Positions 1-64,000 of a stretch of DNA of 64,000 bases are shown piece after piece. The first letter of the stretch is position 1. Every line of letters starts with the position of its first letter. The position numbers and the translations under genes were made by a program. The notes beneath the pieces are model-generated. The model had not been told where the DNA came from. It searched no databases and was given only the letters and a program-made list of their open reading frames with translations. Source of the stretch: Syntrophaceae bacterium (GTDB lineage: Bacteria > Desulfobacterota > Syntrophia > Syntrophales > PHBD01); the NCBI GenBank assembly GCA_013177825.1, contig JABLXX010000001.1, positions 1 through 64,000 on the forward strand, in the 5' to 3' direction.

Positions 1-124
1 TGGGGGGCATCTCGTCCACTTCGTACATGTGTTCCATCTGCGGCTCCAGCCAGGTTGTGGCCCAGCGGTAGACCTGATCCTCGAGCATCCTCTGTTCTTC
101 GGTGAAACTGAAATCCAAAGCCAT
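1..124 (-). CDS. Acyl-CoA dehydrogenase, N-terminal fragment (cut by window edge)
   Basis: Only the first 41 codons are inside the window. They begin with ATG at 122-124 after a strong ribosome-binding site (AGGGAGG, about 134-140). The peptide starts MALDFSFTEEQ and continues RMLEDQVYRWA. The FxxTEEQ opening followed by an amphipathic helix is the usual N-terminus of FAD-dependent acyl-CoA dehydrogenases, which oxidise acyl-CoA to enoyl-CoA in beta-oxidation. It is the last visible gene of a minus-strand run that begins with a CoA-transferase at 2517, which fits acyl-CoA activation followed by oxidation. Family assignment rests on the short N-terminus alone. Confidence 0.72.
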   Translation of the reverse strand, partial: MALDFSFTEEQRMLEDQVYRWATTWLEPQMEHMYEVDEMPP

Positions 125-191
125 AACTCTTACCTCCCTTTATTGAAGTGTGAAAAAATTCAAACCAGCGGCGGAACCTGCGGAAAGGTCC

Positions 192-698
192 TCAACTTGC
201 ACGAACTAACCATCTCCCTTCGTTTATGCTACACGCACGCTGATTCTGGTTGCGGTTTCGAAACGGGGTGCCGGAGGCACCGTCCTTTTCCTGCCAAGTG
301 TTCCTTTTCGCATCATAGGGAAGGGTGAAACGCCAGGCGCAAAACCACTCCTCCGGATGGGTATCCGGCGGGCAGCCGACACATTCCGTGCGGATCCGGT
401 CGTCGATGGCCTTGGAGAACATCCTGTATTTCACAAGGCCTGCTGATTTACAAGGGTAATCTTCCAAACTCCGCCTATTCCTGGCCAATTGGCCCCGGCA
501 GTCGTTCATCTGGATCTTATAGCCGTTTTCACGGGCAACCTTCAAAATCGGAACGGCTATCTCCATACCGATCTTGTGCTCCATTTCCGTGAATCGCTGG
601 ACGTGATGAAAAATAGCTCGATGAAGGGTATCGACGACAAACCTCACCAGATCTTCCTGGTTTAAATCCGCCGGTTTCATGATGCGTTCATCCATCAT
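192..698 (-). CDS. Conserved cysteine-containing protein, DUF6125-like
   Basis: A 168-residue protein if started at the ATG at 698, which has a good ribosome-binding site (GGAGAAGGAACG). A GTG at 755 would add 19 residues but lacks one. The core has four conserved-looking cysteines, in DCRGQLAR, DYPCKS, ECVGC and the following PPDTHPEEWFC/AW stretch. This reminds me of the DUF6125 family common in Desulfobacterota; that match is from memory. No catalytic motif or membrane segment is evident. The cysteine spacing could bind a metal or cofactor, but this is inference. The gene sits between a small membrane protein and an acyl-CoA dehydrogenase, so a role linked to acyl-CoA metabolism is possible but not shown. 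Confidence 0.7.
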   Translation of the reverse strand: MMDERIMKPADLNQEDLVRFVVDTLHRAIFHHVQRFTEMEHKIGMEIAVPILKVARENGYKIQMNDCRGQLARNRRSLEDYPCKSAGLVKYRMFSKAIDDRIRTECVGCPPDTHPEEWFCAWRFTLPYDAKRNTWQEKDGASGTPFRNRNQNQRACSINEGRWLVRAS

Positions 699-756
699 GG
701 GCGTTCCTTCTCCGGGATTATCTTCCTGTTCATGACCAAGCAAAATTTTCCTCACC

Positions 757-918
757 TCAATCGGGGAAAAAATTCATGTATTTGGCCATAATGAGGAAGA
801 GTCCAATGATCCAGAAGATATAGGCCCACAGCCGGATCTTCGAGAGTTTCTCGCGACGGCACATGGCCTGATCGAGTTTTTCCTCCCGTTCGATTTCCAC
901 GGATTGCTTCTTTGTCAT
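757..918 (-). CDS. 53-residue single-pass membrane protein
   Basis: A short gene, ATG at 916-918, TGA at 757-759, preceded by AAGGAAG about nine bases upstream. The first 28 residues are strongly charged (MTKKQSVEIEREEKL start). They are followed by one clear hydrophobic helix, about residues 30-46 (LWAYIFWIIGLF then LIMA), and a short tail KYMNFFPD. This looks like a membrane protein with a cytoplasmic amphipathic N-terminus. It lies between a CoA-transferase and the DUF6125-like gene on the same strand, so it is probably cotranscribed with them. I do not recognise a family. It could anchor or modulate a neighbour at the membrane. Confidence 0.66.
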   Translation of the reverse strand: MTKKQSVEIEREEKLDQAMCRREKLSKIRLWAYIFWIIGLFLIMAKYMNFFPD

Positions 919-999
919 GGAATTCCGGCTTCCTTTTTAACGGGCGCGTGGAGAAACCGGCCTGCCAGCGGGTTCTTCCTGCGCTGTTGAAAGATTGGA

Positions 1000-2517
1000 T
1001 TACTTTCCGCTCTGGATTCCCTGATCCCACTCATAACCCCACACGGCGCTGCCCATGGGGATCTTGTAATTCCTGCGCTCCTCGCAGGCCGGGTATCTAC
1101 GTCCGCCGCCCTCTGCGGGAAGCATGGACACGGGGAACTTCGGAGGCAGAAGGCCGTTCTCGCGAGCTTCCCTCTCCAACCATTCCCGGTCGTCCGGGTG
1201 GGCGATGGAGATCAGCGCCGCCGCCCGCTCGTAGCCGCTGAGGCCGCGGAGGTTCACCATGCCGAACTCGGTGCAGACGTAGTTGGCAAACTGGGCCGGC
1301 ACATCCACCGTCGAGCCCTCCGGCAGGAACGGAACGATACGGGAAGTGCCGTGCTTGCTCCGGGACGTCATCGCCGCGACGCCGCGGCCACCCTTCGACT
1401 GGGCGCAGAAAATATGGAACTGGAAGAAGCCGCCCGACGACGAGATGGGACGCTTCTCGTAGAAGCCCGTGGAGATCTGGCCCAGGAGATCGACGGCCAC
1501 GCAGTTGTTGATGGAGATCATGTTGTCGATGCGGGTCAGGACGTTCAGGTTGTTCGTGTAGTCGATGTCGTACGCTGCGAGGGCCTGGTTTCGGTGAATC
1601 GTGTCGTAGTACCATTTCACGTCCACAGGGAATGCGAAGGTCCATACACTCTTGCCGCGGTCCAGCGTCTTGTAGGCGTTTGTGACCTGGCCGGATTCGA
1701 TCAGCTTCATGAGGCCGAAATTCAGCATTTCCGTGTGGATGCCGAGATCCTTGAATCCTGCATCCGCCAAAGCGGCCACGCAGGCCGAGGGCAGCGAGCC
1801 GATGCCGAGTTGGATCACGTCTCGATCCCGCATGATCTGCATGACGTTCTCCGCGATCTGCTGCTCCAGCGGACTGGGCTGGAAAGCCCTCTCGTTCATT
1901 TGTGGCCACCGGTACTTCTCGCAGTCCACCTCGACCCAGTAGTCCACGTCGTCGATGTGGATCGTGTTGAAGCGGCCGCCCTCCGCCCACGGATAGTCGG
2001 AGCGGACCTCGAAGACGATCTTCCTGGCGGTCTGCCGGAAGATATTGCAGTTGTTCGTCCCGTAGGACATGTTGAAATAGCCGTGTGCGTCGGGGGTTGT
2101 GACGGCATTGAACCACCAGTCCATCCCGCGTTTTTCCTTCACGGCATTGGCGAACCGGTAATGGTGGGCGTGCATACCGTATGACCATCCCCACTGGGCC
2201 CAGTCGGTGACGTTGTGCGTGTCCCGGGCCTTCCGGTTCCAGGGGAAGAAGAAAAATTCGTGAATGGTGTGAAATCCCTGGTAGGGATCGATCTGCTGGA
2301 ATTCCGGATGGGGATAGAACATGGCATACATCCAGAACTCGATGTCCTTCAACTGGCCGGGACCGTTGCCCAGCCGCCTGGCTACCGCCTCGGTACAGAC
2401 TGTGGAGTCGCCGCCGGTGCTGCCGTGGTTGATCCAGTCGCCCGACCTGACCATCTCAGCGATCTGTTCCGGTGTCCGTTTTTTGTCCCTGATTTTCTGC
2501 TGTACCGGTGTTGTCAT
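1000..2517 (-). CDS. Acetyl-CoA hydrolase/transferase family protein (CoA-transferase)
   Basis: A 505-residue protein of the 4-hydroxybutyrate/butyryl-CoA:acetate CoA-transferase type, which moves CoA between acyl-CoA and acetate. The C-terminal catalytic lobe carries IQLGIGSLPSA (residues 235-245) and GIHTEM (259-264). The glutamate of HTEM, E263 here, is by family knowledge the residue that forms the glutamyl-CoA thioester. The N-terminal half is longer and richer in aromatics (FFFFPWNRK, residues 88-96) than the paralogue at 9503-10861. ATG at 2517 is preceded by an AAGGA stretch. It heads an apparent operon with a membrane peptide, a cysteine protein and an acyl-CoA dehydrogenase. The exact acyl substrate cannot be read from sequence. 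Confidence 0.88.
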   Translation of the reverse strand: MTTPVQQKIRDKKRTPEQIAEMVRSGDWINHGSTGGDSTVCTEAVARRLGNGPGQLKDIEFWMYAMFYPHPEFQQIDPYQGFHTIHEFFFFPWNRKARDTHNVTDWAQWGWSYGMHAHHYRFANAVKEKRGMDWWFNAVTTPDAHGYFNMSYGTNNCNIFRQTARKIVFEVRSDYPWAEGGRFNTIHIDDVDYWVEVDCEKYRWPQMNERAFQPSPLEQQIAENVMQIMRDRDVIQLGIGSLPSACVAALADAGFKDLGIHTEMLNFGLMKLIESGQVTNAYKTLDRGKSVWTFAFPVDVKWYYDTIHRNQALAAYDIDYTNNLNVLTRIDNMISINNCVAVDLLGQISTGFYEKRPISSSGGFFQFHIFCAQSKGGRGVAAMTSRSKHGTSRIVPFLPEGSTVDVPAQFANYVCTEFGMVNLRGLSGYERAAALISIAHPDDREWLEREARENGLLPPKFPVSMLPAEGGGRRYPACEERRNYKIPMGSAVWGYEWDQGIQSGK

Positions 2518-2579
2518 TCCTTAACTCCCGCAAAATCAATAACTCTATTGCTGCGGCTTTAAATGTACCACCTGCAGAA

Positions 2580-2608
2580 GACGAACCGACGGTACTCATC
2601 GGTTCGTC
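2580..2608. repeat. Perfect 10-bp inverted repeat, candidate operator or leader hairpin
   Basis: GACGAACCGA (2580-2589) is repeated inverted as TCGGTTCGTC (2599-2608) with a nine-base spacer. It lies 63-91 bases upstream of the CoA-transferase start codon. It could bind a dimeric regulator or form a hairpin in the mRNA leader. No T-run follows, so it is not a normal terminator. Confidence 0.55.
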
Positions 2609-2895
2609 GCACGGTGCACAGCGACGGATAAACCCTTCCCCCTTCCTTCGCCGGACCGGTTTTGGTTGCTGAATAAAACTGCTAAATTTTTGTTCAGGAA
2701 AAACTCTAATTACGAGAGTATCTCAATCTCTTGCCCGATCAGGCATGAGCTGCGGAAGGCCCCCTGAGCACGAATTCGAATAATCACTTGAATAATTCGA
2801 TGGTTACAGGATCCCAACCGGGTAGACTGAGATTGCTGGCAGTCTGTTATCAAGATTCGATGACAAATGCAACTATAAAGAGGTTGGGAATATGT

Positions 2896-2929
2896 AAAAA
2901 AGGGCAGGCCCTTTTCAGAGCCTGCCCCC
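2896..2929 (-). terminator. Rho-independent terminator of the transporter gene
   Basis: On the minus strand GGGCAGGC (2927-2920) pairs with GCCTGCCC (2909-2902), followed by six T. It lies about 30 bases after the transporter stop codon at 2957. Confidence 0.85.
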
Positions 2930-2956
2930 TTGGAGCAATTAAAGCATACAGCTTGA

Positions 2957-3679
2957 TTATTTAATGAGCGGCGGGGGAGTCGGGAAGACCTTCTTGCCGT
3001 AGATCGTGTTGCAGACGACGGCACCCGCCATGTACACACCGTACCAGCCGCCGAAGACCAGGATGTAGCCGATGATCGGTTTCCAGGTCTTGGGATCCCC
3101 GTACCAGCCCGAGTCCATCCCGACGATCATCCAGAGGGCGATGTCGATCGCGACAACGAGGAAGAACAGCCCGCTCTTGGCGTAAGCGGGGGTCACGACG
3201 GTGAGGAAGCCGGCCCCGGCCATCCACATCCAGCCCTCAACATAGATAGCCTTCTGAAGCATGCCACCCACGGCCTTGCCGATACCAGCCTTGGCCGCAG
3301 CCAACTGTTCCGGCGTCAGCATCTTGATGTCAGCCACACCGGCTGCCGCCATGGCTGCATCCATCGCTTCCTTGGCAGCCTTCGGTGCAAAAACAAAACT
3401 TACCATATACCATTTTGCGAAAACACTGATCGCCGCTGCCAACATGAAGAAAGCGGAGAAAAACAGGAAGACGTTGCCGCCGGTAATATTGTGGTCTTTC
3501 AATTCCATGACCGCGACTGTGTACTGGACCAAGCATCCCCCGACCAGCCAGGCGGCGAGTAGCGGGAGGCCATTCAGGTCAACTTTACCCATAAATACCG
3601 CACCAAACCCGAAACACGCGACCGCGAGAGCTGCGAGACCAGCCGGTCCCGGTGTTGCAAAGCTGTGTTCATGCGCCAT
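2957..3679 (-). CDS. GPR1/FUN34/YaaH-family transporter (acetate/succinate permease type)
   Basis: A 240-residue membrane protein started at ATG 3679, which has an excellent ribosome-binding site (AAAAGGAGG, eight bases upstream). An upstream open stretch to 4078 has no coding character and is excluded. Six hydrophobic segments are visible: residues about 13-30, 38-58, 68-88, 146-165, 170-185 and 198-220. The order and residues such as GGNVFLFF and AGAGFL fit the AceTr family, which carries acetate or succinate with protons. Two oddities: the usual NPAPLG signature is replaced by ATPGPAGL at residues 8-15, and an Ala/Lys-rich hydrophilic insert of about 45 residues (98-143) sits between helices 3 and 4. 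Its context among CoA-transferases suggests acetate traffic. Confidence 0.82.
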   Translation of the reverse strand: MAHEHSFATPGPAGLAALAVACFGFGAVFMGKVDLNGLPLLAAWLVGGCLVQYTVAVMELKDHNITGGNVFLFFSAFFMLAAAISVFAKWYMVSFVFAPKAAKEAMDAAMAAAGVADIKMLTPEQLAAAKAGIGKAVGGMLQKAIYVEGWMWMAGAGFLTVVTPAYAKSGLFFLVVAIDIALWMIVGMDSGWYGDPKTWKPIIGYILVFGGWYGVYMAGAVVCNTIYGKKVFPTPPPLIK

Positions 3680-3948
3680 GAATGATTCCTCCTTTTTTTG
3701 TTTGTTACCGGTAATAAATTTTTCCCCTATTGTTTCCTTCCTCTCCTGATTCTGGTGCGGCATCCCCCCCTTCATGCCTTGATATAATGATTTTGACGTT
3801 GCTACAGATACGGCTTCACGATGCGAGTGTTCGGTAATCCCGCGGAATGGATCACCGCATTCGGGTTTCTTAATCCCAATCCCACGGATGCCGTGAGATC
3901 CTTCGGAAGCTGGCTGTGAGAAAAAAGTGAGAGAAAATATTGCAGCGA

Positions 3949-3978
3949 TATCTAACACAATGAGTTTGGCTTTTGCAA
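3949..3978 (-). promoter_or_regulatory. Possible sigma-70 promoter for the transporter gene
   Basis: On the minus strand TTGCAA (3978-3973) and TAGATA (3954-3949) are 18 bases apart. The resulting leader would be about 260 bases, which is long; treat as tentative. The rest of 3680-4020 shows no gene. Confidence 0.35.
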
Positions 3979-4025
3979 GTCGAAAAATAGAACCGTGTAT
4001 TCTTAAAAAATATGTTAAATAAATC

Positions 4026-4054
4026 TTGACAAGGGACTCGTGAGGGGATAGACA
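4026..4054 (+). promoter_or_regulatory. Sigma-70 promoter for EF-G leader
   Basis: A perfect -35 TTGACA (4026-4031) and a weaker -10 TAGACA (4049-4054), 17 bases apart, point towards the EF-G paralogue at 4147. Transcription would start near 4061. Confidence 0.6.
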
Positions 4055-4060
4055 ACGCAA

Positions 4061-4122
4061 CTTCATCCAAAATACCAAGCGGGATGACCCGCCAGGATGA
4101 GCCCTCCCGGAGGGTTTTTTTA
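4061..4122 (+). ncRNA. Short terminated leader or small RNA upstream of EF-G paralogue
   Basis: Between the promoter at 4026 and the EF-G start lies a stretch of about 62 bases with two hairpins. GCGGG-ATGA-CCCGC (4079-4092) is followed by a terminator hairpin with seven T (4102-4121). The motif GGATGA occurs twice, once overlapping the first loop (4082-4087) and once single-stranded (4095-4100), recalling CsrA-type GGA sites. The transcript either ends here as a tiny RNA or is an attenuator for the EF-G gene. It does not match a riboswitch class that I recognise. Confidence 0.4.
4102..4121 (+). terminator. Intrinsic terminator / attenuator ahead of EF-G gene
   Basis: CCCTC (4102-4106), loop CCG, GAGGG (4110-4114), then seven T (4115-4121). 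It lies 25 bases before the EF-G start codon and downstream of a promoter on the same strand. Confidence 0.6.
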
Positions 4123-4146
4123 TTTAGTGCAGGGATGTGAAGAACT

Positions 4147-6234
4147 ATGATTACCGACATTGAAAAGGTAAGGAACATCGGCATCAGCGCCCATATCGAT
4201 TCGGGCAAGACCACGCTGACGGAGCGGATCCTGTATTACACCAAGCGCATCCGCGCCATGCACGATGTGAAAGGGAAGGATGGCGTGGGGGCCACCATGG
4301 ACTCCATGGAGTTGGAGAAGGAACGGGGGATCACGATTGCCTCCGCCGCCACGTTCTGCCAGTGGCAGGGTCACGAGATCAACATCATCGACACACCCGG
4401 CCATGTGGACTTCACCATTGAGGTCGAGCGGTCGCTCCGCGTTCTTGACGGAGCGATCCTGGTTCTCTGTTCCGTCGGCGGCGTCCAGTCCCAATCCATC
4501 ACCGTGGATCAGCAGATGAAGCGCTATCACGTGCCCTGTATCGCGTTCATCAACAAGTGCGATCGGAGCGGTGCCGATCCTTTCCGGGTCATCTCGCAGC
4601 TGCAGTCGAAACTGGGTCACAACGCCGTAGCCATGCAGATTCCCATCGGCCTGGAGATCGATTTTTCCGGTGTCGTGGACCTTCTGACCATGAAGGCGCT
4701 GTATTTCGATGGTGAACACGGAGAAGACGTGCGCATCGAGGATATCCCTCCGGAGCTGCAAGAAATGGCGAGGAAGAAGAGGGAAGAACTGCTGGATGCG
4801 GTATCCCTTTTTTCGGATGATTTGACGGAAGCCTTGCTCGAAGGCGGTCCCGTATCGGATGACCTGGTTCTGGAGGCGGTCCGCCGGGGCACCCTGGCGC
4901 GGCAGCTGACGCCCGTATTCATGGGCTCGGCCTACAAGAACCGGGGTGTCCAGCCGCTGCTCGATGCCGTGAACCGTTATCTGCCCTGCCCGTCAGACGT
5001 CGAGAACATGGCGCTGGACATGGACCATGAGGAAGCGCCCGTCAGCCTTTCCTGCGATCCGGAGCAGCCGACGGTAGCCTTCGCCTTCAAGCTGGAGGAC
5101 GGGCCCTACGGGCAGTTGACCTACATCCGGGTCTACCAGGGAAGTGCCGCCCGTGGCACCACCATTGTCAATGCCCGGAGCGGAAAGAAGGTCAAGATCG
5201 GCCGCGTGGTCCGCATGCACGCCGATCAGATGGAGGACATCGAGGCTGTGAATTCCGGATACATCGGTGCCCTCTTCGGAATCGAGTGTTCCTCCGGTGA
5301 CACCTTCGTCGCCCCCGGCGTGAACTTTACCATGACGTCCATGTATGTTCCGGAACCGGTAATCTCCCTGGCCATCGTCCCGAAGGACAACAAATCCCAG
5401 GCCAACCTCTCGAAGGCCCTGGGGCGTTTCACCCGCGAGGACCCGACTTTCCGGACCCATGTGGATCAGGAAACCAGCGAAACCATCATCGAAGGCATGG
5501 GGGAGCTCCACCTCGAGATCTACGTCGAGCGGATGCGCCGGGAGTACGGTTGCGATGTCACAACGGGCCATCCGCGGGTCGCCTACCGCGAGGCGATCAC
5601 CCAACGGGCGGATTTCAACTATACCCACCGTAAACAGACGGGCGGCTCGGGCCAGTACGGACGGATTGCCGGCTATGTGGAACCACTGGCGGAAGGGGAA
5701 TTTGAATTCGTCAACGACGTAACCGGCGGGTCCATTCCAACCCAGTTCATTCCCGCTGTGGAGAAGGGATTCCGCCTGTGCCTGACCAAGGGGCCCAAAA
5801 TGGAGTTCCCCGTGACGGGCATCCGGGTCGTGGTCAACGACGGCGCCTCCCATGCGGTGGACTCTTCCGACATGGCCTTCCAGGCGGCGGCCCGGGGAGC
5901 GTTCCGGGAAGCCTACGGGCGGGCGAAGCCGATCATCCTGGAGCCGATCATGAAGGTCGTCGTCGAGACGCCGACGGAATTCCAGGGCGCCGTCATGGGT
6001 CTTCTGAACCAGCGGCGCGGCATGATCATCGGCGCCCAGGACGAAGGGCCCCAATGCGTCGTGGAGGCCCAGGTACCCCTGGCGGAGATGTTCGGATATT
6101 CGACGGTGCTCCGGTCCGCCACGCAGGGCAAGGCCCAGTTCACCATGGAGTTTGCCGCCTACCGGCAGGTTCCGGTCTCCGTGGCGGAGAAGATCGCTGA
6201 AGAGGTGGCCCAGCGCAAGAGGAGCGCCGCCTGA
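4147..6234 (+). CDS. Elongation factor G paralogue, spdEFG1 / mitochondrial EF-G1 type
   Basis: A 695-residue translational GTPase. The G domain has AHIDSGKT (15-22), the switch region [15 protein letters not shown] and NKCD. Domain IV carries [14 protein letters not shown]. The string [19 protein letters not shown] and the later [10 protein letters not shown] closely resemble mitochondrial EF-G1. This marks the spdEFG1 subfamily, which promotes ribosome translocation. Its partner, spdEFG2, specialises in ribosome recycling, and a matching paralogue is at 34832-36871. The start codon follows a modest GAAG ribosome-binding site. Regulation may involve the terminated leader just upstream. Subfamily assignment is from remembered sequence features and should be checked by phylogeny. 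Confidence 0.9.
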
Positions 6235-6352
6235 GGTGAAACCGTTCGAATTCGACGGCCGCCGGCGCGACCCTGCAGATTCAGCCCCGGGCCGCGGGGA
6301 AAGTCAGGGAGGGAAGACGGCGACAATCATTCCGTGGAGGAGGAAGAAAGTC

Positions 6353-7066
6353 ATGACGATCCGGGAAGAGCAGATTCGGGAAAAACTCCTGGACTCCCTG
6401 GCAGGGGAAGCCGGGGACCTGCTGGAGGCGGGACGTTTTGGAGCCGTTTTTGCCCATGCCGGAATCGGAAAAACCGCCCTGATGGTTCAACTGGCGATCC
6501 GCTCCATGCTGCGGGGTAAAAACGTCCTGCACGTGAGTCTGCACGATCCGGTGCAGAAAGTCGCCCTCTGGTACGAGGAGCTCTTCCAGGATTCGGCTCG
6601 GCGTCAGGGAGTCGGGGGGGCGCAGCGCCTCTGGGAATCCCTGGTCCCACACCGTTTCATCATGACGTTCCGCGTCGACGGGTTCAGCGTCCCGCGTCTG
6701 GCGGAACGCCTGGAGGATCTGGCCGCCCAGGGAATCTTCCGGCCGGAGATGGTCATCATCGACGGCTTTCCATTCGAGGAAACCAGTCGGGAGACCCTGG
6801 CAGACCTGAAGAAAATGGCCGGACAGGGGGGATATTCCGGGTGGTTCACCGTTCACACGCACCGTTACGAGACACCGGAAGCAGACGGAATCCCCCAACG
6901 GCTGAAACCGGTCTCCGGCCTTTTCGACGTGGTCCTGGAAATGACGCCCGAAAAGGAGAAGATCCGCATCCGTTCCCTGAAGGGCGCAGGATTGACCCCG
7001 GAAGGTGAATCCCTGCTGCTTGACCCTGCGACCATGCTGGTCCGGGCGGAGGCTGCCGGAGGCTGA
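6353..7066 (+). CDS. P-loop ATPase of the RecA/KaiC-like superfamily, function unknown
   Basis: A 237-residue cytoplasmic protein started at ATG 6353 after GGAGGAGGAAG. A Walker A motif, HAGIGKTA, is near residues 36-43. A Walker B-like strand, MVIIDGFPFEE, is near residues 135-145. The layout (P-loop, long helices, hydrophobic strand ending in D) resembles single-domain RecA/KaiC-like ATPases with a switch of partners. It has no DNA-binding or membrane segment. The gene follows the EF-G paralogue by 118 bases on the same strand and may be cotranscribed. I do not know its substrate; the ATPase call is solid but the role is open. Confidence 0.75.
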   Translation: MTIREEQIREKLLDSLAGEAGDLLEAGRFGAVFAHAGIGKTALMVQLAIRSMLRGKNVLHVSLHDPVQKVALWYEELFQDSARRQGVGGAQRLWESLVPHRFIMTFRVDGFSVPRLAERLEDLAAQGIFRPEMVIIDGFPFEETSRETLADLKKMAGQGGYSGWFTVHTHRYETPEADGIPQRLKPVSGLFDVVLEMTPEKEKIRIRSLKGAGLTPEGESLLLDPATMLVRAEAAGG

Positions 7067-7196
7067 TGCCCGGCTCCCGTCCTGTGGAGCATCGATTCTG
7101 CACGGCCGTCCCGGAAGCCCGTTTCCGGTCGTTCTTTCCACACCGGGCCGTTGCGGGCCGCCGTTTTGCCTGAACTTCTTTCCGGATTTCCGGAAT

Positions 7197-7640
7197 TCAG
7201 CCTTTTCCCCGATCAAAATAATCAGCGAGGATTTCCCCGTGGTCGAAGGCCAGTGCGGGCAGTGTATCGCGGGTGAAGATGCCGATCTCTCCCGCGTCGT
7301 CGCCGGCCTCCGGTTTACCGGACGACCGGCCGACGAAAACGGTCGTGATTGTATGCTGCCGTGGATCGCGGTCCGGCCTGGAGTAGGTGTGAAGCTGGCG
7401 CAGGAGGGTAACGTCCAGCCCTGTCTCCTCCCGGGCCTCTCGGACGGCCGCTTCCTCCAGGGACTCACCGTAATCCACAAATCCTCCGGGGAGAGCCCAG
7501 CCGGGGGGCGGGTTCTTCCGTCGGATCAGGACAATCCCTTCTTCCAGTTCAATGATGATATCCACCGTGGGGACCGGGTTGCGCCAGCTTTCCTCGACGT
7601 GACCACAGGCGGGGCAGGATTTCGCGATCTTTGCGGCCAT
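7197..7640 (-). CDS. Nudix hydrolase (ADP-ribose pyrophosphatase-like)
   Basis: A 147-residue protein with a complete Nudix box at residues 53-75: G-x5-E, then REAREETGL, matching GX5EX7REUXEEXGU. Such enzymes cleave a nucleoside diphosphate linked to another group, using Mg2+ held by the glutamates. The N-terminus has CPACG near residues 9-13, a possible half zinc site as seen in some NADH-pyrophosphatase-like or ADP-ribose-type members. The [12 protein letters not shown] run is typical of small ADP-ribose pyrophosphatases. It ends the minus-strand group that includes a HAD phosphatase and a second Nudix gene. Substrate is not determined. Confidence 0.86.
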
Positions 7641-7770
7641 GGAGGGCAGTTCTCCTTCCTGACGGCAGTGGACGAATCCTTCCCGGGTTCGCCGTGCAGG
7701 GGGTGCTTTCCGTTCGTCGGCCGGCGAAGCATCCCCTCGGGGGCCGTCGCAAGCCGCGCTTTTTCAAGCC

Positions 7771-8454
7771 TCATGCCAGAAGCGGCAGGAGGTCCGGAGC
7801 CGAGGGAACAATGATGTCGGCGCCGGCCCGGAGCAGCTCCTCGCGTCCGCCGGAACCCGTCAGAACGCCGATGGTCCGGGTTCCGGCCTCGCGGCCTGTC
7901 CGGATGTCCATGGGGTGGTCCCCAACCATGATCGCACGGGCGGGGACGATGGCCATCTTCATCAGCGGATCCAGAACATGTCCCGGATCGGGCTTGACGC
8001 GATCGACTTCGTCCCGGGGCAGGAAGACCTCGCAGTAATCGGCAATGTCCGGAAAAATCATGGTCACGGCGGCCCCGCAATTCCGTGTGATGATGGCCCG
8101 CCGTATCTTCCGTTTTTTCATTCCCTCGAGCAGTTCACGAATGCCTTCGAAAAGAGAACCATCCCGGGCTGCGCGGATTTCGATTCCGGAAATGAGATCC
8201 ATCGCTACCCGGTGGAAGGATGCGGCGCGGTCCGGGGATTTGCCGGCCAGCCATTCCCGGCCCCTCTCAACGGTTTCGAGGACGAAAAGGTCGTCCAGAA
8301 CCTCCGTGGGAACGCCGGATTCAGCCGCCAGTTTCCTTACGGCGCCCCGCATTGCCGGGAAATCGATGTTCAGAACGGCCAGAGTGCCATCGAAGTCGAA
8401 GACCGCCGCTTCGATTCCTTTAAGGATTTCCTTTTGTCCGGGATTGTTTCCCAT
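7771..8454 (-). CDS. HAD-superfamily phosphatase (phosphoglycolate phosphatase-like)
   Basis: A 227-residue soluble enzyme with all four HAD motifs: DFDGTL (20-25, first Asp the nucleophile), ITRN in the middle, KPDP, and GDHPMD with the acidic pair. The helical cap after motif I places it with subfamily IA enzymes such as phosphoglycolate phosphatase, or pyrophosphatase PpaX. The N-terminal ten residues before the first strand are slightly long. It lies between two Nudix hydrolase genes on the same strand, which suggests a small set of phosphoester 'housecleaning' enzymes. The physiological substrate cannot be told. Confidence 0.85.
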   Translation of the reverse strand: MGNNPGQKEILKGIEAAVFDFDGTLAVLNIDFPAMRGAVRKLAAESGVPTEVLDDLFVLETVERGREWLAGKSPDRAASFHRVAMDLISGIEIRAARDGSLFEGIRELLEGMKKRKIRRAIITRNCGAAVTMIFPDIADYCEVFLPRDEVDRVKPDPGHVLDPLMKMAIVPARAIMVGDHPMDIRTGREAGTRTIGVLTGSGGREELLRAGADIIVPSAPDLLPLLA

Positions 8455-8536
8455 GTCTTGGCTCTTTAAAGAGTGCGGAGCCTTCCGGCCGTTTCGTCGC
8501 GTCCCGTCCGTTGAAGGAACGCCTCGTCCGGGGCGT

Positions 8537-9415
8537 TCAATCGGTTGGGGGAATCCTTCCCGCCGAGCGCTGTCCCGTCAGGTAGTCCGCCCTCAGGCTG
8601 CGTTTAATGGGACGTCCCTTCCGCCAGTCCGGAAGATCGAAATCGAAGACGATCTTCAGCATCTTCATGATGATGTAAAAGGTGGCCCCCCAGAGGATTT
8701 CCTCGGTTCCATCGGGTTCACGATGGATCAGGCACGGAAAATCCTGGCAGACCTCCTCTTTTGAGCCCGAGACCTCCGTGTAGGTCACAACGTAGCGCCC
8801 GTAACTCTCCTCCGCAAAGAAGGAGGCCAGGGGGATTTCGACCACCCGGGCGACCTCCCGGTTGGGCCGGAACATCCAGGGTGCATCCACCATGCCCATC
8901 AGCGGAAAAATCGTCCGGCGGAACAGGATGAGCGAATAAGTGGGCAGAGGGCCGAGAAAGCGGATCCGCAGCGGATTCAGGCCGAGTTCCTCCCAGGTCT
9001 CCCGGAGGGCGTTTGCCAGGAACAGGCAGATCAGCCGATGCTCCAAGTGGCCGCGGAGACGGGACAGTTCCCGGGGGCGCCCCTGAATGACGGGCATGGC
9101 GCCGGAACAGAGAAGCGAGCGGAATGCAACGTCGATAGCCCCGTGGAGCATGCCCCCCGGACAGCTCAGGTCCCCGGGCTGAGCCACCGTGGCGGAGCGC
9201 TTGATCAGCTGCAGGAAGGGAGTGTTCCCCTCCATCCGGATCAGGAGCAGGACCCCCGCAGCCTGGGCACCCTCTTTCCGGCCGCCCCGGATCGTTTCGT
9301 AGCGCTCGGAATAGTCGATCGGCGTGACGCCCAAGGCCTCGGTAATGCGAGCCGTCAGGTCCAGGGAAGGATGGGGGGAAAATCGTGTTGCCGGGGTTTC
9401 CATGGGGGGCACCAT
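8537..9415 (-). CDS. CoA-pyrophosphatase-like Nudix hydrolase with interrupted Nudix box
   Basis: A 292-residue protein. The N-terminal half has the hallmarks of CoA-diphosphatases (NudL/NUDT7): LLLIRMEG, QPGDLSCPGG, and later NALRETWEELGL, which supplies the REXXEEXG part. Between GG and the RE helix, however, about 45 extra residues are inserted (roughly GAIDVAF to LICLF), so the first half of the box is displaced and its usual glutamate is unclear. The reading frame is intact across the insert. ATG 9415 follows AAGGTG. If active it would hydrolyse CoA or acyl-CoA to phosphopantetheine, fitting this CoA-rich locus. The insert may alter or abolish activity. Confidence 0.78.
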   Translation of the reverse strand: MVPPMETPATRFSPHPSLDLTARITEALGVTPIDYSERYETIRGGRKEGAQAAGVLLLIRMEGNTPFLQLIKRSATVAQPGDLSCPGGMLHGAIDVAFRSLLCSGAMPVIQGRPRELSRLRGHLEHRLICLFLANALRETWEELGLNPLRIRFLGPLPTYSLILFRRTIFPLMGMVDAPWMFRPNREVARVVEIPLASFFAEESYGRYVVTYTEVSGSKEEVCQDFPCLIHREPDGTEEILWGATFYIIMKMLKIVFDFDLPDWRKGRPIKRSLRADYLTGQRSAGRIPPTD

Positions 9416-9449
9416 AACACCTTGCCGGCGGGGGCGTCCACGAAAACAG

Positions 9450-9474
9450 GAAGCCCGGCCGAGGGCCGGGCTTC
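9450..9474 (-). terminator. Terminator downstream of CoA-transferase gene
   Basis: GAAGCCCGGC (9450-9459) pairs with GCCGGGCTTC (9465-9474) around a five-base loop. On the minus strand it follows the CoA-transferase stop at 9503 and is trailed by a short T-rich stretch. Confidence 0.7.
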
Positions 9475-9502
9475 TTGTTCATCGGTATCGGAGAAGAGTC
9501 AA

Positions 9503-10861
9503 TTAACCTTTGCCGTTCCCGTTTCCGTTTCCGTTTTTCCTCCAGATATTCATCTTTTCCGCTTCCTTGACCAGCCCATCCCGGAGGTCTGGGTGGGCGA
9601 TATTGATCAGGGCCTCGGCTCGCTGCCAGGTTGATTTTCCGGCCAGGTCGGCAACGCCGTATTCGGTGACAATCATGTGGGCCTGGGTTCGCGGAACCGT
9701 TACGATCGATCCGGGAGGCAGGGTGGGTACGATCCGGGACTTGGTCTCCCCCGTTTTCTTGTCCTTGTAGGCGGCGTTGCAGCAGATGAAGGACATGCCG
9801 CCGTCAGACATATAGGCGCCGGTTGCGAAATCGAGCTGTCCACCTGTGCCGCTGATGTGCCTCGGACCCGATGATTCGGACGACACCTGTCCGAAGAGGT
9901 CGACTTCCACGCAGGCATTGATGGAAACCATGTTGTCGTGCTGGCACATGACATGAGGAGCATTGGTGTAGGAAACGGGATAGGACGCCAACGACGGATT
10001 CAGGTCTATCCAGTCGTAGAGGAACTGGCTGCCGGCGGCAAACGCGTAGGCGCTCTTCTTCTTGTCCACGCCCTTCTTCTTGTTGGTCAGTTTGCCGGCC
10101 TGGTACATGTGATAGTATGCATCCACCAGCATCTCCGTGTGGCAACCCAGGTCCTTGATGTCCGATTCGGCCAGTTTGGTCCCGATGTAGTTGGGCAGAC
10201 CGCCGATTCCAAGCTGGATACAGGCGCCGTTGGGAATCATGGGAACGATGTGGCTGGCGATCTTCACATCGATCTCGGTGGGGGCCGCCGGCGGGATCGC
10301 CTCGACCTTGGATTCGTGCTCGACGATGTAGTCGACCTCGGAGACGTGCACGACCTCGTCGCGTCCGCCCATGGCCCAGGGGAGCAGCGGGTTCACTTCG
10401 ACGATGATCTTCTTGGCGACATCCATCGCCGCACGAACCGCCGCGTTGCCCATATGCGTGTTGAAATATCCGTCCTTGTTCATTTTGGTTACGCGGATCA
10501 TGGCAACGTCGACGGACTTGATGCTCTTCTTGTAGAAGAGGGGCTGATTGCGGAAAATCATGGGATGATAATAGCACCGGCCTTTATCGTGGAGTTTGCG
10601 CGAGTAGCCGGAGAAATGCCAATCCTGATAGGTAAAGACTTCTCCTTCGGGGTCTGCCTCGACGCAGGCCTGGGGGGTCAGGCTCAAAGTGTGTCGGATA
10701 TTGATGTCTTTGAGCTCATCCTTGCGGGCGGCAAGGGCCTTGTCTAAGGCAATCGGCTTGGTATGGCCGAATCCATAGTCAATCCAGTCCCCGCTCTTCA
10801 CCACTTTTACAGCTTCTTCCGGGCTAACCAACTTCTTCCGATACTCCTCTGCGTAAGACAT
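9503..10861 (-). CDS. 4-hydroxybutyrate/butyrate-type CoA-transferase
   Basis: A 452-residue protein started at ATG 10861, which has AAGGAGGAAGG just upstream; an earlier in-frame start at 10948 lacks one. It has the two-lobe organisation of class I-related acetyl-CoA hydrolase/transferases. IQLGIGGLPNY is at residues 215-225 and GCHTEM at 239-244. E243 aligns with the catalytic glutamate of clostridial 4-hydroxybutyrate CoA-transferase (E238 there). ATEYGVADL-like ending motifs (VTEYGVADLAG) are also present. The tail ends in a glycine/asparagine run NGNGNGNGKG. It probably exchanges CoA between acetate and a short-chain acyl group in energy metabolism. Confidence 0.9.
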   Translation of the reverse strand: MSYAEEYRKKLVSPEEAVKVVKSGDWIDYGFGHTKPIALDKALAARKDELKDINIRHTLSLTPQACVEADPEGEVFTYQDWHFSGYSRKLHDKGRCYYHPMIFRNQPLFYKKSIKSVDVAMIRVTKMNKDGYFNTHMGNAAVRAAMDVAKKIIVEVNPLLPWAMGGRDEVVHVSEVDYIVEHESKVEAIPPAAPTEIDVKIASHIVPMIPNGACIQLGIGGLPNYIGTKLAESDIKDLGCHTEMLVDAYYHMYQAGKLTNKKKGVDKKKSAYAFAAGSQFLYDWIDLNPSLASYPVSYTNAPHVMCQHDNMVSINACVEVDLFGQVSSESSGPRHISGTGGQLDFATGAYMSDGGMSFICCNAAYKDKKTGETKSRIVPTLPPGSIVTVPRTQAHMIVTEYGVADLAGKSTWQRAEALINIAHPDLRDGLVKEAEKMNIWRKNGNGNGNGKG

Positions 10862-11276
10862 GAACACCTTCCTCCTTATGAAAGTAGTTACACTCCTCCC
10901 CCCTTCAGGCCTCGCCGTCAATTTGCAGAAGACGGAGTCTTCCAGCAACTACGCTGGCAGTTCCATTTCTCCTGCTGCTATTTTGCATCAACTTGTTTGG
11001 GGGTACCGTCCCCTAGCATATCAAATTTGAAAAAGCAACCTTCGAATGGCGCAAGGAATAAATCTGCAAAAAAGAATAAAAAGACAGAAAAAGATTGTTA
11101 CTGCGGCATTTTACAGACAACGAAGGCAGAAAGATGTGACAACCTGCGGGGACAACAAAGCGCGGGCCGGCGAGCAGGTGAGAGGAGAATGGACGATGAT
11201 GCAGTCCCCGGTCTCTATCCGATCTTTCTTTACGCCAGGACAGCGGCATGAAAAATGGGTGGAAGGGAGGAGTGGA
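10862..11276. other. Intergenic stretch upstream of CoA-transferase
   Basis: About 415 bases with no convincing gene. It is AT-richer than its surroundings and presumably holds the CoA-transferase promoter and leader. I could not fix a promoter. TGATATGCT at about 11020 on the minus strand looks like an extended -10 element but has no clear -35 element. Confidence 0.5.
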
Positions 11277-11399
11277 ATGAGACGCAAGCGATTTGTGCCT
11301 GAACTGATCATCGGGTATCTGTGGGAAACGTAGAAGACGATACGACAATGGGAAACATCGGTTTGTCGCGAGCATCAAGGATGGCAATTCTGATCTGAG
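11277..11399 (+). pseudogene. Remnant of an IS3-family transposase OrfA
   Basis: ATG at 11277 follows a good ribosome-binding site (GGGAGGAG) and opens MRRKRFVPELIIGYLWET before a stop at 11331-11333. IS3-family OrfA proteins typically start M(R/K)(K/R)(K/R)RFxxEQIIGxLxEAE, so this is a recognisable start. Beyond the stop the same frame continues with SVCREHQG, like the LCREHGI segment of OrfA, and then stops again. No OrfB or terminal repeats are seen. It is a decayed insertion-sequence fragment next to a tRNA gene. Confidence 0.45.
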
Positions 11400-11413
11400 C
11401 GCAAAAGGGCACG

Positions 11414-11450
11414 GAAAAAGAAAAGGACCTGGAGGTTTCTCCAAGTCCTT
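11414..11450 (-). terminator. Terminator after tRNA-Met
   Basis: On the minus strand AAGGAC-TTGGAG (from 11450) pairs with CTCCA-GTCCTT around a short loop, followed by TTTTCTTTTT. It starts eight bases after the tRNA 3' end. Confidence 0.75.
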
Positions 11451-11457
11451 CTATTCA

Positions 11458-11534
11458 TGGTAGCGGTGCCTGGATTCGAACCAGGGACACTACGGATATG
11501 AGCCGTATGCTCTGACCAACTGAGCTACACCGCC
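11458..11534 (-). tRNA. tRNA-Met (anticodon CAU), elongator type
   Basis: The 77-base minus-strand sequence folds as a full cloverleaf. The acceptor is GGCGGTG/CACCGCT, with a G-U first pair. The D arm is GCTC...GAGC. The anticodon stem is TACGG/CCGTA with loop CTCATAT (anticodon CAT). The T arm is CCTGG/CCAGG with loop TTCGAAT, and CCA is encoded. A paired position 1-72 and no run of three G-C pairs in the anticodon stem argue against an initiator tRNA. The lysidine-modified tRNA-Ile (CAU) is the alternative, but the D-arm sequence favours elongator Met. Confidence 0.92.
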
Positions 11535-11561
11535 GTTTGCCTTTGCAAAGCAGGCGACCGC

Positions 11562-11588
11562 ATTATAACAGAAATACGATCTTGTCAA
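11562..11588 (-). promoter_or_regulatory. Sigma-70 promoter of tRNA-Met
   Basis: On the minus strand a perfect TTGACA (11588-11583) and a perfect TATAAT (11567-11562) are separated by 15 bases, slightly short. The pair sits about 30 bases upstream of the tRNA 5' end. Confidence 0.75.
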
Positions 11589-11601
11589 CCTCCTATTGCT
11601 T

Positions 11602-13356
11602 CTATCTCTGGCCTTCCGTGGGCTCTGCCTTGGGGATCTGGGTGGCCACCGGCGTCATCTTGTAAGCGGCCAGAACGCTCGTCTCGCCGAAAGACATTCC
11701 TGTTGAGAGGACCAGAGCCATGACGATTTCGTTCTCCCCGTCGTTGTCAACGTCCTTGTATTGGTAATCCGCCACGTAGCCGTTGATTTTCCGGGTTCGC
11801 CAGTTTTCCACCATGCCGAGGCCGTCCCACTCGATGTTGTAGAACTCGCTCGATGTATAGAGCTTCACGTTTCGCATGACCCGCGCGGAGGCGGAGATGT
11901 TCTTCACCAGCAGGATCTCGCGTCGGCCGTCCTTGTTGAGGTCCGTCGTGAGAATGCGCGTGTTCACCCAGTATTTGCTGAGGTAGGCCTCCACTGCCGT
12001 TCCGCTCGGGGCCTCGACATAAAGGTTGCTCCCGCCGAAAGGCTCGTCGCTCCGGTAGAGAAGCTCACTGGCGCCGCCGAACTTCTGAAGCGAAGTCAGC
12101 GATTTCTCCGTTTCCTGATAGATGCAGAGGTAGTCGTCCTGGTTCAGGGCGATCACCCTCGTGGGTCCCTGGCCGAGGTCGTCGATCGTCAGGCTGAAGA
12201 CGGACATGCCGTAAGGGATTTTCATCCGCTGACCTTCGGTGTAACGAGTGCCGTCCCAGACAATTTCATGGATCGGTGTGTCGAAGGGCATGAATTCGTT
12301 CGTGTCCATGGATATGTTCATGGCGCGGATCCGCTGTCCCAGGAGCTGCTGGCTCGCCGGGTTGTGCCGGTTGACCACCCGGAAGAACCATGGCAGATTC
12401 GAGGCGATCTGGACGAACTTTCCGTCCTTCCATTCATAGACGAAGGAGTTCACCGAGTTTTCAATGGCGTTCGTCACGATGATCTCGGGAACGCCGTTCC
12501 CGTTGACATCCGCTACATCCACCGACATGTAGTTATCCGAGGAACGTCCGGTAATCTTCTGCAGCATCCGGAATTCTTTACCCTTTTTCAGGAAGATCCG
12601 GATTTCGTTACGGCTGATGGCCACGATTTCGTTCAGGCCGTCGCGGTTCACGTCCCCGATGTCCATCCCCCGGAACTCCAGGGGGAAGCGCTCACTCATC
12701 CAGAACCCTCTACGATCCACCGGCTGCATGGCATTGATAAAATCGGGATTGATGGCCCCTGTGAATGTGCCGGTACGGCCCTTTCGCATGCCGGCGATAA
12801 TTTCCGATTCCCTCGTACTCGTCCCGGAGGGCTGAACCGCTGTCGGCGGCAGGGGTGTCAGGGGAGTGGTCTCTGCAACGGCGCCGCCAAGCACGTGGGT
12901 CTCGATTTTCTGGGCGAATTCCGTGATTTTCGGAATGACCTCGTCCATTCCCTTGGAGGAGGTAAAGACACCGACGGCGGCTTTGCTCGTCGCGATATCA
13001 ACCAGTTTGGCGTCGATGCTCAGGTTGCCGCCGATCTTGGTGACGCTGCCCGCGACGACGAAATCCGCCTTGAGGCTCTTCCCCAGAGCCTGAAGCTCCG
13101 CCATGGGCAGCTCCTTGCCGGCCTTGTTGCCAAGGGCGCCAAGCACCGCTTCCTTCCCGGGAACATCGATCCTGCCGGAGCTGGAAAGGCGGCTGGAGAG
13201 CATGTTCCAGATTCCCTGCTGGACATAATCAATATTTTCGGCGCTGGAGACGGAGAACGGCAGAACTGCCACGGTCTTGGTATCTTTGGCCCAGACAAGG
13301 CCGGCCGCCACAACCAGCACCACTGCAAGCATTACGATCCGAACATGTTTCATCAT
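11602..13356 (-). CDS. Exported protein: FlgO/TolB-like domain plus FG-GAP/VCBS-type repeats
   Basis: A 584-residue protein started at ATG 13356 (AGGAAA just upstream). It has a signal peptide, MMKHVRIVMLAVVLVVAAG, with likely cleavage after VWA. Residues about 30-165 resemble FlgO/CsgG-like outer-membrane-associated domains (VAVLPFSV, LKADFVVAGSV, DAKLVDIATSK). The C-terminal two thirds carry four Asp-rich repeat motifs typical of FG-GAP/VCBS blades: DVNRDGLNEI, DVNGNGVPEI, DLNKDGRREI and DVDNDGENEI. These motifs usually bind calcium in a beta-propeller. It is likely a periplasmic or surface-anchored protein. No flagellar genes are nearby, so the FlgO resemblance is structural only. It lies alone on the minus strand after tRNA-Met. 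Confidence 0.78.
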   Translation of the reverse strand: MMKHVRIVMLAVVLVVAAGLVWAKDTKTVAVLPFSVSSAENIDYVQQGIWNMLSSRLSSSGRIDVPGKEAVLGALGNKAGKELPMAELQALGKSLKADFVVAGSVTKIGGNLSIDAKLVDIATSKAAVGVFTSSKGMDEVIPKITEFAQKIETHVLGGAVAETTPLTPLPPTAVQPSGTSTRESEIIAGMRKGRTGTFTGAINPDFINAMQPVDRRGFWMSERFPLEFRGMDIGDVNRDGLNEIVAISRNEIRIFLKKGKEFRMLQKITGRSSDNYMSVDVADVNGNGVPEIIVTNAIENSVNSFVYEWKDGKFVQIASNLPWFFRVVNRHNPASQQLLGQRIRAMNISMDTNEFMPFDTPIHEIVWDGTRYTEGQRMKIPYGMSVFSLTIDDLGQGPTRVIALNQDDYLCIYQETEKSLTSLQKFGGASELLYRSDEPFGGSNLYVEAPSGTAVEAYLSKYWVNTRILTTDLNKDGRREILLVKNISASARVMRNVKLYTSSEFYNIEWDGLGMVENWRTRKINGYVADYQYKDVDNDGENEIVMALVLSTGMSFGETSVLAAYKMTPVATQIPKAEPTEGQR

Positions 13357-13448
13357 GGTTTTCCTTTCCACGGGCTCCGAGTTGAAACACCGGGGCGATT
13401 TCTAACATGGCACATCCGCGGCTTCAAGGTTTTTAATCTTACATGTTT

Positions 13449-15341
13449 TTAATCTTTCGGCCGGGTGCCGTCTTCCGGGTCCGTAAGCGGAATGGTCAGG
13501 TTGTAAATGCCGTATTCCATGACGGCCCGGAGCGGATAAGGGACCTTCTCGAAGACCTTCATCATGGCCTTGTTGTCGGCGAACACGTCGGCTGTGAAGG
13601 CCTCGATGCCCTGGTCCCGGGCCACCTGGATGAGCGTTTCCAGGAGGCAGGAAGCGATACCCCGCCCCTGGTAGCGTTCCTCCACAACGAAGGCCATGTC
13701 GGCGTAGAGGGGACGGTCCCGGTGGCGGACATACCGCCCCTCGGCGATGATCCGCTCCATGCCGTTTTCCTCGACCACGCCGACGATGGACATGGCGCGC
13801 CGGTAGTCGACGTTGACGTATTCCTGCATCTTCGTGTGGGGCATGGCCTTGATGGGGCTGAAATATCGATAATAGACGGTCATGTCGGAGAACCGGTAGA
13901 AAAGCCGGCGCATTTCCTCTTCGTCGGAGGGCTTGATGGCACGGAAGCGGACCGTGAGGTCGCCCTTGAACGTATGCGTGGTCGTGATCTTCTCGGGGTA
14001 GAAAAAACCGGCCTCGGAGAGAAAGATCTGGTCTGCGTAAAGAATCCGGGACTCCTTGGCCTGGCGCACCAGTTCGGGCCGGTCGTCCGGGTGGGCGATG
14101 TCGATGATGGCCTGGGCCCGCTCCCGCACGGTCCGCCCCGTCATGGAGGCGATGCCGTATTCGGTGATGATCAGGTCGAGGGACTCCCGATTGGTGAACT
14201 GGTTCGGATATTCATCCGACGACAGAACGATGTTGGACTTGCCCTTGAGATTCCGGCTCGGGAGGGCGAAGATCGTCCTGCCCCCCTTGGACCACTCCGC
14301 GCGGGCGAAGATATCCTGGGCCTGCCCCGGTGTGGCGGTAATGTTTCCCCGGCCTACGTGAAGGGCGATTCCGCCCGTGATGTCCACCTTCCGGGCGGGG
14401 AGGATCGCGATCATCTTATCGTTCAGGCTCATGCGCGAGTAGTCGGACACGACGTCGATGGACTGGAATTCCACCATGGGGTTCCGGTGGAGCCACTGCA
14501 TCAGTTCAGGCGTTCCCTGGGCATAAACGGTGAGAGACTTTCCGCGGAAATACCCTTTTTTCATGTTTGTGACGGCCCCGCATTTTACCAGTTCCATCAG
14601 TGGGTCCGTGAAGAAAGTCGAATGGATGCCGAGGTTTCGCTTCCGCATGAGGTGTTTTCCCAGGGCCTCGAAAAGGGTCCCCGAATAAAAGGACAGACAG
14701 CTCCCGTCTTCGATGACGGAGGCGATGTTGGACGCCACCTTGTCCAGCACCTCGTCCACGGGCCAGCGGGGAAAGTAGATCAGGGGCTCGTCTGACTGGA
14801 CCAGGTAATTGAATTCGCTGACGTGGACATGGGTGTTTCCGGTCGTCCAGGGGACGTCGGGATTGATCTCGCCCACGACGAGCGATGCCCGCTCCAGGGC
14901 GTATTTCGGGACGTCCGCCGACACTCCGAGGCTCACATATCCTTTCTCATCGGGGGGGGTGATCTGTACAAAGGCCACATCGATGCGGATCGTGCCGTTA
15001 TGGATGAGGCGCGGGATGTCGGAGTAGCGGCAGGGAACCAGATCCACCGATCCGGACGTGATGGCGGAACTGGCCAGCCACCCGGAAAAGAAGGTCTTCA
15101 TGCGGAACTTATGGGCATTGGCCGTGCTGCTGTAGGAGATGGCGTCTCCCATGCTCACCAACTGGATCAGCTCCAGATCGTTCAGGTTCGGCAGGTTCGA
15201 GTTCATCAGGCGCTTGACGAGGGTCCGGGGTTCCGACACCCCGGTTCCAAGGAAAATACTCATTCCCGGCTCGATCTTCGTAAGCACGACATCCGGGGAA
15301 ACCATTTTTTTCTGCCAATCCAGGTCGTTGAGGTTGACCAT
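13449..15341 (-). CDS. CoA-transferase-like / GNAT acetyltransferase fusion lacking the catalytic Glu
   Basis: A 630-residue protein started at ATG 15341 (GGAAGGA seven bases upstream; a TTG at 15347 is possible). Residues 1-430 are a full acetyl-CoA hydrolase/transferase fold (FLGTGVSEP, ITEYGIASMTGRT, IDIAHPDDR). Residues about 460-600 are a GNAT acetyltransferase with the acetyl-CoA loop RYQGRGIA. Where active paralogues have GIHTEM, this one reads GIHSTFF, so the catalytic glutamate is replaced by threonine. The GIG motif is also changed, to SFYSGTL. It may bind CoA or an acyl-CoA as a sensor and drive acetylation through the GNAT domain. This inference rests on the missing residue and the fusion. 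Confidence 0.85.
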   Translation of the reverse strand: MVNLNDLDWQKKMVSPDVVLTKIEPGMSIFLGTGVSEPRTLVKRLMNSNLPNLNDLELIQLVSMGDAISYSSTANAHKFRMKTFFSGWLASSAITSGSVDLVPCRYSDIPRLIHNGTIRIDVAFVQITPPDEKGYVSLGVSADVPKYALERASLVVGEINPDVPWTTGNTHVHVSEFNYLVQSDEPLIYFPRWPVDEVLDKVASNIASVIEDGSCLSFYSGTLFEALGKHLMRKRNLGIHSTFFTDPLMELVKCGAVTNMKKGYFRGKSLTVYAQGTPELMQWLHRNPMVEFQSIDVVSDYSRMSLNDKMIAILPARKVDITGGIALHVGRGNITATPGQAQDIFARAEWSKGGRTIFALPSRNLKGKSNIVLSSDEYPNQFTNRESLDLIITEYGIASMTGRTVRERAQAIIDIAHPDDRPELVRQAKESRILYADQIFLSEAGFFYPEKITTTHTFKGDLTVRFRAIKPSDEEEMRRLFYRFSDMTVYYRYFSPIKAMPHTKMQEYVNVDYRRAMSIVGVVEENGMERIIAEGRYVRHRDRPLYADMAFVVEERYQGRGIASCLLETLIQVARDQGIEAFTADVFADNKAMMKVFEKVPYPLRAVMEYGIYNLTIPLTDPEDGTRPKD

Positions 15342-15381
15342 GATCAAATCCTTCCAGATAGTTTTTTGAAAACCGGCGGGC

Positions 15382-16032
15382 TCAACCGTTCCCGGCCGGG
15401 ATGACGTGGAACAGGACGGCGAAGAAATGACAGGTGCTGCCGCCGAGAACGAAGAGGTGCCAGATGGCGTGGGAATAGGGCAGGCGTTTCAGGAGGTAGA
15501 AGACGGCACCAACCGTATAGGAGAGTCCACCCGCCACGAGCCAGACCAGGCCGGCGGCGGACATGTTGGCCAGAAGCGGCTTGATGGCGAAAACCGCCAG
15601 CCAGCCCATGAGGAGATAGGCAATCGTGGCCGCGGTCCGGAATCGGTAGACGAAGAATATCTTGAACACGATGCCGAGGACGGCAATCCCCCAGACAATG
15701 CCGAGGAGCGTCCATCCCCATCCCCCCTGAAGGGTCACCAGGGTGAAGGGCGTATACGTGCCGGCGATGAGGAGATAGATGCAGGCGTGGTCCAGGGTCT
15801 TGAAGATGTGCTTCAGGCGCGGCGAGCGAGCGCTGTGGTATAGGGTCGAGGCCGTGTAGAGGAGAACCATGCTGATGCCGAAGACGCTGCCGCCCACGAT
15901 ATGACGCATGCCCCCGTAAAGGCTCGCAAAAACCACCATGATGATCAGGCAGGCGATGCTCAGGAGAGCGCCCGCTCCGTGGGTAACGCTGTTGAAGAAT
16001 TCTTCATGCCGGATCGCTCTGGAATCGTGCAT
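15382..16032 (-). CDS. Hemolysin III family membrane protein (PAQR/YqfA)
   Basis: A 216-residue protein from ATG 16032, three bases from the nitroreductase stop codon; an upstream GTG at 16047 is less likely. Seven hydrophobic segments fit the Hly-III/PAQR family. Family residues are present: EEFFNSVTHGAGA near the N-terminus, LYHS and LDHACIYLLIAGTYTPF in the middle, and HAIWHLFVLGGSTCHFFAV at the end. The conserved H, D and S residues form a likely metal site in this family. The physiological role is unsettled; it may be a membrane hydrolase or stress-related. It is probably translated together with the nitroreductase. Confidence 0.87.
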   Translation of the reverse strand: MHDSRAIRHEEFFNSVTHGAGALLSIACLIIMVVFASLYGGMRHIVGGSVFGISMVLLYTASTLYHSARSPRLKHIFKTLDHACIYLLIAGTYTPFTLVTLQGGWGWTLLGIVWGIAVLGIVFKIFFVYRFRTAATIAYLLMGWLAVFAIKPLLANMSAAGLVWLVAGGLSYTVGAVFYLLKRLPYSHAIWHLFVLGGSTCHFFAVLFHVIPAGNG

Positions 16033-16034
16033 GG

Positions 16035-16616
16035 TTATGCCTTCCACGGGCCTTCCACGACGATGTCCGTCAAGTCCTTCCGGGAAGAGGGGAACTCCCG
16101 CTCCTGGAGGTGCTGCGGCAGATCCTCCCTTTTCCCCGGCCGCCCGATGGCGATCATGGCTTCGGGCTGGAGAAAATCGGGCATGTTCAGCTCCGTCTTG
16201 GCCCGGTCGTAATTGAATCCCTGCATCCCGTGAATCACCAGTCCCATCAGGGACCCCTGAAGGGCCAGATGTCCCCAGGCGGCGCCGGCGTCATAACTGT
16301 GGGTGCGGGCGAACTTCCCGCTGTCGAAGGTTGTCTTCGAGGCGACGACGACCAGGACGGCCGCCCGATGCGCCCACAGCTTGTTGCTTTCCGTAAGGAG
16401 GTTGAAAAAAAGGTCCCATTGGGGAGTATTCCGCCTGCCGTAAAAAAAGCGCCACGGCTGGTTGTTGTTGGAAGAGGGCGCCCACCGGGCGGCCTCGAAA
16501 AGCGTCATAAGCTCGGCTTCCGGCAACTCCTCGCCGGACATGGCCCGGGGGGACCAGCGGTTCGGGAACAGTGGGTCCACCGGGTGGGACGGTTTGCGGA
16601 AATCTCGAATGTTCAT
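16035..16616 (-). CDS. Nitroreductase family protein
   Basis: A 193-residue FMN-dependent oxidoreductase started at ATG 16616 (GAAGGA upstream). The motifs RRWSPRAMSG-like (NRWSPRAMSGEELPEAEL), EAARWAPSSNNNQPWRF and the late AMIAIGRPGKRE are typical of nitroreductase folds, where the ARxAPSxxNxQPW region binds FMN. The mid-protein THSYDAGAAWGHLALQ matches the dimer-helix segment. The enzyme would use NAD(P)H to reduce quinone- or nitro-type substrates. It precedes hemolysin III with a two-base gap. A promoter at 16692-16721 would drive both. Confidence 0.88.
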   Translation of the reverse strand: MNIRDFRKPSHPVDPLFPNRWSPRAMSGEELPEAELMTLFEAARWAPSSNNNQPWRFFYGRRNTPQWDLFFNLLTESNKLWAHRAAVLVVVASKTTFDSGKFARTHSYDAGAAWGHLALQGSLMGLVIHGMQGFNYDRAKTELNMPDFLQPEAMIAIGRPGKREDLPQHLQEREFPSSRKDLTDIVVEGPWKA

Positions 16617-16691
16617 GGGGTCCTTCGCAAGGCCGGGCTCCCCGCCCGCTTGATCGCCGGCATGGCGGCGACGAAACGGGCGGACGACTGC

Positions 16692-16721
16692 TCTATAGGT
16701 AATGTCGGCGGGTCTTGTCAA
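16692..16721 (-). promoter_or_regulatory. Sigma-70 promoter for nitroreductase-hemolysin III
   Basis: Minus strand TTGACA (16721-16716) and TATAGA (16697-16692) with an 18-base spacer, about 70 bases upstream of the nitroreductase start. Confidence 0.65.
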
Positions 16722-16861
16722 TCCCTTTGAGAGAAAGCGCACCTTGCGGGATTCGCTCCACCTCTGTACAAAGGGACTTGCGCCGGGCCGGAATCCGGGG
16801 TAGAGGAGAGCCCTCGGCGGAGGCCGTTGAACCGCTGCCACATCCACGAATCAGGAAATCC

Positions 16862-17920
16862 ATGATCCCGCTTCCCGAGCGATATGCATTTTTTCTCCCC
16901 CTGATCCTCCTGGCGATCGGACTTCTTTCCGGCCTCGCGGCCGATGCCCTGTCGAGGCGAACCCTGCGGCGCATCGTGCGGCGCACCGGATGGGAGGGCG
17001 GGAATGTTCTGAGGACGGCCCTGCTCCGGATGTGGGTTTACTGGCTCACCCTGGCGGGCGCCTATGCCGCCCTCCATAATGTGCCGGTTTCCTCCCATGT
17101 CTTCGACCTCCTGGAGAAGGGGATCCTGACGCTGGCGATTCTTTCGGTGACCCTTTTCCTGGCCCGCCTGACCGTGGGCGCCGTCAATCTTTACAGCAGC
17201 CGGGCGGGAGGCGTGTTCATCACGACGACGCTATTCGCCAATGTCGCAAAGGGCCTTGTCCTGATTCTCGGCGTACTGGTGATCCTGCAGACCCTCGGGA
17301 TCTCCATCGCCCCTCTCCTGACGGCCCTGGGCGTGGGCGGTCTGGCGGCGGCCCTGGCCCTTCAGGATACCCTTTCCAACCTCTTTTCCGGTATCCAGAT
17401 CATCGCCTCCCGGCAGATCCGGCCCGGTGACTATGTGAAGCTGGCCGGCGGGGACGAGGGCTTCGTCCACGACATTACCTGGCGGAGCACCACGCTCCGG
17501 GCGATGCCGAACAACATGATCGTGATTCCGAACGCAGAGCTGGCCAAGGCGAGGATCACCAACTTCGACTTGGGAGAGAGCGAAATGAGTGTTGTCGTCC
17601 CCGTCGGGGTGAGCTACGACAGCGACCTGGAAAGGGTTGAAAAGATCACGGTGGATGTGGCAAAAGAAGTGCTCGGGGAAACCGAGGGAGGCGTTCCGGA
17701 ATTCGATCCGCTGGTCCGTTTCACCGCTTTCGGCGATTCCAGCATCAATTTCAACGCGGTCCTTCGGGTTCGGACCTATGCGGACCAGTTTCCGGTCCGC
17801 CACGAGTTCATCAAGCGCCTGTTCCGGAGATACCGGGAAGAGGGCATCGAAATTCCCTTCCCTATCCGTACCGTATATATGAAGGGCGGGGGGACGGACG
17901 GCAAGAGGAGCGATTCGTGA
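16862..17920 (+). CDS. MscS-family mechanosensitive ion channel
   Basis: A 352-residue membrane protein started at ATG 16862 (AGGAAA upstream). Four hydrophobic segments occupy about residues 8-28, 55-75, 90-110 and 125-150. The pore helix and beta domain show the MscS signature, ALGVGGLAAALALQDTLSN then LFSGIQIIASRQIRPGDYV. The soluble domain follows, with the family's VPNNxI-like PNNMIVIPNAELAKARI. Such channels release solutes on hypo-osmotic shock. The gene overlaps purB by four bases (GTGA), so the two are probably translated together. Confidence 0.9.
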   Translation: MIPLPERYAFFLPLILLAIGLLSGLAADALSRRTLRRIVRRTGWEGGNVLRTALLRMWVYWLTLAGAYAALHNVPVSSHVFDLLEKGILTLAILSVTLFLARLTVGAVNLYSSRAGGVFITTTLFANVAKGLVLILGVLVILQTLGISIAPLLTALGVGGLAAALALQDTLSNLFSGIQIIASRQIRPGDYVKLAGGDEGFVHDITWRSTTLRAMPNNMIVIPNAELAKARITNFDLGESEMSVVVPVGVSYDSDLERVEKITVDVAKEVLGETEGGVPEFDPLVRFTAFGDSSINFNAVLRVRTYADQFPVRHEFIKRLFRRYREEGIEIPFPIRTVYMKGGGTDGKRSDS

Positions 17921-19218
17921 TTCCCAGATATTCCAGAGAAGCCATGACCAGCATCTGGAGCGCCGAGAACCGCTACCGGAAGTGGCTCGACATCGAAATC
18001 CTGGCCTGCGAGGCCTTTGCAGAGCGGGGCGAAATCCCCCGGGAGGCCCTGGACGTGATCCGGGAGCGGGCCGGATTCGACGTGGACCGCATCGACGAGA
18101 TCGAGAAGGTCACCAAGCACGACGTGATCGCGTTTCTCACCTCCGTAACGGAGAAGGTCGGGGAGGAGGGCCGGTTCATCCACATGGGGCTCACCTCCTC
18201 GGACATCCTCGACACGTCGCTGGCGCTCCTGCTGAAGGAAGCGGCGGACATGCTCCTGGAGGGCATGGACCGGCTTCTGGTGGTCCTCCGGAACAAGGCC
18301 TTCGAGCACAAGCGGACCCTCATGATCGGCCGTTCGCACGGCATCCACGCGGAGCCGATCACGTTCGGGCTGAAGATGGCCCTGTGGCACGAGGAAATGC
18401 GGCGCAACCGGCTCCGCCTCGAACGGGCGCGGGATGCCATCAGCGTCGGAAAACTGGCCGGAGCCGTGGGCACCTTCTCCTTCGTGCATCCGGGGGTGGA
18501 GGAATATGTCTGCGGAAAGCTGGGACTGAAACCCGCCGCGGTATCCTCCCAGATCGTCCAGCGGGACCGCCATGCGGAGTATTTCTGTGCCCTCGCCATC
18601 ATCGGCTCCTCCATCGACAAGTTCGCCCAGGAGATCCGGCTTCTCCAGAGGACGGAGGTCCGGGAGGCGGAAGAGTACTTCTCCCCCGGACAGAAGGGGT
18701 CTTCCGCCATGCCGCACAAGCGGAATCCCGTGCTCTCGGAAAACCTCTCCGGCCTGGCCCGTCTCATGCGGTCCTACGCCCTGGCGGCCCTGGAGGACGT
18801 TGCTCTGTGGCACGAGCGCGATATCAGCCATTCGTCGGTTGAGCGGGTCATCGGTCCCGACGCGACCATTCTCCTGGACTTCATGCTGGCCCGCTTCACG
18901 GGACTCATAGAGAAACTGGTGGTCTACCCGGAGCGGATGAAGGCCAACCTGGAGATGACCCACGGGGTGATCTTCTCCCAGATGGTCCTTCTGAAACTGG
19001 TCGAGAGCGGGATGACCCGGGAGGACGCCTATGCGGCGGTGCAGCGGAACGCCATGGCCTCCTGGGAGCAGGGGGTGCCCTTCCGGGACCTTCTCCGGAA
19101 AGACTCGGAGATCATGGCCCGCATCGGCGAGGGAGACCTCGATCAGGCCTTCCGGGTGGAGAATTTCCTCAAGCACGTGGACTACATCTTCCAGCGGGTT
19201 TTCGGGGAGGGAACATGA
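17917..19218 (+). CDS. purB: Adenylosuccinate lyase
   Basis: A 433-residue enzyme with a GTG start overlapping the MscS stop codon. It splits adenylosuccinate and SAICAR in purine synthesis. Visible motifs are TSSDILDT (93-100), the base region RSHGIHAEP with H141, and the fumarase/aspartase signature SSAMPHKRNP (262-271) with the flexible-loop serine. The length fits the bacterial/Thermotoga-type PurB. Downstream, a lipoprotein gene overlaps by four bases. The MscS-purB-lipoprotein coupling is compact but functionally mixed. Confidence 0.96.
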   Translation: MIPRYSREAMTSIWSAENRYRKWLDIEILACEAFAERGEIPREALDVIRERAGFDVDRIDEIEKVTKHDVIAFLTSVTEKVGEEGRFIHMGLTSSDILDTSLALLLKEAADMLLEGMDRLLVVLRNKAFEHKRTLMIGRSHGIHAEPITFGLKMALWHEEMRRNRLRLERARDAISVGKLAGAVGTFSFVHPGVEEYVCGKLGLKPAAVSSQIVQRDRHAEYFCALAIIGSSIDKFAQEIRLLQRTEVREAEEYFSPGQKGSSAMPHKRNPVLSENLSGLARLMRSYALAALEDVALWHERDISHSSVERVIGPDATILLDFMLARFTGLIEKLVVYPERMKANLEMTHGVIFSQMVLLKLVESGMTREDAYAAVQRNAMASWEQGVPFRDLLRKDSEIMARIGEGDLDQAFRVENFLKHVDYIFQRVFGEGT

Positions 19219-19847
19219 GCGGTCCGATCGTCCGTTCGAGAGGGGGCAGGTTCGCGTCGTTCCTGGCGATTCTGTCGATCCTGTTGATCCCGGCCGGCTG
19301 CGGCTACCTGCAGAGCTACGTGGACTTGGTGAAGGAAAAAGGGGTCTCGCCGCAGTATCTGTCCGTCCTCGACACCTGGACGCGGACGAAGGGCCTCACA
19401 TCCCAGTTCGAGACCCGGGCCGACCTGTTCGCCACGTTCAAGTCCGCCGAGTTTCGGGCCGCCTACGTGAAAGACTACGCCCGGCTCTACGGCCTGACGG
19501 AAGAACAGATGAAGTCTCGCCGGGAGGTACTCGACGAGATGGCCTCCGATTTCGACGAGTTCTTCTTCTATGCGGCCATGCCGGACAGGGACGCGAACGA
19601 TTTCGACAAAAGCGGCTCTGTCTGGAAAATCTATCTTTATGATGCCCGGGGTAACCGGTTCGAACCCATGGAGGTGCGTCGAATCATCAAAGTGTCTTCT
19701 CTCGTGACCGCCTTCTATCCTTACGTCAATCCGTATCACGGAAACTGCTACACCCTGAAATTCAAGGCCGGGTCCGTTCCGAAAGGCGGATCCTTCAAGC
19801 TGGTATTTACCGGCGTCCTGGGAAAAGTCGAGCTGTCCTGGCCCTGA
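19215..19847 (+). CDS. Putative lipoprotein of unknown function
   Basis: A 210-residue protein whose ATG overlaps the purB stop codon (ATGA). The N-terminus is basic (MSGPIVRSRGGRF), followed by a hydrophobic stretch ending in a lipobox, LIPAGC, around residue 29. It should therefore be lipidated at the cysteine and attached to a membrane. The mature part is mixed alpha/beta with aromatic-rich segments (FDEFFFYAAMPDRD) and no recognised motif. It converges on nadB with a gap of only six bases. Function not identified. Confidence 0.75.
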   Translation: MSGPIVRSRGGRFASFLAILSILLIPAGCGYLQSYVDLVKEKGVSPQYLSVLDTWTRTKGLTSQFETRADLFATFKSAEFRAAYVKDYARLYGLTEEQMKSRREVLDEMASDFDEFFFYAAMPDRDANDFDKSGSVWKIYLYDARGNRFEPMEVRRIIKVSSLVTAFYPYVNPYHGNCYTLKFKAGSVPKGGSFKLVFTGVLGKVELSWP

Positions 19848-19853
19848 GGCGGG

Positions 19854-21497
19854 TCAGATCGCCAGGGGATTGGAGAAGTTGCCCCGGTAATGGGACGGCT
19901 GGACCAGAACCGTATCCTTTTGCCAGTGTCTGTCGTTTCGATCGGGGTAATCGATGTTGAAATGGAGCCCCCGGCTTTCCTTCCGCAGGCGGGCACACTT
20001 CACGATCAGGCTCGCCACCGTGGCGATGTTCCGGAGTTCCAGCAGATCTCTCGTGATCAGGAAGTTCCGGTAATATTCGTCGATCTCCCGGTTGATCAGT
20101 TCCACGCGCCGCTCTGCCCGTTCCAGGCGCTTGTCCGAGCGGACGATTCCCACATAGTTGGACATGCACGACCGGATTTCGTCCCAATTGTGCGATACGA
20201 CGATGGATTCGTCGCTTTCGGTGGCGCCCCGGGGGTCCCAGGCCGGGATGGGAACGGGGTCCTCTTCAATGGATGACAAGCGTTCCTTCATCCGGAGAAA
20301 CGTCCGGTGACTGACGACGATCGCTTCCAGGAGGGAGTTGCTGGCCAGGCGGTTGGCCCCGTGGAGACCCGTGCAGGACACCTCGCCGCAGGCAAAGACG
20401 CCCTGGATGCTTGTTTCACCGTAAGCATCCACGGCTACGCCCCCGCACTGGTAGTGGGCCGCCGGGGCGACGGGGATGGGCTGCCTGGTGATGTCCAGGC
20501 CGAATTCGAGGCAACGGGCGTAAATATGTGGAAAGCGGCCGATGATGAAATTCCGGTCGCGGTGCGCAATGTCGAGGAGGACGTACTCGTCCCCCGATTT
20601 CTTCAACTCCGTGTCGATTGCCTGGGCCACGACGTCCCGGGGGGCGAGGCTTTTCATGGGGTGGTACTTGTCCATGAATGGAAGGCCGCTTTTCAGCTTC
20701 AGGATCCCTCCCTCGCCGCGGACCGCCTCGCTGATCAGGAACGACTTGGCCTCCGGGTGGTACAGGCAGGTCGGGTGAAATTGGATGAACTCCATATTGG
20801 CGATCCGGGCGCCGGCCCGATAGGCCATGGCCACGCCGTCGCCGGTGGCGATATCCGGATTCGTGGTGATGAGGTAGACCTTTCCCGTACCTCCCGTGGC
20901 AAGGATCACGAACCGGGCGCGGAACGTGTGGATCTCGCCGTGCAGGATGTCCAGGACATAGGCGCCCAGGCAGCGTTCGCTGTCCGTGAATGCCTGACCC
21001 GGGATGCGGGATTTGAGGATCAGGTCGATGGCGAAATGGTTTTCATAAATATGGACGTTCGGTTTTGTGCCGGCCATTTCCGACAGGGCCCGCTCGATCT
21101 CCCGGCCCGTCAGGTCGTGGGCGTGGAGGACCCTGCGTGCGCTGTGTCCGCCTTCCCGGCCCAGGTCGAAGCGGTCGGGGTGATCCTTGGCCCGGGTGAA
21201 CTGGACACCCCAGTCCACCAGTTCCCGGATCCGCTCCGGTCCCTCTTCGATGACGAACTTTACAACCTCGGGCTTGCAGAGCCCCGCTCCGCAAACGAGG
21301 GTATCCTCAATATGGGAGGCAAAAGAGTCTGTCTCCGCCTGGACGGCGGCGATGCCCCCCTGGGCATAGTTTGTGGAGGACTCGATTTTTTCTTTTTTGG
21401 TGACAATGGCAACACTGCCCAGGTCGGCGGCCTTGATGGCGAGGCTGAGGCCCGCAATCCCGCTGCCCAGGATGAGAAAGTCCGTCTGTATTTCCAT
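19854..21497 (-). CDS. nadB: L-aspartate oxidase
   Basis: A 547-residue FAD enzyme that makes iminoaspartate for NAD synthesis with NadA. The FAD-binding GSGIAGL is at residues 11-17. Typical succinate-dehydrogenase-family features follow: SSTNYAQGGIAAV, the substrate loop REGGHSARRVLHAHD, FIQFHPT, and HYQCGGVAVD with GLHGANRLASNSLLE. NadB uses fumarate as well as oxygen as oxidant, which suits an anaerobe. nadA and nadC are not next to it. Its ATG at 21497 lies 150 bases from the divergently transcribed tsaD. Confidence 0.95.
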   Translation of the reverse strand: MEIQTDFLILGSGIAGLSLAIKAADLGSVAIVTKKEKIESSTNYAQGGIAAVQAETDSFASHIEDTLVCGAGLCKPEVVKFVIEEGPERIRELVDWGVQFTRAKDHPDRFDLGREGGHSARRVLHAHDLTGREIERALSEMAGTKPNVHIYENHFAIDLILKSRIPGQAFTDSERCLGAYVLDILHGEIHTFRARFVILATGGTGKVYLITTNPDIATGDGVAMAYRAGARIANMEFIQFHPTCLYHPEAKSFLISEAVRGEGGILKLKSGLPFMDKYHPMKSLAPRDVVAQAIDTELKKSGDEYVLLDIAHRDRNFIIGRFPHIYARCLEFGLDITRQPIPVAPAAHYQCGGVAVDAYGETSIQGVFACGEVSCTGLHGANRLASNSLLEAIVVSHRTFLRMKERLSSIEEDPVPIPAWDPRGATESDESIVVSHNWDEIRSCMSNYVGIVRSDKRLERAERRVELINREIDEYYRNFLITRDLLELRNIATVASLIVKCARLRKESRGLHFNIDYPDRNDRHWQKDTVLVQPSHYRGNFSNPLAI

Positions 21498-21572
21498 GAG
21501 ATGTGCGCTCCCGTCTGCGTTCGTTCTGTCCGGACACAGGTTTGATCACGGAACGGCGAGCGTCCCGTTAAC

Positions 21573-21601
21573 TTTACAAAGTCCGGCGAATTCTATATAG
21601 T
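21573..21601 (+). promoter_or_regulatory. Sigma-70 promoter of tsaD operon
   Basis: TTTACA (21573-21578) and TATAGT (21596-21601), 17 bases apart, about 45 bases before the tsaD start codon. Confidence 0.65.
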
Positions 21602-21645
21602 CTCCCGTCTTGAATGTAAACGAAAAACCCCCGGAGAACGGTACC

Positions 21646-22650
21646 ATGCTGGTTTTGGCCATTGAGACATCCTGCGACGAAACGGCGGCGGCAGTCGTAC
21701 GGGACGGGCGCATCATGCTTTCCAACGTGATCGCCTCCCAGATCGACGTTCATAGCAAATACGGCGGCGTGGTTCCCGAAATCGCGTCACGCAAGCATAT
21801 CGAGGCCATCGGTGCGGTGATCCTGCAGGCCCTCGATGACGCCGGAACGACGCTGGACGAGATTGAAGGAATCGCCGTCACAAGGGGTCCCGGACTGGTG
21901 GGATCTCTCCTGGTGGGGCTCTCCGCGGCCAAGGCTGTTGCCTTCGGACGGAGGCTGCCCTTCGTCGGCGTCAACCACCTGGAGGGACATGTGGCGGCCG
22001 TCTTTCTGTCGGACCGGAGGCCTTCGTTTCCCTTCGCGGCACTCGTTGTCTCGGGCGGGCACACGACGATTTACCGGGTGGAGGACTTCACGCGGTTTAC
22101 GATCCTGGGGCAGACAAGGGATGACGCGGCCGGGGAGGCCTTTGACAAGGCGGCGAAACTCCTCGACATCGGCTATCCCGGCGGCGTCGTCATCGACGGT
22201 CTGGCGAAACAGGGGAACCGGTCCGCCTTTTCGTTTCCCCGAGCCATGAGGGACAGCCTGGAGTTCAGCTTCAGCGGCCTCAAGACGGCGCTCCTGAATC
22301 ACGTGAAGCAGAAGGGAATGCCGGCCTCCGACGAAATACCGGGGGTCGTGGCCAGCTTTCAGGAGGCCGTGGTCGACGTGCTCGTGGAGAAAACCCTCCG
22401 CGCGGCGGGGGAGAACGGTCTGAAACAGGTGGTGGTCTGCGGGGGCGTGGCCGCCAACAGCCGGCTCCGGGCGCGTTTCCAGGAAGACGCCCGGGAGCGG
22501 GGGATTGAGGTGCTCATCCCGCCACCGGTCCTGTGTACCGACAATGCCGCCATGATCGCCGTAGTCGGCGATTATCGGCTCACCATGGGCATGCGGGATT
22601 CCTTCGACCTGAACGCCGTTTCCCGGTGGCCGCTTTCTTTGCCGCAATGA
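21646..22650 (+). CDS. tsaD: tRNA threonylcarbamoyladenosine transferase TsaD
   Basis: A 334-residue enzyme started at ATG 21646 (GGAGAA upstream; an upstream TTG at 21610 is not needed). It transfers threonylcarbamoyl to A37 of ANN-decoding tRNAs. Family motifs are AIETSCDETAAAV at the N-terminus, metal-binding NHLEGH (H111, H115), VSGGHT, and DNAAMIA near the end. The next two genes overlap end to start by ATGA, so tsaD, the DUF2062 gene and rsmA form a tightly coupled unit. Confidence 0.96.
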   Translation: MLVLAIETSCDETAAAVVRDGRIMLSNVIASQIDVHSKYGGVVPEIASRKHIEAIGAVILQALDDAGTTLDEIEGIAVTRGPGLVGSLLVGLSAAKAVAFGRRLPFVGVNHLEGHVAAVFLSDRRPSFPFAALVVSGGHTTIYRVEDFTRFTILGQTRDDAAGEAFDKAAKLLDIGYPGGVVIDGLAKQGNRSAFSFPRAMRDSLEFSFSGLKTALLNHVKQKGMPASDEIPGVVASFQEAVVDVLVEKTLRAAGENGLKQVVVCGGVAANSRLRARFQEDARERGIEVLIPPPVLCTDNAAMIAVVGDYRLTMGMRDSFDLNAVSRWPLSLPQ

Positions 22651-23096
22651 ACGCATTCAAAAAAAGCCTGGAAGGATTTTACCGGCGGTTCGTGAGCCTC
22701 CGGGGGGATCCCAGGCGAATCGCCATCGGAGTCGCCATCGGCGTCTTTATCGGCACAACCCCGACGATTCCCTTCCACACGACCCTCGTCCTGGCCGCAT
22801 CCGCGCTTTTCCGCCAGCATCTCTCGGCAGCCTACCTGGGGTCCTGGTTCATCTCCAATCCACTGACGATTCCGGTTCTGTACGTTACCCAATACGAGAC
22901 GGGGCGTATTCTCCTGGGGATGGAGCGATGTACGCTGGTTCTCCCCGATTATTCCCTGGCGGCCTTTGCGAGCCTGGGCTGGCAGATCCTCCTGCCCCTC
23001 CAGGTCGGGGGCCTCCTGTTTGCGCCGGCATTCGCCGTGCCGGCCTATCTCGTCACGAGGCGGCTGCTTGCCGCCTGGAGGGCCGGAAAGACATGA
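22647..23096 (+). CDS. DUF2062 membrane protein
   Basis: A 149-residue protein whose ATG overlaps the tsaD stop (ATGA). The sequence has a short basic N-terminus (FKKSLEGFYRRFV). Hydrophobic segments follow, around residues 32-48 (IAIGVAIGVFIGTTP), 50-85 and 110-140. The family pattern is visible: GxxxGxxPxxPFHTTL and SNPLT(I/M)P. DUF2062 proteins are small inner-membrane proteins of unknown function, often next to lipid or glycosyltransferase genes. Here the gene is translationally coupled between tsaD and rsmA. Confidence 0.82.
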   Translation: MNAFKKSLEGFYRRFVSLRGDPRRIAIGVAIGVFIGTTPTIPFHTTLVLAASALFRQHLSAAYLGSWFISNPLTIPVLYVTQYETGRILLGMERCTLVLPDYSLAAFASLGWQILLPLQVGGLLFAPAFAVPAYLVTRRLLAAWRAGKT

Positions 23097-23968
23097 CCAC
23101 GCCCCGGAAAATCCTGCGCTCCCGGGGGCTCCGCCCCAGGAAGAGACTGGGACAGTGTTTTCTTCAGGACCGCAACATCCTGGAGAAGATCGCCGCCATG
23201 GCGGATGTCGCCGAAGACGGAACGGTGGTCGAGATCGGGGCCGGAACGGGGGCCCTGACGGAGCTTCTCGCGGGGATAGCCGGCCATGTCCTGGCCGTTG
23301 AGGTGGACTCACGGATGACGGAAATCCTCCGGGAACGATTCCATGATCGAGGCAACGTCGAGATTCTCCAGCGGGACGTCCTGGCCGTCGATTTTTCGCT
23401 TCTCGCCGACGAGGCGGGCGGGGAAAAGATCACAGTAGTTGGGAATATTCCCTATTCCCTGTCGACTCCGATCCTGTTTCATCTGCTGGCTCACCGGAAG
23501 CGGATCCGGGCGGCGGTCCTGATGTTCCAGAAGGAGCTGGCAGCGCGGCTGGCGGCCGGCCCGGGTACGAAGGAGTACGGAATCCCGTCGGTCATGGTGG
23601 CGGCCTTTGCCCGCGTGACCCAACGGCTGGATGTTCCGGCGACCTGTTTCTATCCCATTCCCCGGGTCCACTCCCGGGTGCTGCGCTTCGAATTTCTTGA
23701 GGAATCGCCTTTCGTATTCGGAGAAGAGCTGTATTTTACAGCACTTGTCCGGGCGGCCTTCGCCAACCGGAGAAAGACAATATTCAACAATCTCAAAGGA
23801 GTGTCGCTGGGATTGCCCGGGAATTGCAATCTCGGGAGCCTGCTTACAACCGCAGGAATCGATCCGGGGCGCCGGGGAGAAACCCTGTCTCCCGCCGAGT
23901 TCGGCCGTCTCAGCGCCTTTCTTCTGGACGCCGCTCGAAAAGGACTTGACAACGGAGACCCTGTTTGA
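23093..23968 (+). CDS. rsmA: 16S rRNA dimethyladenosine transferase
   Basis: A 291-residue methyltransferase started at ATG 23093, overlapping the preceding stop. It dimethylates two adjacent adenosines in helix 45 near the 3' end of 16S rRNA. The motifs are KRLGQCFLQD (18-26), the SAM site EIGAGTGALT (47-56) and catalytic NIPYSLSTP (118-126). The usual 'NFL' of GQNFL is GQCFL here, a conservative change. Length is normal. The run after rsmA continues with panC after 130 bases, where a TTGACA overlaps the rsmA end. Confidence 0.95.
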   Translation: MTTPRKILRSRGLRPRKRLGQCFLQDRNILEKIAAMADVAEDGTVVEIGAGTGALTELLAGIAGHVLAVEVDSRMTEILRERFHDRGNVEILQRDVLAVDFSLLADEAGGEKITVVGNIPYSLSTPILFHLLAHRKRIRAAVLMFQKELAARLAAGPGTKEYGIPSVMVAAFARVTQRLDVPATCFYPIPRVHSRVLRFEFLEESPFVFGEELYFTALVRAAFANRRKTIFNNLKGVSLGLPGNCNLGSLLTTAGIDPGRRGETLSPAEFGRLSAFLLDAARKGLDNGDPV

Positions 23969-24098
23969 TACGGCGTCACTGGCCGCTTGGATCCGCAGGA
24001 CGGACTGAGACGGAAAGGTCAGGCAAAAGATTTGATCCGCAGTAAACCCGGCCTCCCGTCTCCCGACGGCGAGGCTTTATTTTTGGGGGATTGCGGAG

Positions 24099-24959
24099 AT
24101 GATCCAGATCATCGAAACGGTTCGGGAGATGCAGACTTTCTCGGAGTCGCTCCGAAGACAGGGAAAGACGATCTCCTTTGTTCCCACGATGGGTTTCTTT
24201 CACGAGGGACACCTCGACCTCATGCGGGAAGGCCGCGAGCGCGCCGACTGCCTGGTGGTCAGCATCTACGTGAACCCGACCCAGTTCGGCCCCGCGGAGG
24301 ACCTGGACCGTTATCCACGGGACTTCGACCGGGACCGCCGGCTGGCTGAATCCGTCGGGGTGGACGTGATCTACTTCCCGTCGAACCCGGAGATGTACCC
24401 CCCCCATTACCAGACTTATGTCAACGTGGAGGAAGTGACCGACAACCTCTGCGGTCTCTCCCGGCCCGGGCACTTCCGGGGCGTCACCACCGTCTGCTGC
24501 AAGCTGTTCAACATCGTCAAGCCCCACGTCACCATTTTCGGGAAGAAAGATTTCCAGCAGCTCGCCGCGATCCGGCGGATGGTGGAGGACCTCAACATGG
24601 ACCTGGACGTGGTGGCCATGCAGACCACCCGGGAGGCCGACGGCCTCGCCATGAGTTCAAGGAACACCTACCTGAAGCCGGAGGAGAGGGAGTCGGCACT
24701 CAGCCTTTCCCGCTCCCTCAAGAGGGCCCAGGAGCGGTACGCAGGCGGCGAGCGGGACGCGGCAGCCATCATCGCGGAAGCGAAGGCATTCATTTCATCC
24801 CACCCCTTCACGAAGATCGACTACGTCCAGATCTGCGACACGGCCACCATGAAAGATGTGGAGCGGATCGAGGGAACCTGCGTCATGGCTCTGGCCGTGC
24901 GGGTGGGGAACACAAGGCTCATCGACAATTCCGTTTTCGGAGAGCCCCTGGAGCTATAG
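24099..24959 (+). CDS. panC: Pantothenate synthetase
   Basis: A 286-residue enzyme that joins pantoate and beta-alanine using ATP. The HIGH-like nucleotide motif is HEGH (35-38), preceded by VPTMG. Other family features are the YVNPTQFG stretch, FGKKDFQQL, and the KMSK-like loop MSSRN. It stands 57 bases upstream of panD, so the pair supplies both beta-alanine and its ligation on the way to CoA. This suits a window rich in CoA-dependent enzymes. The start at 24099 has GGAGATG-type spacing. Confidence 0.96.
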
Positions 24960-25016
24960 GTGCCCGGGGGACCCGAAAACGAAAAACAATGAATATGTAA
25001 GGACAAGGGGCGCGCC

Positions 25017-25376
25017 ATGCAACGGTTCATGCTGAAATCGAAGATCCACCGGGCCACGGTCACCGATGCGGACCTTCACTACGAGGGCAGCGTTACCATC
25101 GACGAAAAACTCCTGAAGGCGGCGGACATCCTCCCCTACGAGAAAGTGGCGATCTACGACGTTGACAACGGGGAGCGGTTCACCACCTATGCGATCACCG
25201 GGAAGGCCGGGTCCGGCGTCATCTGTCTCAACGGCGCGGCGGCCCGGAAAGTCTCCCGGGGCGACCTGGTCATCATCGCCAGCTATGTCACGGTGGATGA
25301 TGCGGCGGCGAAGAAGTGGTCCCCCAAGTGCGTCTTCGTGGACGAAAAGAACCGGATCAAGAAGCGCGACAAGTGA
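25017..25376 (+). CDS. panD: Aspartate 1-decarboxylase proenzyme
   Basis: A 119-residue proenzyme. The self-cleavage site is YEGS, between G24 and S25, where Ser25 becomes the pyruvoyl group. K9 (MLKSKIHRA) and Y58-like residues are in expected places. It makes beta-alanine for the adjacent panC. Ribosome binding is by AAGGACAAGGGG just upstream. The stop codon overlaps a GTG that could start the next gene. Confidence 0.96.
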
Positions 25377-25429
25377 CACGGACCACCGTTCCGACCCGCC
25401 GGAAGAGCGCCAGGCCTGCCGGTGGATTC

Positions 25430-26092
25430 ATGGAGCAGCTTTCCCTTCCTCTCGTTACGGGGGCGCGGGACCTTCGGGAGCGCCTGGAGACAAGCCTGCG
25501 CCGCCCCGTCCATCTTATCCTCACAGACAATCACGTCTCGATGATTCGTGTCCGGACGGCCCCCGACGGTGTCCGACTGCGGCTCCACCGCATCTTCCTC
25601 GATGCCGGCGACGAGGTCCTCCGCGAGGTCGTCCGTTTCGCCCGCACGCGGAAAAGCCCCGGCCCGATCCTGGGGGATTTTATCCGCGGCCACCTGCGGG
25701 ACCAGCCCGAACCCTCCACACGATCCGTTCGCATCCAGCCGCAGGGAAGGCACTATAATCTCCAAGTCATTTTCGACGAGCTGAATCGAATCTATTTTGA
25801 AAACCGTATCTCGGTTCCCATCACCTGGGGCCAGGGAAGGGCGTCCCGCCGCGTCCGGCGCCGGATTCTGGGAAGCTACAGCAGCCGGACGGGGACGATC
25901 CGCATTCATCCGTGGCTGGACCGGAAAACCGTTCCCTTCTACGTGCTGGAGTATGTGGTCTATCACGAGATGCTCCATGCCGATCTGGGAGCCGGCGTGA
26001 AGAACGGGCGACGGGTCATTCACTCCGCCGAGTTCCGGCGCCGGGAGCGTCTCTTTGCCCGTTGGACCGAGGCGGAGGCCTGGAGAGGGTAG
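25430..26092 (+). CDS. SprT-like zinc metallopeptidase domain protein
   Basis: A 220-residue protein if started at ATG 25430 (GGTGGA upstream); a GTG at 25373 overlapping the panD stop would add 19 basic residues. The zinc motif HEMLH spans residues 179-183, preceded by the hydrophobic strand VLEYVVYHE. FDELNRIYFENRI (114-126) matches the SprT domain opening (ELNxxYF). This fold includes Spartan-type DNA-protein crosslink proteases, but bacterial SprT roles are mostly unknown. No C-terminal zinc ribbon is visible. The protein is unusually arginine-rich. Confidence 0.78.
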   Translation: MEQLSLPLVTGARDLRERLETSLRRPVHLILTDNHVSMIRVRTAPDGVRLRLHRIFLDAGDEVLREVVRFARTRKSPGPILGDFIRGHLRDQPEPSTRSVRIQPQGRHYNLQVIFDELNRIYFENRISVPITWGQGRASRRVRRRILGSYSSRTGTIRIHPWLDRKTVPFYVLEYVVYHEMLHADLGAGVKNGRRVIHSAEFRRRERLFARWTEAEAWRG

Positions 26093-26125
26093 GGTGGGCG
26101 GCATCGCTGCGGCGGGAGCCGCAGG

Positions 26126-26950
26126 TTACGGGTGTTCACGCCGGACGCCCGCAATGCAGGCGACGCCGGCGTGGCTCGACAGGAATCCCAGGAGGACTTC
26201 ATTGAAGGCCTCCGTCTGGTCGATCGGAGTGAGGTGGCGCGACTTCCGGATCACGGCCAGTTCAGCCCCGGGAATCTGCCGGGCATAGGCCTCCTTGAGG
26301 GAAACGGGCGTGTAGTCCTGGTCTGCCGTGACAATGAGGACAGGACAGCGGATTTCCCCGAGACGGTCGGCCACGCTCCAGCCCGTGAGGGCCTTCATGG
26401 AGGCCAGGTAGGCCCTCCGGTCGTTATCCGCCCAGCGGGCGACCATGGTGTCGTGCAGATCCTTCTGGTGCAATTCCGGAAGCAGCATATCCGCCAGAAT
26501 AGTCCCCATCTTCCGCATCCCCAGGAAGCGCACAATGAGACGACGGAGAAAGAACGCCCGCCGGTCCCGGCTGCTCGTCAAGACGAGCGCGGGCCCGCTG
26601 TTGACGACGGTCAGGCTCTTCACGAGTTCCGGTTCGTCGACGGCTAGCTGGAAAGCCGTCATTCCCCCCATGGACAGGCCCACGATATGCGCCGGTGCAG
26701 CCCCGACGGCCTTCAGGAACGCCGCCGCGTCCTGTGCGAATTGGGGGATGCTGTAAAGCCCCTTCGGCTTGTCCGTCCTTCCGTGTCCCCGGCTGTCGAA
26801 GGTTACAACCTGGAAGCAACTGGAGAAAAACGCTACCTGCCGTTCCCAGTCGCGGGTGCTCGACCCCAGTCCGTGCAGAAAGACAAGGGGCTCTCCCGAC
26901 CCCGAGGCCTCAAAATAGAGATTCAGATCGTTCACACGAATATGCGGCAC
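26126..26950 (-). CDS. Alpha/beta hydrolase
   Basis: A 274-residue serine hydrolase. The oxyanion region is FLHGLGSS (24-31). The nucleophile elbow is GLSMGG (91-96), with S93 as nucleophile. The acid is in VTADQD and the histidine in SRHLTP. The ADELxGFL-type ending fits 3-oxoadipate enol-lactonase/BioH-like enzymes, but substrate specificity is not readable. It is followed 40 bases upstream by a CYTH gene on the same strand. No signal peptide. Confidence 0.85.
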   Translation of the reverse strand: MPHIRVNDLNLYFEASGSGEPLVFLHGLGSSTRDWERQVAFFSSCFQVVTFDSRGHGRTDKPKGLYSIPQFAQDAAAFLKAVGAAPAHIVGLSMGGMTAFQLAVDEPELVKSLTVVNSGPALVLTSSRDRRAFFLRRLIVRFLGMRKMGTILADMLLPELHQKDLHDTMVARWADNDRRAYLASMKALTGWSVADRLGEIRCPVLIVTADQDYTPVSLKEAYARQIPGAELAVIRKSRHLTPIDQTEAFNEVLLGFLSSHAGVACIAGVRREHP

Positions 26951-26990
26951 GACGTCCTCCTTGCGCGTCCGGTCATTCGTTCCCCGGCGT

Positions 26991-27485
26991 TCAGGCCCTT
27001 CCGGACGGATCGCCGTCCGTCGTCCACAGCCGGTAGGGATTTTGAGCCAGGTTCACGTTGAAATAACGGGAATCCGTCGAGACTTCCTTTCCCGCCCACG
27101 GAGGCGCCGACACCGGCTGATCTTCCCGCTCCAACTCGACCTCCGCCAGAATCAGCCCCTCATTGTCGCCCAGAAATTCATCGATTTCCCAGGTCAGGCC
27201 GCCATAACGGACACGTCGGCGCCGTTTCTCGATCCAGGGCCGGGGGCAGAGCCGCTCCAGCATCTCTTCGGCATCGGTCTGCGGGATGGGATACTCGTAT
27301 TCGAGGCGGGTCAGCCCCGAGAGGAGGGACTTGACGGCCAGGAAGGCTTTTTCCCCGCAAATCCGGATCCTGACGACACAGGTAACATCCGACCGGAGAT
27401 ACCCCTGTCGATACAGGACGCCGTCGTCATCCGAGCGCCAGGAATCGTTGCAGACGAGGTATTTGCGCTCGATTTCACGGGCCAT
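26991..27485 (-). CDS. CYTH-domain triphosphatase/adenylate cyclase-like protein
   Basis: A 164-residue protein started at ATG 27485 (GGAGGAG upstream; a further start at 27503 is less good). It opens with AREIERKYLV, the EXEXK signature of CYTH enzymes, followed by arginine/lysine pairs that line the tunnel (VRIRICGEKAFLAVK, KRRRRVRY) and acidic E(V/L)E residues near the end. Such enzymes hydrolyse inorganic triphosphate; a few make cAMP. Interestingly, cyclic-nucleotide-binding proteins are encoded elsewhere in the window (33078, 56108), but a link is speculative. Confidence 0.86.
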   Translation of the reverse strand: MAREIERKYLVCNDSWRSDDDGVLYRQGYLRSDVTCVVRIRICGEKAFLAVKSLLSGLTRLEYEYPIPQTDAEEMLERLCPRPWIEKRRRRVRYGGLTWEIDEFLGDNEGLILAEVELEREDQPVSAPPWAGKEVSTDSRYFNVNLAQNPYRLWTTDGDPSGRA

Positions 27486-27712
27486 GCGAGTTTGCTCCTC
27501 CATCGTTCATTTTACGCGACCCGGTTTGTGCCGGATGGGCATGACTGAATCCATACGGGATGAAACAGGGATGTGTCAAGGAATCCCGGTTACAAGGTCC
27601 ACTCCCCACCGGAGTTGCCCGGACACGCCCCCGCACCCGCAAGCTGATCGTTGCCGCACTTTCCACACTCCCGCTTCAGTCCGGTTTCTGATTGCAGGAT
27701 ATGCCGGGATGC

Positions 27713-27741
27713 TTGCAAAATAGGCCCCGTATGTTTATCAT
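27713..27741 (+). promoter_or_regulatory. Sigma-70 promoter of cydAB
   Basis: TTGCAA (27713-27718) and TATCAT (27736-27741), 17 bases apart, 35 bases upstream of the cydA start codon, whose ribosome-binding site is GGGGAGG. Confidence 0.65.
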
Positions 27742-27776
27742 GACCGCGCTGTTCGCTCCCGGGGAGGTCTGACGAG

Positions 27777-29120
27777 ATGGACGTTCTTGCCTTGAGCCGC
27801 CTGCAGTTTGCCGCCACAGCCGGTTTCCACTTCCTGTTCGTTCCGCTGACCCTGGGGTTGTCCATCCTGGTGGCCTTCATGGAAAGCCGCTGGGTCGCCA
27901 CGGGGAATCCCATGTACCTGAGGATGACCCGCTTCTGGGGAAAGCTGTTCCTCATCAATTTCATCCTCGGCGTCGTCACGGGACTCACCATGGAGTTCCA
28001 GTTCGGCATGAACTGGGCGGAATACTCCCGTTTCGTCGGCGATGTTTTCGGCGTTCCGCTGGCCATCGAGGCGACGGTGGCCTTCTTCCTGGAATCCACT
28101 TTCATCGGGCTCTGGATCTTCGGATGGAACCGGGTGTCGAAGCGCGTGCACGCCTTCGCCATGTGGATGGTCGCCTTCGCCACCAACCTTTCGGCCCTCT
28201 GGATTCTGCTGGCCAACGGCTGGATGCAGCATCCGGTCGGCTATGTGATCCGGAACGGCCGCGCCGAGATGGTCGATTTCTGGGCCCTCGTGACCAACAG
28301 TTACGCCTGGTGGAAATTCTTCCACACGGTCCTGTCGGGATACGTCGTGGCTGCCTTCTTCGTCCTGGGGATTTCGGCCTGGCACCTGCTCCGGAAAAAC
28401 GAGCGGCCTCTCTTCACGGCCTCGTTCCGCATGGCCGCCGTCTTCGGCCTCGCCAGTTCCATCCTGATCATCGCAGCCGGCGATTTCGCCGCCAAGGACG
28501 TGGCGAAAGTTCAGCCGACCAAGCTGGCCGCCATGGAATCCGTTTGGGAAACAAGGAGCGCCGCGCCATTCTACGTGCTCCTCATTCCCGACACGAAGAA
28601 CGAGCGAAACGCCGTGGAGGCGATTCCCATTCCCGGCATCGTCAGCTTTCTTTCCTTCGGCGATTTCAAGGCGGAGGTGAAGGGACTCAAGGAGTTCCCG
28701 AAAGAGAACCGGCCACCCGTCATGGAGGTGTTTGCCAGTTTCCGGACGATGGTTGCCCTGGGGGGGCTCTTTGTTCTCCTGTCGGGTCTGGCCCTGTTTC
28801 TCGTCTGGAAGGATAAGCTCGATGGATACCCATGGTTCCTCAAGATTCTCTTTTACGCCATCCCGCTGCCCTATATCGCCGCCCAGCTCGGATGGACGGT
28901 GGCGGAGGTAGGCCGCCAGCCCTGGCTCGTCTATGGCGTTTACAGGACCGCCGAGGGAGTCTCCCGCAACGTTGCGACGGAGCAGGTGATCCTGTCCCTT
29001 GCCGGATTTACGCTGTTTTACGGGTTTCTTGGGCTCCTGGATGTTTACCTGCTGGCAAAATTTGCCCGGAAGGGGCCAGAGCCCGCCCCGGCAGAGGCGA
29101 TCGGTCCGGAGGGGGCATGA
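27777..29120 (+). CDS. cydA: Cytochrome bd ubiquinol oxidase subunit I
   Basis: A 447-residue membrane protein with nine or so helices. The haem ligands H18 (GFHFLF) and H183 (KFFHTVLSG) are present, as are acidic residues E98 and E106 in the proton path. The Q-loop motif QPTKLAAMES is found, but the loop is short, as in non-enteric 'short Q-loop' bd oxidases. GRQPW is near the C-terminal helices. With CydB it reduces oxygen with quinol electrons. In an apparently anaerobic, syntrophic organism this would protect from oxygen. Two bases separate it from cydB. Confidence 0.95.
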   Translation: MDVLALSRLQFAATAGFHFLFVPLTLGLSILVAFMESRWVATGNPMYLRMTRFWGKLFLINFILGVVTGLTMEFQFGMNWAEYSRFVGDVFGVPLAIEATVAFFLESTFIGLWIFGWNRVSKRVHAFAMWMVAFATNLSALWILLANGWMQHPVGYVIRNGRAEMVDFWALVTNSYAWWKFFHTVLSGYVVAAFFVLGISAWHLLRKNERPLFTASFRMAAVFGLASSILIIAAGDFAAKDVAKVQPTKLAAMESVWETRSAAPFYVLLIPDTKNERNAVEAIPIPGIVSFLSFGDFKAEVKGLKEFPKENRPPVMEVFASFRTMVALGGLFVLLSGLALFLVWKDKLDGYPWFLKILFYAIPLPYIAAQLGWTVAEVGRQPWLVYGVYRTAEGVSRNVATEQVILSLAGFTLFYGFLGLLDVYLLAKFARKGPEPAPAEAIGPEGA

Positions 29121-29121
29121 T

Positions 29122-30150
29122 ATGGAATATCAGGTGATCTGGTTCTTTCTATGGGGCCTGCTGTGGGCGGTTTATTTCATGACCGACGGCTTCGACCTGG
29201 GTGTGGGAATCCTTCTCCCTGTCTTGGGCGGAGACGAAGGCGAGCGGCGGGTGATGCTCCGCACGGTGGGTCCCGTCTGGGATGGAAACGAGGTGTGGCT
29301 CGTGACGGCGGGCGGGGCCACTTTTGCCGCCTTCCCCGGAGTCTATGCCCTCCTGTTCAGCGCTCTGTATACGCCGCTCCTGCTCGTGTTGTTCGCGCTG
29401 ATCGTCCGGGGGGTTGGGTTTGAGTTTCGGGAGAAGGGAACGTCGGAATCCTGGAAACGGCGGTGGGATACGGCGATCTCCATCAGCAGCACCCTGATCG
29501 CGTTTCTGTTCGGGGTTACCTTCGGGAATCTTTTCATCGGTCTGCCCATCGACGCCAACGGTTATACGGGAGGGATCGCCGGGCTTCTGAACCTTTACGG
29601 GCTCCTCACGGGATTCCTGTTCCTGCTTCTTTTTGCCGTTCACGGCTCCCTGTGGGTTGCCTGGAAGACCGAAGGCGGACTGGCCGTCCGGGCGGCGGAA
29701 TTTGCCGGGAAAGCCTGGGCGGCCCTGGCGGTTTTCCTTTTCCTCTTTCTCCTTTATACGGCTTCGTCCACGGGGCTTGACCGCAATTTCGTTTCCTTTC
29801 CCCTTCTTCTCGGATTTCCACTGGCGGCGCTGGCCGCACTGGCGGGAATCCGTTTCTTCCTGGGACGCAGCCGTCCACTGGCAGCCTTTCTGGCCTCTTG
29901 CACGGCGGTTCTTTTCACCATTTCCACGGGCATCGCCTCAATCTATCCGAATCTGGTGCCTTCCCGGCTCGATCCGGCGTACAGCGCCACCCTCTTCAAT
30001 GCCTCGTCGAGCCTCTATACACTGAAGATCATGACTATTGTGGCCCTGGTGTTCGTTCCGATGGTGGTCGCATACCAGATCTGGGTCTATCGGGTTTTCC
30101 GCCATAAGGTCAATTCCTCGGAAGGTGCAGAAGGGGAAGAGGGATATTGA
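29122..30150 (+). CDS. cydB: Cytochrome bd ubiquinol oxidase subunit II
   Basis: A 342-residue membrane protein started at ATG 29122, right after the cydA stop. It has about eight hydrophobic helices. Family residues are WFFLWGLLWAVYFMTDGFDLGVG at the start (split here over helix 1) and GPVWDGNEVWLV soon after. No cydX-like small subunit gene is recognisable downstream, and no cydDC. Transcription ends before the hairpin region 30185-30326, which has no T-run on this strand. Confidence 0.94.
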   Translation: MEYQVIWFFLWGLLWAVYFMTDGFDLGVGILLPVLGGDEGERRVMLRTVGPVWDGNEVWLVTAGGATFAAFPGVYALLFSALYTPLLLVLFALIVRGVGFEFREKGTSESWKRRWDTAISISSTLIAFLFGVTFGNLFIGLPIDANGYTGGIAGLLNLYGLLTGFLFLLLFAVHGSLWVAWKTEGGLAVRAAEFAGKAWAALAVFLFLFLLYTASSTGLDRNFVSFPLLLGFPLAALAALAGIRFFLGRSRPLAAFLASCTAVLFTISTGIASIYPNLVPSRLDPAYSATLFNASSSLYTLKIMTIVALVFVPMVVAYQIWVYRVFRHKVNSSEGAEGEEGY

Positions 30151-30184
30151 TCTTCGGATTGATTGAGGGGGTTGAAAGGAAAAT

Positions 30185-30231
30185 AAAAAAAGGGTGGATG
30201 GAAAAGGAGGGAACCTGAAAACCATCCACCC
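30185..30231 (-). terminator. Terminator hairpin with anti-SD loop
   Basis: Minus strand GGGTGGATGG (30231-30222) pairs perfectly with CCATCCACCC (30201-30192) across a 20-base loop and is followed by seven T (30191-30185). The stem and T-run orient transcription to the minus strand. Confidence 0.65.
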
Positions 30232-30363
30232 CGTATTAAACCGGGAGGTAACCGGTAACCCACACCTCCCGGATTCTCTTTAGGGGGTCGGTGGGTGGAA
30301 AGGAGGGAACAGAAACCACCCACCGATTAAAAACAATCATCACACTCGGCAGTCGCGTCAAAA

Positions 30364-30579
30364 CTACTCTGGAAGAAAAAAGCGGATACTCTGTTCTTTT
30401 GGAATATCTCCTTTCTTTTCTTCGTCCTGTTCTTTCTTTGCCCGGCTGTCACTCCCGCCTTCTGCAGACAGGAAAAATTCTTCTTCCGTTAATCCTTGAC
30501 CGTTACCCTGAATGACTGAAGACACCGAATCAATGTTCGAACTCTTGCGCTTTCCTTTGTCCGTTGAGCTCTTGTACAT
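30364..30579 (-). CDS. Possible 71-residue hydrophilic protein
   Basis: An open frame from ATG 30579 to TAG 30364 lies inside the sigma-54 transcript. The peptide is highly charged (MYKSSTDKGKRKSSN start, KKEQDEEKKGD near the end) with no hydrophobic segment. No Shine-Dalgarno is visible before the ATG. The base composition is AT-richer than in the neighbouring genes, so coding status is doubtful. The frame is open for about 20 codons further upstream, but without a normal start. If real it would be a small sigma-54-controlled protein, and the hairpins would be its 3' untranslated region. Confidence 0.3.
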   Translation of the reverse strand: MYKSSTDKGKRKSSNIDSVSSVIQGNGQGLTEEEFFLSAEGGSDSRAKKEQDEEKKGDIPKEQSIRFFLPE

Positions 30580-30645
30580 TCGTTGCCAGATTCTTGTTTT
30601 CTTATATCTCCCAATGGTGCTCGGGTTTGTTTGTTTATGTGCTTC

Positions 30646-30660
30646 GCAATATCAATGCCA
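30646..30660 (-). promoter_or_regulatory. Sigma-54 (-24/-12) promoter
   Basis: Minus strand TGGCATTGATATTGC: GG at 30659-30658, ten bases, GC at 30647-30646, with the TGGCA and TTGC blocks intact. Transcription would start near 30635 and run away from the activator gene. Confidence 0.72.
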
Positions 30661-30801
30661 GAAGGTCGATGGAGAGAAAGAAAAAGAACGAAATATGTGT
30701 ATCTATCTGAATATATAAGATAAATAGCCGCGTGTAGAGTTGCTGTTTTGCTGCGGAATGACAGAGCGGAGGCAGGAGATAGAGAATTCTGAAACTCAAT
30801 C

Positions 30802-30818
30802 TGTGCGAATGGCGCACA
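30802..30818. promoter_or_regulatory. Activator-binding palindrome 1
   Basis: TGTGCG-AATGG-CGCACA, a perfect 6-5-6 palindrome. Its centre lies about 175 bases upstream of the start predicted from the sigma-54 promoter at 30646-30660. It shares both arms and spacing with the site at 30890-30906. Confidence 0.6.
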
Positions 30819-30889
30819 CGGTTTTCGTCATGAGTGTATAACTTATTGATATAATGGTTGAATATGATGTAGTGCGCAATGTGAACGCG

Positions 30890-30906
30890 TGTGCGAGAAT
30901 CGCACA
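30890..30906. promoter_or_regulatory. Activator-binding palindrome 2
   Basis: TGTGCG-AGAAT-CGCACA, the same palindrome with a different spacer, directly after the stop codon of the sigma-54 activator gene at 30908. Centre-to-centre distance to the first copy is 88 bases, close to eight helical turns. Confidence 0.6.
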
Positions 30907-30907
30907 G

Positions 30908-33040
30908 TTACGGTGTGGATTTGTTCTGACTGAAGAGCTTCTTTTCTTCCCGGATGAATTTGTATCTCGATACACCTATTAATTTCGCGGCCTTGGCTTT
31001 GTTCCCTGAGCTTTGTTCGAGGGCTTGGGTGATGATTTTTTCTCGAATTTCGTGAGCGATTTTTTCCACAACTTCGTCGTAATGGATCCCTCCAATGGAC
31101 AGTTGAGAAAAGAAATTGTCCAGAGAGATCTTTGGCATCCCGGCCGTCGACGCGGCTTTCATTTCCATGGGCAGGTTGGCCACCGTGATAAACGGACCGA
31201 TATTCTGCATAATCATGATCCGCTCAATGATGTTCCGCAGCTCCCGGACATTGCCGGGCCAGGGGTAATTCTGGAGAACTTCCTGGGCTTCCTTCGTGAA
31301 TCCGCGGACATTCCTGCGGAATTTCCGATTGAACTCGTCCACGTAGTAACGAGCCAAAAGCAGGATATCCGGCGTCCGCTCGCGAAGGGGGGGGAGTGCG
31401 ACCGGGACGACGCTGATCCGGTAGAAGAGGTCCTCACGGAACTGGCCGTCCGCCACCATCTTGTTGAGGTCCCTGTTGGTTGCAAAAACGAAACGAACGT
31501 CGATGGGAATGTTTTCCGTGCCCCCCAGCCGGCGGATGTGTCTGTCTTCCAGCATGCGCAGAAATTTCGCCTGCAGGGGAAAGCTCATGTCTCCGATTTC
31601 ATCCAGCAGCATCGTCCCGCCCTGGGCCGATTCGAGGAGGCCGATCTTCCTTTTCTTGGCATCCGTGAATGCCCCTGCTTCGTAACCGAAAAGTTCGCTC
31701 TCCAGGAGAGGACCCGGGATGGCGGCGCAGTTGACATCGACAAAGGGCTTTCCCTTGCGGTTGCTCTGCCGGTGGATCGCCCGGGCGATGAGCTCCTTCC
31801 CCGTACCGCTTTCCCCCTGGACCAGGATATTCGTATCGTGCCCGGCAATGTCCTCGATCATGTGGAAAATGTCGATCATCTGCTCCGACTTGCCAAGGAT
31901 GTTATGGTACCCAAGCAGAATTTCCTGGTTCTCGCGCAGCTTCTCAACCTCGGACTTGAGGGTTTTTGCCTCCAGTGACAGGATGGAGTGCATGATGGCG
32001 TTGTCGTAAGTCGTCGCGGCATTCTTCACAAGGATGTCCAGCAGGTTTTTCTGGTCCGGCGAGAACCCCCCGGATTTTTTGGCCAGGTAAAGGGCGCCCC
32101 GGAACTTGTCGCGGATATTGAACGGTACGGCGATCTCGGAGGGACAGTCGTCAAAAAGGGGTTTTCCTTCCCGACGGGCCTGGTCGGTGGAGACCAGGAT
32201 CGTGTTGGCCTCCAGGGCCTGCCTGATCAGCCCGTTGCCGATCTTTTCGTCGCAGGTCGCCTGATCGTGAATGAAGACCGTCTCGCCGTCGCTGATCAGG
32301 CACCGTTCCTTTGCCACGTCCAGGAAATAGACGAGGACCCGCTCCGCTGCGGCGATGCGGAGGGCGTTCACGATCATGATATCCATGATCCGGTGATCCA
32401 GCGTGTAACTCTCGTTCATTTCCGAAACGGCCTGCTCCAGGACAAGAAGCTGGCGGATTTTTTCGGCGTTGGTCTCCAGAAGGCGGGTGGCGTGAATGAT
32501 GATGCTGATCTGGCTTGCATATGTGAGGAAAAGACGGATCTCCTCCGCGAAGAAGGTGACATGCTCGCGGCTGAACCCGGCGAGAATCCCGATTACCTCT
32601 TGGTCGATCTTCAGAGGGGCGATGAAGATGGATCCCTCGTCCATGATCTTTGTCAGGTATCGGTCCAGGTCGGTGACGCGGTCGTCGTTGGCCACGTCTT
32701 CGATGGTCATGAGCTCCCCGGACAGGGCCACCTTCACGGCCATGCAATCGTCCTTTTGGATGTCCAGAGGGGCGGAGAAGACCCGGCTGCGCTCCTCCGG
32801 CGTGTAGTTCTTCATCACCTTGGCGTGAAGAAACTGCTTTGTTTCGTCGAAGAGACGGATGATCCCCCGGTCGAATCCGATGGTGCCGACCACTTCGTCG
32901 AGGATTTTTTCCAGGATTTCATCAACCCGGGAAGGGGTGGTCAGGAGCGTGCTGATGCGAAAAATACTGGCCAGAACCTTGTCCTTGTCCAGGATAGGCT
33001 TTGACCAGCGTTCCGCAGGCTTCTTTCCTTCGGGTTTCAT
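30908..33040 (-). CDS. Sigma-54-interacting transcriptional activator with two GAF domains
   Basis: A 710-residue protein. Two GAF-like sensor domains (about 35-190 and 205-350) are joined by a helical linker to an AAA+ domain. Walker A is GESGTGKE (409-416) and Walker B is TMLLDEIGD. The sigma-54 contact loop reads GAFTDA (456-461) instead of the usual GAFTGA. A Fis-type helix-turn-helix ends the protein (SGNKAKAAKLIGVSRYKF). There is no receiver domain, so it is likely ligand-controlled, as in FhlA-like activators. It is the last gene of a long minus-strand unit. Two palindromes and a sigma-54 promoter lie directly beyond it and are its likely target. Confidence 0.9.
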   Translation of the reverse strand: MKPEGKKPAERWSKPILDKDKVLASIFRISTLLTTPSRVDEILEKILDEVVGTIGFDRGIIRLFDETKQFLHAKVMKNYTPEERSRVFSAPLDIQKDDCMAVKVALSGELMTIEDVANDDRVTDLDRYLTKIMDEGSIFIAPLKIDQEVIGILAGFSREHVTFFAEEIRLFLTYASQISIIIHATRLLETNAEKIRQLLVLEQAVSEMNESYTLDHRIMDIMIVNALRIAAAERVLVYFLDVAKERCLISDGETVFIHDQATCDEKIGNGLIRQALEANTILVSTDQARREGKPLFDDCPSEIAVPFNIRDKFRGALYLAKKSGGFSPDQKNLLDILVKNAATTYDNAIMHSILSLEAKTLKSEVEKLRENQEILLGYHNILGKSEQMIDIFHMIEDIAGHDTNILVQGESGTGKELIARAIHRQSNRKGKPFVDVNCAAIPGPLLESELFGYEAGAFTDAKKRKIGLLESAQGGTMLLDEIGDMSFPLQAKFLRMLEDRHIRRLGGTENIPIDVRFVFATNRDLNKMVADGQFREDLFYRISVVPVALPPLRERTPDILLLARYYVDEFNRKFRRNVRGFTKEAQEVLQNYPWPGNVRELRNIIERIMIMQNIGPFITVANLPMEMKAASTAGMPKISLDNFFSQLSIGGIHYDEVVEKIAHEIREKIITQALEQSSGNKAKAAKLIGVSRYKFIREEKKLFSQNKSTP

Positions 33041-33077
33041 GGCCGGGGCTTTCCGTTTTCGTTTTTCATCGTTTCCG

Positions 33078-33593
33078 TCACGTCTGTTTCAGAATAATGC
33101 TCAATGCCGTTGTCAGCTTGATGGTATCCTCGTCGGCCTTCCGCAGACGGGTGCTGACAATCCTGGCCAGATTCAGGGCCACGCGATAACCCAGGGCGGT
33201 ATCCTCCTCGGCGATCCGGAGAAAATCATCCTTTCGGATTTCATACAGCACGCAGTCCGTCAAGGCCGTGATGGTGGCCGTTCGCTTCTGCTTTTCCAGG
33301 AGGGCGATTTCACCGAACACAGCATGGTCCTGGGCGCCCAGGCGAGTGAAAACCTTGCTTTTGTCCGCCGCATCATCTTCTTCCATCCCCGGGAGAACGA
33401 GGCTTTTTACCACTTCCACGGTACCGTCGAGAATGATGTAGAGCGTGTCGCCTTCTTCGCCTTCCCGCATGATGATCTCCCCGGCACGGAATGTTACACG
33501 GCGGGAGATGTCAATGAGTTCGCGAATTTGTTCCGCCTTCAGATCACGGAAGAGTTCCGGTTCCTGCAGGAAGGAAACGCTGTCTTCATTCAT
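33078..33593 (-). CDS. Cyclic-nucleotide-binding domain protein
   Basis: A 171-residue stand-alone cNMP/Crp-type sensor. The beta-roll shows GEIIMREGEEGDTLYIILDG and the phosphate-binding cassette FGEIALLEKQKRTAT, with the arginine that would contact the cyclic phosphate. A short acidic insert (GMEEDDAADKSK) is in the beta-roll. There is no DNA-binding domain; about 40 helical residues follow. It is encoded between a potassium channel and the sigma-54 activator, 35 and 37 bases away, so it may give ligand control to one of them. Confidence 0.85.
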   Translation of the reverse strand: MNEDSVSFLQEPELFRDLKAEQIRELIDISRRVTFRAGEIIMREGEEGDTLYIILDGTVEVVKSLVLPGMEEDDAADKSKVFTRLGAQDHAVFGEIALLEKQKRTATITALTDCVLYEIRKDDFLRIAEEDTALGYRVALNLARIVSTRLRKADEDTIKLTTALSIILKQT

Positions 33594-33628
33594 GGCCGGC
33601 CTTTCCTTGTCGCTTTACGGTCCGGGAG

Positions 33629-34795
33629 TCAACCGGAGCGTGGATTTTTCCGGGACAGAACGATGGCATGGTCGTCCTGCGAAATCACATAGCCGCCGTC
33701 GGGATTGATGGACAGCTTGGCCTCGTCCTGCTCGTAGTAGAAGTCTTTCTTGGATTCGCGGATCTTCTCCCGGATAAAGGTATCGATGACAGAGGTGTTG
33801 TCCGACAGCAGGTCCTCCAGCTTCATGGCGGCCTTGTCCCTGATGATGCCCAGGAGAATGGCGTGATGCTGATCCCGGAAATGATCTGCCAGTTCGTTGT
33901 ATGTTTTCCCGACGAAGGCCCGGGGGATATCGACGCGCCAGAGTTTGTTCGTGTCGCCCAGGGCCATCAGGTTCGAAAAGATCCTGGGGAGCCCCGGCGA
34001 GTCGACGGCGCTGGCCATCAGCGCACCGATGTGCTCACCCCGGACAATGATCTCGTCGACATGGGCACGTTTCAGGCTGGTCTTGTTCTCGCTGTTGAGA
34101 AGCTCGGCGATGATCCGGATCTGGGGGTTGATGGAGCGGATCGTCAGGGCCGTCAACGTCGTCCGCTCGTCCACGCGATCCCGGGGGTGGCCTCCCGACA
34201 GGTCCGCCATAAGGATCGCAAAGGCGGCCCGGGAAATATTGGCCCGCATCAGAACCTCTTCCTGGACGAAGTTGCCCCGGATGAACTTCAGGTCATGGTA
34301 TTTCACGCGCAGGGGGTCGAGCTCGTCCGGGGAAAGCTCATTGATAAGAACGAGCGGTTTCTCACCCGCAAGACCCTGGCGGATCAGGCCGTTCAACAAC
34401 TCTTCCGTGTGCTGGTTCCATCCGCACAAGACAATATGGTCCTTTTCCTTGAACGTGTCCAACCCCTTTCCCTCCTTGATCTTCTTCTCAACAAACAGGG
34501 ACGCGATGGTGGCCGTGAACAGGGACATCAGGCCCACCCCTGACAGGATGACGAGGATTCCTACCAGGCGGCCCCCGACGGAGACGGGATACTTGTCGCC
34601 GTATCCGACGGTACCCATCGTGACAATGGACCACCAGATCGCGTCCCAGACCGACGTGATATTCGCTTCCTGACGGAGGTGCTCGAAGTAGTGGACCGCC
34701 AGGGCGCTCAAGACGACGACGCTCAGGGTGAGCAGGGCGACCTGGATGGCAGGGAGGCTATACAGGCGGTTGAGTTTCTTGCCCAGCGTTTTCAT
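33629..34795 (-). CDS. Potassium channel protein with TrkA-N/RCK domain
   Basis: A 388-residue protein. Two transmembrane helices (about 18-37 and 72-96) flank a pore with the selectivity filter TVGYGD (62-67). A Rossmann-type RCK/TrkA-N domain follows (HIVLCGWNQHTEELL; GNFVQEEVLMRANI). The C-terminus ends in a TrkA-C-like part (GGYVISQDDHAIVL). The layout matches two-TM bacterial K+ channels such as MthK or GsuK. In the same unit lies a cyclic-nucleotide-binding protein, which may be a regulator. Confidence 0.9.
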   Translation of the reverse strand: MKTLGKKLNRLYSLPAIQVALLTLSVVVLSALAVHYFEHLRQEANITSVWDAIWWSIVTMGTVGYGDKYPVSVGGRLVGILVILSGVGLMSLFTATIASLFVEKKIKEGKGLDTFKEKDHIVLCGWNQHTEELLNGLIRQGLAGEKPLVLINELSPDELDPLRVKYHDLKFIRGNFVQEEVLMRANISRAAFAILMADLSGGHPRDRVDERTTLTALTIRSINPQIRIIAELLNSENKTSLKRAHVDEIIVRGEHIGALMASAVDSPGLPRIFSNLMALGDTNKLWRVDIPRAFVGKTYNELADHFRDQHHAILLGIIRDKAAMKLEDLLSDNTSVIDTFIREKIRESKKDFYYEQDEAKLSINPDGGYVISQDDHAIVLSRKNPRSG

Positions 34796-34831
34796 GGTGG
34801 CAGAGGTCCTCCGGAGCGGCCTGCTCCCCGG

Positions 34832-36871
34832 TTATGATCCGCTCCTGCCGAATTCGAGAAAATGCATGGAGAACGTCGCCCGACCCTGGGTGGCGGAGCG
34901 GAGATCGGTCGAGTATCCGAACATGGCCCGCAGGGGCACCTTCGCTCGGATTTCGCTGATGGGACCGCGGGGTGCGATGGCCTGAACCTCCCCTTTCCGG
35001 GCGTTGATGTCGCCGATCACCTCGCCCATGAACTCCGAGGGGGAGAGAATATCAACCAGCATGAGCGGCTCCAGAAGCACCGGATCCGCCTGGGAAAAGC
35101 CCTCGCGGAACGCCGTGGAGGCGGCGATCTTGTAGCCGAGTGGAGAGGATTCGCTGTCCCGGTACGAGCCCCCCAGCAGGGTCACCCTGACATCGATAAC
35201 CGGGTAACCGGCCACGGTGCCGCTGAACATGGCCTCCCGGACGCCCTCGATCAGAACGTGATGAAATTCCTCCGGCACCTGGACGGAGTCGATGCGGTTG
35301 ACGATGTCGTTGCCCGCCCCCCGCTCCTGAGGCTCCAGGCGGAGCCGCACGGATCCGAAGTGACGGCGGTCCCCCAGTTCCTTTTCAAAGACGCCGTCCA
35401 GTTCCAGGCGCTTCTGGATCGTTTCCCGGTAAACGACCCGCGGCTTGCCGACGTTGACATGGGCGTTGAACTCCCGGATCAGGCGGTCGATGATGATCTC
35501 CAGGTGCAGTTCCCCCATGCCCGAGATCACTGTCTGGGCCGTCTCGTCGTCGTATTTCACCCGCAGGGTGGGGTCTTCGTCGACGAACTTTGCCAGGGCT
35601 ACGATAAGCCGCTCCTGGTCCGCCGGGGTCTTTGCCTCGATGGCCTGGCTGATGACCGGTTCGTAGACGTCCATTGGCTCCAGGAGGATCGGATGACCCT
35701 CGTCGCAGATCGTGTCGCCGGTCGTGGTGTCCTTGAGGCCCACAACGGCGATGATGTCGCCCGCAGTGGCCGTCTCGACGCGTTCCCGCTTGTTGGCGTG
35801 CATCTTCAACAGGCGGGCGATTTTTTCCTTCCGGCCTTTGCCGGCGTTGTAGATCTCGCCGCCGGCCTTGATCTGACCGGAGTAGATGCGCAGATAGGTG
35901 ATTTTTCGCCCTTCGTCGAGCTGAACCTTGAAAGCCAGGGCGCACAGCGGCTCCGAGGCGCTGCTGGGACGGACCTCTTCTTCATGGGTGACGGGATGAT
36001 GGCCCCGGACCGGAGGGACGTCCACGGGGGAGGGCAGGTAGTGGACCACTGCGTCGAGGAGCGGCTGGATGCCTTTGTTCCGCAAGGCGGTGCCGCACAT
36101 CACCGGGACGGCCCGAAGGGAAAGCGTCGCCTGGCGGACGGCCTCCCGGATTTCCTCCTCGCCGATTTCCTCGCCGGCCAGGTACTTCTCGGCAATGCCG
36201 TCGTCCAGATCGGCCAGGATCTCGATCATCCGGTCCCGATGCTCCTGCATCGCCCCGGCAAACGCCTCCGGAACGTCCTGGACGGTGTAGTTCTGTCCCT
36301 GGGTGCTGTTGTCCCAGGTGATGAACTTGCGGCGGATCAAGTCCACGATGCCCTGGAACCCGTCTTCCTGTCCTGCTGGAATTTGTATCGGGAGAGGAAG
36401 CGAGGAGAACCGGTCCCGCATCATGTCCAGGGTTCGGGAATAGTCGGCGCCGATACGGTCCATCTTGTTGACGAAGGCGATCTTCGGAACGCCGTATTTG
36501 TCGGCCTGATGCCAGACCGTTTCCGACTGGGGTTCGACGCCGCCGACAGCGCAGAAGACCACGACGGCCCCGTCGAGAACCCGCAGGGACCGCTCCACCT
36601 CGATGGTGAAATCCACGTGGCCCGGAGTGTCGATGATGTGGATCTCGTGGTTATCCCAGTTGCAGGTCGTCACCGCCGCCGTGATGGTGATGCCGCGTTC
36701 CTGTTCCTGGGGCATCCAGTCCATGACCGCTTCCCCGTCATGTACCTCGCCCATCTTGTAGGAACGGCCCGTGTAATAGAGAATCCGCTCCGTCACGGTC
36801 GTCTTTCCCGCATCGATATGGGCGATGATGCCGATGTTCCGGATCCTGGAGAGTTTCGTCTTGACTGTCAT
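34832..36871 (-). CDS. Elongation factor G paralogue, spdEFG2 / recycling type
   Basis: A 679-residue translational GTPase: AHIDAGKT (17-24), [15 protein letters not shown] and NKMD. The segment [21 protein letters not shown] and the domain IV change ([13 protein letters not shown] in place of the usual GGxGQ/FG block) resemble Borrelia EF-G2 and mitochondrial EF-G2. Those forms split ribosomes with RRF but do not translocate. The partner type spdEFG1 is at 4147-6234. No conventional EF-G is in this window. The gene sits in a mixed minus-strand unit rather than with ribosomal protein genes. Confidence 0.9.
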
Positions 36872-36927
36872 ATCCGTTTCTCAGCGTCGATGCCGGATGT
36901 TCCGGGATCGGCCGCTGATCGCTCCGT

Positions 36928-37542
36928 TCAGGACTTGGCGCCCGGTGCCGTAAGGTTCCGCGGTGTGAAGGGCTTCCGCGTATCGATGTGTCCCCGGATG
37001 GAAGCCAGTTCCTTGCCGTCCAGCAGGATCCGGACTCTCTTGACCGCGGGGAGATTCGTACAGATTGAATTCGTCAGCGAAAAGACCGTTGCCATTTCAC
37101 TCGTCCCACTGCCGGGGTGGGCGCTGACGAGGGTCTTGGTGAAGCTTACCTCCGCCGTTCCGTCCTCCCGGATCCGGACGCCCTGTACGTCCGCCTTCGA
37201 CGGCAGGGTCGCCATGTTTCCCGTCTTGGAACCGGACAGGAGGGCCTTGACGATCTCCCGGGCCTGCTCTTCATCCGTCGCCTCCTTCGGAACGAATCGC
37301 TTCTCCGTGACGAGGAACCGCTCATTGGCGTCCGAGAAGTACAGAACGACCTCCCGCTTCTCCTTTCTCTGGGCTGTTCCCTTGCCGGAGGTCGGGAAAA
37401 GGGCGTCGAAGAGGGTCACAAAAAAGAAGATGAGGAGACCCACCACGGCCAGGGTGATAGCGGACAGGGCAAGCGTCCGCCATCCTTTTTTCTTTTTTCG
37501 GGTTCGGACTTCCATCGAGCGTTTCTGTTTCTTCGATGCCAT
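36928..37542 (-). CDS. GerMN-domain protein, single membrane anchor
   Basis: A 204-residue protein started at ATG 37542 (GAGGA upstream). A very basic N-terminus (KKQKRSMEVRTRKKKKGW) precedes one transmembrane helix (about 24-44, LALSAITLAVVGLLIFFFV). The rest is a GerMN domain, with VVLYFSDANERFLVTEKR, EIVKALLSG, VQGVRIREDGTAEVSF and the terminal VKRVRILLDG. GerMN domains are named from spore germination but are common in non-sporeformers near peptidoglycan enzymes. The domain should lie in the periplasm. It follows a TPR lipoprotein gene by eight bases. Confidence 0.82.
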   Translation of the reverse strand: MASKKQKRSMEVRTRKKKKGWRTLALSAITLAVVGLLIFFFVTLFDALFPTSGKGTAQRKEKREVVLYFSDANERFLVTEKRFVPKEATDEEQAREIVKALLSGSKTGNMATLPSKADVQGVRIREDGTAEVSFTKTLVSAHPGSGTSEMATVFSLTNSICTNLPAVKRVRILLDGKELASIRGHIDTRKPFTPRNLTAPGAKS

Positions 37543-37550
37543 GAGGATCC

Positions 37551-38318
37551 TCAGCGGGAAAGGGTTTTCAGGAATTCCCGAGCCCGGGCGGCGAAATCGC
37601 TGTTCGGTGCCTGCTGAACGACCGTCTCGAAAGACTTGGCGGCTTCCGTCTTCCTGCCTTGGCGAAGCTGGCATTCACCGAGCTTCAAGTGTGCTTCCGC
37701 ATAGGCCGGCGACAGTTCCACCGCCTTCCCGAAGTGGCCGACGGCCTTGTTGCAGTCGCCCTCTCCCATCCGGACGAGGCCGATATGGAATTCGACCAGG
37801 GGAACGAGGTAACCGCCGCGGTCGCGCTGGATCGCTTCTGAAAACATGCGAAGGGCCATCGGATTGTCCTTCTTTTTGGCGTAGGTGCGTCCCAGATTGT
37901 AGAAGGCGAGGCCCGGCGTTTCGTAAACCGGGTTGGATATCGCGCGGTTGAAGGATACAATGGCCTCGTCCAGGCGGCCTGTCGAGTAGTAAATCGTTCC
38001 GATGGAGACGTGGGCCTCCGAGTAGTCGGGCTTCAATTCCAGAGCCCGGAGAAAGGATCTTATGGCCTGGGATGGCATGTTCTTTTCCATGTAGACGAGG
38101 CCGATCGCGTAATGGATTTTCGGATTGTCCGGGGTCAGTTTTTCCGCTTCCAGAAGCTCCTTGAGGGCGGGACTGAACTGGCCGGAAGTCATGTAAGCCA
38201 GGGCCATGCGCAGGTGCCGGTCCGCATTCGCCGTTTTCTCCTGTGTGGTTGCGCATCCCCACAGCAGGATCGCGCAGAGACCCGTGATGATGGTGAGCAA
38301 GAATCGCTTGCGGTTCAT
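37551..38318 (-). CDS. TPR lipoprotein, PilF/PilW-like
   Basis: A 255-residue protein started at ATG 38318 (AAAGGAGAAG upstream). A signal peptide ends in a lipobox, LLWGC (residues 18-22). At least five tetratricopeptide repeats follow, seen as ALAYMTSGQFSPALKELLEAE, AIGLVYMEKNMPSQAI, SIGTIYYSTGRLDEAI and similar. Order and length resemble PilF/PilW, the pilotin that helps assemble the type IV pilus secretin. No pilus genes are nearby, so a general outer-membrane scaffold role is equally possible. Confidence 0.82.
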   Translation of the reverse strand: MNRKRFLLTIITGLCAILLWGCATTQEKTANADRHLRMALAYMTSGQFSPALKELLEAEKLTPDNPKIHYAIGLVYMEKNMPSQAIRSFLRALELKPDYSEAHVSIGTIYYSTGRLDEAIVSFNRAISNPVYETPGLAFYNLGRTYAKKKDNPMALRMFSEAIQRDRGGYLVPLVEFHIGLVRMGEGDCNKAVGHFGKAVELSPAYAEAHLKLGECQLRQGRKTEAAKSFETVVQQAPNSDFAARAREFLKTLSR

Positions 38319-38337
38319 GGCTTCTCCTTTCGCGTAT

Positions 38338-38913
38338 TCAGCCCCGGTTGCCGTTAACCCACCAGTCGCCTTTTTCCTTGAACCACCAGTCGGACCATTC
38401 CGTCTCCAGGATCGCAGTGGCGAGCTTCCGGCCGTTGTCCGTGCAGAGGCGCTTGCGGGCATAGGAAATCCACTCCGGGCTGTACTTGTTTCCCAGATCG
38501 CCGCATTCCTTCAGGATCAGGATGAGCGACAACTGGTCTGCATCGTGGGCGATCAGCGACTCGCGGGTCCTCTTTTCATTGAATTCCCGGACAGCCTCGC
38601 GAATGTCCTCGCCGAAGAAGAGGGTGGACGCCAGGTCCTCAACCGCCTTTTCCTCGTCCACGGTGACGTACTTCTTGTTCACATAGTTCATGTCTCCCGT
38701 CCTGGCCTCGGGGAGGTCGTGGAACAGGCAGATCTGCAGGACTTTCCGGAGGTCCGCCTGTTCGTCCAGGCGGCAAAGGGTATAACCGATGAAGAGCGTC
38801 CGCAGTACATGCTCCGCCACGGACTCCCCGCCGGAACCCAGGAACTGGAAGCCCGTTCGGGGCGTCCGCTGGAGCATGCCTACTTCAAAGAGGAAATTGG
38901 CGAGGTCTTTCAT
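38338..38913 (-). CDS. HD-domain hydrolase (YfbR/HDDC2-like)
   Basis: A 191-residue protein with the metal motif of HD phosphohydrolases: H in AEHVLRT, HD in LFHDLPEARTGD, and the last D in AHDADQL. The ARTGDMN and IPE-like (LPEARTGD) residues match the 5'-nucleotidase YfbR/HDDC2 group. Activity would be on deoxynucleoside monophosphates. Its start overlaps the stop of the small gene upstream by one base, so the two are coupled. Confidence 0.86.
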   Translation of the reverse strand: MKDLANFLFEVGMLQRTPRTGFQFLGSGGESVAEHVLRTLFIGYTLCRLDEQADLRKVLQICLFHDLPEARTGDMNYVNKKYVTVDEEKAVEDLASTLFFGEDIREAVREFNEKRTRESLIAHDADQLSLILILKECGDLGNKYSPEWISYARKRLCTDNGRKLATAILETEWSDWWFKEKGDWWVNGNRG

Positions 38914-39134
38914 CAGGATTCCCTTTTGACCGTCCGGATCCGGTTCGCCATCATGTCCGCAATCTTGCGTATCTGCAACTGCAGGGCGCCGACGCCCTCG
39001 GGCTTCATGACGGCGAGGCGCTCCAGATGACCTTTCCAGTATTCCAATTGCTCGATTTCGTTTTCTCTCATCTTCTTTTCGAATTTGGCCTGGATCGCTT
39101 TGACAAAGGCTTCCTGCTGTGCCGGATCAGCCAT
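38913..39134 (-). CDS. Small helical protein of unknown function (73 residues)
   Basis: A 73-residue, highly charged, all-helical-looking protein (AQQEAFVKAIQAKFEKKMREN, with heptad-like spacing of hydrophobics). It contains no cysteines or membrane segment. ATG 39134 has a promoter 100 bases upstream, so it is the first gene of the eight-gene minus-strand unit that ends at 30908. Its stop codon overlaps the HD gene start. I do not recognise the family. Confidence 0.68.
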   Translation of the reverse strand: MADPAQQEAFVKAIQAKFEKKMRENEIEQLEYWKGHLERLAVMKPEGVGALQLQIRKIADMMANRIRTVKRES

Positions 39135-39236
39135 GGTGTGTGCCTCCTCGTGATTGCATTCACCAACCGAACCGCCGGGCCGTCAGGTCCGGACGGCGAT
39201 TCCGCCGAAATTCGCAAAGGCGCTCAAGCCGCACCG

Positions 39237-39264
39237 TATATACCACGTGTGCTTCATCTTGCAA
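39237..39264 (-). promoter_or_regulatory. Sigma-70 promoter for the eight-gene minus-strand unit
   Basis: Minus strand TTGCAA (39264-39259) and TATATA (39242-39237), 16 bases apart, about 100 bases upstream of the first gene at 39134. Confidence 0.6.
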
Positions 39265-39409
39265 CGGGAAGTTTACGACCTGCCGGGGATTCCGGGCTCC
39301 CGGCCCCTGTCTTTTCCAACTTTCCTTTTTTTCCGTTTTCTGCTCTATTGGGCCTCCGCAGGCCGGCACCGCGGCCGGCGGGTTTCTCAAACCGGGACGG
39401 ACACCCGTC

Positions 39410-41038
39410 ATGAATCCAGGAAAAACGGACAGGGAATTCGACCTCGTCATCCAGGGAGGTCACGTCTTCAACGGACTCGGGACGCCGGGCCTGGATGCCG
39501 ACGTGGCCGTCCGGGAGGACCGCATCGTTCTGATCGCGCCGGGTATCGCCCCGAAGCGCGCCCGGCGGGTGATCGACGCCCGCGGGTTGGCCGTCGCCCC
39601 GGGATTCATCGATCCCCACAGCCACACGGACCTGGAACTGCTCGTCAATCCCCGGGCGGAGAGCAAGATCCGGCAGGGCGTGACCACGGAAATCGCCGGG
39701 AACTGCGGATTCACCCTGTTTCCCATGGTGGGCGCCTTCCGCTCCGAGAAGGAGCGGCTGCTCCGGGATCGCTACGGGATCGATCTAACCTGGGAGGGAG
39801 TGAACGGTTTTTTCGATGCCCTTGCCGACCGGGGGATGGCCGTCAATTACGCCACCTTTCTGGGGCATGGCAGCCTGCGGCAGGCCGTGGTCGGCCCCGA
39901 CGACCGGGCCGCCCGTCCCGGGGAGATCGAGCGCATGAAGGAACTCCTCGATGCCGCCATGCGGAGTGGCGTGATGGGCCTTTCCACCGGCCTGATTTAT
40001 GCCCCCGGCATGTTCGCCTCCCCCGAAGAGTTGATCGCCATGTGCTCCGTCGTGGCCCACTGGGGCGGTGTCTATACGACCCATATGCGGGACGAGGGGG
40101 ATTTCCTGGCGGAATCGGTTGAGGAGTCCATCGCGGTGGCCCGGGCCGCAGGGGTCAGCCTTCAGCTTTCCCACCTCAAGCTGGCCTATCCCAGGAACTG
40201 GCCCAAGGTTCACCAGGTCCTCTCCCGTATCTCGGAGGTCCGGGCACACGGACTGGACATCCTGGCGGACCGCTACCCCTACACGGCCACCTCGACGTTC
40301 CTGAGCGTGTTTTTCCCGCGCTGGGTCAAGGACGGGTCCATCCGGGAAAACCTGCTCCGGGTCCGGGACACCAACCGGGGGGAAGAACTGAGAAAACACC
40401 TCCTCCGGCAGGAGGAGAAGCTGGGAAGCTGGGACAGCATTCAGATCGCCTCCGTCCTGACAGAGAAAAACAGCCGCCTGGTAGGCAAGACGATCCTCCA
40501 GGCAGCCCGGGAATCCGGACGGGAACCATTCGATTTCATTCTCGATCTGGTTGTGGAAGAGAACGACCAGGTGGGAATGATCAATTTTTCCCTGAACGAG
40601 GAGACCTTCAAGCGCATCATCCTCCACCCCCTGGTCGTGATCGGATCCGACGGGTGGGCCCTGGCCCCCTACGGCCTTCTCTCCCGGGACAAGCCGCATC
40701 CACGTTCTTACGGAACATTCCCGCGCATGCTGGGCCGCTACGTCCGAGATGAAAAGATCATGTCCCTGGGACGGGCCATCGAAAAAATGACCTCCCTCAC
40801 GGCGGAGAAGTTCGGGCTGACCGGGCGGGGACGTATTCAGAAGGGATGGTTCGCGGACATCGTGGTTTTCGATCCCGCCCGCATCATGGACCGGTCCACC
40901 TGGGAGAACCCTCACCAGTACCCGGTGGGTATCGGGCAGGTCATCGTGAACGGACGGGTGGTGATCGACGGCGGGGAGCATACGGGAGAGCTGCCGGGAC
41001 GGATTCTCCGCCACTCGCCCCGGCAGATGAACATCTGA
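39410..41038 (+). CDS. N-acyl-D-amino-acid deacylase (D-aminoacylase) family amidohydrolase
   Basis: A 542-residue amidohydrolase started at ATG 39410; the ribosome-binding site is weak. The metal motif HSH is at 70-72 (FIDPHSHTDLELL), followed by VTTEIAGNCGF, where the cysteine matches a zinc ligand of D-aminoacylase. TTHMRDEG and QLSHLK supply further histidines. A C-terminal beta part (GRGRIQKGWFADIVVFDP) closes the family pattern. It would free D-amino acids from N-acyl forms or related substrates. It stands alone between oppositely directed units. Confidence 0.9.
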   Translation: MNPGKTDREFDLVIQGGHVFNGLGTPGLDADVAVREDRIVLIAPGIAPKRARRVIDARGLAVAPGFIDPHSHTDLELLVNPRAESKIRQGVTTEIAGNCGFTLFPMVGAFRSEKERLLRDRYGIDLTWEGVNGFFDALADRGMAVNYATFLGHGSLRQAVVGPDDRAARPGEIERMKELLDAAMRSGVMGLSTGLIYAPGMFASPEELIAMCSVVAHWGGVYTTHMRDEGDFLAESVEESIAVARAAGVSLQLSHLKLAYPRNWPKVHQVLSRISEVRAHGLDILADRYPYTATSTFLSVFFPRWVKDGSIRENLLRVRDTNRGEELRKHLLRQEEKLGSWDSIQIASVLTEKNSRLVGKTILQAARESGREPFDFILDLVVEENDQVGMINFSLNEETFKRIILHPLVVIGSDGWALAPYGLLSRDKPHPRSYGTFPRMLGRYVRDEKIMSLGRAIEKMTSLTAEKFGLTGRGRIQKGWFADIVVFDPARIMDRSTWENPHQYPVGIGQVIVNGRVVIDGGEHTGELPGRILRHSPRQMNI

Positions 41039-41153
41039 CGGGGCCCGCCGTCGGTTCACCGCACGGCGATGTGCGAGCGGAACAGAGGAGCGTGCGTCCC
41101 GTCAGGAGGCGGCCCCGGAGAGGCCTCACCCGGCTCGGGGCCGGCCGGGGGAG

Positions 41154-41642
41154 TCACTTTGTCTCGGTGCCGTAGACCTCGAGAACCTTCCCGATGACAT
41201 TCGTCGTCGAGACGCCCTCCGTAAGGGGCACGATCACGATCTTTCCTCCCCGGCGTTTGATCACGTCCCGCCCGACCACTGTCTCCGCGCTCCAGTCCCC
41301 TCCCTTGATGAGGACGTCCGGTTCCAGGAAGGCAATGAGCTCGCCCGGTGTGTCCTCGTCGAAGACGGTGACATAGTCCACCATCTCCAGCGCCGCCATG
41401 ACGTCGGCCCGTTCCTTCTCGGGGACGATGGGTCGCCGCTCCCCCTTGATGGAGCGGACGGAGCGGTCGGAATTGAGGGCCAGGACCAGAATGTCGGCTG
41501 TCTTCTTCGCCTCTCTCAGGTAGCGAATGTGGCCCACGTGGAGGATGTCGAAGCAGCCGTTGGTGAAGGCGATCCGCTTGCCCTGTTCGCGGAGCTCTTC
41601 GAGAACCTGTTTCAGGGTCTGCCGGTCCAGAATCTTGTTCAT
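41154..41642 (-). CDS. rfaE2: D-glycero-beta-D-manno-heptose 1-phosphate adenylyltransferase
   Basis: A 162-residue cytidylyltransferase-fold enzyme. FTNGCFDILHVGH (27-38) carries the HxGH nucleotide motif. NSDRSVRSIKG and the late EGVSTTNVIGK are typical of the ADP-heptose branch (stand-alone RfaE2/HldE C-terminal domain). It makes ADP-heptose for lipopolysaccharide core. The matching kinase domain is not here. It is the third gene of the rsfS-comF-rfaE2 run. Confidence 0.92.
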   Translation of the reverse strand: MNKILDRQTLKQVLEELREQGKRIAFTNGCFDILHVGHIRYLREAKKTADILVLALNSDRSVRSIKGERRPIVPEKERADVMAALEMVDYVTVFDEDTPGELIAFLEPDVLIKGGDWSAETVVGRDVIKRRGGKIVIVPLTEGVSTTNVIGKVLEVYGTETK

Positions 41643-41678
41643 GAGATTCTCCGTTTCCGATTCATGTTGGCCGGGACA

Positions 41679-42452
41679 TCAGGCTTCCCGGCCACCATTT
41701 TTCAAATTCTCCCCGTGCGGATGGAGGTTGTCCACCGATCGCGCCAAGGTGAGGACCTTGACCTCCCGGGCACCGGCCCGGAGGAGAACCCGGGCGCATT
41801 CCTTCAGGGTGCTCCCCGTCGTATAGACGTCGTCCACCAGGAGGATACATTTTCCCTTGATCCGCTCCGCGCTCCCCACGGTAAAGACGCCCCGGACGTT
41901 TCGTTCCCTCTGCTTCCTGCCGAGGGATACCTGCGGGTCGGAAGGGACGGGTCTCCTGAGCGAACGGGCGTCGACGGGGATGCCGTGGCGCTTCCCGACG
42001 GCCTTCGCCAGGAGGAGGGACTGGTTGAAACCCCGCTGCCGCAGGCGCCGCAGATGAAGGGGCACCGGGACGACGAGGGAGGCCTCCCCGATCCGCAGGC
42101 CCGGATAGTCGCCGGCAGCCAGAAGGCGTCCCAGGGGCGATGCCAGGCGGGACTGCTCCCGGTATTTGAGCCGATGGATCATGGCCATCAGGATTCCATC
42201 GTGACGTGCCAGGGAGCGTGCGGTGACGAAAGGAGGAGGGCTGACCAGGCAGGAGCCGCAGGGATGATCTTTTTCCGCATCCGATTCGAAGGGCTCTCCG
42301 CAGACCGTGCAGAAGGGGGAATGAATGTAACCGATCCCGGTCCGGCATCCTTCGCAGAGGGAGAAACGCGCCCCGCTTTCCAGTTCGCCGCTGCAGGAAA
42401 CGCAGCGGGGCGGAAAAACCAGGTCGGCAAGCCCCGCCAGGAAGGACTTCAA
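41679..42452 (-). CDS. ComF-family phosphoribosyltransferase-like protein
   Basis: A 257-residue protein. I take the TTG at 42452 as start. It overlaps the rsfS stop codon (TTGA) and has a good site, AGGAGGT, ten bases upstream, while ATG codons further up lie inside rsfS. An N-terminal four-cysteine zinc region (CVSC, CEGC, CTVC, CGSC) precedes the phosphoribosyltransferase domain with the PRPP loop ILLVDDVYTTGSTL. In naturally transformable bacteria ComF helps DNA uptake; elsewhere the role is unclear. Confidence 0.85.
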   Translation of the reverse strand: MKSFLAGLADLVFPPRCVSCSGELESGARFSLCEGCRTGIGYIHSPFCTVCGEPFESDAEKDHPCGSCLVSPPPFVTARSLARHDGILMAMIHRLKYREQSRLASPLGRLLAAGDYPGLRIGEASLVVPVPLHLRRLRQRGFNQSLLLAKAVGKRHGIPVDARSLRRPVPSDPQVSLGRKQRERNVRGVFTVGSAERIKGKCILLVDDVYTTGSTLKECARVLLRAGAREVKVLTLARSVDNLHPHGENLKNGGREA

Positions 42453-42850
42453 CGCCCCGGGACCTCCTCGAGAACGTCCATGTGGGTGACGTCGTCGGGG
42501 ATCTTCCATTGCGGTGCCTCCGACCACAGGCGTTCCAGGTCGTACAACTCCCGCACGGTCTCATAGAAGATGTGGATCACCACGTCTCCGTAATCCATGA
42601 GGACCCATCGCCCGTGTCGCTCGCCCTCGATGCCCAGGGGGCGTATCCCCCTCTCCTTCATATATTCCTGCACGGCGGCGCAGACGGCCTGGACCTGGCG
42701 GTCCGATTGGCCGGTGCAGAGGATGAAATAGTCGGTGAATGAGGAGAGGCTCCTGACGTCCAGAATCGTCAGGTCTTGTGCTTTCTTGGTAAGGCAGGCA
42801 TTGACGCAGTGGAGGGCCAGTGCTCGGGAGTCGTTCTGCTCGGGGGCCAA
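42449..42850 (-). CDS. rsfS: Ribosome silencing factor RsfS
   Basis: A 133-residue protein taken from the TTG at 42850, which follows AAAGGAG; a GTG at 42892 would add 14 residues. Family motifs are DLTILDVRSLSSFTDYFILCTGQSDRQV and RWVLMDYGDVVIHIF, with the invariant DxxxxxVxxF/Y end. RsfS binds ribosomal protein L14 and blocks subunit joining under starvation. In this window ribosome-handling factors are frequent (two EF-G, RsmA, TsaD). Both rsfS and comF appear to use TTG starts. Confidence 0.93.
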   Translation of the reverse strand: MAPEQNDSRALALHCVNACLTKKAQDLTILDVRSLSSFTDYFILCTGQSDRQVQAVCAAVQEYMKERGIRPLGIEGERHGRWVLMDYGDVVIHIFYETVRELYDLERLWSEAPQWKIPDDVTHMDVLEEVPGR

Positions 42851-42929
42851 TCGAGTCTCCTTTCCGATTGTCCGGAGGGGGATCCCGGACACATCCGATA
42901 TCCCATCCAGAGGAAATCACTTCGGAAAT

Positions 42930-42958
42930 TTAATAGCAGCCCCACCACTCCATGTCAA
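42930..42958 (-). promoter_or_regulatory. Sigma-70 promoter of rsfS-comF-rfaE2
   Basis: Minus strand perfect TTGACA (42958-42953) and TATTAA (42935-42930) with a 17-base spacer. Confidence 0.75.
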
Positions 42959-43047
42959 CGCAAATCTCCCTCTCCCGCTCTTGGACAATGCGGGGCGGTT
43001 GTGGTAAACGACCCGACAGCAGGCAGCCGGCCGCCGGGTGGAGAATC

Positions 43048-43854
43048 ATGCAGGAAATCATTCAGCAGATTCATGTGCATGTCCCGTTTGCGCTCCTCAG
43101 GGACCGTTACCTGGAGTTCATGATCGAGAAGGGCTTGCAGCCGGAGATTTCCATCAGTCATGCCGCGCTGGAAACCTTCGGGAGGGACGATTTCAAACAG
43201 GTCGCCGGCCGGCTCCGGGCCGCCGGTGTTCCCGTCACGTTTCACGCCCCCTTCATCGACCTGCGGCCGGGCGCGGTGGATCCGGAGATACGCCGGGTCA
43301 GCGTCCGCCGGATCGAGCAGGTCTTCGAACTGGTCCCCCTGTTTCAGCCCAGGGTCGTGGTCTGCCATCCCGCCTTCGATCCCCGCTACTACATTTCCCA
43401 GGAAGGTGCCTGGCTGGAAAACAGCATCCGGACCTGGCGGCATTTCGAGGCCTTTGCCCGGGAAAGGGGAACGAGGATCGCCCTGGAAAACGTCTATGAA
43501 ACCCACCCGGTCCAGCTGAAGCCCCTGCTGTCCGCCCTGGACCCTTCGGTTTCCTGCTTCTGTTTCGATACCGGCCACGGCAACGCCTTTTCCGGTGCCA
43601 CGATGGTGGAATGGATGGACGAACTGGAAGAGTTTCTGGGTCATGTCCATCTTCACGACAACGCCGGCCGGACGGACGAGCATCTGCCAGTCGGCGACGG
43701 AAATTTCCCCTTTCCCGGATTCTTCGAGCGGCTCCGTTCCCTGCCGCGAAGGCCCCTCCTGACCGTGGAGGCCCACAGCGAACGAAATCTCTGGCGGACG
43801 GTGGGAAATCTCAAGGCAATGGGACTTCTCGAGGATTGGAACACTGATGCATAA
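43048..43854 (+). CDS. TIM-barrel protein of the xylose isomerase-like (AP endonuclease 2) family
   Basis: A 268-residue protein started at ATG 43048 (GGTGGAGA upstream). The fold signals are VTFHAPFIDLRPG, VVCHPAFDP, IALENVYE, FCFDTGHGNAF, LGHVHLHDNAGRTDEHLPVGDGNFPF and LTVEAH. These match the metal ligands (H, E, D, H, D/H, E) of sugar phosphate isomerase/epimerase and endonuclease IV-like TIM barrels. The substrate is unknown. It is divergent from the rsfS unit and is followed by a 180-base gap with a sigma-54 promoter. Confidence 0.86.
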   Translation: MQEIIQQIHVHVPFALLRDRYLEFMIEKGLQPEISISHAALETFGRDDFKQVAGRLRAAGVPVTFHAPFIDLRPGAVDPEIRRVSVRRIEQVFELVPLFQPRVVVCHPAFDPRYYISQEGAWLENSIRTWRHFEAFARERGTRIALENVYETHPVQLKPLLSALDPSVSCFCFDTGHGNAFSGATMVEWMDELEEFLGHVHLHDNAGRTDEHLPVGDGNFPFPGFFERLRSLPRRPLLTVEAHSERNLWRTVGNLKAMGLLEDWNTDA

Positions 43855-43861
43855 TTCCCCA

Positions 43862-43873
43862 TTCCCCGGGGAA
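43862..43873. promoter_or_regulatory. Palindrome upstream of sigma-54 promoter (possible activator site)
   Basis: TTCCCCGGGGAA is a perfect 12-base palindrome centred about 140 bases before the predicted sigma-54 start. A second, weaker one (TAACG-N6-CGTTA, 43938-43953) lies nearer. Either could bind the NtrC-type regulator encoded at 46666-47997; this is inference. Confidence 0.4.
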
Positions 43874-43981
43874 AAAGTCGACGCCTGTCCGGTCTCCAGC
43901 CCAAACGCCAACACGGATCCCTACTTAAAATAACCAATAACGACATACCGTTAGCGCGATTCCCTTCGCATCATCCCACCG

Positions 43982-43997
43982 TGGCATGACGGTTGCA
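43982..43997 (+). promoter_or_regulatory. Sigma-54 (-24/-12) promoter of exported-protein genes
   Basis: TGGCATGACGGTTGCA: GG at 43983-43984, ten bases, GC at 43995-43996, with both consensus blocks. The first gene starts 37 bases later. Confidence 0.8.
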
Positions 43998-44033
43998 GTA
44001 TAAAGGCCAAATCGATATGGAGGCACCTGTTTC

Positions 44034-44438
44034 GTGAGACGTCTGGTTGTACTGGCGATTGCTGCGGCCCTGGTAATGTACGGAATGGGAATTGCCGCCG
44101 AGCAGACCTCCAAGCCGGCCGTTAAGGCCGAGCCGATCAAGGCCGCTCCCGGGAAGGCGAAATCATCGAAGGTAACGAGGATGCACGCCAGCGGCGTCGT
44201 CGTCGAGGTAACCGAGGGGATGATCCGGATTGAACGGCCGGTCAAGGGCAATTCCGCTACGGTTGAGACCATGCAGTTCATCCTGGAGAAGCCGGTGACG
44301 GTGAACGTCGGAGACAAGGTGACCGTATCCTATGTGAAGAAAGAGAATCAGGATGTGGCCATCCGGGTAACGAACGCCGTTTCTCGGAAAAAGGCGGACG
44401 CCAAGGGGAAACCCGCGACAGTCGCGCCGCCGAGATAG
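44034..44438 (+). CDS. Small exported protein (134 residues)
   Basis: The protein begins at GTG 44034 (GGAGG ten bases upstream). A signal peptide MRRLVVLAIAAALVMYG precedes AIAA-type cleavage (GIAA/EQ). The mature protein begins lysine/alanine-rich (SKPAVKAEPIKAAPGKAKSSK). It then has a compact beta-like part: VTRMHASGVVVEVTEGMIRIERPV and VTVNVGDKVTVSYVK, suggestive of an OB/SH3-like barrel. It ends in a basic tail. It lies directly after the sigma-54 promoter, so it is likely switched by a bEBP. I do not recognise a named family. Confidence 0.7.
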   Translation: MRRLVVLAIAAALVMYGMGIAAEQTSKPAVKAEPIKAAPGKAKSSKVTRMHASGVVVEVTEGMIRIERPVKGNSATVETMQFILEKPVTVNVGDKVTVSYVKKENQDVAIRVTNAVSRKKADAKGKPATVAPPR

Positions 44439-44521
44439 GACGGATACAGATTGTATGGGACCGTTCTTCTACGGGAGAAACGGAAACATAAAACAAAATT
44501 CCATGAAGGAGGTACAAGTAG

Positions 44522-44788
44522 ATGAAACGTTTGGTGCTGTTGCTGGTTGGGTTTGTGTTCCTCTTCACGACGTCCGCGATCGCGGCCGAGAAGGCGGCTG
44601 CCCCGGCGAAGGCCGAGGCTGCGAAGGTTGAGGCGAAAGCCGATGCGAAGGCCGATGCGAAGGCCGATGCGAAGGCCGACAAGAAGGCCGAGAAGAAGGT
44701 GAAGAAGGCCAAGAAGGCCAAGAAGGCCAAGAAGGCCGAGAAGAAGGCCGAAGAAGCGCCCGCTCCTGCGCCCGCAGACAAGAAGTAA
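44522..44788 (+). CDS. Small exported alanine/lysine-rich repeat protein
   Basis: An 88-residue protein after a strong site, AAGGAGGT. A signal peptide, MKRLVLLLVGFVFLFTTSAIA, is followed by a low-complexity tail: AKADAKADAKADAK, KKAKKAKKAKKAEKK, then APAPAPADKK. The tail is very basic, a likely extended or helical chain resembling histone H1-like tails, but exported. It is the second gene of the sigma-54 unit and is followed by a terminator. It may bind a negatively charged envelope component such as lipopolysaccharide; this is a guess. Confidence 0.72.
   Translation: MKRLVLLLVGFVFLFTTSAIAAEKAAAPAKAEAAKVEAKADAKADAKADAKADKKAEKKVKKAKKAKKAKKAEKKAEEAPAPAPADKK
44639..44756 (+). repeat. Codon-level tandem repeats inside the Ala/Lys-rich gene
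   Basis: GCCGATGCGAAG occurs three times in a row (44639-44674), then a nine-base AAGGCCAAG unit several times to about 44733. The repeats encode ADAK and KAK periods and could expand or shrink by slippage. Confidence 0.7.
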
Positions 44789-44826
44789 GCTCGAAGAGTA
44801 CAGTATCGAGAAATCATTCTCGAAGA

Positions 44827-44858
44827 GGCACATCGGTTCGCCGGTGTGCCTTTTTTTT
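44827..44858 (+). terminator. Intrinsic terminator of the exported-protein unit
   Basis: GGCACATCGG, loop TTCG, CCGGTGTGCC, then eight T (44851-44858). One G-U pair. Confidence 0.92.
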
Positions 44859-44860
44859 CG

Positions 44861-44984
44861 CAGGCTGTTGAAAAGGAGCTGTCTGCTTCGTTGCCCTCAT
44901 CCTTCGCCGCTCGACGTACGCAATGGTACGCCTCGCGGCTCAGGGTTTCGGGCGCCTTGCATCCAACCCCTTTTGAACAGCCTG
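44861..44984. repeat. Dispersed repeat copy 1 (about 124 bp, inverted ends)
   Basis: It begins CAGGCTGTTGAAAAGG and ends CTTTTGAACAGCCTG, so its ends are inverted repeats. An inner palindrome with GTAC arms lies near 44920. It matches the element at 63308-63432 in opposite orientation along its length. No coding capacity. A MITE- or REP-like element. Confidence 0.75.
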
Positions 44985-45001
44985 AAGAGGTGATCTATTG
45001 G

Positions 45002-45049
45002 CAGGCTGTTGAAAAGGAGCTGTCTGCGGCGTTGCTTTCACCGTTCGCC
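45002..45049. repeat. Partial copy of the dispersed repeat
   Basis: The first 48 bases of the element (CAGGCTGTTGAAAAGGAGC start) recur here in the same orientation as 44861-44984, then similarity ends. It lies between the exported-protein genes and the histidine kinase. Confidence 0.65.
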
Positions 45050-45144
45050 ATCCAGGGCGTCCCGACAGGCCGGCCGGATCCTGTTGCATCCGGGGCCGTT
45101 TATGATAAGGAACAGCGAAACGGAATCATGACCTGGAGAGCCCC

Positions 45145-46656
45145 ATGACCGTACGCGTCCGCATTCTCGTTGTAACCCTGGCCGGCCTTGTCATGGCGAT
45201 GTCCGTCTGGGGGTGGATTCAACTTCGTGTCCTGGAAAGAATTCTTTTCGAACAGCAGATCAAGCGGCTCTATGACGTAGCGGAGACCGTCCACACGTAC
45301 TACCAGCATTTTCCCACCCGCCAGGGACTGTCCGCCCTGGATCTGACGCTCAAGGACCTGATCCAGGCGGATCTTCGCTTCGCGCGGATCGACATTTTCA
45401 CCATCAACAAAGACCGTACGGATGCGGATTACGTCGCCGGGGCGAGCCGCCTTCAGTACGAGTGGCCCGATTCAGCGGTGCTGTCCTCCCTGGAGCAGTC
45501 GCAGCCGAAATATACCGAGCTGGCCACCGACAGCGGTCCTGCCCTCGGCCTCCTGTATCCATTTACGGATCGGGAGGGACCGATCGTCGTAGGAGTCATC
45601 TCCTTTTCCCAGTCCCGGGAGGAGATTCTCTCCCGGGCCAGGATGCTGCTCGTTTACAGTACGGCGGGTCTCCTGGCGGGGATCCTCCTGGTGCTCGCCT
45701 TCATCTACGGCTGGATCATCGATCGGCCCCTCAAGGTGATCGTCGAGGCCATCGACGAGTTCCCGAGAGGCTTGTATAAAAAGAGAATTTCCGCCCGATG
45801 GAAGGACGAGTGGGGATACGTAGCGGAGCACTTCAACTCCATGGCCGACGAGATACAGCGGGTCCATGGGGAAAACCAGCAGCTGACCCGGCGCCTGGAG
45901 CAGCGGGTCCAGGAGGCAACTTCGAAAGTGGTCCAGTTGACCAAGCAGGTCAACCAGCTCCAGCAGCTCACCGCCCTGGGATACCTGACGGCTACGCTGG
46001 CCCACGATCTGGGGACCCCTCTCCACTCCATCGCCGGTATGGCGCAGCTTCTCCTGGAGCGGGGCGGCTGGCCGCCGGACGTGCATCGCAAACTGGAGCT
46101 GATCGTCCAGCAGACCCAGCGACTGAATCTCGTCATCAAGAATATCCGCCGCGCCACGAGGCTGCCGGAGCCCCATGTGGAGGCACTGTCGGTCCAGGAC
46201 CTCTTCGGAGAGACCTCGGCCCTGGTGGAACCCTTGATTCAGAGCACCGGCGTTTCTTTGACCGTAAGGATCGAAGACGGAGTGCCCGCACTTTACCTGG
46301 ACCGTCACCGGACCCAGACGGCCCTGTTCAATCTGATCCAGAATGCGCTGGAGGTGATGCCGGACGGAGGCGGCATTGTCCTGTCCGCCCGTTTTGTGCC
46401 GGTAAGGAACGCTGTGGCCATGTCCGTCCGGGACGGGGGGCCTGGCATCCCCCCGGAACTCCACGAGAAAGTCTTCGAACCTTTCTTCAGCACCCATGCC
46501 GAGGAAGGCCTGCGGGGGCTGGGACTGGCCATCGTCCAGGACATCGTCAAAATGCACGGGGGGGAGATTGAGCTGAAGAGCCGTCCCGGGGAGGGGACGG
46601 AGGTGATCCTCTACTTCCCGGTAGTCGATAAGCCGTCCGATAAACCGTCTGCCTGA
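45145..46656 (+). CDS. Sensor histidine kinase with HAMP domain
   Basis: A 503-residue membrane sensor. Two transmembrane helices (about 7-27 and 170-190) enclose a periplasmic domain of about 140 residues; a HAMP-like segment and coiled coil follow (195-280). The H box reads LAHDLGTPL with H287. N box NLIQNALEV, G1 DGGPGIP and G2 GLRGLGLAI are present. It is the NtrB/ZraS class that pairs with sigma-54 response regulators, and such a regulator gene converges on it, with nine bases between the two genes. The exported-protein genes just upstream are probably part of its regulon. Confidence 0.9.
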   Translation: MTVRVRILVVTLAGLVMAMSVWGWIQLRVLERILFEQQIKRLYDVAETVHTYYQHFPTRQGLSALDLTLKDLIQADLRFARIDIFTINKDRTDADYVAGASRLQYEWPDSAVLSSLEQSQPKYTELATDSGPALGLLYPFTDREGPIVVGVISFSQSREEILSRARMLLVYSTAGLLAGILLVLAFIYGWIIDRPLKVIVEAIDEFPRGLYKKRISARWKDEWGYVAEHFNSMADEIQRVHGENQQLTRRLEQRVQEATSKVVQLTKQVNQLQQLTALGYLTATLAHDLGTPLHSIAGMAQLLLERGGWPPDVHRKLELIVQQTQRLNLVIKNIRRATRLPEPHVEALSVQDLFGETSALVEPLIQSTGVSLTVRIEDGVPALYLDRHRTQTALFNLIQNALEVMPDGGGIVLSARFVPVRNAVAMSVRDGGPGIPPELHEKVFEPFFSTHAEEGLRGLGLAIVQDIVKMHGGEIELKSRPGEGTEVILYFPVVDKPSDKPSA

Positions 46657-46665
46657 ACGTTTCCT

Positions 46666-47997
46666 TCAGGAGCCGTTTTCCCGCTGCAGACCGTAGCGAA
46701 GAATCTTGGTCCGGAGCGTCTTACGGTCGATGCCGAGGAGCGTCGCCGTCCGGCTCTGGTTCCACGAGGTCGTCCGGAGCGTCTGGAGGATCTGGTCCCG
46801 CTCCGCCGACTCAAGGGGCGTTATGGACGGGAGGGTCGGTTCATCGGCCCGTTCCAGGCGGAACCGGAGCGGCAGATTCTCCGGCAGGATAACGGCAAAG
46901 GGCGAGAGCAGGAGCGTCTGCTGAAGGACGTTTTCCAGTTCCCGAACGTTTCCCGGCCAGTCGTAGGCCATGAACCACTCCATGGCCTCGTCGGAGACGC
47001 GGACCGTCGGGTGCCCGATTTTCTGCAGCAGGGATTTCACCAGTTGGGGAATGTCCTCCTTGTGGTTTCGGAGCGGCGGAATGTGGAGGCGGACGACGAA
47101 CCGGTACAGGAGGTCCGCTCGGAAGCGCCCGCTCCGCACGTCTTCGTCGATGTTCCGGTTGCCCGCCGCCACCACCCGGACAGAGGCATGCCGGACGTCA
47201 TGTCCTCCCAAGCGCCGGATCTCCCCGTTCTGCATGAACCGGAGAAGCTTCCCCTGCAGGGCGGGCGACATCTCGGTGATTTCGTCGAGGAAGATGGTCC
47301 CGTCCTTGGCGGCTTCCAGAAGTCCCGGATGGGAATGATCCGCTCCCGTGAAGGCTCCCCGCTCATAGCCAAACAGTTCCGATTCGAGAAGCGTGTCCGG
47401 AATGGCACCGCAGTGGACGGGGATGAAGGGCAGGTCCCGGCGGGCGCTGAACTGGTGAAGGGAGCGGGCCGTCAGCTCCTTGCCCGTGCCGCTTTCCCCC
47501 TCGATGAGGATGCTTGCCGAGGCGTCGGCGACCCGGGCCAGCTGCTTGTAGAAATTCACCATGGTCGCGGAGGAGCCGATGAAGTGCGATTCCGTTTCCG
47601 CCTTGGGTTCTCCCTTCATCCGCAATTGGTGAAGGCTTTTCACCTCCAGGACCTTCCGGACCATGGCCCGGATGGCATCGGGAGAGAAGGGCTTGCTGAT
47701 ATAGTCCCAGGCGCCGAGACGGAGCGCTTCCATCGTCGTCTCCAGAGATCCGAAAGCCGTCATCATGATGACGGGAACCTGTGGCCAGGACTCGTGGACG
47801 GCGCGAAGAAACTGCAGCCCGTCCATGTCGGGCATCCGGATGTCCGACAGGAGAAGGTCGTATCGGGACAGGTCCTCCTCCAGCGCCTTGCGGGCCGAGG
47901 TCCGGGCATGGATCTCATGCCCCTCCCGGGAGAGCGCTTCCTGGAGGAACTCGCACGCCACGGCGTCATCGTCGATCACAAGGATGCACACGCTCAT
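46666..47997 (-). CDS. NtrC-family sigma-54 response regulator
   Basis: A 443-residue regulator. The receiver domain has the acidic pair DDD (9-11), phospho-acceptor D52 (SDIRMPD), T80 and K102. The AAA+ domain has GESGTGKE (167-174), the intact GAFTGA loop (214-219) and Walker B TIFLDEI. A Fis-type helix-turn-helix ends the protein (SRTATLLGIDRKTL). It is cotranscribed downstream of a GAF-protein gene and a GAPDH gene and converges with the kinase at 45145. The sigma-54 promoter at 43982 is its best candidate target. Confidence 0.92.
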   Translation of the reverse strand: MSVCILVIDDDAVACEFLQEALSREGHEIHARTSARKALEEDLSRYDLLLSDIRMPDMDGLQFLRAVHESWPQVPVIMMTAFGSLETTMEALRLGAWDYISKPFSPDAIRAMVRKVLEVKSLHQLRMKGEPKAETESHFIGSSATMVNFYKQLARVADASASILIEGESGTGKELTARSLHQFSARRDLPFIPVHCGAIPDTLLESELFGYERGAFTGADHSHPGLLEAAKDGTIFLDEITEMSPALQGKLLRFMQNGEIRRLGGHDVRHASVRVVAAGNRNIDEDVRSGRFRADLLYRFVVRLHIPPLRNHKEDIPQLVKSLLQKIGHPTVRVSDEAMEWFMAYDWPGNVRELENVLQQTLLLSPFAVILPENLPLRFRLERADEPTLPSITPLESAERDQILQTLRTTSWNQSRTATLLGIDRKTLRTKILRYGLQRENGS

Positions 47998-48000
47998 CGA

Positions 48001-49585
<1,585 letters not shown>

Positions 49586-49625
49586 CTTTCAGGACCTCGG
49601 GATGAGGATGGGGCGGATTGGGCGT

Positions 49626-49654
49626 ACTCTAGGATTCCCATGACCGGCTGTCAA
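49626..49654 (-). promoter_or_regulatory. Sigma-70 promoter of GAF-gap-regulator unit
   Basis: Minus strand perfect TTGACA (49654-49649) and TAGAGT (49631-49626), 17 bases apart. Confidence 0.7.
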
Positions 49655-49765
49655 CTGAAAAGAACTTTTCCGTGAATCGGCACGAGGGAGGGCGCAGCTT
49701 GTGCGGACGAAGGTCCGAGGCGGAACGCCGCAGACCGGAGGCCTGAAAATCCGTGGGACGCCGGC

Positions 49766-51328
49766 TCAGTGCCGGTTGCGGGAAAAGAGGGCCCGCGCAA
49801 AAAACGGGGCGTGATTGGATGTGAAGAGCGGCGGATCCCGCCTCAGGATGGAGGCGATGGCGGGATGCCTCCTGAATTCCGACTGGAGGAAACGGCGGAC
49901 GGCTCCCCGATCCCAGCCCCGGGGGTGATGGAAATCACGGTAGAGCGAGAGATCCCCTTCGTAGAACGGCCGGATATCGAGACCCGAGGCGTAAGCGCTC
50001 CCGACGGGAAGGTTGAAGACGGCCAGATTCAGAAACCCGATCGATTCGCTATGGCGGGCCGTGAAATACAGGGTTTCCCGGGCCTCCGGCTCCGCTTCCC
50101 CGGGCGTGCCGAAAAGCAGGTACACGTATGCGGCGATGCCGGCAGTCCGCAGGCATGGCAGGGCCTTGGCCGCCGTCTCCAGGCGGATTCCCTTGTTGAG
50201 CGAGTCGAGAATCTTCTGGCTCCCCGATTCGATCCCGATCTGGAGCATCACGCACCCGGACCGCTTCAGGGCCGTGCAGAAATCGGGATCCGCCAGATCC
50301 CGGGAAACCCGGACGAAGCCATACCAGGGAGCGCCGGGGGGATCCGCGATGATGGCTTTCAACAGGGCCGGGGAGAGGGTGTTGTCCAGGAGGTGAATCA
50401 GGACCGGCCGGAGTTCCGTCGCCAGGCTCCGGATCTCTCCGGCGGCCCGTTCCGGCGGGATCGGGCGGAAAGGACGGCCCTCTGCATGTTCGGGGCAGAA
50501 GGAGCACTTCCCGTAGGAGCATCCGGAAGATGCACTGTAGGGCAGGATCGGGCCGGGAGCGAGATAGGAAACCCCGACGACGGGATCGGAGGCGGACAGG
50601 AGATCCCGGTAGTACGGCCTCGCAGGGAGAGAGCCGGGCGACTTTCCAAGACGGGAAAGGAGGCGGGCCTCTCCGGGGCCGTCGATGATTTCATCGACCA
50701 GCCCCCGGAAGGGGACGCCGAAGCCGGGCCGGCGGGACCATGACGTGGCCAGCCCGCCCCCGAGGAGAATGCGCAGGTTCGGCTGGAGGCGGCGCAGATG
50801 GCCGATCATTGCGAACGTACAGATGGCCTGGCTCAGGTAGTTGAGGGAAAAGCCGACATCCGTGAATCCCGGATCGGCGAGGAGGGAGGAGAGGCGGTCC
50901 CGGAAATACGGGAAAAACGGATTCTTCCCGGGATGTTCGGCTGCCGCCAGCAGGTCGTCGGTGCGCAGGGGGGACAGCACCGGATCCTCGTAATTGGCCA
51001 GGGTCACCCGGGGAAGGCCCTCCGGGCAGGATCGCTCCAGTGCCCGGTTCACGTCGGAGACCGCGCGACGGTAGCGATCCGGGTTCTCGTAGCCTCCGGC
51101 CGTTGTCAGCAGCCGGAGATTCTTCTGCAGTCCGGAGCGGGCCCGGCGGGTCCACGTGTCGGCGGAATCCCCCGGGAGTGTCCGCTCCAGGAGGTGTTGA
51201 AGGCCCTCCCGGTTTGCATCCAGAAGAACATGGGGAACGTCGTGTGCACGGAGTGCTCCCGCCAGCCGGGCGATGCCGGGCGGCGGTTCGCAGGGCTTGG
51301 AGACCGGGGGATGGACGAGGAGGATCAC
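49766..51328 (-). CDS. Radical SAM protein with B12-binding-like N-terminus, unusual C-x4-C-x2-C cluster motif
   Basis: A 520-residue enzyme with a GTG start overlapping the upstream stop (GTGA). The N-terminal ~200 residues resemble a cobalamin-binding (Rossmann-like) domain (LLVHPPVSKP; LRILLGGGLATSW). The cluster cysteines are C270, C275 and C278 (GCSYGKCSFC), so the first spacing is four, not the standard three. A TIM-barrel follows with IGIESGSQ and YVYLLFGTPGE. Such enzymes act on difficult substrates by methyl or ring chemistry. Substrate unknown. It is coupled to the gene at 51325. Confidence 0.83.
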   Translation of the reverse strand: MILLVHPPVSKPCEPPPGIARLAGALRAHDVPHVLLDANREGLQHLLERTLPGDSADTWTRRARSGLQKNLRLLTTAGGYENPDRYRRAVSDVNRALERSCPEGLPRVTLANYEDPVLSPLRTDDLLAAAEHPGKNPFFPYFRDRLSSLLADPGFTDVGFSLNYLSQAICTFAMIGHLRRLQPNLRILLGGGLATSWSRRPGFGVPFRGLVDEIIDGPGEARLLSRLGKSPGSLPARPYYRDLLSASDPVVGVSYLAPGPILPYSASSGCSYGKCSFCPEHAEGRPFRPIPPERAAGEIRSLATELRPVLIHLLDNTLSPALLKAIIADPPGAPWYGFVRVSRDLADPDFCTALKRSGCVMLQIGIESGSQKILDSLNKGIRLETAAKALPCLRTAGIAAYVYLLFGTPGEAEPEARETLYFTARHSESIGFLNLAVFNLPVGSAYASGLDIRPFYEGDLSLYRDFHHPRGWDRGAVRRFLQSEFRRHPAIASILRRDPPLFTSNHAPFFARALFSRNRH

Positions 51329-51915
51329 AGAATCCGCTCACCGTAATCCAGGTGAAGGTCTCCCAGCTTGACCACCTCGAAGCGCCCCACCTTGTGATAC
51401 AGGGCGAATACCTCCCGGATGGGGCCGGATACCCGTCCCTTCCATCTCATTTCGTATTCGTGGAGCGGGGCGTAGGCCTCCACGCCCTTTCCGTCGGGGT
51501 CGATCTTTTCCTCGGGAGCAAAGGGGGGATCGACGGCGACGCCTTCCGGGGGAGCGCTGAAGAGATCCCGGAGGGAACGGCCGATGTCCCGCGAATAGGT
51601 TTTCACAGAGAAACCGAAGGATGCACCCATGACTTCCCGGACGGAAACGACCTTCAGCGGGAGTGTATCCCTCCGCCGCTGGAGGGCCTCCCGGAGCAGG
51701 CTGCGCAGCTCCGCCTCGACGATGACGGTGGTGCTTTCCTCCCGGTGCCCCATCATGCGGAAGAGAAGCTCCAGCGGATTCTCTTCATCCAGTTCGTAGT
51801 CGTCGCCGAAAAAGGTCTCGCCACTGATCTCCCGGCCTTCGAGATAGCCGATGATGAATCCCTTCAGGAGGTCGTGGCTGCCCTCCACGGTCACTTCATA
51901 ATAGGTCGGATTCAT
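51325..51915 (-). CDS. Conserved hypothetical protein coupled to radical SAM gene
   Basis: A 196-residue protein without signal peptide, membrane segments or cysteine clusters. It starts MNPTYYEVTVEGSHDLLKGF and is rich in acidic residues, with alternating strands and helices. Its stop overlaps the radical SAM start by three bases, so the two are likely translated together and may act together. It precedes that gene and follows the antiporter by ten bases on the same strand. No family is recognised. Confidence 0.68.
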   Translation of the reverse strand: MNPTYYEVTVEGSHDLLKGFIIGYLEGREISGETFFGDDYELDEENPLELLFRMMGHREESTTVIVEAELRSLLREALQRRRDTLPLKVVSVREVMGASFGFSVKTYSRDIGRSLRDLFSAPPEGVAVDPPFAPEEKIDPDGKGVEAYAPLHEYEMRWKGRVSGPIREVFALYHKVGRFEVVKLGDLHLDYGERIL

Positions 51916-51925
51916 GGCGTGCCTC

Positions 51926-53398
51926 CTAAAAGAAGATGAATGTCACGAGGATGAAAATGGGAAGCAGATAGGGAATGGAGTACTTGAACATATACCCGAA
52001 GAAGCTTGGCATGTCGACGCCGGCCTCCTCGGCGATGGACTTGACCATGAAGTTCGGGGCGTTGCCGATATAGGTGTTTGCCCCCATGAAGACGGCCCCG
52101 GCGGAGATGGCCGTCAGGTAGCCGATGAAGGCCGGGTTCGCCGTGGCGGTTCCCGCCGCCAGGGCTATTGGGACCTGGGCCTCCGTCAGCCCAACCTTGC
52201 CCAGGGCCATGTTGAAGAAGGTGAGATAGGTCGGGGCGTTGTCCAGGAACGAGGAGAGGCCTCCGGCGGCCCAGAAGTAATGAGCCGGCGTCTGGACGGC
52301 CGCCACGAGAGGTGCCATCGCCCCCTCGAGTCCCGCCCTCAGGATTGCCAGGGCCGGGATGATGGTGATGAAGATGCCGGCGAAGAGCTTGGCCACTTCC
52401 AGGATCGGACCCCAGGAAAATTCGTTCGCCTCGCGCAGCTCCTTCGGCGTGATCTTCAGGGAAACGAGGCCGAGGATGACGATGGCGGCGTCCCGGAAGA
52501 GGTTCTGGTAATGAACCTCGACGCCATAGAGGGTGAGATGGCCCGCCTTCCAGTAGCCGCTCACGAGAATTGCCGTCACGACACCCGCGAGAAGGAGAAA
52601 ATTGTAGGTTCCGGCGATTCCGATGGGGGTTCGCTCCGTTGCGGCGGCTTCCCGGAAGGCCTTCTCTTTCCGGAAATAGAAGATGTCAACGGCGAGGAAC
52701 AACAGCAGAAGCAGCGCTGCCGTGACAAGCATTTCCGGCAGGATGCCCGTGGTGACCCAGAAGAAGGGCACGTTATGGAGAAATCCGAGGAAGAGCGGCG
52801 GGTCTCCCAGGGGGGTCAGGGATCCGCCGATGTTGGCCACCAGGAAGATGAAGAAGCAGATCACGTGGGCCTTGTGGACCCGGTCGCGGTTCGCCCGGAG
52901 GACCGGCCGGATCATGATCATCGCGGCGCCGGTGGTCCCCACCCAGGAAGCGAGGAACGTCCCGATGAGGAGAAGGATCGCGTTCACGAGAGGCGTTCCC
53001 CGGAGGGATCCCTTCACGACGATGCCGCCGGAGATGGTGAACAGCCCCCACAGGAGGATGATGAAGGGGATGTAGTCGATCAGGCCGATATGGAGGATCG
53101 AGTAGGAGGCGACCCGCCAGTCGAAGACCACGAAGGGGACGGCGAAGGCCAGGGCCCAGAAGGCCGATACCTTTCCGAAATGATTATGCCAGAAATGGGG
53201 AACGAACAACGGACACAGGGCGATGGAGAGGAGAATCCCCGCAAAGGGCAGAACCGTCCACACCGGGAGGATTTTCCCGATCTGGTGGGCCGCCTCCTCC
53301 AGGCTGCCGGATGCCCAGCAGGACGACGGCTCCGCAAAGAGAAGAAAGAGGGCCGTCCATGCCATAAAGGCCAGGAAAGAACGTTGCTTCGGATCCAT
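51926..53398 (-). CDS. NhaD/CitMHS-type sodium:proton antiporter
   Basis: A 490-residue membrane protein started at ATG 53398 (GAGGAAA upstream). About twelve hydrophobic helices. The two repeated hairpin regions characteristic of the ion-transporter superfamily are visible: GTTGAAMIMIRPVLRAN with SLTPLGDPPLFLGFLH, and GGLSSFLDNAPTYLTFFNMA with GANTYIGNAPNFMVK. These match NhaD-like antiporters (also ArsB/CitMHS relatives). It would exchange sodium for protons; a link with a sodium-motive energy economy is plausible in syntrophs. Confidence 0.87.
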   Translation of the reverse strand: MDPKQRSFLAFMAWTALFLLFAEPSSCWASGSLEEAAHQIGKILPVWTVLPFAGILLSIALCPLFVPHFWHNHFGKVSAFWALAFAVPFVVFDWRVASYSILHIGLIDYIPFIILLWGLFTISGGIVVKGSLRGTPLVNAILLLIGTFLASWVGTTGAAMIMIRPVLRANRDRVHKAHVICFFIFLVANIGGSLTPLGDPPLFLGFLHNVPFFWVTTGILPEMLVTAALLLLLFLAVDIFYFRKEKAFREAAATERTPIGIAGTYNFLLLAGVVTAILVSGYWKAGHLTLYGVEVHYQNLFRDAAIVILGLVSLKITPKELREANEFSWGPILEVAKLFAGIFITIIPALAILRAGLEGAMAPLVAAVQTPAHYFWAAGGLSSFLDNAPTYLTFFNMALGKVGLTEAQVPIALAAGTATANPAFIGYLTAISAGAVFMGANTYIGNAPNFMVKSIAEEAGVDMPSFFGYMFKYSIPYLLPIFILVTFIFF

Positions 53399-53455
53399 GG
53401 TTTCCTCATCGCGAATTTGAGCCCACCGATAACAGAAACGGTCCCGACAGGCAAC

Positions 53456-53482
53456 AAAAAGCCCCCTCCCGGAGGAGGGGGC
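53456..53482 (-). terminator. Terminator of acyl-CoA synthetase gene
   Basis: GCCCCCTCC (53461-53469), loop CGGA, GGAGGGGGC (53474-53482). On the minus strand five T follow (53460-53456). Located 24 bases after the stop at 53506. Confidence 0.88.
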
Positions 53483-53505
53483 CGTCTTGCCGGACCGTCC
53501 CGGGA

Positions 53506-55152
53506 TCAGCCCGGGGCATCCTTCATGGAGATCCGCATCTCCCGCTTGAGGATCTTTCCCGTCGGGGTTTTCGGCAGGGCGTCTACGAAAACAACCTTCT
53601 TGGGGCATTTGAACGGTGCCAGATTCTTCCGGCAGTGGTCCATCACCTCCTGGGCCGTCATGGTCTCTCCGGGTTTCAGGACGATGATCGCCGTGACGAT
53701 CTCGACCCACTTGGGATCGGGCAGGCCGATGACGGCCACTTCCTGGACCCTCTTGTCCAGATAAATGGCGTCCTCCACCTCGCGGGTGGCCACGTTCTCT
53801 CCGCCCGTCTTGATCATGTCCTTTTTCCGGTCCGCCACGGTGATGTAACGGTCCGCGTCCATGATGCCGATGTCACCGGAATGGAACCAGCCGCCCTTCA
53901 TGGCCTCTTCCGTCTTTCCGGGCTCCTTGAAGTACATGATGAGCGCATGGGGACCTTTCCCGCAGATTTCGCCGGGGACGTCCGGGACTGCCACGACCTT
54001 CCCTTCGTCGTCTTCCAGGTGTGTTTCCATGTTGAGACCGCCCAGGCCGGCGGACCCGATCTTGGCGAGGGCATCCTTGGCCTTCAGGATCGTGTGATAC
54101 GGCGCGAGCTCCGTCTGGCCGTAGTAGTTGTAGATGCGTACGCCCGGCAGCCGCTCCATCATCTCTTTCAGGATCTCCATGGGCATGATGGAGGCGCCGT
54201 AATAGCATTTCTTCAGGCTCGAGAGGTCGTGCTTGTTGAATTCGGGATGGCGGAGCATGCCGATCCAGACAGTCGGAGGCGCGAAGAAGACGGTGGCCTT
54301 GAATTCGGCGATGCTTCTCAGGATCAGGCCGATGTCCGGCAGGGTCAGGACATTCGTCCCGCCGACCCAGAAGATGGGGTTCATGAAGACGTCCCGCTGG
54401 GCGCAGTGGTAGATGGGCAGGGCGTTGATGGAGATGTCGTCCTCGTCGTACTGTCCGTCGACAATGGCTCCCATATACTGGGCCATGAGCGCCTGGTTGC
54501 TGATGATGACCCCTTTGGGCAGGGCTTCCGTGCCACTGGTGTAAGTCATCTGGCAGGGATCCTCGATGTGGAGGATCACGTCCGGCTCGTCGGCGGGATA
54601 TTTCGAGTACCAGGCGTCGAAATCGAGAAACCGGTCGCTCGCGGACGGTTTGCCGGCACCCTGGTTCGACCAGATCCAGGTTTTCACCGTGGGCATATCG
54701 TCCAGCACATCCTTGACCAGGTCGAACAGGGCGTCCTCGACAATGAAGGCGACGCTTTCCGAGTGGTCGATGCAGTAGGAGATGTCCTTGCCCCGCAGCA
54801 GGTAATTGATGGCCAGGTAGATGGCGCCGATCTTGGCGCATCCGAGCCAGGTGATGACATGGTGGATCGTATTGTGGGCCAGGATGGCCACCCGGTCGTA
54901 CTTCTTCACGCCCAGGTCGGTCAGGGCGTTGGCCATCCGGTTGCACTCCTGTTCCAGCTGGCTGTAAGTGAGGGTTTTCCCCTGGAAGATGACCGCCGGC
55001 TTGTCGGGATAGTGGTAGGCGCTCCGGCGGATCATGTCGGCGATGACCCAGCGGTTCACCTTGTTGTAGCGGTTCATCAGGAATTCAAGGTTTTCCTTGT
55101 TGATGACATTGTATCGTTTCTTGTCTTCTTCCATCAGTGGTGCCCAGACCAT
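53506..55152 (-). CDS. AMP-forming acyl-CoA synthetase
   Basis: A 548-residue ligase that adenylates a carboxylate and forms its CoA ester. The phosphate-binding loop is YTSGTEALPKG, with further motifs YNYYGQTE, the GD hinge (HSGDIGIMD), RKKDMIKTGGENV and the catalytic lysine near TGKILK. The length fits medium- or long-chain fatty-acid and aromatic acid CoA ligases. ATG 55152 has AAGGAGG. It follows an enoyl-CoA hydratase gene by about 110 bases on the same strand, so the pair resembles a beta-oxidation unit. Substrate chain length is not readable. Confidence 0.91.
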   Translation of the reverse strand: MVWAPLMEEDKKRYNVINKENLEFLMNRYNKVNRWVIADMIRRSAYHYPDKPAVIFQGKTLTYSQLEQECNRMANALTDLGVKKYDRVAILAHNTIHHVITWLGCAKIGAIYLAINYLLRGKDISYCIDHSESVAFIVEDALFDLVKDVLDDMPTVKTWIWSNQGAGKPSASDRFLDFDAWYSKYPADEPDVILHIEDPCQMTYTSGTEALPKGVIISNQALMAQYMGAIVDGQYDEDDISINALPIYHCAQRDVFMNPIFWVGGTNVLTLPDIGLILRSIAEFKATVFFAPPTVWIGMLRHPEFNKHDLSSLKKCYYGASIMPMEILKEMMERLPGVRIYNYYGQTELAPYHTILKAKDALAKIGSAGLGGLNMETHLEDDEGKVVAVPDVPGEICGKGPHALIMYFKEPGKTEEAMKGGWFHSGDIGIMDADRYITVADRKKDMIKTGGENVATREVEDAIYLDKRVQEVAVIGLPDPKWVEIVTAIIVLKPGETMTAQEVMDHCRKNLAPFKCPKKVVFVDALPKTPTGKILKREMRISMKDAPG

Positions 55153-55264
55153 GTGAGGCCTCCTTCAGCTCGTGTCAAAGGTTGATGAATGATGGGATGA
55201 ACCATGAGTGCCATGCCAGAGCTGACCGGCGTTGTCCTTTCACCTCCTTTCCGTCGGCGCGGAT

Positions 55265-56041
55265 TTACTTTCCTTTCCAGAGAGGTTTTCGTTTTTCGAG
55301 AAAGGCCCGCATGCCCTCCCGGGCATCCCCGGCAAAGAGATTTCCAACCATGATCTCGCTGCCGAAGGTGTAGGCCTGTTCGTCGTCGAGGTTGACCTGC
55401 GTGTAAAAAGCGCGCTTGCCGATGGCGAGCGTCAGGGGACTTGCCTGGGCGATCTCTTCCGCCAGGGACAGGGTCTCCGTCTCGAGGCGGTCGAGGGGAA
55501 CCACTCGGTTTACCAGACCCCATTCCAGGGCTTCCCGGGCGGTGACCATGCGGCCGGTGAACAGCATCTCCAGGGCCCGTTTCCGGCCGACGGCCCGGAC
55601 AAGAGGAATGGCCGGCGTGGTGCAGAACACGCCGATCCTGACTCCCGGCGTGCCGAAGGTCGCGTCCTCTTCAGCCAGGGCAAGATCGCAGGCCGCCACG
55701 AGCTGGCATCCGGCGGCGGTGGCCACGCCGTGGACCTGGGCAATAACGGGCTGCGGGAGCTTCTGGAGCCTGTGCATGAATGCGCTGCAGGTCCGGAAGA
55801 TATCCTGGTAATGCGGGAAGTCGCCGTCCACCATCTCGCCGAGGTTGTGTCCCGACGAGAATACCTTGCCGGCGGCGCGTATGATCAGGACCCGGACGGA
55901 CTCGTTCCCGGCGACGTGATCCGTCAGGAGAGCCAGTTCCCGGAGCATGTCCAGAGAGAGGGCGTTCCTCCGCTCCGGATGGTTCAGGGTTAGGACTCCG
56001 ATGGGACCGAACGTCTCGAACCGGATGAACCGGAATTCCAA
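55265..56041 (-). CDS. Enoyl-CoA hydratase/isomerase family protein (ECHDC3-like)
   Basis: A 258-residue crotonase. I take TTG 56041 as start because a perfect site, AAAGGAGGAG, stands just before it; ATG 56077 would add 12 residues with a weaker site. CoA-binding and oxyanion-hole signatures are AAGKVFSSGHNLGEM and HGVATAAGCQLVAACDLALA, with TFGTPGVRIGVF after. Positions of the two catalytic glutamates of true hydratases are not clearly conserved (GVRIG), so the activity could be another crotonase reaction. It lies upstream of the acyl-CoA synthetase gene. Confidence 0.86.
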   Translation of the reverse strand: MEFRFIRFETFGPIGVLTLNHPERRNALSLDMLRELALLTDHVAGNESVRVLIIRAAGKVFSSGHNLGEMVDGDFPHYQDIFRTCSAFMHRLQKLPQPVIAQVHGVATAAGCQLVAACDLALAEEDATFGTPGVRIGVFCTTPAIPLVRAVGRKRALEMLFTGRMVTAREALEWGLVNRVVPLDRLETETLSLAEEIAQASPLTLAIGKRAFYTQVNLDDEQAYTFGSEIMVGNLFAGDAREGMRAFLEKRKPLWKGK

Positions 56042-56107
56042 GATGCTCCTCCTTTCGGGATCCGACGGACCGGTCATGCCGGGGCCGCCATAAGCTGTCG
56101 AAAAGGA

Positions 56108-57070
56108 TCAGCGGGAGGCCTGGTCCCGACCGCTTTTTTTGGCTCGGTACAGGGCCTGGTCGGCGGCTTCCAGAAGTTCACGCGTCGTCTGGCCTGCTTT
56201 TTTCGAGGCCACGCCCACAGAGATGGTCGGATGGGGAAGTTCTCTTTCCTCCATGGCAATGGGAGGTGCTTCGCGCAGCGACTGGCAGAGCCGCTGTGCG
56301 ATCCAGTCAGCCTCGGATTCATCGACATGGGGGACGACGATCACAAATTCATCGCCCCCGTAACGGCCGAGCGGTTCGGAAGGACGGAGATGGCTGGCAA
56401 GAATCCGGGAAACCGAATGGAGGATCCGGTCACCGCACAGATGTCCGTAATGATCGTTGAAATTCTTGAAATGGTCGATGTCGATCATGAAGACCGTGAG
56501 TGGGATCCCGCCCACTTCGCAGCGCCTGCAGAGACGTTCCAGGGCGTTGTCGATCCAGTGGCGGTTGTGGATTCCCGTGAGGGCGTCGACGGTTCCATAG
56601 AGCTGGTAGACCTCGTCGAGCTGGTTGTTCCTGGTCAGGACGTGGTCCGTGTTCCGGAGACGACAGGTCAGGATGACGAGCAGGTTGCATGCCGCTGCGT
56701 GGGAAGAATGGACCAGGGACCAGAGGATGTCCTCGTCCATGACGAGGAGCTGGCAGATTTCGTGTGCCACTGCAAATGCCGAGGTCAGCTTGCCGTCGAG
56801 GACGGACATCTCGCCGACGGTCTCGCCGGCGCCCAGGATCGTGAGGGGATCCGCATCCATCGATTCCAGGTGAATCCTCACCTTGCCACTCAGGATCAGG
56901 TAAACGTTCGTATTCGAACGGCCGGGCTGGAGCAGGATTTCTCCCTCCTGCAGGGTCCTGATGCTGCATGCCTCCAGGAGGCCCATGATGGAATCCAGAT
57001 TGACGTAACGGAAGAGCCGAATGCGCTCCAGGTCCTCTCGGGGCACGTTGTCGAGAAAAATTGTCGTCAT
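56108..57070 (-). CDS. cNMP-binding domain / diguanylate cyclase fusion
   Basis: A 320-residue signalling protein. Residues 15-135 form a Crp-type beta-roll (GEILLQPGRSNTNVYLILSGKV; GEMSVLDG). Residues 160-315 are a GGDEF domain with the intact active site RYGGDEF (236-242). The inhibitory site upstream reads R229-x-x-E232 instead of RxxD, so product inhibition may be weak. The N-terminal cassette lacks the PRxAT-type arginine pattern (DGKLTSAFA), so binding of a cyclic nucleotide is uncertain. A good promoter precedes it; it is probably transcribed alone. Confidence 0.87.
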   Translation of the reverse strand: MTTIFLDNVPREDLERIRLFRYVNLDSIMGLLEACSIRTLQEGEILLQPGRSNTNVYLILSGKVRIHLESMDADPLTILGAGETVGEMSVLDGKLTSAFAVAHEICQLLVMDEDILWSLVHSSHAAACNLLVILTCRLRNTDHVLTRNNQLDEVYQLYGTVDALTGIHNRHWIDNALERLCRRCEVGGIPLTVFMIDIDHFKNFNDHYGHLCGDRILHSVSRILASHLRPSEPLGRYGGDEFVIVVPHVDESEADWIAQRLCQSLREAPPIAMEERELPHPTISVGVASKKAGQTTRELLEAADQALYRAKKSGRDQASR

Positions 57071-57108
57071 GGGTCCTGTCGCTGGTGAAGGATGAAGAAA
57101 GTTTAGTA

Positions 57109-57137
57109 CCTATAAATGGCCTGCTGTATTCTGTCAA
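57109..57137 (-). promoter_or_regulatory. Sigma-70 promoter of cNMP/GGDEF gene
   Basis: Minus strand perfect TTGACA (57137-57132) and TATAGG (57114-57109) with 17 bases between. Confidence 0.72.
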
Positions 57138-57345
57138 GAATTCAGGTGCAGGTTTTCGTGTTCGGGACTTGCCCCGCGGACTGCCGGATCGCCCGGAATC
57201 ACCGGGCGCTTCTTCTCCGGAGCAACTGGGCGGAAGATCCCCTTTTCACGCGGCATGCGTTTCAGGGTGACGCGGTTGAAGCCGGAGTGATCCTTGCCGT
57301 CCGGGAAAAGCGACGCAGACCGTCTCATCCCTGGAAAGGGGAGGG

Positions 57346-57636
57346 TCAATGAAAATGCGGATCCACCGATTCTCTAAAGGGAATGCGGCCGAACTGCTCC
57401 TCGTATCGTTCCAGGTTCTTCGTGAGCAGATCGATGATCCGCTTCACGTGAGAAGGGCTCACAATGATCCTGGACACCAGGTGGATCCCCCCGGGGGAGC
57501 TCAGGAGCCAGTCCAGAATGAATTCCTCGGGGTTGAACGCCACGGCCAAGTTGTTGCTGTAGCGTCCCCGCGCCATGTCGTCGCCGGTGATGATCTGGAC
57601 GCTCTGCTGGGGGGGAGTCGTCGATTCGTTCGACAT
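57346..57636 (-). CDS. DUF3467 protein
   Basis: A 96-residue protein started at ATG 57636 (AAAGGAGA upstream). The family pattern is clear: GRYSNNLAVAFNPEEFILDWLL, then RIIVSPSHVKRIIDLLTKNLERYEEQFG. DUF3467 proteins are small, widespread and uncharacterised. It lies 40 bases downstream of the radical SAM gene on the same strand, so it may be cotranscribed with it. Confidence 0.84.
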   Translation of the reverse strand: MSNESTTPPQQSVQIITGDDMARGRYSNNLAVAFNPEEFILDWLLSSPGGIHLVSRIIVSPSHVKRIIDLLTKNLERYEEQFGRIPFRESVDPHFH

Positions 57637-57676
57637 CAGAATCTCCTTTCGTTGCCGAATAAGATGGAAACTGCGT

Positions 57677-59122
57677 TCAAACCGCATCCCGGACCCGCCT
57701 TTCCAGAAGGCGGATCTCCCGGGCCGTCTCCGACGGATCGTCGGGACGGGTCGCCCGGCAAAGCTCCGTGAAGGCCGGCGGATTCTCCCGGTGCAGGAGG
57801 AATTCGAGAAACGCCAGGTCGTAATAAACCCGGCGGGTTTCATAGAGGGGATCGCCGCCGTGGACGAGACGGTTCATGTCCCGGGCGAGATCACAGAGAA
57901 GAAAAAAACGCTCCGGCTCCAGGCCGCGGCGGGGAGCGAAGTGTTCCGTACCGCCCGTTTCCCGGAGGAGGCCGTCTCTCTCCAGTTCCTCCCTGAGCGG
58001 CGTTCCCGGATAGGGAATGACGGCCTCCGTATAGGCGATTTCGGCGCCACTCTCAAAGATCATCTTGGCCAGCCGGATGGTCTCCACGACGGTTTCCGGC
58101 GTGTCCAGGGGGCCCAGGAGGATGAAATTGACAACGGGCGTCAGGTCCTGCTCGACGCACAGGGACACCCCGCGGAGCACATCCTCAGGGTGGATGCCCT
58201 TCCGGTAGGAATCGAGAATCTCCTGAGAGCCCGACTCGGCGCCGATGTAGAGGGCCCGGAATCCGGCCTCCCGAAGCATGCCCGCCAGAAGCGGCGTCCG
58301 GCAGAGGTCGTCGATCCGCCCCTGGGCGTAGTATGCCGCTCCCCGGTTCAGGCCTCCGCCGGTCATGGCGGCACAGAGCTCCCGGATCCGCCGGCCGTCC
58401 ACGGTGAAATTGTCGTCGGTGAACATGATCCGCTTCGCTCCCCCTCCGATGAGGAGCCGGATTTCCTCCACCAGGGAGCCGGCGGATCGCATGCGCACGG
58501 ACCCGCCATAGAGGGAGCGAATGGAGCAGAAAGTGCAGCGGTGGGGGCATCCCCGGCTGGAGGAGAGGCTCTGCGTCCGGTAGCATGCATTTCCCAGAAG
58601 ATGGTGGGCCGGCAGGTGGAGGGCGTCCAGGTCCGGCACGGGGGGCCGCTCCGGGCCGCAGACGACGCCTCGGGGGCCGCGGAAGCTGACGCCGGCGATC
58701 CCTTCGAGGCTCCGTTCCCGGAAAATGGCCTGCACCAGGTCCGGAAAGGACTCCTCTCCCTCGCCCCGGACCACGGCGTCGATCGTTTCGTGCCGTTCCA
58801 GAATCGCTTCGTGGAGCACGGTGCCGTGGACTCCTCCCAGGACGGTGAAGAGGCCCGGATCTGCGTCCTTTGCCGTCCGGAAGACCTTCACGGCCGAGGG
58901 AAAACTGTTCGTCAGGGCCGTGACGCCCAGGATCCGGGGGCGACTGCCGGCGATTCGTTCCCGGAGAAGAGAGAGTCCTTCCAGCGACGAAGGGGCGAGA
59001 TCCAGGTCGACGATCTCGACTCCGATTCCCCGGTCCGGCAGGGAGCCTGCGACGGCGGCCAGCCCCAGGGGCGGAATCTCCGCCTGTCCGTTGAAGAACG
59101 GATTGACGAGCAGGACATTCAT
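57677..59122 (-). CDS. B12-binding-type radical SAM protein
   Basis: A 481-residue protein started at ATG 59122. The N-terminal B12-binding-like domain (about 1-150) has LLVNPFF and PPLGLAAVAGSL, LGGVHGTVLHE, and ETIDAVVRGEGEESFPDL. The radical SAM domain has the standard cluster motif C192-x3-C196-x2-C199 (SSRGCPHRCTFC) and IGAESGSQEIL. It resembles Mg-protoporphyrin cyclase BchE/HpnP-like enzymes. The cobalamin DxHxxG motif is not seen. It resembles the gene at 49766 only in outline. Substrate unknown. Confidence 0.86.
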   Translation of the reverse strand: MNVLLVNPFFNGQAEIPPLGLAAVAGSLPDRGIGVEIVDLDLAPSSLEGLSLLRERIAGSRPRILGVTALTNSFPSAVKVFRTAKDADPGLFTVLGGVHGTVLHEAILERHETIDAVVRGEGEESFPDLVQAIFRERSLEGIAGVSFRGPRGVVCGPERPPVPDLDALHLPAHHLLGNACYRTQSLSSSRGCPHRCTFCSIRSLYGGSVRMRSAGSLVEEIRLLIGGGAKRIMFTDDNFTVDGRRIRELCAAMTGGGLNRGAAYYAQGRIDDLCRTPLLAGMLREAGFRALYIGAESGSQEILDSYRKGIHPEDVLRGVSLCVEQDLTPVVNFILLGPLDTPETVVETIRLAKMIFESGAEIAYTEAVIPYPGTPLREELERDGLLRETGGTEHFAPRRGLEPERFFLLCDLARDMNRLVHGGDPLYETRRVYYDLAFLEFLLHRENPPAFTELCRATRPDDPSETAREIRLLERRVRDAV

Positions 59123-59554
59123 CGGCGGAATCTCTTTTTTTCGATGGGATTTCGGAGTTGCGCGGTTGCCGGCCCCTGCTCTCCCGATGCCGCAATGCCG
59201 TTCGCCGGTGGAAGAGCAGCGGAGGGGCTTCCCGGATGAACGTCGTGAAGGTAGGACGAAACGGTCCAGTGTGTCAATGTCGAATCGTTCTGTCCGGAGA
59301 ATCCGGTCCGGCGTCGAGGGAAAGAGTCCTCCGCGGCCGGTCCTCCGTTGCATGAACCACCGCGTCGTACAGGGGGGATCGGCCATGAAAGCGATCCGGA
59401 TGAACCACTCCCCGGCAAGGTGGTGGAATTCACGATACGGCGCGAGAGGATATTTTGCCGACACGCCCCCTGCTGCGGTTTTCCCGACTCCAGGGAAGGG
59501 CGAACAGCGGCTCAGGGAGCAGGCGGCGAAACAGGAAATCGAGGCAGAATCGGT
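59123..59554. other. Intergenic stretch between radical SAM and MFS genes
   Basis: About 430 bases without a convincing gene on either strand. The only clear signal is the promoter at 59248-59277. The frame upstream of the radical SAM ATG stays open to 59464, but it lacks a start signal and family features. Confidence 0.55.
59248..59277 (-). promoter_or_regulatory. Sigma-70 promoter of radical SAM-DUF3467 unit
   Basis: Minus strand perfect TTGACA (59277-59272) and TACCTT (59253-59248), 18 bases apart, giving a leader of about 120 bases. Confidence 0.55.
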
Positions 59555-60838
59555 TCAGGAAACCGGCTCCCGTCCGTCGCCGCCCTTGGAATCGGAAAGC
59601 GCAACGACCAGCCCCAGGGACAGGATGACAAATCCCAGAGAGACATGGAAAAGGACGCTGAAGCCCGATCCGAGCGCGACGAGCATTCCTCCCAGGTACG
59701 GCACCAGGCAGTATGCCAGATCCAGCGTGAACAGGTTCATGTTGGTGTTCAGGCCCCGGAGCGGTGGAGGCGAGGCGGTGAAGATCAGGGCGCTCAGGAG
59801 GGGCAGGGCGACGCCCACGGACAGCCCGTAGAGTCCGGCCAGGCCGTAGTAGACGGAAGGCGTTCCGGCCCGGGGGAGGATCAGGAGGGAAAGTGCCAGT
59901 AGCCCCAGCCCGGCCATCAGGAAGCGCCGTTTGTTCAGCCGGTCGAAGAGGGTGCTTCCGAAGACGCGCACGGCGATCATCGTCGTCGTAAAGATCGTGA
60001 AGAAAAGGCCCACGTCGCCGGCGCGCAGTTCCAGGGACAGATCCTTCAGGAAATAGAAGAACATCGCATGGGCCATGTAGACGAGAAGGGTGGCGGTCAG
60101 AAGAAGGAGCACCGCCCGGATCCGGAAGTTATGCCGGATCTCGGCTATGGAGGGGCGGCGAAGCAGCGCCCCGTCCATGGCCCGCACGGCCTCGGCGAGG
60201 CGCCGGCGCAGGAGGACGAGGAGCCCGATGGCGGCAACGGAAAAGACCGACACGCCCGCGTAGAGGTCGGCTTCGCTGCGCACGCCGGGCAGGAGCGCCT
60301 CGCAGAGCGGCGGGATGACGGCATAGGGAATCATCGTCGCCACGCTGAGGGCGCCGAAGCCCTGGCCGCTCCTTTCCTTCGGGATGAAGTTCACGATGAG
60401 GGCGATCGCGGAGGAGGTGAGAAGAACGAAGGCCGTGCCGTGGGCGATCCGCAGGACGATCATGGCGGGCACCGTGACGACCCACAGGTAGGAGAAGGAG
60501 CACAGGATCAGGAGGACCAGCGAGGCCATCAGGATGAACCAGGCGTTCCGCACGTGGAGCCAGGGAAGGATGACCAGGCGCAGGATAAAGGCCGCCATCG
60601 GCTCCAGGCCGACCAGGAAGCCCCGCCAGACCACTGGAATGTCGATGGTTCCCAGGTAGTGGTAAAAGCCATAGAAGACGCTGACGTTGCCGAAGGCCGC
60701 CATGACGACGAGGCAGAGGGAGAGGAACTCGAAGGACCAGAGTTTTTGTGTGTTCGTGGATTCGCTCAAGAATCGAGCCCCTTGATTCTGACGGTGTGCG
60801 GTGTTTGTCGCGGGGGCTTCCGTCGGTTGCGGAAACAT
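59555..60838 (-). CDS. Major facilitator superfamily transporter
   Basis: A 427-residue protein started at ATG 60838 (AGGGAG upstream; ATG 60874 possible). Twelve hydrophobic helices. The MFS loop motif is partly kept in FDRLNKRRFLM, and LLTSSAIALIVNFIPKERSGQGFG matches the conserved region of helices 4-5. An extended N-terminus of about 35 residues (EAPATNTAHRQNQGARF) is unusual. Substrate unknown. The glcD-like gene lies 120 bases upstream on the same strand. Confidence 0.85.
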   Translation of the reverse strand: MFPQPTEAPATNTAHRQNQGARFLSESTNTQKLWSFEFLSLCLVVMAAFGNVSVFYGFYHYLGTIDIPVVWRGFLVGLEPMAAFILRLVILPWLHVRNAWFILMASLVLLILCSFSYLWVVTVPAMIVLRIAHGTAFVLLTSSAIALIVNFIPKERSGQGFGALSVATMIPYAVIPPLCEALLPGVRSEADLYAGVSVFSVAAIGLLVLLRRRLAEAVRAMDGALLRRPSIAEIRHNFRIRAVLLLLTATLLVYMAHAMFFYFLKDLSLELRAGDVGLFFTIFTTTMIAVRVFGSTLFDRLNKRRFLMAGLGLLALSLLILPRAGTPSVYYGLAGLYGLSVGVALPLLSALIFTASPPPLRGLNTNMNLFTLDLAYCLVPYLGGMLVALGSGFSVLFHVSLGFVILSLGLVVALSDSKGGDGREPVS

Positions 60839-60959
60839 TTCCTTGATGCTCCCTCTGGAAATCCCCGGCCGCACCCCCGCGGATGTTCGTTATGATATGG
60901 TGCGGGAGGCGTCACGGTTGCGCCCTGCCCTGCATCACTCGTCGCCGGCGCGCAAATCC

Positions 60960-62360
60960 TCAGGGCAGGGGAGAGAAGACTTTTCCCGGATTCAGGATGC
61001 CCTGCGGATCGAAGAGCGCCTTGATGCGCCGCTGCAGGCGGATGCTCTCGGGGGACAGCTCCAGGGACAGGTATTTGCTCTTCATCATGCCGATGCCGTG
61101 CTCCCCGGAAATCGTTCCGCCCATGTCCAGCACAAGCTTCAGAATCTCCTCGATCCCCCGGTCGATGCGCTCCCGGGCCTCCAGGGTCTCCGCCGTCATG
61201 CTGAGGTGCAGATTCCCGTCCCCAGCGTGGCCGAAGGTATAGATCTTCATGCCGTAGGCCGCCTCCAGGGGGGGTAGCTTTCGCACAAAATCGGCGATGC
61301 AGCGGATGGGGACCACGATGTCCTCGTGGACATCCAGGAGGTAGCGCTCCTCGATCCGGAGGGACACGGACTTGCGGACATCCCACATGCGCTCCCGACG
61401 CCGTGCGTCCGGGGCGAGCAGCACCTGGTCCGCCCCCGATCCCAGGCAGATTTCCCCGATCGCCTCGATCTCCCGGGCGATGATTTCCGGAGCGCCGTCC
61501 GTCTCGATTAGAAGGAACGCGCCGGCGTCCCGCACACCGTCGAAAGGCAGAAGGTCCCCGACAAGGTCGAGGCAGTGCCGGTCCAGGAACTCCACAACGC
61601 AGGGGACGTAACCCGCGCACAGGACCGCCCGGATGGCTTCCATGGCGCTGGAGAGGCTTGGGCAGAGGGCCACCAGCGTCGTGATCGCCGGGGGATGCGG
61701 GATCAGTTTGAGGATGAGCTGTGTGATGACTCCCAGGGTTCCCTCGGAGCCGACCAGGAGGCGGGTCAGGTCATAGCCAACGACACCCTTGCGGGTCCGG
61801 ACGCCCGTGCGGAGCAGTTCCCCCGTGGGCAGAACCGCCTCGAGGCCCAGGATGTATTCCCGGGTGACGCCGTACTTCACGCAGGAAGGGCCTCCGGCGT
61901 TCGTGGCGGCGTTTCCCCCGATGGAGCAGGTATCAAAGCTGGCGGGATCGGGAGGGTAGTACAGGCCCGCCTCCCGGGCGGCGTCCTTGAGGTCCTTGTT
62001 CAGAACGCCCGGTTCGACCACCGCCAAAAAGTTATCCCGGTCGATGGTCAGGATCCGGTTCATCTTCGCCAGGGACAGGAGTACGCCGCCGTGAATCGGA
62101 ACGGCGCCTCCCGCCAGGCCCGTTCCGAGTCCCCGTGGCGTGACGGGGAAACGGAGCTCGTTGGCGAGCTTGAGGAGCGCACAGACCTGGTCGGCGGCCG
62201 TCGCCTCGACGACAAGCTCCGGCATGGCAAAGGCCTCGACGGTCCCGTCCCTGCCGAAAGGCTCTTTCTTTACGGGGTCTTCGAGCACCAAGGCGGGTGC
62301 GACGGCTTCCCGGATGCGGGCGACGGTTTCCGGTTCGAGGGGGCGGAAGTTCGATGCCAT
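60960..62360 (-). CDS. FAD-linked oxidase, GlcD/lactate dehydrogenase-like
   Basis: A 466-residue flavoprotein of the VAO/PCMH family. FAD binding is shown by PVTPRGLGTGLAGGAVP and by CSIGGNAATNAGGPSCVKYG. The C-terminal domain ends with FGHAGDGNLH, ISGEHGIGMMKSKYL and DPQGILNPGK, which match GlcD/D-lactate dehydrogenase (cytochrome) types. It oxidises a 2-hydroxy acid. In anaerobes such enzymes often work with an iron-sulfur subunit and electron-transfer flavoprotein; neither is adjacent. It starts seven bases after the ABC permease gene. Confidence 0.9.
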   Translation of the reverse strand: MASNFRPLEPETVARIREAVAPALVLEDPVKKEPFGRDGTVEAFAMPELVVEATAADQVCALLKLANELRFPVTPRGLGTGLAGGAVPIHGGVLLSLAKMNRILTIDRDNFLAVVEPGVLNKDLKDAAREAGLYYPPDPASFDTCSIGGNAATNAGGPSCVKYGVTREYILGLEAVLPTGELLRTGVRTRKGVVGYDLTRLLVGSEGTLGVITQLILKLIPHPPAITTLVALCPSLSSAMEAIRAVLCAGYVPCVVEFLDRHCLDLVGDLLPFDGVRDAGAFLLIETDGAPEIIAREIEAIGEICLGSGADQVLLAPDARRRERMWDVRKSVSLRIEERYLLDVHEDIVVPIRCIADFVRKLPPLEAAYGMKIYTFGHAGDGNLHLSMTAETLEARERIDRGIEEILKLVLDMGGTISGEHGIGMMKSKYLSLELSPESIRLQRRIKALFDPQGILNPGKVFSPLP

Positions 62361-62367
62361 GGCGTCC

Positions 62368-63042
62368 TCAGAAGCTCCGGTGCTCGAAGCCCGGGAGCCG
62401 GAGGCGGGCCTCCAGCGCCTGGAGAAGGAGCGTCGCCAGGGTCGTCATCACGAGGTAGCAGGCGCCGACCAGGAGAAACACCTCGGTGAACTTGAAGGAG
62501 TCGGAGGCGAGGATCTTCCCTTCTCCCGTCAGCTCGATGCAGGTGATCATGTAGGCCAGGGAGGAATACTTGATCAGGTAGATGATCTCGTTCCCGCAGC
62601 CGGGAAGGGCGCGGCGCATGGCCTGGGGCAGGATCACCGAGAAGATCGTCTGCGTCCGGGTGAAGCCCAGGGAGTGGGCCGCCAGCATCTGTCCACGCTT
62701 GATGGACAGGAGCGCTCCCCGGATGTACTCGGAGTGATAGGCGGCGCTGCAGAGAGTGAATCCCAGGATTGCCGCGGTGAAGGGCGTCAGGTAGACGTTC
62801 CAGTAGGGAAGGCCGAAATACCAGACGAAGAGCTGGACGATCAGGGGGATGCCCCGGAATATGGTGACGTAGAGATTCGCCGTGGAGGAGACGGCGCGGT
62901 TGCCGAAGACCCGCAGGGTCCCTACGAGGATGCCCAGCAGGAGCCCCAGGGTTGCGGAGGGGACGATGAGCTGGATGCTCACCCAGAACCCCCGGAGCAG
63001 GGCCGGTGCCGCCTCATTCTGTATGTAGAGCCACTCTTCCAT
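62368..63042 (-). CDS. Polar amino acid ABC transporter permease
   Basis: A 224-residue inner-membrane protein of the HisM/GlnP type. About five helices. The EAA-like coupling loop is AHSLGFTRTQTIFSVILPQAMRRALPG, followed by GNEIIYLIKYSSLAY, the family core. N-terminal PALLRGFWVSIQLIVPS is typical. The ATPase gene (63520-64000) lies upstream across a repeat-filled 480-base gap, and no substrate-binding protein gene is in the window. Confidence 0.9.
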   Translation of the reverse strand: MEEWLYIQNEAAPALLRGFWVSIQLIVPSATLGLLLGILVGTLRVFGNRAVSSTANLYVTIFRGIPLIVQLFVWYFGLPYWNVYLTPFTAAILGFTLCSAAYHSEYIRGALLSIKRGQMLAAHSLGFTRTQTIFSVILPQAMRRALPGCGNEIIYLIKYSSLAYMITCIELTGEGKILASDSFKFTEVFLLVGACYLVMTTLATLLLQALEARLRLPGFEHRSF

Positions 63043-63070
63043 GACGATTCTCTTTCGGTCGTACTGTTCG

Positions 63071-63234
63071 AGGGTGTCCCTCGCGCTCAGAAGCGTTTTT
63101 TCGACCCTGCAGCGTCTCGCTCCGCTGCAAAGTCATAACTCGCGCCTGCGGCGCTCAGACAGATGACTTTGCGGGCGCTGCGCTGTGACGGCAGGGTGCC
63201 CCGAAAAAGCCGCTATTCGCACTCGGGACACCCT
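63071..63234. repeat. Large imperfect palindrome (about 164 bp)
   Basis: AGGGTGTCCC (63071-63080) matches GGGACACCCT (63225-63234) inverted. Inside, CCCTGC near 63105 pairs with GCAGGG near 63191, and AAAGTCAT (63129-63136) pairs with ATGACTTT (63163-63170). The region lies just upstream of the permease gene. It could be a decayed mobile element or extended hairpin. Confidence 0.6.
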
Positions 63235-63307
63235 CTCCTGCATCCGCTGGGCGCGGTCTGGGGTTTCCAGAGGAGCATTCAGGACGTCCCTGCCGGAAGC
63301 ATTTAGT

Positions 63308-63432
63308 GGGCTGTTCAAAAATGTCCGGATGCAAGGCCCCCGAAATCCTGAGCCATGAGTCGTACCCTTTTCGGTACGTCGAATGGCGAAGGATGAGGGA
63401 AACGCAGCAGATGGGCGTTTTTCAACAGCCTG
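63308..63432. repeat. Dispersed repeat copy 2 (about 125 bp)
   Basis: It starts GGGCTGTTCAAAAATG and ends TTTTTCAACAGCCTG, with an inner palindrome CGTACC-N6-GGTACG near 63361-63378. It is the same element as 44861-44984 but inverted; the two differ in the inner palindrome loops. It lies in the gap between the ABC ATPase and permease genes. Confidence 0.72.
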
Positions 63433-63519
63433 GCGGAAAAGCGTCCGCGACGACGGCAAACCCCGTGACACCCCCCGCGCCCCTGAGCGTTATCAAGCGG
63501 AGGGGACAGAACAGGTATT

Positions 63520-64000
63520 TCACCGGTTGTCCGTATATAGTTCCATTACTTTCGAGCAGAACTCCCGGGTCCGCTCGTTTTCCGCGCACCCGAAGATCTT
63601 CTCCGGCGGGCCCGCTTCGACGATGAGGCCGTCCTCCATGAAGACGATTTCGTCCGCCAGGGCCTGGGCAAAAGCGATCTGGTGGGTCGCCATGATCATC
63701 GTCATGCCGTGTTCCCCCAGGCTCCGGATCACTGCCAGAACCTCTCCGATCAGTTCCGGATCCAGCGCCGAGGTCGGCTCGTCCAAGAGCATCACCTTGG
63801 GGTCCATGGCCAGCGCCCGGGCGATGGAAACACGCTGCTTCTGACCTCCGGAAAGCTGGGCCGGGTATTTCTGCACATGGTCCCCGAGGCCGACCCGCTC
63901 CAGTTCGGCCATGGCACGGTCACGGGCCTCGCTGCGGCTCATCCGCCGGACCTTGACGAGGGCGATCTCCACATTCCGGAGCGCCGTGAGATGGTCGAAG
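63520..64000 (-). CDS. Amino acid ABC transporter ATPase, C-terminal part (cut by window edge)
   Basis: The 160 residues in the window lack the N-terminal Walker A part, which lies beyond the edge. The first visible residues, FDHLTALRNVEIAL, belong to the Q-loop side. The ABC signature LSGGQKQRVSIARALAMDP, Walker B VMLLDEPTSALDPE and the switch histidine ATHQIAFAQ are present. It matches the polar amino acid (GlnQ/HisP) group, in line with the permease at 62368. The gene is complete at its C-terminus. Confidence 0.9.
   Translation of the reverse strand, partial: FDHLTALRNVEIALVKVRRMSRSEARDRAMAELERVGLGDHVQKYPAQLSGGQKQRVSIARALAMDPKVMLLDEPTSALDPELIGEVLAVIRSLGEHGMTMIMATHQIAFAQALADEIVFMEDGLIVEAGPPEKIFGCAENERTREFCSKVMELYTDNR

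Follow-up and report, generated by a model that had tools for sequence, protein, structure and literature searches.

A conserved sigma-54 locus of Syntrophales with an activator gene, a small FF-motif reading frame and a structured RNA carrying anti-Shine-Dalgarno-like loops

The window considered here, i.e. the whole stretch of 64,000 nucleotides of a Syntrophaceae genome, carries on its minus strand a compact and conserved arrangement in which a regulator, its putative operator, a promoter, a small protein and an RNA are found within 2.9 kb (Table 1). Pfam assigns to the first gene, from N- to C-terminus, a GAF region, a Sigma54_activat AAA+ domain, an AAA lid and a Fis-type helix-turn-helix. 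The combination of a sigma-54 AAA+ domain with a Fis-type helix-turn-helix is that of the NtrC/NifA-type enhancer-binding proteins, and the nearest relatives of solved structure are NtrC1, ZraR and NifA, with the match lying mainly in the AAA+ part. A preliminary description of this DNA had placed a GAF-AAA+-Fis activator gene, twin palindromes, a -24/-12 promoter and three hairpins with a T7 run in this order, and each of these elements is present where it was proposed, the gene being borne out by its domains, the palindromes by exact matches, and the remainder by the conservation and covariation given below.

Table 1 Coordinates of the features at the locus, and examples of a second RNA element in relatives
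Feature	Position	Strand	Basis
Sigma-54 activator (bacterial enhancer-binding protein), 710 aa	30908-33040	-	ORF + Pfam
Cyclic-nucleotide-binding domain protein, upstream neighbour of the activator (context only)	33078-33593	-	Pfam PF00027
Putative activator-binding palindrome, site A, TGTGCG-N5-CGCACA	30890-30906	.	exact match
Putative activator-binding palindrome, site C, TGTGCG-N5-CGCACA	30802-30818	.	exact match
Sigma-54 -24/-12 promoter TGGCATTGATATTGCG	30660->30645	-	consensus match + conservation
Small ORF, 71 aa, two FF motifs (EEEFFLS, QSIRFFLPE)	30364-30579	-	ORF list + alignment
Hairpin H1, loop with UUCCCUCCUUU (30299-30309), then CCCCC	30288-30326	-	covariation
Hairpin H2 (in relatives CUGAAAGGG...CCCUUUCAG)	30241-30272	-	covariation
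Hairpin H3, terminator stem, same loop motif UUCCCUCCUUUU (30202-30213)	30192-30231	-	covariation
T7 run, intrinsic terminator end	30185-30191	-	sequence
Second RNA element, example in a relative	L006:3924-4002	+	
Second RNA element, example in a relative	L019:1134-1211	-	

Upstream of the activator gene, at 33078-34795 on the minus strand, the cyclic-nucleotide-binding gene is accompanied by a gene for a TrkA/Ktr-type channel, and in 12 of 28 loci this pair adjoins the activator. It is a matter of speculation that the GAF region and these neighbours point to an energy or ion signal. In one relative (G035) a stretch of about 1.3 kb that holds a transposase-like ORF has been inserted into the activator gene (L284; G035:C1:1966500-1972500); this genome still has an RNA locus at another place (L057), which may possibly be silent.

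Sites A and C are 88 bp apart, and site C precedes the promoter by about 158 bp. The 64-kb window holds no exact TGTGCG-N5-CGCACA besides these two. Between the activator stop codon and the hairpins, a palindrome with at least 10/12 matching bases occurs in 34 of 35 related loci, as compared to 1% of shuffled sequences. Relatives usually carry two or three sites in a recurrent array A-(20)-B-(68)-C (distances in bp), of which the window has the outer two; as judged by eye, any copy in the middle must be degenerate. Position and co-occurrence suggest that the palindromes are bound by the activator. The only exact copies of the palindrome in the genome outside the window are two on contigs 6 and 11 (near 1501-1517 in L155 and L156), where identical sequences TGTGCGCCCTTCGCACA lie in repeats that resemble each other (GTCGGACAGG...CTGTCGCCGATTCT or a close variant) and that probably represent the ends of mobile elements; on account of this shared repeat they were rejected as members of a regulon.

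When one mismatch is allowed, a scan of the window for -24/-12 elements gives 3 matches against 1.95 expected, and within the window such a match by itself is not significant. The significance of the promoter follows from its conservation across related loci, since an element with at least 10/11 consensus bases is present in 33 of the 35, against 1.9% of shuffles. Transcription is predicted to start near 30634. With a -24/-12 element of the GG-N10-GC type and activator sites upstream, the locus has the make-up of a sigma-54 unit. A second -24/-12 element with full consensus, TGGCATGACGGTTGCA, is present elsewhere in the window (43982-43997, plus strand).

The distribution of the locus was determined in 155 genomes of the order Syntrophales, using a covariance model (R1) for the RNA and a threshold of E<=1e-150 for activator orthologues. 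Of 60 relatives searched at first, 42 had the activator and 42 had RNA-like DNA, the two mostly adjoining. In the full set, 87 genomes have the RNA and 72 a strong activator orthologue, and 71 of the latter also have the RNA; in the sole exception (G046) the contig ends 688 nt past the activator gene. This co-occurrence has a Fisher p of 7e-27, uncorrected for shared ancestry. In 63 of the 72 activator genomes, representing 17 families, the same strand carries the RNA 244-1872 nt downstream of the activator, and the order palindromes-promoter-hairpins, which the preliminary description had suggested looking for in relatives, is indeed kept there. The adjacent layout is missing from 9 activator genomes, and contig breaks explain only some of these cases. 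The RNA also occurs in 16 of the 83 genomes that have no strong activator match. Among 395 genomes of the phylum, strong matches to the RNA model were obtained only within Syntrophales; five matches outside the order (E 0.001-0.008) are at chance level. A pattern scan of IMG/VR gave no matches, which means that the RNA is not phage-borne in that collection.

The genome under study has a single RNA copy, whereas up to six matches are found in relatives; a second candidate in the own genome (C1:1101442, E 0.005) was rejected, as it lacks the H1/H3 loop motif and appears coding-like. Many of the unlinked copies in relatives possess their own -24/-12 element and palindromes, which suggests control by the same activator. 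In relatives the designation of the module as self-contained does not hold strictly, since their unlinked copies share promoter and sites. We are highly confident that palindromes, promoter, ORF and hairpins form one regulated unit.

The three-hairpin region (30192-30326) folds with a z-score of -4.6. In 26 aligned RNAs, 95.3% of the cells that should pair do so, and 15 of the 28 pairs have changed on both sides (H1 5/11, H2 6/7, H3 4/10). None of 500 shuffles reached the observed pairing and covariation, and versions of the structure slid along the alignment are only 37-58% paired. The minus strand can be identified as the RNA because G·U cells far outnumber A·C cells (H1 13:1, H2 27:3, H3 11:0; total 51:4). 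The T-run is retained in most relatives. In the window the loops of H1 and H3 both carry UUCCCUCCUUU; in several families H3 is without the anti-Shine-Dalgarno (anti-SD) motif, and some genomes have an anti-SD loop in H1 only. In a comparison with a genome of the same genus, 50-56% of the positions are identical upstream of the promoter and 68% across the promoter itself; the value rises to 78-98% between start site and terminator and drops to 62% beyond the terminator. Conservation confined in this way fits a transcript with the ends that had been proposed earlier. The 350 nt from promoter to hairpins are no bare leader, as they hold the small ORF. The coupling of activator and RNA recurs across the order, while the predicted product is a dual transcript for a small protein and an RNA rather than a bare small RNA.

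At the Rfam gathering score the window gave no match, including to CrcZ/CrcY, and at a relaxed E-value the locus gave unrelated weak matches only; the models of alphaproteobacterial anti-SD families did not match either. The RNA unit therefore appears to be undescribed, in the sense that it is not in Rfam and was not found in the open-licence literature, in agreement with the earlier suggestion that it is unrelated to CrcZ and possibly new.

The predicted small protein is acidic (pI 5.2). Comparable ORFs of relatives encode 62-79 aa and are very divergent except for FF motifs of the approximate form [DE]FF[LIV]S and, close to the C-terminus, FF[LV][PS][DE]; in an alignment of 17 sequences, the start Met, F35F36 and F67F68 are the only invariant residues. 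The same small ORF also accompanies unlinked RNA copies. A Shine-Dalgarno sequence precedes it neither in the window nor in many relatives, and a Pfam search with the window ORF (E<=1) gave no match, DUF1127 included. AlphaFold gives a mean pLDDT of 60 and a pTM of 0.18; the protein is predicted to be disordered, apart from two short helices that coincide with the FF motifs. Relative to the genus-mate, the changes in the ORF by codon position number 7, 5 and 14, and this lead of the third position is by itself weak evidence of coding. In one relative a universal stress protein gene (L069:3093-3617, plus strand) follows the sigma-54 promoter and comes ahead of the small FF ORF and its hairpins.

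The anti-SD tail of 16S rRNA reads CCUCCUUU and then AUCAC. The loop sequence UUCCCUCCUUU has CCUCCUUU in common with this tail, followed by UUCCC rather than AUCAC. With four leaders containing AAAGGAGGGA, calculated loop duplexes are at -16.5 to -26 kcal/mol versus -13 to -17 kcal/mol for the 16S tail; with three AAAGGAGGU leaders, the loops are predicted to bind more weakly than the tail. In the own genome, 18 ATG codons lie 2-9 nt after AAAGGAGGGA, as compared to one in the reversed control. For 17 of these 18 genes, with products named by eye from their sequences, acyl-CoA ligases and CoA-transferases make up 7/17, against 1/30 of the genes with AAAGGAGGU (p 0.002, the grouping being post hoc). 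In three other families the same classes account for 5/18 of the AAAGGAGGGA genes, and one CoA-transferase recurs with AAAGGAGGGA in three families (L222, L274, L279). If all acyl-CoA genes are counted, the figures become 7/17 versus 5/30 (p 0.09), with p 0.47 in the replicate, and we regard the enrichment as a lead to possible targets. Going by complementarity and duplex energies, the RNA may work like known anti-SD RNAs, and we consider the chances that its loops use such a mechanism to be about even.

A mechanism that combines these features can be envisaged. The GAF-type activator would sense a signal, bind the TGTGCG-N5-CGCACA sites just 3' of its own gene and fire the -24/-12 promoter located about 150-250 bp further on. 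The product would be a transcript of about 450 nt that comprises the message for the 71-aa disordered FF protein and the 3' module H1-H2-H3. The loops of H1 and H3, in the whole or a processed RNA, would then outcompete the ribosome for ribosome-binding sites of the AAAGGAGGGA type, by which the paired mRNAs, perhaps those of acyl-CoA ligases and CoA-transferases, would be silenced, with the small FF protein acting in parallel. One signal would in this way probably lower the translation of chosen genes. We lean, with some reserve, towards this reading, in which a dedicated activator drives a dual transcript and the RNA loops cover AAAGGAGGGA-type sites.

The C-rich loops and the CCCCC stretches could instead act as a decoy that captures an RNA-binding protein or a ribosome-associated factor recognizing the 16S 3' end. 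CrcZ is such a decoy for Hfq/Crc. The genetic layout is shared with cbrB-crcZ (PMC6292655), and both the repetition of identical loops and the several copies per genome in relatives would suit titration; a candidate protein was not found, however, and the loop extends the pairing register specifically with AAAGGAGGGA sites, which would be needless for a decoy, so that we consider this explanation unlikely. Somewhat more improbable is that the unit is chiefly an mRNA for the FF protein, with the hairpins serving as an elaborate terminator or 3' stabilizer that has no partner in trans. H3 is a terminator, and the window and about two thirds of the linked relatives examined have an ORF downstream of the promoter and ahead of the hairpins. 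About a third of the loci, however, are without the small ORF and retain the RNA, with H1 70-190 nt from the promoter (L015, L023-25, L027, L029, L073 and L074), which makes the RNA the less variable of the two. Moreover, H1 has no T-run, it is more similar to its counterpart in the genus-mate than the ORF is (98% versus 87% identity), and the loop letters are conserved like the stems, with CUCC in the H1 loop invariant in 26 sequences.

An RNA from the opposite strand, of which the GGA loops (AAAGGAGGGAA) would make a CsrA sponge in the cydAB 3' UTR, is very improbable: the plus-strand hairpin loops contain AGGA and do resemble CsrA sites, but the wobble counts, on which this explanation was rejected, favour the minus strand, promoter and T-run both lie on that strand, and in several relatives another gene, apparently ychF as judged by eye, lies beyond the RNA. 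A chance adjacency of palindromes, promoter-like site and hairpins that have nothing to do with each other has practically no probability left, for even though the promoter match in a single window is not above chance, the order recurs with conserved spacing in at least 17 families.

A second RNA element of about 80 nt, GAGACCUCU...ACCUUUA...GAAAGGU...AGAGGUCUC (GAGACC...GGTCTC in the DNA), is found in 21 of the 155 Syntrophales genomes, nearly always just 3' of such a sigma-54 promoter, and is absent from the genus of the window. In the L019 example a T-run follows directly. Of its cells 87.8% are paired, and 14 cells have changed on both sides (0/500 shuffles); other structural measures are within the range of shuffles, and the structural support is moderate. 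The element has no match in Rfam. Two further matches (G044:C104:3251-3335 and G046:C59:5120-5210, both on the minus strand) are located away from any H1-H3 RNA.

A wider reading, which is possible but which we hold tentatively, is that an order-wide and undescribed regulon exists, in which a dedicated activator controls transcripts for FF proteins and anti-SD RNAs, and in which discrimination between AAAGGAGGGA and AAAGGAGGU sets a translational programme. If this is true, the unit would, for example, shut down acyl-CoA catabolism in syntrophic bacteria, and the bases that flank the Shine-Dalgarno core are predicted to choose which mRNAs are hit. Regulatory RNAs of syntrophic bacteria seem to be almost unstudied; a search of the open-licence literature found no report on them.

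The Qrr RNAs of vibrios act by Hfq-dependent seed pairing and are not known to have anti-SD loops. They are reported to be small RNAs turned on by sigma-54 and activators (PMC10162802), a switch resembling that of the window, with differences in RNA, activator class and host. A closer parallel in layout, already drawn in the preliminary description, is provided by cbrB-crcZ of Pseudomonas and Azotobacter, where a sigma-54 activator gene is directly followed by an RpoN-dependent regulatory RNA and crcY is under the same control (PMC6292655). However, CbrB is a two-component response regulator, whereas the window activator has a GAF region and no receiver domain; the window RNA is not matched by the CrcZ/CrcY covariance model, has anti-SD-like loops and an encoded small protein, and occurs in another phylum.

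The CIN1 locus of Rhodobacter (ccaF1-CcsR, the 'cuckoo' RNAs) has a gene for a 71-aa protein that is co-transcribed with four sRNAs from an alternative-sigma promoter and has one 3' terminator (PMC10253847). The window shares with it a 71-aa protein and hairpin RNAs in one putative alternative-sigma unit, but CcaF1 is a DUF1127 RNA-binding protein and the promoter is of the RpoHI/RpoHII type, whereas the window protein is acidic, predicted to be disordered and no DUF1127 protein. NfeR1 (alpha-r14) of rhizobia has three hairpins with an ultraconserved unpaired anti-SD motif and silences mRNAs at the ribosome-binding site, the pairing of its anti-SD loop having been shown experimentally; it is activated by LsrB, repressed by NtrC and has no sigma-54 signature (PMC10746234). 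The window RNA shares three hairpins and an anti-SD motif in unpaired loops, but its UUCCCUCCUUU and the NfeR1 motif CCUCCUCCC have the same CCUCC core with other flanks, only two of its three hairpins carry the motif, and stems are conserved in Syntrophales and highly divergent in sequence in NfeR1. Since these defining features are lacking, the unit is not assigned to the cbrB-crcZ, NfeR1 or CIN1 class. Its mode of action is nevertheless likely closer to that of NfeR1 and CcsR than to that of CrcZ. This suggests that the combination of an anti-SD loop RNA with a small protein arose independently outside the Alphaproteobacteria, with a different sigma factor, and, if the regulon exists as envisaged, it would represent a case of convergence with ccaF1-CcsR and NfeR1 of the Alphaproteobacteria.
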